DNA from: an uncultured Eubacteriales bacterium
GTDB lineage: Bacteria; Bacillota_A; Clostridia; Saccharofermentanales; Saccharofermentanaceae
Direction: 5' to 3'
Length of the DNA: 16,875 nucleotides
NCBI GenBank assembly: GCA_900313405.1
Contig: OMQY01000174.1
Coordinates: 1 to 16,875, forward strand
Both the position numbers and the translations under genes were made by a program. Under the pieces are notes generated by a model. That model was given only the letters and a program-made list of their open reading frames with translations, was not told the DNA's origin and ran no database searches. Shown piece by piece: positions 1-16,875 of the stretch. The first letter of the stretch is position 1, and each line of letters starts with the position of its first letter.

Positions 1-237
1 TGGGCGGCCTGCGGTCTGCATTCGATATGGAACTATATCCTGTACAGCTTCCTGGGACTCAATCTGAGCGGTAATGATGAGATCAGTGCTGCCGTATTTG
101 ATATGAGTTCTGTCGGAGACAATATATTAAATGGCGGAAAGTACGGCATCGAAGCAAGCATCATCACAACCGCAGTATTAGGAACCGCTGCAATCGCACT
201 GATCGTGTTTAACACACGGAAGCCGGCGTGGCGGTAG
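1..237 (+). CDS. CPBP-family intramembrane metalloprotease, C-terminal fragment (partial)
   Basis: The reading frame is open from the first base to a TAG at 235-237, so only the last 78 residues are present. The segment starts WAACGLHSIWNYI, continues through a stretch reading GGKYGIEASI, and ends in a hydrophobic helix followed by a basic tail (NTRKPAWR). The His in a 'G-H-xxWN' setting followed later by a 'G.(Y/F)G.EASI' block matches the C-terminal metal-binding motif and last helices of CPBP (Abi/CAAX-protease-like) membrane proteases, as remembered. These proteins act in the membrane on prenylated or other peptides, and some work in bacteriocin maturation or self-immunity. Here 6.7 kb and unrelated genes separate it from the peptide cluster, so no functional link is claimed. 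The N-terminal part lies outside the window. Confidence 0.7.
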   Translation, partial: WAACGLHSIWNYILYSFLGLNLSGNDEISAAVFDMSSVGDNILNGGKYGIEASIITTAVLGTAAIALIVFNTRKPAWR

Positions 238-311
238 ATGCCATCAGGAAGATCCGAAGAATATCTAACGGAGTTCTCTTTACTTCTGCCATACTTGTCA
301 CCTATGGTCAG

Positions 312-340
312 TGTAAATATCTGATGCGTTTTTGTATAAT
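312..340 (+). promoter_or_regulatory. Candidate promoter for the L,D-transpeptidase gene
   Basis: A consensus TATAAT -10 box lies at 335-340, preceded directly by TTG. The -35 at 17-bp spacing is poor (TGTAAA, 312-317). The predicted start of transcription near 347 leaves a leader of about 70 nt, and a GGGAGGG ribosome binding site lies at 398-404. Nothing else is seen in the 177-bp gap after the protease fragment. Confidence 0.5.
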
Positions 341-414
341 ATAATCGGAATTGATAAAAAGGATATCAAGGCCGCTTATCTTAAGGTGGCTGAAAGCGGG
401 AGGGCTGATCTGTT

Positions 415-1194
415 ATGAAGAATTTTAAGAGAGTTGCAAGCCTTATTATTGCGGGCGTAATGTTAATGGGACCGGTGACATCATGTTCATCGGGAGATGC
501 TGCTTCTGAAGAGCAGTCTTCTGAGGCGGAGACAGTGGAAGAATATGTCACACCACGAGAGAGGTTAGGCCTTGATGCTCCTGATTCACCCGAGTGGGTA
601 ACATCGCTTCCTCAGGCGCAGGATGCAGATCAACTGTTTGTAGTAGCTAATGTCAGCTCTGATGTAACCGCCTGGATATCTATGCATCAGAAGGATGAGA
701 ACGGCAATTGGCATATGATCATGTCAACACCCGGGTTTATAGGATATAACGGTCTGGGCAAGGAGCAGGAAGGCGACGGGAAGACACCTCAGGGAACGTA
801 TTCCTTTAACCGTGCCTTCGGCATTGCACCTGATCCGGGATGTGCGATCGAATACGTTCAGGCTGACGAGAACACTTATTGGTCAGGCGACAATTCTTAT
901 ATGTATAACGAGCTCGTGGATATAAGGGATTACCCCGATCTTGATGTGGATAACAGTGAGCATATCGTTGACTATACGTATGAGTACCAGTACTGCCTTA
1001 ACATCAGTTATAATGATGAAGGTACGCCGGGTCTGGGTTCTGCCATATTCCTGCACTGCATGGGAGACAGGAAGCCCAGGACCGGAGGCTGTGTGGCGAT
1101 ACCGATCGAGCAGATGTATTTTGTAATGAGACACGTATCACCTGATTGCGTTGTAGTGATCGATACGCTTGAGGATCTTGGAGGAGAGTTCTGA
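415..1194 (+). CDS. L,D-transpeptidase (YkuD-fold) lipoprotein
   Basis: This 259-residue protein is probably exported and lipid-anchored. It has a basic start (MKNFKR), a hydrophobic core, and a lipobox-like VTSC with the lipid-accepting Cys at 24, followed by an acidic Ser/Glu-rich linker to about residue 45. The YkuD catalytic signature is clear near the C terminus: His214, then TGGC with the nucleophile Cys226, followed by VAIP. GKTPQGTY at 122-129 is the usual upstream block of this fold. The family forms 3-3 peptidoglycan cross-links or attaches proteins to the stem peptide, acting outside the membrane. A region of about 80 residues between the GKTPQGTY block and the active site is rich in Asp and Tyr and is longer than in minimal YkuD domains. 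The start is supported by GGGAGGG ten bases upstream. The next gene follows after 34 nt, so they may be co-transcribed. Confidence 0.85.
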   Translation: MKNFKRVASLIIAGVMLMGPVTSCSSGDAASEEQSSEAETVEEYVTPRERLGLDAPDSPEWVTSLPQAQDADQLFVVANVSSDVTAWISMHQKDENGNWHMIMSTPGFIGYNGLGKEQEGDGKTPQGTYSFNRAFGIAPDPGCAIEYVQADENTYWSGDNSYMYNELVDIRDYPDLDVDNSEHIVDYTYEYQYCLNISYNDEGTPGLGSAIFLHCMGDRKPRTGGCVAIPIEQMYFVMRHVSPDCVVVIDTLEDLGGEF

Positions 1195-1228
1195 TAAGTC
1201 AGATCTGATAAGGGAAGGGAGACTGATC

Positions 1229-1597
1229 ATGGTAAACAGATTGCAACAGGCAGTTGATCCTTGCAGGACGATGGAAGAACTTGTAAATGCCTTTTTCGAT
1301 ACGGTTGGCAATGCCGGCGGCGAGATAGAGTATGTCGGAGGGACTTTGCCGGCCATATATCTTCAGCCGGGATGCCGTTTTACGCTTCAGTATTCATTGC
1401 AGCGTGAAGACGGAGAATTCTACCAGCTCAGTATGGAGGTCAGGCCTGATACAGGCGACGAGGTATTCCCGTACGATCACAAGCTCTATGACGAGAATGA
1501 CGGAGATCTGAGGGAATACATACTTAATTCAGAGCTTTTCAACATGCTTAAAGATAAGAAGGTCCTTAGTGTTGATGTCTTCGACGGCGAGACATGA
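1229..1597 (+). CDS. Hypothetical small acidic protein
   Basis: This is a 122-residue soluble protein with no signal peptide or membrane segment. I do not recognise the family. It is acidic, with alternating charged and hydrophobic stretches (LDVEVRP-like strands and a C-terminal helix reading NSELFNMLKDKK) that suggest a small alpha/beta fold. The frame stays open 60 bases further upstream to a TTG at 1169, but that would overlap the preceding gene. The ATG at 1229 has an AGGGAAGGGA ribosome binding site at 1211-1220, so I chose it. It sits 34 nt after the L,D-transpeptidase gene and 18 nt before the GNAT-nitroreductase gene, in what looks like one transcript. No function is proposed. Confidence 0.6.
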   Translation: MVNRLQQAVDPCRTMEELVNAFFDTVGNAGGEIEYVGGTLPAIYLQPGCRFTLQYSLQREDGEFYQLSMEVRPDTGDEVFPYDHKLYDENDGDLREYILNSELFNMLKDKKVLSVDVFDGET

Positions 1598-1615
1598 TAA
1601 GGAGTAATAACGGAT

Positions 1616-2617
1616 ATGATCAGATTCATAGAGGATGCAGACGAGCGCAGGAAGATATCAAGACTGATCCTGGAGGCTCTGCCGGAATGGTTCGAGGTCA
1701 AAGAGAGCAGGGAGCAGTATATAGAAGAGTCTGCAGGGCAGCCTTTCTGGGCTTCAGTCGACGGGGATGTCTTTGAAGGTTTCTTATGCCTCAAGGAGAC
1801 CGGCAAGTCTACAATGGAACTTGCCGTGATGGGTGTTCGTAAGGAGTGCCACAGGAACGGGATCGGAAGAAGGCTTTTCGCTGCGGCAAAAGATCATGCC
1901 GCCCGGAACGGTTATGAGTTCATTCAGGTCAAGACAGTAAGATCGGGCATGTATGAAGATTATGATATTACCAACAAGTTCTACAGGAGTCTCGGATTCA
2001 AAGAACTTGAGGTCTTCCCTGAATACTGGGATGAAGCGAATCCGTGTCAGATCTACATTATGTCGCTTAAGAGTGCAGTGGGAACGATCTCGACACGGCA
2101 CAGCTATCGAGGCGAGTTCTTACAGGAAAGCGTGCCTGAGGAAGATCTCTTGACGATAGCTAAGGCAGGTATCGATGCGCCTTCCGGTTGCAACAAGCAG
2201 ACGACGGATCTTGTTATCGTTAATGATCCGAATGTGCTGTCCGAGATAAAGGAGGTGCTCGATCCTCCGGTTGCCGGGACAGCACCCGCGATGATCGTTG
2301 TATTGTCGCGCAGGATCAACGCATATCGTGACAGATGTTTCGCCATTCAGGACTATTCCGCTGCCATAGAGAATATGCTCCTGGCGATCGTGGAACTCGG
2401 ATATCAGAGCTGCTGGTATGAAGGTCACATCACGGATGAGGACAGGATCTGCGACAAGATAGGTGCTATCCTGAATATCCCCGAAGAGTATGATGTTGTC
2501 TGTATCCTTCCTGTCGGGAAGGCCGCAGAGGATTTCCATGCTCCGAGCAAAAGACCATTGTCAGAGAGAGTCAGTTTCAACTGTTACGGCAAGCCCGCTA
2601 TGCCAAAGAGAGGGTGA
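1616..2617 (+). CDS. GNAT acetyltransferase-nitroreductase fusion protein
   Basis: The 333-residue product reads as two enzymes in one chain. Residues 1 to about 153 form a GNAT acyltransferase domain: the acetyl-CoA pyrophosphate-binding loop is HRNGIGRR (79-86), and the C-terminal part of the fold ends with FYRSLGFKELEVFPEYW. Residues from about 158 to 333 match the flavin nitroreductase family: an N-terminal TRHSYRGEF block (FMN phosphate-contacting Arg), APSGCNKQ (188-195, the usual APS-x-N-x-Q motif), QDYSAAIENMLLAIVELG as the dimer helix, and a late ILPVGKA strand. Such nitroreductases use FMN and NAD(P)H to reduce small molecules. The substrate of either half is unknown, and the fusion suggests linked steps or shared control. 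AAGGAG at 1599-1604 supports the start. The overlapping reading frames in the other strand are not used. Confidence 0.82.
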   Translation: MIRFIEDADERRKISRLILEALPEWFEVKESREQYIEESAGQPFWASVDGDVFEGFLCLKETGKSTMELAVMGVRKECHRNGIGRRLFAAAKDHAARNGYEFIQVKTVRSGMYEDYDITNKFYRSLGFKELEVFPEYWDEANPCQIYIMSLKSAVGTISTRHSYRGEFLQESVPEEDLLTIAKAGIDAPSGCNKQTTDLVIVNDPNVLSEIKEVLDPPVAGTAPAMIVVLSRRINAYRDRCFAIQDYSAAIENMLLAIVELGYQSCWYEGHITDEDRICDKIGAILNIPEEYDVVCILPVGKAAEDFHAPSKRPLSERVSFNCYGKPAMPKRG

Positions 2618-2623
2618 CACTTA

Positions 2624-2791
2624 ATGATCGCAATAAGAAATGCATCATTAGGAGATGCAGAAGCACTCATTGATATATATCGATATTATGTCGAGAATAC
2701 TGCGATATCCTTCGAGACAGTTACGCCGTCTGCAGACGGATTCAGAATGAGGATGAAGGATATTATGAGCCGTTATCCTTACTGCCAGTAA
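2624..2791 (+). pseudogene. Truncated phosphinothricin-acetyltransferase-like GNAT remnant
   Basis: An ATG 6 nt after the fusion gene opens 55 codons that match the N-terminal third of PAT-like GNAT acetyltransferases: MIAIRNASLGDAEALIDIYR, then YYVENTAISFET, and finally SRYPYC before a TAA at 2789-2791. Intact relatives are about 160-190 residues and continue after the 'YP(Y/W)' point with the CoA-binding core, which is missing here. The reading frame ends inside the 3' end of the convergent symporter gene, overlapping it by 13 bp. The conserved start, its position in the operon and the sudden loss of similarity at the neighbour's stop point to a deletion or rearrangement that removed the rest. 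AGAGGG at 2609-2614 could still serve as its ribosome binding site, so a short peptide may be made. Confidence 0.7.
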
Positions 2792-4191
2792 TCCGAATCC
2801 TTGAGATCGAGTCCTATATCGGATGCTTTGAAGACGGGGTCCTTTCCCGCCTTCTTCTGTCTCTCGTAATCCTTAAGTGCGAGCACGACCGTTCCGCTCA
2901 GTATAAAGCATACGGGAATATTGATCAGTGTCATCCCGCCCATGGTGATATCAGCCAGTGCCCATGCTGCATCCATCGGGATAATGGCACCTGTGAATAC
3001 GATAACGGCGGCAGCCAGATGATATATCCTCATATACTTTTGGGAAGGCATCCTCTTTCCGTTCAGATAGGCAAGACCGTTATCCACGTAGAACAGATTA
3101 CCGAGCAGGGTAGTGAATGCGAACAGTGCCAGCGATATCGTGATGAATATCGGTCCGAAGTCTCCGAATACGGTCGAAAGTGCATTCTGAACATAGGGAG
3201 CACCGCTTATATCTTCCCCGGGAACGATACCTGAGGACAGACACATGATGGCTGTGGCGGTGCAGAGGATCAGTGTATCGATATATACCGACAGCATCTG
3301 CACGAGTCCCTGTTTGACAGGGTGAGATACATTGGCGGAAGCGGATGCATTCGGAGCAGATCCTACACCGGCCTCATTGGAATACAGGCCGCGCTTGATA
3401 CCGTAGATCATGCAGGAACCGGCTATGCCGCCGAATATCGCATCGAAGTCAAATGCGTCTTCGAAGATCATCCTGATGACATCAGGGATGTTGGTTATGT
3501 GAGCGAAGAGTACGATCAGCGCCGCTCCGACATAGAGAACACCCATGACAGGGACAAGGAATTCAGTGGTCTTAACGACTCTCTTTCCGCCTCCCAACAG
3601 ACATATTGCAACAAGGACCGCCATAACGGCACCGACTATGAACGGAGTGACGGACTTGTCGTAAAAATCATATACTTCAAAAGACGACTGAAGATTATAT
3701 GAACACAGAAGGTTAAAACCTACGGCATAAGTCGCGATAAGGAAGGTGACAAAAGCTCCGGCGACGATCTTATTGTGGAGAGCATATTCGATGTAGTATG
3801 CAGGTCCTCCGAAGCACTCGCCGGTCTTCTTGTTCTTACGCTTGTAGATCTGTGCCAGCGTACTTTCCATAAAAGCGGAAGAGGCTCCGAGGAACGCTAT
3901 CAGCTGCATCCAGAACACGGATCCGGCTCCGCCGAGACAGATCGCAGTCGACACCCCGATGATATTACCCGTTCCGACACGGGATGCGGTAGAGACCATA
4001 AGCGCCTGAAATGATGACAGTCCTGACCCTTCATCTGACTTATCGAAAACTGCTCTTACAGATTCCCTGAAGTGGCGCACCTGTACGAACCTTGTCCTGC
4101 TCGTAAAGAACACCGCAGCGAATATCAGAACGATCAGCAGGATCGGATAGTAGAGGATATCATCTATTTTGGTAAGGGTCGACGTGATCAT
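2779..4191 (-). CDS. Sodium:alanine (AGCS) symporter
   Basis: This 470-residue polytopic membrane protein takes up alanine or glycine with Na+. The family signature is visible after the first helix: SSFQALMVSTASRVGTGNII (residues 59-78), then the GGAGSVFWM block at 87-95, corresponding to the AGCS 'VGTGNIxGV...GGPGAxFWM' motif. GIKRGLYSNEAGVGSAPNA further on is the second hallmark segment. The length is normal and no frame break is seen. An AGGAG site lies just upstream on the minus strand (complement of ctcct at about 4201-4205), so the start is secure. The gene converges on the GNAT remnant, overlapping its end by 13 bp, and is divergent from the serine hydrolase gene across 109 bp. The family is sometimes called AlsT or DagA, and the substrate cannot be decided from sequence alone. 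Confidence 0.9.
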   Translation of the reverse strand: MITSTLTKIDDILYYPILLIVLIFAAVFFTSRTRFVQVRHFRESVRAVFDKSDEGSGLSSFQALMVSTASRVGTGNIIGVSTAICLGGAGSVFWMQLIAFLGASSAFMESTLAQIYKRKNKKTGECFGGPAYYIEYALHNKIVAGAFVTFLIATYAVGFNLLCSYNLQSSFEVYDFYDKSVTPFIVGAVMAVLVAICLLGGGKRVVKTTEFLVPVMGVLYVGAALIVLFAHITNIPDVIRMIFEDAFDFDAIFGGIAGSCMIYGIKRGLYSNEAGVGSAPNASASANVSHPVKQGLVQMLSVYIDTLILCTATAIMCLSSGIVPGEDISGAPYVQNALSTVFGDFGPIFITISLALFAFTTLLGNLFYVDNGLAYLNGKRMPSQKYMRIYHLAAAVIVFTGAIIPMDAAWALADITMGGMTLINIPVCFILSGTVVLALKDYERQKKAGKDPVFKASDIGLDLKDSDYWQ

Positions 4192-4300
4192 AAAAGGGAA
4201 CTCCTGTCATATAGTCTCAGACATAATAACACAGACTGCTGATATGCTAAAATAACAACAGTAACGATCAGTTACACTCCATACGCAAAGGAGATCTGTC
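4192..4300. promoter_or_regulatory. Divergent promoter region between symporter and serine hydrolase genes
   Basis: This 109-bp gap must hold the 5' signals of two divergent genes. For the + gene there is a -10-like TAAAAT at 4248-4253 and a ribosome binding site AAAGGAG at 4287-4293. For the - gene, TATTAT (complement of 4223-4228) is a possible -10. A 5-bp inverted repeat, GTAAC-GATCA-GTTAC, at 4261-4275 lies just where the + transcript would start and could be an operator. The -35 boxes are poor on both sides, so the exact promoters are uncertain. Confidence 0.35.
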
Positions 4301-6220
4301 ATGAGAAGAGTGTCTAGTCTTTTACTGAGCATGTGTATATTGGTATCACCTTTGCTGCTGACATCCTGTTCGGCCGGTGATGTTGAAGCCGAGCAGACGC
4401 AGCAGAGTGCCGTTGCGATCGAAGAGACCGCCGAACCGTCTGAATCTCTCGAGTGGCAGTATGATGTCTCTTTCCCTGACTGGCAGGACAGATCGATGTA
4501 CGGTGCCAACAACAGAATGGGTTTCTACGGATACAGCGGGCAGGGAGAAGTGTTAATTACTCCGTCGTCTGACGCCGGCAGCTTCTCGCTTTACATAAAC
4601 GATATGAAGGTCGATACATCGGACATAACCCCCGGTAAGACATACACCCTTGATATCTCTGATATCGCCAGAGACGGAAGAAATTCACTTCAGTTAAGTG
4701 ATCTGTCTGAGGGCGAAGTCCGTGTCCGCATTCCTTATCCTACCGTCATATCAGGCGACCTTGCTGATGCGGGAATATCGGAGGGTGCGATAGAACTGAT
4801 CGACAGTATCATCTCATGTGATATCGGGAACGGATTCCCGAGCGCCCAGATCGCGATAGTAAGGCACGGACGTCTCGTATATCAGAATGCGTGGGGCAAC
4901 GTCAGGACATACGATGAGAACGGCGATCCGGTCGAAGCACCTGCCGTCACGGATGATACACTCTATGACCTGGCTTCCGTATCGAAGATGTACAGTGTCA
5001 ATTATGCACTGCAGTACCTTATGACGATCGGTGAAGCAGATCCCGATATGAAGATAGTGGATATCCTCGGAGAGGGCTTTGCCGAGGATACGGTTGATAT
5101 CGCGTATGAAGGCTACGATCCGATCCCTCTCGATACCAATAAGCTCTGGAAATCAGAGTTGACCATCCGTGATCTTCTCCGCCATCAGGGCGGCTTCCCT
5201 GCCGGTCCCCAGTACTTTAACGACAGGTACGATAATGCATCCCAGTACTTTGATTCCGATAACGGCAATATCCTCTACGTCGGAACAGGTTCAGATGACA
5301 GTGCCAGAGAAGCGACGCTTGAGCAGATATTCAAGACACCTCTTATGTACGAGCCCGGAACGAATACAATGTACAGTGACCTCGATTACATGATCCTTTG
5401 TTACTGTATCGAAGAGATTACAGGGCAGCGTCTCGATGAGTTCCTGAACGAGACTTTCTGGGAACCGATGGGACTTACTCACATCACATATAATCCGCTT
5501 GATAACGGATTTACTGCCGATGACTGTGCCGCCACGGAGCTTATGGGCAATAGTCGTGACGGCAACGTGAGCTATACGGGGATTCGAATGAATACGATAC
5601 AGGGCGAGGTCCATGATCCCAATGCCTATTACTGCATGGCGGGTGTATCAGGACACGCGGGACTCTTTGCCAATGCTTCGGATCTGGCGATCCTTGCCTC
5701 GGTGATGCTTACGGGCGGATATGGTAATCACAGGTTTTTCGCTCAGAATGTGATCGATCTGTTCACGGCGATACAGAATGAGGATGATCCGGGATACGGT
5801 CTCGGCTGGTGGAGAGAAGGCGACCACACGCGCGACTATTACTTCGGGTCGGTATCTTCATCAGAAGCCTTCGGTCATCAGGGCTTCACGGGCACACTTA
5901 CCGTGATAGATCCGGCGAATGATATGGTCATCGTTATCCTGACGAACAAGATCCACAGCAATATCCTTGAGGGTGACGAGACGCTCAACACATATAACGG
6001 CAATCTGTATACGACCGCGACGCTCGGCTTTGTTCCTCAGATCATTGAGATGGGTCTGGACAGCGAGTCTGTCGATGAGGCGATATGGGCGAGCATGGCA
6101 GGCGATATAGCAGCTGATATCCTGCGCGTCATCAATGATAACGGGATCACGGATCACAACCATCCGAGATGGAGAGCATATGAAGCTATGCTCGAGGCTC
6201 AGCAACTGGTCTCAGAGTAA
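4301..6220 (+). CDS. Beta-lactamase-fold serine hydrolase lipoprotein (PBP4*/EstB-like)
   Basis: The 639-residue protein starts with MRRVSSLLL and a hydrophobic stretch to the lipobox LTSC, giving a lipidated Cys at 23, then an acidic linker. Residues from about 70 to 148 look like a beta-rich accessory domain (strands reading SFSLYIND, TYTLDISDI, VRVRIPYP). The class C beta-lactamase/D,D-peptidase fold follows, with the nucleophile motif SVSK (Ser226, Lys229), the YxN-type motif as YSD (358-360), a GEVHDPNAYY block near 435 and GHAGLFANASD near 451, and a GHQGFTGT segment (525-532) in place of the KTG triad. This set fits PBP4*/esterase-type serine hydrolases rather than true beta-lactamases. 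It likely acts outside the membrane on cell-wall muropeptides or small esters, but the substrate is unknown. AAAGGAG seven bases upstream supports the start. Confidence 0.85.
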   Translation: MRRVSSLLLSMCILVSPLLLTSCSAGDVEAEQTQQSAVAIEETAEPSESLEWQYDVSFPDWQDRSMYGANNRMGFYGYSGQGEVLITPSSDAGSFSLYINDMKVDTSDITPGKTYTLDISDIARDGRNSLQLSDLSEGEVRVRIPYPTVISGDLADAGISEGAIELIDSIISCDIGNGFPSAQIAIVRHGRLVYQNAWGNVRTYDENGDPVEAPAVTDDTLYDLASVSKMYSVNYALQYLMTIGEADPDMKIVDILGEGFAEDTVDIAYEGYDPIPLDTNKLWKSELTIRDLLRHQGGFPAGPQYFNDRYDNASQYFDSDNGNILYVGTGSDDSAREATLEQIFKTPLMYEPGTNTMYSDLDYMILCYCIEEITGQRLDEFLNETFWEPMGLTHITYNPLDNGFTADDCAATELMGNSRDGNVSYTGIRMNTIQGEVHDPNAYYCMAGVSGHAGLFANASDLAILASVMLTGGYGNHRFFAQNVIDLFTAIQNEDDPGYGLGWWREGDHTRDYYFGSVSSSEAFGHQGFTGTLTVIDPANDMVIVILTNKIHSNILEGDETLNTYNGNLYTTATLGFVPQIIEMGLDSESVDEAIWASMAGDIAADILRVINDNGITDHNHPRWRAYEAMLEAQQLVSE

Positions 6221-6226
6221 AGGGAA

Positions 6227-6649
6227 TTACTTATCATCAGGCGTCCAGCTCGGCTGGACGTCTTCTATCTGAAGAGAACCCGATACCTTGACGACGACCT
6301 GATATTTGTCTTCGTAGACGATCTCTCCGGGAGTATTGGTGTAAACGAGAAAATAGGGGTGATTATACTTCTCCAGCAGCCACAGCGCGGGACGGATCAT
6401 CTTCATCATCTCTTCGGTATTCTCGGTCTTGAAGAAGCAGACGACCTTCTCGCGGTTCTTGCACTGCGGCGGCCACGGCAGTTCGTCGGCGAACCAGGAG
6501 TCGATCTCCCTATAGAGTTCGGCATCTTCTTCTTCCATCACGTCATTCTGGATGAGTTGCCAGCACATACTGAATATCCCCTTGGCATACATCGTATTTG
6601 CCGCCAGTTCCTGTCCCTGTATACGCATGTACTTATATCTCATCTTCAT
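6227..6649 (-). CDS. Hypothetical protein, 140 residues
   Basis: This is a soluble protein with no signal peptide or membrane segment, and I do not recognise the family. It opens with a basic MKMRYKYMRIQ, has an acidic middle (DVMEEEDAELYREIDSWF), several Trp and Pro residues (DELPWPPQCKN), a strand-like REKVVCFFK segment and a C-terminal block rich in Val and Tyr (YEDKYQVVVKV). An AGGAG site (complement, 6657-6661) seven bases before the first ATG supports this start over the ATG two codons later. The gene converges on the serine hydrolase with a 6-bp gap, and its 5' end faces the peptide cluster across 264 bp. That makes it the closest non-cluster neighbour. An immunity or accessory role is possible but unsupported. 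Confidence 0.6.
   Translation of the reverse strand: MKMRYKYMRIQGQELAANTMYAKGIFSMCWQLIQNDVMEEEDAELYREIDSWFADELPWPPQCKNREKVVCFFKTENTEEMMKMIRPALWLLEKYNHPYFLVYTNTPGEIVYEDKYQVVVKVSGSLQIEDVQPSWTPDDK
6239..6263 (+). terminator. Candidate intrinsic terminator of the serine hydrolase gene
   Basis: An 8-bp perfect inverted repeat (CGTCCAGC at 6242-6249, GCTGGACG at 6253-6260) with a 3-nt loop extends outward to 11 pairs including one G-U. It begins 19 nt after the serine hydrolase stop and is followed by a pyrimidine-rich TCTTCTATCT. The T-run is weak. The hairpin lies inside the 3' coding end of the convergent hypothetical gene, so the repeat is also constrained by that protein. Confidence 0.4.
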
Positions 6650-6913
6650 AGTGAAGCTCCTATATCACATGAGGCAGATAAGCTGCCGGGACTACGAATC
6701 CCGAGGGATCCATTGCCGGATTATTACTGTATTCGGTCCTCATTGAGGAAGTCCTACTGTAGTACTGCCATTATATCGCTTAACCGACCTCAAGTCATTA
6801 ACGGAGCGTATCATCGGGGCAAAGATACCTTTAATTTCGCCAATTGTAGATTTATAATATAAGGGTGTCATTATCAACGGATATTGACTTATCAGACGCG
6901 GAACGGTGAGCTT
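6650..6913 (+). promoter_or_regulatory. Upstream regulatory region of the peptide cluster
   Basis: No convincing gene lies here. A consensus TATAAT at 6853-6858 with a partial -35 TTTAAT at 6830-6835 (17-bp spacing) is the likely promoter of the secretion operon. Start of transcription near 6865 would leave a leader of about 50 nt. Two compact dyads lie upstream: TCCTCA-T-TGAGGA at 6737-6749 and CTAC-T-GTAG at 6754-6762. These could be protein-binding sites, but neither matches an operator I know. Confidence 0.45.
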
Positions 6914-7468
6914 ATGAAGGACAAAGACAATAAGAAGAAGGGTGGCGAGGACAAGTCCCGTAACCCGGAGAAACTGAATGAATATATAAGGATAGGCGGT
7001 CCCGGAGGGTATATCCTCATCGCCTCATTGATCCTTGTCGTAGTTGCACTCATTATATGGGGTTTTGTAGGAAGGATCCCGGTTACGAAGAATCAGTACG
7101 GCGTAATACTGTCGGACGGACAGCAGTATAATCTCTGCCTGTCCTTTATGCCGGTAGACGAGAAGGCCGTTATGCTTCCCGAGGGAACGGAAGTTACCGT
7201 GAGAACAGGCGACGGATCGACCTTTGACGGTGAGGTCATTTATATGATGGCTACACCGCTGTCTTCCGATGAGATCAAGACAATGCTCGAAGAACAGGGT
7301 CAGGGACTTACGAGCGACTGGATGGCAAGTTACCTTATCGAAGAGGGAACATATTCCTTCGTAGTCATGATCGACGTAGAAGGTGACGTGAGTGAATATG
7401 CCGATCAGGTAGTCAGCCTTACCATCATCACGGATGAAGTAAAGCCGATCTCATTCCTGTTGAAGTAA
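6914..7468 (+). CDS. Short HlyD-like NHLM-system secretion protein
   Basis: This 184-residue protein resembles the N-terminal part of the membrane-fusion (HlyD-like) proteins that accompany NHLM peptide exporters. It has a charged cytoplasmic start (MKDKDNKKKGG), then PEKLNEYIRIGGPGGYILI leading into one membrane helix (about residues 33-51) and WGFVGRIPV. This corresponds to the 'SPEQLDxLLQVTSPxGWLxL...WGFFGRIPT' opening remembered from the family. The rest is beta-rich (TEVTVRTGDG, FDGEVIYM, TYSFVVMIDVEGD). Full members run to about 400 residues with a long coiled-coil hairpin; here no coiled coil is visible and the protein is less than half that size. It is probably a membrane partner of the two ABC proteins. 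I chose the ATG at 6914 (GGTGAG upstream) over a TTG at 6884. The next gene starts 12 nt after the stop. Confidence 0.78.
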   Translation: MKDKDNKKKGGEDKSRNPEKLNEYIRIGGPGGYILIASLILVVVALIIWGFVGRIPVTKNQYGVILSDGQQYNLCLSFMPVDEKAVMLPEGTEVTVRTGDGSTFDGEVIYMMATPLSSDEIKTMLEEQGQGLTSDWMASYLIEEGTYSFVVMIDVEGDVSEYADQVVSLTIITDEVKPISFLLK

Positions 7469-7480
7469 GCGGAGGACGAT

Positions 7481-9643
7481 ATGGCAACAAGCAAGAAACC
7501 TGTTAAAGTGCCTGTTATCCTCCAGATGGAAGCGCTGGAGTGCGGTGCTGCATCTCTGGCGATGATACTGGCATATTACGGCAAATGGGTCCCGCTCGAG
7601 GATGTCCGTTCCGAGTGCGGTGTTTCCCGTGACGGAAGTAATGCCCTGAATATAGCCAAGGCGGCAAAGAAATACGGACTGGAATACAAGGCATATCGAT
7701 ACAGTGTAAAGAGTCTCCGTGAGAAGGCAACTTTCCCGGCGATCATCTTCTGGAATTACAACCACTTTGTAGTACTTAACGGTTTCCGCGGAAAGTACGC
7801 ATATATCAACGATCCGGCAGAGGGACGCACGAGGCTCACGATAGAGGAGTTCACCAGATGCTATTCCGGCATATGTCTTACGTTCACAACAGGCGAGGGG
7901 TTTGTCAAGGACGGTAAAAAGGCCAGTTCATTCGACTTCCTGCGTAAGGGTCTTAAGGGTAATGTCAAGACTATGATCCTGGTAATGCTGGCAGGTGCAG
8001 TGGCGATGTTTGCCGGTACGATGATACCCATTGTCTCGCGAGTCTTCACGGACTACATACTTCCGGGCAACAGGCCTAACTGGTATAAGGGATTTATCAT
8101 ATTCTTTGCATCAGTGATCGTCTTCCAGCTCATCGCATCGATAATCAATCTGTACTTTGTAAAGAAAGCGACCGGCAAACTGGCGGTCACGGCGAGTGCC
8201 AACTTTATGAATCACGTTTTCAGGATGCCGATGGAGTTTTTCTCTCAGCGTTTCGCAGGAGACCTGGCGCAGCGTGCCACGTCGAATGACCAGATAGCCG
8301 CCACGATGATCGGACGCCTGGCACCGGTCTTTATGAACCTGGTACTGCTGGTATTCTATCTGGTCGTAATGATCGAATACAGCGTCAAGCTCACCATAGT
8401 GGGACTTATCACGGTCGCCCTTAATCTGAGCCTGGCTAAGCTCATATCGAGTAAGCGTACACTGATCTCCAAGACACAGATCCGAGATCAGGGCAAGCTC
8501 GCAGCTGCAACCGTATCGGGAATCGATATGGTCGAGACGATCAAGGCTTCGGGTGCCGAGAACGGCTTTATGGAGAGGTGGTCAGGCTTCCACGCATCCA
8601 TGGTCAAGGCCAAAGTAAGATTTGACGGAGTCAACCGCTTCCTCGGAACGTTGCCGTCGCTCATGAATCAGCTGTCGACGATAATCATCATGATGATGGC
8701 ATTCTGGAGCATCATGGAGGGACATTTTACCGCAGGTATGTTCCTGGCTTTCCAGGCATGCATGACCTCGTTCATGAATCCTGTCAACGATCTTATCAAT
8801 GCAGGTCAGAGTATTCAGGAAATGAGTTCTCAGATAGAGCGTATCCACGACGTAATGGAATATCCCGAAGATCAGAATGCCAAGGAGGATTATGATCCCG
8901 AGGTGCTGAAGGATGCTCAGAAGCTGTCCGGAACGATAGAGATGAGAAATGTCACTTTCGGTTATTCAAGACTCGGGGAACCCGTTATCAAGAACTTCAA
9001 TCTTACGGTAACACCCCGTAAGAGGATCGCATTCGTCGGAAGTTCCGGATGCGGCAAGTCTACCATCGCCAAACTCCTTACGGGTCTTTATAAGCCGTGG
9101 AGCGGAGAGATCCTCTTTGACGGCAAGCCCATCTCTGAGATACCCAAGCCCATCTTTAACGGCTCTCTTGCCATGGTCGATCAGGAGATAGTTCTTTTCC
9201 GTGACACCATCGCCAATAACATCAGACTGTGGGATGAGACGATACAGGACTTCGATATGATACTCGCGGCCAGAGACGTCGATATCCACGAGGACATTAT
9301 GTCGAGGAAGGGCGGTTATTATCACATGCTCGAAGAGAACGGACACGACCTGTCCGGCGGTCAGAGACAGAGGATAGAGATCGCCCGAGTCCTGGCGGGA
9401 GACCCTTCCATCATCATCATGGATGAGGCGACCTCTGCTCTTGATGCACAGACAGAGCAGGATATCTCCAACTACGTTCACGATCGCGGAATAACCAGTC
9501 TTATAATCGCTCATCGTCTCTCGACGATAAGGGATTGTGACGAGATCATAGTTATAGACAAGGGCGAAGTAGTACAGAGAGGAACACATAAGGAACTGAT
9601 CAAGGAAGGCGGCATCTACAAGGATCTGGTGTCCACACAGTAA
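7481..9643 (+). CDS. NHLM-type ABC exporter with C39 leader peptidase
   Basis: This 720-residue protein contains all three parts of a peptidase-containing peptide exporter. The C39 peptidase (residues 1 to about 135) has Cys21 in MEALECGAASLAMIL, His95 in NHFVVLNG and Asp111 in INDPAEG, so the catalytic triad is complete. A membrane domain covers about 160-430. The ATPase follows with Walker A GSSGCGKST (520-528), signature LSGGQ (624-628), Walker B IIIMDEA and the H-loop His678. The family cuts leaders after a Gly-Gly and pumps the core across the membrane, which fits the VAGG or VSGG ending of all five downstream precursors. GGAGG at 7472-7476 supports the start. Four bases separate it from the second ABC gene, suggesting coupled translation and a heteromeric exporter. 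Confidence 0.93.
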   Translation: MATSKKPVKVPVILQMEALECGAASLAMILAYYGKWVPLEDVRSECGVSRDGSNALNIAKAAKKYGLEYKAYRYSVKSLREKATFPAIIFWNYNHFVVLNGFRGKYAYINDPAEGRTRLTIEEFTRCYSGICLTFTTGEGFVKDGKKASSFDFLRKGLKGNVKTMILVMLAGAVAMFAGTMIPIVSRVFTDYILPGNRPNWYKGFIIFFASVIVFQLIASIINLYFVKKATGKLAVTASANFMNHVFRMPMEFFSQRFAGDLAQRATSNDQIAATMIGRLAPVFMNLVLLVFYLVVMIEYSVKLTIVGLITVALNLSLAKLISSKRTLISKTQIRDQGKLAAATVSGIDMVETIKASGAENGFMERWSGFHASMVKAKVRFDGVNRFLGTLPSLMNQLSTIIIMMMAFWSIMEGHFTAGMFLAFQACMTSFMNPVNDLINAGQSIQEMSSQIERIHDVMEYPEDQNAKEDYDPEVLKDAQKLSGTIEMRNVTFGYSRLGEPVIKNFNLTVTPRKRIAFVGSSGCGKSTIAKLLTGLYKPWSGEILFDGKPISEIPKPIFNGSLAMVDQEIVLFRDTIANNIRLWDETIQDFDMILAARDVDIHEDIMSRKGGYYHMLEENGHDLSGGQRQRIEIARVLAGDPSIIIMDEATSALDAQTEQDISNYVHDRGITSLIIAHRLSTIRDCDEIIVIDKGEVVQRGTHKELIKEGGIYKDLVSTQ

Positions 9644-9647
9644 AGAT

Positions 9648-11846
9648 ATGAGTATATTCGGTAAACAGTTACAGAAAAGGATCGAGAACGACAACACTGC
9701 CGTAGCCAATAATCTTAAGAGGCTCGGTGATTCGGTGAGCGGCAGATCGGAGATCCTCTACAATGAATCACGATTCACAAAGAACAGGATCCGACAGATA
9801 GCGATAATCTGTCGTGAGCTGAAGCTCCCGTTGCCTGATGTTATCAGAGAGAGTAAGAACTTAAGTGAGCAGATAGACTTTATACTCCAGCCGTCAGGTG
9901 CCACTAAGAGACTCGTAGAGTTAAATGATATATGGTGGAAGAACAGTGACGGACCGTTGCTCGCAACATTTGCCGATACTGACGAAGAGATCGCGCTTCT
10001 GCCTAACAGGTTCAGGGGATATTATTACTTCGATCCCGAGACCGGTGAGAAGATCCGGATCACGAAGAAGAACAAGGACCTTTTCGATAAGGAAGCATTC
10101 TGTTTCTACCGACCTCTTCCCGGTGTATCCATGACCGGCAAAGACTACATATGGTTCCTGCTTAAGCAGATCAAGGTCTCCGATGTATTGCTGACCGTCA
10201 TGGCTTCGATATTTATCGCGGTATTCGGTCTCCTGACTCCTTTCGCGACAAAATATGCCTTCACGCATGCCATGCCCACCGGCGAAAAGATGCTCCTTGT
10301 ATCCCTCGGAGTCCTTCTCGTGTCAGCGGCCGTAGGATCGTGGATGATGAGTGTCGTTAAGATGTCGGCCAATTCCAGGATCAGTAACAGACTGGATACT
10401 ATAAGTGAGAATGCCGTTTATTCAAGAGTCATCAGACTTCCGGCATCATTCTTCGGCGATAAGAGCGCGGGCGGACTTGCAAACCGTGTAATGGCTCTTA
10501 ATACTCTGCCTGTACTTCTGACGGAGATATTATTCGGTACGCTCATCACGGTTCTCGTATCATCGGTATATATCTTCCAGCTGATCACTATCTCCCACAA
10601 GCTCGTATTCCCGGTATTCGTCATCTACCTGGTAGAGATACTGGTATTTGTCGTAACGGTCATGCAGGAACGTAAACTCATATCCAAGAGGATGGACGGA
10701 GAGGAGAAGAACAGCGGTCTGGTATTTGCTCTGCTGTCAGGCATTCAGAAGATAAAGGCATCCGGCAGTGAAGACCGCGCTTTTGCAAAATGGATGGAGA
10801 CATACTCGGAGAGAACAAAGCCGGCATATCGACTTCCTTTCCCTTCAGGTGTACGTGTTCCTCTCGTTACCGCGATCCATATGCTCGGCTTACTCTGGAT
10901 ATATGTCATTGCGTATAACAATTCTCTGTCGGTATCACAGTTTGCATCGTTCTCGAGCGCTTTCGGAATGATGATGGCCGGGATCAATTCCCTCGGAGGA
11001 GCGGGCATGTCGGTCTCCATGATCGAGCCTGTCCTTAAGATGGGTGAACCGATCCTTAAGGAAGTTCCCGAGACTACCGAAGGCAAGAAGACTGTCAGGG
11101 CATTAACCGGAAGGATCGAATTGAACGGAGTCGAATTCCGTTATACTGACGACGGACCGAATATCCTCGACGGTATCAGCCTTAAGATCAACGCAGGTGA
11201 TTATGTCGCTATCGTAGGTAAGTCCGGATGCGGCAAATCAACTCTCATGCGCCTTCTTCTCGGATTTGAAGAGCCGCAGAAAGGAACCGTCTGTTATGAC
11301 GATGACGACCTCGAGAGTCTTGATAAGCATTCACTGAGAAGGAATATCGGAACGGTTCTTCAGAACGGTAAGCTTTTCACCGGTGATATCTATTCCAACA
11401 TCACCATTACTGCTCCGTGGATGGATATGGACGATGCATGGGAAGCAGCAGAGAAGGCCGGTATGGCGAATGACATAAGACAGATGCCGATGGGAATGCA
11501 TACTCTCATTTCCGAAGGCGGAGGAGGTATCTCCGGCGGACAGAAACAGAGACTCCTTATTGCCCGTGCGATCTGTCCCAAACCGAACGTGCTTATGCTC
11601 GACGAAGCGACAAGTGCGCTCGATAACCTGACCCAGAAGATCGTTACCGATTCTATGAACGAGATGAAGTGCACCAGGATCGTGATCGCTCACAGACTGT
11701 CGACCATCAAGGAATGCAACAGGATCCTGGTCCTCGATCACGGTAAGATCGCAGAAGAAGGTACATTTGATGAACTTATGGCGAAGAACGGTATATTTAC
11801 CGAACTTGCCAAGAGACAGATAGTAGAAGAAGACGAAGAGGAATGA
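9648..11846 (+). CDS. NHLM-type second ABC transporter (permease-ATPase)
   Basis: The 732-residue protein has no C39 peptidase. Its first 165 residues instead form the N-terminal domain found in the second ABC protein of NHLM systems, with the recognisable blocks IWWKNSDGPLLATFAD (95-110), EIALLPNRFRGYYYFDPETG and FCFYRPLPG (151-159). A membrane domain follows (about 175-460), then the ATPase: Walker A GKSGCGKST (524-532), signature ISGGQ (628-632), Walker B VLMLDEA (648-654) and H-loop His682. It most likely pairs with the upstream ABC protein to form the exporter. There is no strong ribosome binding site in the 4-nt gap, so translation is probably coupled to the upstream gene. The acidic C terminus (EEDEEE) contains the GAAGAGGAA that serves the next gene. 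Confidence 0.9.
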   Translation: MSIFGKQLQKRIENDNTAVANNLKRLGDSVSGRSEILYNESRFTKNRIRQIAIICRELKLPLPDVIRESKNLSEQIDFILQPSGATKRLVELNDIWWKNSDGPLLATFADTDEEIALLPNRFRGYYYFDPETGEKIRITKKNKDLFDKEAFCFYRPLPGVSMTGKDYIWFLLKQIKVSDVLLTVMASIFIAVFGLLTPFATKYAFTHAMPTGEKMLLVSLGVLLVSAAVGSWMMSVVKMSANSRISNRLDTISENAVYSRVIRLPASFFGDKSAGGLANRVMALNTLPVLLTEILFGTLITVLVSSVYIFQLITISHKLVFPVFVIYLVEILVFVVTVMQERKLISKRMDGEEKNSGLVFALLSGIQKIKASGSEDRAFAKWMETYSERTKPAYRLPFPSGVRVPLVTAIHMLGLLWIYVIAYNNSLSVSQFASFSSAFGMMMAGINSLGGAGMSVSMIEPVLKMGEPILKEVPETTEGKKTVRALTGRIELNGVEFRYTDDGPNILDGISLKINAGDYVAIVGKSGCGKSTLMRLLLGFEEPQKGTVCYDDDDLESLDKHSLRRNIGTVLQNGKLFTGDIYSNITITAPWMDMDDAWEAAEKAGMANDIRQMPMGMHTLISEGGGGISGGQKQRLLIARAICPKPNVLMLDEATSALDNLTQKIVTDSMNEMKCTRIVIAHRLSTIKECNRILVLDHGKIAEEGTFDELMAKNGIFTELAKRQIVEEDEEE

Positions 11847-11853
11847 CAGTATC

Positions 11854-14553
11854 ATGAGATTATTACCGCCCGAGATCGCAGAAAGCCTTAATAAGAGCAA
11901 ATGTCTTGATTTTATTTATGAGAGTGCGGGCAAGGCATTGGATCAGATCAGAGAAAACGTTCCTCGGGCGGCAGGACTCCTTACGGAAGAAGCCGAGAAA
12001 TGCCTTACGGACAATTTCTATGAGAGATATGAGCTTATATACGCTCAGTGTCTGATGAAGGAGATCCGGACAAGGCTGGAGAGGTATGACCCTGTCGGAC
12101 TGATGTTGGGACGTTTTGATCCTGAATCGGTGAGCAAGTCGGCGAATGATCTGTACGAGTCCTGTGGCGGTAATATCGGCACTTATCTTCACGACAGATT
12201 CCCTCTTCTTGACGGATACAGAGATCACATATATCAGAATTATGTTGATTGCTTTACGGATTTCCTCAAGGCTTTTATTGATCGTAAAGATGAGGTATCC
12301 GCTTCATTCCTTGACGGGAAGCCTATTACCCGGATCCTCCATCTGTCTACCGGAGGAGCCGATATACACAGAAACGGAAGATGCGTAGTGGGCGTAAAGA
12401 CAGATGTCGGAACGGTCTACTATAAGCCTCACGACTGCGGCGTAGACGTTCTTTATCACGAGATAGTCGAGAAATGGTTCTCCGACTGTACCGTGGCCGC
12501 AGGCGTGATCGAGGGCGAAGGATATGCTTTTGTGTCATGTCTCAAGCATGAGAAGGTGGATTCCGAGACCGATATCAGGCTTTTCTTCCGTAACTTCGGC
12601 ATACTGGCTGCGCTTTTCCACGGGCTCGGAAGCAACGATATGCACCTCGAGAACATCATATCCTGCGGCACAAGACCTGCTGCAGTAGATGTCGAGACCA
12701 TACTCGGTACGGCTGTCCGTGCCGACAGCAAGGATATCGGTTCGATCCAGCGTGAACAGATGGATTTCAGAGATTCTCTGATGAGGACATGCCTGCTTCC
12801 CATGCGTATCTATAAAGGTCCCATGATGTCGCCGCTCTACTGTGCGAGCAAGGATGCCATGTGTCTTCCGGAATATGGTGACAAGGCATATACGGTCGAA
12901 GGGTATGAGGATGCGTTTAAGGACGGATTCCATGAAGGTTACGGTCGTATGCTCGAGCACAGAGATGAGATCGTAGAGATAATCGATGCTCATAAGGATG
13001 CCACCGTCAGATGCCTGATGCGCAATACCAGGTTCTACGCTCATATCCGAATGATGCTCTACCGTCCGGAATATCTGACGGAAGAAACGAAGCAGACTGT
13101 CTATGATAAGCTATGCACTCCCTATAAGATGTCGGGAGAAGAGATCGACCGCGACCAGACTGACTATGAATGGAACTGTATGCTCAAGTGCGATATCCCT
13201 TATTACTGTACAACGGTAGGCGGGGTCGATCTGTGCGGCGAAGAGAAGGAACAGACGGTAAAGAGCGGATTCTACATGACCAGTGTCAGGGATTCGGCCG
13301 TAAGATATCTGGATCGACTGTCTGTAGAAGAGGAGAGATTCGAACAGGATCTTCTCAGGATATCCTTTGCTCATGCTCCTACGGATGAGCCCAAGCAGAA
13401 GGAGCAGGAAGAGATCGGTCAGGACACGGTCGAAGGGACAAAGCTTCGGGGCGAGGTCAAGGCCATTCTTGACGGCATTTATGATGATGCGGTCATCGGG
13501 ACTGACGGCAATAAGTTCTGGATGAGTACGGCACTCATAACAGACGTGACGCCTACATGCGGCGATTCTGCTCAACTTGCCGATATCGGTATATTCTGCG
13601 CAGACATATTAGCGTCCGGGATCCTCGAAGGTGACGATAAAGATGCAAGAGAACTTGCCGATGAGATGTTTATTAAGCTAAGCGATTCGATTACGAAGCT
13701 GATCGAAAAGAAGAACGAGATCAGAGAGAATAATGCTCTATTTCCCATCGGGCTCTACACGGGACTCGGAGGAGTTCTTAACTCATTTGTCCACATGGAT
13801 AAGATCGGGATCGAAGGTGCCCGTCAGGCAGCGGAAAACATAACGGAGATCATCCTCGATACCGGGATGTTTAACTACAAGAAGACCGGTGTGGCAGACG
13901 GTGTGGCAGGTCTTGTCCTTGCTCTGACCGGGGCTCCGGATTCTGACAGCGCCCGCGAATGTATCCGCAGATGTGCGGACAGACTGCTCAAGGAAGAACT
14001 TCCTTCAAGCTCTGATCTGCCCTATGGCAGTGCGGGTATCGGAGCAGCACTCGCAGGGGCATTTAACATTGTTAAAGAGCCCGGATATGCGCGCTTTGCG
14101 GTCGAGGTATTCGGTAAGATCAAGGATGACTATTCCGAGAAGCTCGGCGGATGGCCGGACGGTAAAGCGAAGATCAAATGGATGGCTGATAAGGGACCTC
14201 ATGCTGCAGGGATCTATCTTGCGGCTTCATATGCCTCAGAGATCCTGCAGGGAGAGGACGGGGCTGAGGTTATCGGTGAGGTTGCCGAACTCGCACTGAA
14301 GAGTATGAGAGACGAGAAGAGACTCTATCGTCAGGATATATTAGACCAGGGTAATGCCATGACTGTTATGGCTTTTCTGAAGGCAGGTGACAGGCAGGCC
14401 GCGGGACGTATCCTCGCTTCAATGATCGGACGTAAAGACAGCAAGGGTGTGTTCACGGTAACACCGTCCGGAGTAAGGAGCGCTTTTGATCCTTCATTCT
14501 ACTACGGAACGGTCGGTGTGGGAGCCGCTATGATACGTTATTACGAGCAATAG
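11854..14553 (+). CDS. lanM: Class II lanthipeptide synthetase LanM with degenerate cyclase domain
   Basis: The 899-residue protein is a two-domain LanM. The dehydratase half (about 90-510) keeps the lipid-kinase-like active site: GGADIHRNG with Asp170 and His172, YYKPH with Lys191 (family usually YKPR), GSNDMHLEN with Asp262, His264 and Asn267, and AVDVET with Asp279 and Glu281, then DIPYY at 447. It should phosphorylate and eliminate Ser/Thr to dehydro residues. The C-terminal half (about 530-899) still shows LanC-like repeats (GLYTGLGG, VADGVAGLVLAL, YGSAGIGAAL). However, the first Zn-Cys region (family 'WCxGxPG') reads KWMADKGPHAAG, the CHG motif reads DQG (831-833), and the conserved HG is YG (724-725). 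No Cys occurs after 707. It is therefore probably a dehydratase with a dead or altered cyclase. The start follows the ABC gene by 7 nt. Confidence 0.9.
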   Translation: MRLLPPEIAESLNKSKCLDFIYESAGKALDQIRENVPRAAGLLTEEAEKCLTDNFYERYELIYAQCLMKEIRTRLERYDPVGLMLGRFDPESVSKSANDLYESCGGNIGTYLHDRFPLLDGYRDHIYQNYVDCFTDFLKAFIDRKDEVSASFLDGKPITRILHLSTGGADIHRNGRCVVGVKTDVGTVYYKPHDCGVDVLYHEIVEKWFSDCTVAAGVIEGEGYAFVSCLKHEKVDSETDIRLFFRNFGILAALFHGLGSNDMHLENIISCGTRPAAVDVETILGTAVRADSKDIGSIQREQMDFRDSLMRTCLLPMRIYKGPMMSPLYCASKDAMCLPEYGDKAYTVEGYEDAFKDGFHEGYGRMLEHRDEIVEIIDAHKDATVRCLMRNTRFYAHIRMMLYRPEYLTEETKQTVYDKLCTPYKMSGEEIDRDQTDYEWNCMLKCDIPYYCTTVGGVDLCGEEKEQTVKSGFYMTSVRDSAVRYLDRLSVEEERFEQDLLRISFAHAPTDEPKQKEQEEIGQDTVEGTKLRGEVKAILDGIYDDAVIGTDGNKFWMSTALITDVTPTCGDSAQLADIGIFCADILASGILEGDDKDARELADEMFIKLSDSITKLIEKKNEIRENNALFPIGLYTGLGGVLNSFVHMDKIGIEGARQAAENITEIILDTGMFNYKKTGVADGVAGLVLALTGAPDSDSARECIRRCADRLLKEELPSSSDLPYGSAGIGAALAGAFNIVKEPGYARFAVEVFGKIKDDYSEKLGGWPDGKAKIKWMADKGPHAAGIYLAASYASEILQGEDGAEVIGEVAELALKSMRDEKRLYRQDILDQGNAMTVMAFLKAGDRQAAGRILASMIGRKDSKGVFTVTPSGVRSAFDPSFYYGTVGVGAAMIRYYEQ

Positions 14554-14579
14554 GGACGTGCTTTAAGTATCAAATTCTG

Positions 14580-14609
14580 TTGAACAATTATCCCTCGGGA
14601 ATGTATAAT
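14580..14609 (+). promoter_or_regulatory. Internal promoter for the precursor peptide genes
   Basis: TTGAAC at 14580-14585 and a perfect TATAAT at 14604-14609, 18 bp apart, lie in the 93-bp gap between LanM and the first precursor. This is the best promoter in the window. Predicted initiation near 14616 gives a short leader of about 30 nt. The spacer contains a small dyad (TCCC-TC-GGGA, 14591-14600) that could bind a regulator. A separate promoter would let the five substrates be made in excess of the enzymes. Confidence 0.65.
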
Positions 14610-14646
14610 GTAAGGAAGATATCATAGGCTTTCGGGGGGCATTATT

Positions 14647-14982
14647 ATGAAGACGGCAAAAGAATTTTTTGAGAGATTACAGAGTGATGAGGCATTCGCA
14701 CAGAAGGTGAATGAATCTATTCAGGCAAGGCGTGAAGCCGGAGCCCGGAATTACTACGAGACATTCATCCCTGTTGCCGCCGAGAACGGATATGAGCTGA
14801 CGAAGGAAGAGTTGGATTCAGTAATTGAAGCCGTGAGATCGGAAGTATCTGAGGAAGAACTCGGTAAGGTAGCCGGAGGGACCAGTTGTATCGGGGCATT
14901 AATATCTATGGCTATTACGATTACTTCCATGGTTACGGCCACACTCACCGCGTATACGCTCAAAGAGACGCTTGGACAATAG
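14647..14982 (+). CDS. Nif11-like leader precursor peptide 1 (TSC core)
   Basis: This is a 111-residue precursor: a leader of exactly 78 residues and a 33-residue core. The leader is helical and charged, starting MKTAKEFFERLQSDEAF, with IPVAAENGYELTKEEL in the middle and ending EVSEEELGKVAGG. This resembles Nif11-type leaders but carries extra residues (about 25-40) before the 'AAENGY' block. The core begins TSCIGALIS, has a single Cys (core position 3) and 11 Ser/Thr, is strongly hydrophobic, and ends in a polar tail (KETLGQ). The C39 peptidase of the exporter would cut after Gly78, and LanM is the likely modifying enzyme. The site upstream is an unusual run of six G (14634-14639), seven bases before the ATG. 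Confidence 0.9.
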   Translation: MKTAKEFFERLQSDEAFAQKVNESIQARREAGARNYYETFIPVAAENGYELTKEELDSVIEAVRSEVSEEELGKVAGGTSCIGALISMAITITSMVTATLTAYTLKETLGQ

Positions 14983-15001
14983 ATTAAGGAGTTCGATAGT
15001 T

Positions 15002-15325
15002 GTGAAGAGTGCCGAATTGTTTATTGAAAGGCTTAGAAACGATGGGTCTTTTTCCAATGCTGTGGGGCAAGTGGTTCATAGGGAGCGCGAGGCGGGAGTC
15101 TCTGATTATCGCGAGGCCATAATTACTTCTGCAGCTGAGTTTGGATATGAGATTAACAAGGAAGAGCTGGATGATATCTATTCCCGCCAGATGACAGAGC
15201 TGTCTGAGGAAGAGCTCGGGAAGGTATCAGGTGGGACCAGTTGTCTCTCGATATTGATCTCATTTTCAGTGGCAACCAGTTTTAGTGCTTTGACATATAG
15301 TATTCATACTCTAGCAGATGATTGA
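15002..15325 (+). CDS. Nif11-like leader precursor peptide 2 (GTG start, TSC core)
   Basis: The frame is open upstream to a TTG at 14972, but that lies inside precursor 1. The GTG at 15002 follows AAGGAG (14986-14991) and gives MKSAELFIER, aligning with the other precursors without a gap. The product is 107 residues: a 78-residue leader ending SEEELGKVSGG (the only one with Ser in place of Ala) and a 29-residue core starting TSCLSILIS. The core has one Cys at position 3, 11 Ser/Thr, aromatic residues in the middle and an acidic end (ADD). The leader is the most divergent of the upstream four in its central part (HREREAGVSDYREAI). It starts 19 nt after precursor 1. Confidence 0.88.
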   Translation: MKSAELFIERLRNDGSFSNAVGQVVHREREAGVSDYREAIITSAAEFGYEINKEELDDIYSRQMTELSEEELGKVSGGTSCLSILISFSVATSFSALTYSIHTLADD

Positions 15326-15343
15326 CAGTCGGAGGAAAGTAAT

Positions 15344-15667
15344 ATGAAATCATCAAACGATTTTTTCCAGAGATTGAAGACAGATGAGGCATTCGCAAAA
15401 GATGTCGCGGATGCTATTCAGAAGAGACGTGAGGAAGGTGCGACCAACTATTACGAGACCTTCATTCCCGTTGCCGAAGAACGCGGATACGAGATAACCA
15501 AGGAAGAGCTGGATGCACTCTATGAAGCTCAGACGGCTGAGATGAGCGAGGAAGAGTTGGGCAAGGTTGCAGGCGGTGCAAGTTGCTTCGTCGTAGTTAC
15601 CTTCATTACAGTAATCAGTGTGTCCGCATCTGTTATTGTGTCGTTGAATGAGTTGTCAATTGCATAA
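15344..15667 (+). CDS. Nif11-like leader precursor peptide 3 (ASC core)
   Basis: A 107-residue precursor: a 78-residue leader (MKSSNDFFQRLKTDEAFAKD at the start, EMSEEELGKVAGG at the end) and a 29-residue core. The core starts ASCFVVVTF and is the most beta-branched of the set, with Val, Ile, Ser and Thr making up most of it. It has one Cys at position 3, 8 Ser/Thr and no basic residue. The first core residue is Ala rather than Thr. A strong GGAGGAAAG site lies in the 18-nt gap upstream. Leader conservation with precursor 1 is high, especially over NYYETFIPVAEERGYE. Confidence 0.9.
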   Translation: MKSSNDFFQRLKTDEAFAKDVADAIQKRREEGATNYYETFIPVAEERGYEITKEELDALYEAQTAEMSEEELGKVAGGASCFVVVTFITVISVSASVIVSLNELSIA

Positions 15668-15689
15668 TAGATAATTTGGAGGTGGTCAG

Positions 15690-16010
15690 GTGAAGACGAC
15701 AAAAGAGTTTATTGAGAGGCTTGGGAATGATAAGGATTTTCTGAACAAGATTGTTGCCAAAGTGAATGAGAATCCTGATTCCGAGCATGGTGACTACAAG
15801 AAGATCATAATTCCGATCGCATTGGAAGAAGGATATGACTTGAAAGAGGATGAATTAGATTCCTTATATGAGGCACAGGTAGCTGAGATGAGCGAAGAAG
15901 AGCTGGGCAAGGTTGCAGGAGGTACAACACCATTGTTCGTTTTGGTCAGTTCTATTCTTTCTATTGGAAGCGTTGCGCTAACAGTCACTCCACATATTCT
16001 GGAACAATAG
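15690..16010 (+). CDS. Nif11-like leader precursor peptide 4 (no Cys in core)
   Basis: A 106-residue precursor with a GTG start after TTTGGAGGTGG. The 78-residue leader (MKTTKEFIERLGNDKDF to EMSEEELGKVAGG) differs in the middle, where ENPDSEHGDYKKII replaces the RREAGA segment of its relatives. The 28-residue core starts TTPLFVLVS and contains no Cys at all; Pro stands where the others have Cys. It has 8 Ser/Thr and a long hydrophobic run ending in PHILEQ. No lanthionine can form inside this peptide, so its final form must rest on dehydration, another modification, or pairing with a partner peptide. Confidence 0.88.
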   Translation: MKTTKEFIERLGNDKDFLNKIVAKVNENPDSEHGDYKKIIIPIALEEGYDLKEDELDSLYEAQVAEMSEEELGKVAGGTTPLFVLVSSILSIGSVALTVTPHILEQ

Positions 16011-16072
16011 GAGGAACTTCGTGCTTACCATTATCGATAAGGATTAATGGAAGCCAAGTCAGGAGAGAATGT

Positions 16073-16411
16073 ATGAAGACGGCAAAAGAATTTTTTGACA
16101 AGATGAGGAATGATCAGGACTTCGCAGTGAAGATTTGCGATGAACTGATAACAAAAAGAGATGCGGGAGCAAAGGATTACTATGAGACAATAATCCCGAC
16201 GGCCGCTGAGAACGGGTACGAAGTAACTCGGGCAGATATAGATGATATTCTATCTGTTTCCGGAGAGGAAATGAGTGAAGAAGAACTTGGAAAGGTTGCA
16301 GGAGGAACATCCTGCATAGCAGCGACTGCTGCACTTATTATATCTTCAGTCATATCTGTAGCGATATCTCTTCCTGTTGTTACTATCACTGTAAAAGAAA
16401 CGAGATCTTGA
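16073..16411 (+). CDS. Nif11-like leader precursor peptide 5 (TSC core)
   Basis: A 112-residue precursor: a 78-residue leader (MKTAKEFFDKMRNDQDF to EMSEEELGKVAGG, with a Cys at leader position 22) and the longest core, 34 residues, starting TSCIAATAAL. The core has one Cys at position 3, 11 Ser/Thr, a hydrophobic stretch rich in Ile and Ser, and a charged end (VKETRS). Its first 26 bases are identical to those of precursor 1, although the genes are 1.4 kb apart. AGGAG lies just upstream in a 62-nt gap that is longer than those between the other precursors. The radical SAM gene follows 40 nt after its stop. Confidence 0.9.
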   Translation: MKTAKEFFDKMRNDQDFAVKICDELITKRDAGAKDYYETIIPTAAENGYEVTRADIDDILSVSGEEMSEEELGKVAGGTSCIAATAALIISSVISVAISLPVVTITVKETRS

Positions 16412-16451
16412 TACTATTAGTACAATAGGATTGAGAGCAGCTCATCTAAGT

Positions 16452-16875
16452 ATGGAAGAAAAAAGGTCATTAAGAGAGAATCCGGAGGGATTATTCGGGA
16501 TACAGTGGCATATAACCGATAACTGTGATCAGCGGTGCAGCCATTGCTATATTTTCGCTGAGGATAATCACAAGCCTCTTGTAAGTATGGACTTCGATCA
16601 GATGAATGAGGTCCTCGATAAAGTGGAGGCATTTACGTCTAAGCTCGACATGCGTCCCAACTTTGCCATAACGGGCGGTGATCCTATACTGAATCCCGAT
16701 TTCTGGAAGCTTGCCGAACTGCTGAAGAGCAGGGGGCACAAGTTCGCGATAATGGGCAATCCTTTCCATCTGACGCCGGATATATTGGCAAGGCTTAAGG
16801 AATGCGGGTGTATAGCATACCAGCTTTCCGTCGACGGAATGGAAGAGACACATGATAAGATCCGGAGACCCGGAA
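16452..16875 (+). CDS. Radical SAM peptide-modifying enzyme, N-terminal part (runs off the window)
   Basis: The frame from ATG 16452 stays open to the window end, giving 141 residues of a longer protein. After MEEKRSLRENPEGLFGIQWH it carries the [4Fe-4S] motif CDQRCSHCY (Cys25, Cys29, Cys32, spacing CX3CX2C), the SAM-binding glycine block ITGGDP (73-78), AIMGNPFHLTPD, and QLSVDGMEETHDKIRRPG, the usual fourth-strand motif of SPASM-type radical SAM enzymes. The style recalls peptide maturases of the ACGX or CXXX-repeat type, from memory only; the C-terminal domain that would settle this is outside the window. It follows precursor 5 by 40 nt with no terminator, so it is probably co-transcribed with the precursors. 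No strong ribosome binding site is seen; a TTG at 16431 is a weaker alternative start. Confidence 0.88.
   Translation, partial: MEEKRSLRENPEGLFGIQWHITDNCDQRCSHCYIFAEDNHKPLVSMDFDQMNEVLDKVEAFTSKLDMRPNFAITGGDPILNPDFWKLAELLKSRGHKFAIMGNPFHLTPDILARLKECGCIAYQLSVDGMEETHDKIRRPG

Follow-up and report, generated by a model that had tools for sequence, protein, structure and literature searches.

The window, the whole stretch of 16,875 nucleotides analysed here, encodes a LanM-type synthetase that has kept its dehydratase residues and its LanC-type barrel and has lost the zinc ligands of the cyclase. It belongs to a branch of zinc-less proteins nested among LanMs with a Cys-Cys-Cys triad (CCC, ProcM-type). 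The reading we favour, with moderate confidence, is that of an enzyme that still dehydrates Ser and Thr but whose cyclase has been retired; its products would be thioether-poor peptides carrying dehydro or D-amino acids.

The LanM protein and its cyclase site

The features of the LanM gene, all on the + strand, are as follows.

11854..14553, +, LanM-type synthetase, 899 aa; DUF4135 190.5 bits (cut-off 29)
11854..13401, +, dehydratase (lipid-kinase-like) part, residues 1-516; residues matched to CylM numbering by alignment
13402..14553, +, alpha/alpha barrel of LanC type lacking zinc ligands, residues 517-899; predicted fold and alignment
13888..13890, +, G679, at the catalytic Asp position (NisC Asp141); alignment
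14023..14025, +, Y724, at the catalytic His position (NisC His212); alignment
14194..14196, +, G781, at the position of the first zinc Cys; alignment
14344..14349, +, D831-Q832, at the positions of the second Cys and of the His or third Cys; alignment

The original prediction dealt with the C-terminal part of this protein (residues 530-899 of the 899). It held that the zinc ligands are gone from a LanC barrel that is otherwise kept, with the CHG motif reading DQG at 831-833 and the conserved HG reading YG. Running the alignment and fold check that it proposed bears this out: the three ligand positions are G781, D831 and Q832, with neither Cys nor His at any of them, Y724 takes the place of the catalytic His, and the full-length predicted model (pLDDT 91.4) has an intact, confidently folded LanC-type barrel. 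A class II LanM is recognised by a DUF4135 dehydratase with its catalytic residues, present here, by a LanC-type barrel, present by fold, and by a Cys-Cys-His (CCH) or CCC zinc triad, which is absent. Two profile scores lie under their cut-offs, LANC_like at 19.7 bits (cut-off 23.2) and TIGR03897 at 283.9 bits (cut-off 304). Judged by conservation in the alignment, the other Cys and His residues of the protein gave no well-conserved candidate for a replacement zinc site.

CylM relies on nine residues to phosphorylate and eliminate (PMC4550811), and all nine are kept here (D170, H172, K191, D262, H264, N267, D279, R386 and T392). Across the 37 database relatives described below, six of them are invariant and three nearly so (at least 90%). 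The earlier claim that the enzyme dehydrates is thereby strengthened, since with the nine CylM residues kept the dehydratase looks active.

Extent and descent of the zinc-less branch

Relatives were gathered by overall similarity, not by motif, in a database search that scored only the 7994 candidates richest in shared words. The branch alignment has 49 rows, made up of 37 database proteins (31-100% identity) and 12 full-length LanMs from ten loci (L001-L010). Nine of these loci come from MAG-titled records, several of which were sampled from gut or rumen; the tenth belongs to Lachnospiraceae bacterium C6A11. Cys occurs at none of the three zinc positions in any row, and His occurs twice at 831 and twice at 832. 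Residue 832 is Q in 19 rows, E in 14, N in seven, D in four, R in three and H in two; residue 831 is Phe or Tyr in nine. Some members carry an aromatic-acid pair (YD in L010, YE in L002), like the Phe-Asp of ThurKC.

Our locus set comprises 48 full-length LanMs, 12 in the branch and 36 outside it, the latter reached by profile searches into neighbouring families. Outside the branch, 29 have an intact triad (8 CCC, 21 CCH), five are degenerate (L074, L078, L080_1532, L082 and L102) and two (L084_3815 and L090_13150) end before the zinc site, so that 29 of the 34 reaching the site are intact and 5 degenerate. The CCC and CCH groups were formed with those seven set aside, and their uniform ligands are thus partly by construction; L011-L013, with partial LanMs only, are in no group. 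One Cys of the triad is left in L074. PF13575 was present in 12 of 391 genomes in an unselected sample of Clostridia. Ligands were assessed there in full-length LanMs, leaving out seven matches shorter than 780 aa, and outside G001 11 of 12 were intact, the exception being L132, with one Cys left. Two controls, L135 and L136, seemed at first to lack a ligand, but their sequences show both to be intact. A plasmid search returned distant LanMs only, none with 80% coverage in one place at more than 60% identity.

The zinc-less LanM state is uncommon, not unique. The original prediction had described it as rare and as defining a separate branch. The separate branch stands, with no zinc-position Cys in the 49 rows and one group in the trees of both domains. 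Rarity is a fair description: outside G001, one of the 12 unselected full-length clostridial LanMs is degenerate. However, there are precedents in CcaM/LanMbC, 'D-Unk' and CA_C0082, to which our own loci add L074, L078, L080, L082, L102 and L132.

Trees were built from 29 of the 49 branch rows, all eight CCC LanMs and 10 of the 21 CCH LanMs. The dehydratase-only tree (413 columns, 50 rows; also built in a quick version) gathers the zinc-less rows in one group (77/75), which is joined by L074 (99/96), then by the CCC proteins of L071 and L072 (99/89) and then by the other clostridial CCC group (100/100). With five active-site columns removed, the barrel tree again unites the zinc-less rows (100/100), adds L074 (97/91) and places six CCC rows next (80/95); two class III barrels fall outside. 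On these sequence trees the branch is nested among CCC LanMs, with the one-Cys L074 as its sister. Because both trees agree in this, a CCC LanM is the most likely source of the barrel, whose active site would have been lost in situ. A class III graft, considered as another origin of the barrel, is unsupported by the barrel tree with its two class III rows, where a long-branch warning applies. The class III genome search was noisy, matching 296 of 299 genomes with one above cut-off.

The two domains also differ in pace. Over pairs with a dehydratase p-distance of 0.15-0.72 and a barrel distance below 0.85, the median ratio of barrel to dehydratase distance was 1.43 for zinc-less LanMs (1170 pairs), 0.85 for CCC (11 pairs) and 1.05 for CCH (72 pairs). 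For one close branch pair, L002-L006, dN/dS was 0.42 in the barrel and 0.26 in the dehydratase; one CCC pair gave 0.26 and 0.21. By these estimates the branch barrel is evolving faster, under relaxed constraint, and is still under purifying selection, the dN/dS for the branch coming from one pair. F878 and D879 are present in 49 of 49 branch rows and are variable in CCC and CCH LanMs; D828 is likewise present in all 49. A fast barrel with dN/dS below 1 and invariant F878 and D879 fits a barrel that no longer has to cyclise and is retained for some other role.

Neighbouring genes and precursor peptides

Exporter genes precede the LanM gene, and five precursor genes and a truncated radical SAM gene follow it.

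6884..7468, +, short membrane protein of 194 aa, HlyD-like; partial match to TIGR03794, 28.8 bits
7481..9643, +, NHLM ABC1, an ABC exporter that includes a C39 leader peptidase; TIGR03796 919 bits (cut-off 853.3)
9648..11846, +, second export ABC transporter (NHLM ABC2); TIGR03797 701.5 bits, just below the 709.4 cut-off
14647..14982, +, precursor 1, Nif11-type leader, GG and core TSCIGALISMAITITSMVTATLTAYTLKETLGQ; TIGR03798 39.7 bits (cut-off 32.3)
15002..15325, +, precursor 2, core TSCLSILISFSVATSFSALTYSIHTLADD; TIGR03798 30.6 bits, just below the 32.3 cut-off
15344..15667, +, precursor 3, core ASCFVVVTFITVISVSASVIVSLNELSIA; TIGR03798 34.8 bits
15690..16010, +, precursor 4, Cys-free core TTPLFVLVSSILSIGSVALTVTPHILEQ; TIGR03798 34.1 bits
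16073..16411, +, precursor 5, core TSCIAATAALIISSVISVAISLPVVTITVKETRS; TIGR03798 35.7 bits
16431..16875, running past the window end, +, radical SAM gene of TIGR04340 (ACGX system) type; TIGR04340 188.8 bits, 148 residues present

For precursor 2 the mechanically chosen start is TTG at 14972; GTG at 15002 suits the leader family better. Homologues of the short HlyD-like protein occur in L001, L002, L006, L009 and L010, and the whole radical SAM homologue in L002 scores 434.7 with TIGR04340, over its cut-off of 400. Further upstream in the window, the Pfam-matched genes are ordinary (an L,D-transpeptidase, a GNAT-nitroreductase fusion, a Na:alanine symporter and a beta-lactamase-family protein), and two small frames gave no Pfam match.

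An FMN-reductase gene (PF03358) lies near LanM in nine of the ten branch loci, the tenth being a 4.6-kb contig; seven of these calls are Pfam-confirmed, and those in L004 and L006 come from a purpose-built HMM only. In seven loci the reductase frame abuts or runs into that of a LanM; it is 1.1 kb off in L001 and 3.6 kb off in L008. With mechanically chosen starts, it overlaps the LanM stop in L002, L003, L004, L006, L007 and L010. Within the window, which ends inside the radical SAM gene, no FMN-reductase was found. The gene was seen in none of 20 Lachnospiraceae control loci. Among the eight CCC loci it lies beside LanM in L080 and appears as a weak match 4.4 kb off in L075, the other six having none. 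Seven of 16 unselected clostridial loci have it. In six of the seven the LanM has its CCH triad intact, two of these six being near-identical copies from one genome. Because this unselected sample puts the reductase beside intact LanMs, we rejected it as a marker of zinc loss and treat it as permissive evidence only. Among solved structures, the L002 reductase has its best relative in SP1951 of Streptococcus pneumoniae (1sqs), which adjoins a lantibiotic locus. LanJB flavin reductases convert Dha and Dhb to D-Ala and D-Abu (PMC7268733, PMC11519912).

YcaO genes occur in six of the ten branch loci and methyltransferase genes in four, with Pfam support for all except the L004 methyltransferase. 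No YcaO was found in L001, L002 and L006, the loci closest to the window in gene order, nor in the window as far as the radical SAM gene in which it ends. L001, L002 and L006 also carry a short second LanM. L010 has a YydG-type epimerase match below cut-off.

The precursors are Nif11-led. Four of the five in the window score above the TIGR03798 cut-off, and GG precedes the core in all five. Their cores are hydrophobic, with 8-11 Ser/Thr each, and contain 1, 1, 1, 0 and 1 Cys in order, the Cys standing at core position 3 in the four that have one. In no window core does a Ser or Thr stand at least two residues before the Cys. A Cys so placed fits the usual ring direction poorly. In L001 the cores do show a TxxC pattern (TTPVC, STPIC), with Ser or Thr ahead of the Cys. 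A single Cys is kept in 9 of the 11 cores of the window, L001 and L002 together, and Cys is missing from all 11 cores of L007 and all six of L010.

Core counts were taken from 79 precursor rows: 38 from branch loci, 20 from CCC loci and 21 in neither (L011 one, L012 two, L074 one, L078 three, L080 eleven, L081 three). The 38 branch cores, which include those of the window, a misplaced split in L010 at 11420 (still Cys-free) and a peptide of L009 at 1246 with three Cys, perhaps from a different system, comprise 25 without Cys, 11 with one, 1 with two and 1 with three. The 20 CCC cores, from seven loci and including two spurious-looking Cys-free rows (L071 at 2865, L075 at 14031), comprise 2 without Cys, 1 with one and 17 with two to four. 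At most one Cys is thus found in 36 of 38 branch cores versus 3 of 20 CCC cores. In the count of Ser/Thr positions a later GG serves as the split point for some precursors; the Cys totals come from a separate leader-model count. That model found no precursors in L003-L006; an earlier one gave a single Cys-free candidate in L003, which is outside the counts. The match between ligands and cysteine is not strict, since locus L080 combines an intact CCC LanM with cores that are all Cys-free.

Proposed role and comparison with known systems

In the favoured reading, the kinase-like N-terminal domain would phosphorylate Ser and Thr in the core of a Nif11-led precursor and eliminate the phosphate to give Dha and Dhb, as its intact residues suggest. 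The CCC-derived barrel has lost both the zinc triad and the two acid-base residues, and so would no longer run zinc-dependent thiol addition. It may persist as a scaffold, keeping the substrate in place or assisting the dehydratase, as reported for CcaM, whose zinc-less barrel is required for dehydration and whose product is without lanthionine (PMC10676384). The cores, as their composition shows, have turned hydrophobic, rich in Ser/Thr and poor in Cys. Across the branch, the neighbouring LanJB-type FMN-reductase, its gene unseen in the window, would most likely reduce the dehydro residues to D-Ala and D-Abu, giving thioether-poor peptides rich in D-amino acids. Bicereucin-type products are lanthipeptides from a zinc-bearing LanM. 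Such LanM and LanJB systems resemble our proposal in that dehydration by LanM is followed by flavin reduction to D-Ala and D-Abu (PMC11519912, PMC7268733).

The original prediction also took the enzyme to be unable to make normal thioether rings. That the window LanM is without thioether chemistry we consider quite likely, given the loss of both acid-base residues, the apparently relaxed barrel and the Cys-poor substrates. Against the favoured reading, four of the five window cores retain one Cys; this lone residue at position 3 might conceivably serve the neighbouring radical SAM enzyme rather than LanM. Because the branch is one evolutionary event, co-occurrence within it counts roughly once. 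In a bolder version of the favoured reading, which we offer only tentatively, this branch of gut Clostridia has remade a lanthipeptide synthetase as a 'Ser/Thr to D-Ala/D-Abu' converter free of cysteine: the LanM would dehydrate many residues of the hydrophobic cores, the LanJB-type reductase would saturate them with inverted configuration, and the barrel, with its new invariant F878-D879, would join both steps as a platform. This would yield linear membrane peptides rich in D-residues.

The barrel could instead be a metal-independent cyclase like that of class III LanKCs, an acid/aromatic pair replacing zinc while the barrel guides one thioether (a lanthionine, a labionin or a ring from Cys to a downstream Dha). 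Class III LanKCs such as ThurKC also have a LanC fold without zinc and retain cyclisation with the same ligands missing; ThurKC cyclises with Ser, Phe and Asp in their place, and its F770A and D771A variants are reported to dehydrate without cyclising (PMC10604976). The polar residue at 832, the presence of D828, F878 and D879 in every branch row and the Cys kept in most cores of the window, L001 and L002 would suit such a cyclase. Class III enzymes differ in that their kinase and lyase domains are separate and their cyclisation has been demonstrated (PMC10604976). Against this reading, the branch barrel lies apart from the two class III rows in the tree, and Phe or Tyr at 831 is confined to nine rows. 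The Cys-free cores, 25 of 38 with L007 and L010 wholly so, also speak against it, as does the window Cys at position 3 with no Ser or Thr at least two residues earlier, even if L001 has one. On balance we judge a cyclase of this kind unlikely.

The invariance of F878 and D879 in the branch, set beside their variability in CCC and CCH LanMs, and the overlap of the reductase frame with the LanM stop in six loci could also point to a barrel turned to a different task involving dehydro residues, such as docking of the FMN-reductase or addition of a non-thiol nucleophile. Yet the barrel evolves faster than those of the zinc-bearing groups, and we judge this reading, with its conjectural chemistry, rather improbable. 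A decaying or dead LanM, either a functionless remnant or a protein with the regulatory role proposed for CA_C0082, has its parallel in the CA_C0082 homologues without zinc motif and dehydratase residues. We rejected it as highly improbable: the frame is full-length, the nine dehydration residues are kept, barrel dN/dS is 0.42 in the single pair, and five precursors and dedicated exporters stand in line with the gene.

Zinc-less LanMs have been published before, under the names CcaM/LanMbC, D-Unk and CA_C0082. The CcaM/LanMbC enzymes of dehydrazoles likewise combine DUF4135 with a zinc-less barrel, have YcaO partners, as six of the ten branch loci do, and give dehydro residues without lanthionine, like the product we propose (PMC10676384). 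Their own features are a barrel described as being of class III type, leaders of the NHLP kind, cores rich in Ser, Thr and Cys that are first made into azoles, and hosts that are mostly Proteobacteria and Actinobacteria (PMC10676384). The branch differs from them in its CCC-derived barrel (in a tree with two class III rows and without CcaM), its Nif11-type leaders and its Cys-poor cores. ProcM-type LanMs, also called 'type IIa', are its nearest zinc-bearing relatives in both trees and share Nif11-type leaders with GG, but have the CCC triad and, in seven of the eight CCC loci, Cys-rich cores. The 'D-Unk' synthetases share DUF4135 and an undefined zinc triad, with 47 predicted peptides, but form a bookkeeping class from complete genomes, for which the available text of PMC11251773 gives no clade, mechanism or Nif11/Clostridia group. 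CA_C0082 is LanM-like, clostridial and without the zinc motif, but is 670-728 aa long, has lost the dehydratase residues too and is tied to Agr (PMC10301443). In the open-licence PMC literature, as far as its accessible text goes, we found no description of a zinc-less, Nif11-led, CCC-derived LanM branch, and within that literature the Cys-poor branch in gut Clostridia seems new.

Standard mining would miss much of the branch. Under the rule 'LANC_like and DUF4135' (PMC13289728) the window LanM fails because LANC_like is below cut-off, and the precomputed LANC_like domain is absent from 24 of the 37 database relatives. The pipeline of PMC7268733 drops candidates with a Cys-free core. If the converter version proves true, a RiPP group has been missed by mining that requires cysteine. 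The branch may also serve as a natural test of the roles of the LanC barrel besides cyclisation. Taken together, the CCC relatives, the one-Cys L074 and the large zinc-less branch would trace a path by which a bifunctional enzyme loses one activity while its substrates lose cysteine alongside.

Loci within the zinc-less branch

Two loci of the branch, whose LanMs lack the zinc ligands of the LanC-type barrel, contain the following features:

L007 6505-10491, tandem run of 11 Nif11-type precursors
L010 12942-13967, radical SAM protein with a sub-cut-off match to the YydG peptide epimerase model

All 11 precursors of L007 have Cys-free cores, and the run is preceded by genes for YcaO, the zinc-less LanM, an FMN-reductase (LanJB-type) and a radical SAM/SPASM protein. 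The radical SAM protein of L010 scores 127.9 bits against the YydG model, below the cut-off of 300. Its cluster also encodes a zinc-less LanM and two YcaO proteins.

Zinc-less LanMs outside the branch

A zinc-less LanM and a LanM with a Cys-Cys-Cys triad occur together in a single locus, L080, with an FMN-reductase match near each of the two. The same locus has two YcaO matches, and Cys is absent from its precursor rows (11/11). A further LanM without the zinc motif reads TLNNGN at the CHG position, and no FMN-reductase match was found in the 20 kb of its locus:

L102 7909-11025, LanM without zinc motif

Short and barrel-less LanM-like proteins

Besides LanM, three branch loci encode a shorter LanM-like protein of 651-696 aa that carries DUF4135 motifs and no more than a partial barrel:

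L001 13248-15338
L002 15935-17890
L006 15349-17304

Their gene order is similar to that of the window, which ends 5' of the site expected for this protein. Frames without a barrel lie on one Olsenella contig:

L011 3824-5590, 588 aa
L012 9629-11230, 533 aa

DUF4135 is the sole Pfam match of the L011 frame. In both loci an FMN-reductase frame overlaps the LanM-like frame. Ser/Thr are scarce in the nearby Nif11-type cores, which contain three Cys.

Two gene models in the window

window 6884-7468, HlyD-like protein, 194 aa
window 14972-15325, precursor 2 read from the first TTG

The HlyD-like protein covers only positions 4-61 of the 421-position model TIGR03794; short homologues also occur in related loci. 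Read from the first TTG, precursor 2 overlaps the 3' end of precursor 1. The alternative start, GTG at 15002, is preceded by AGGAG and fits the leader family better than the first TTG.
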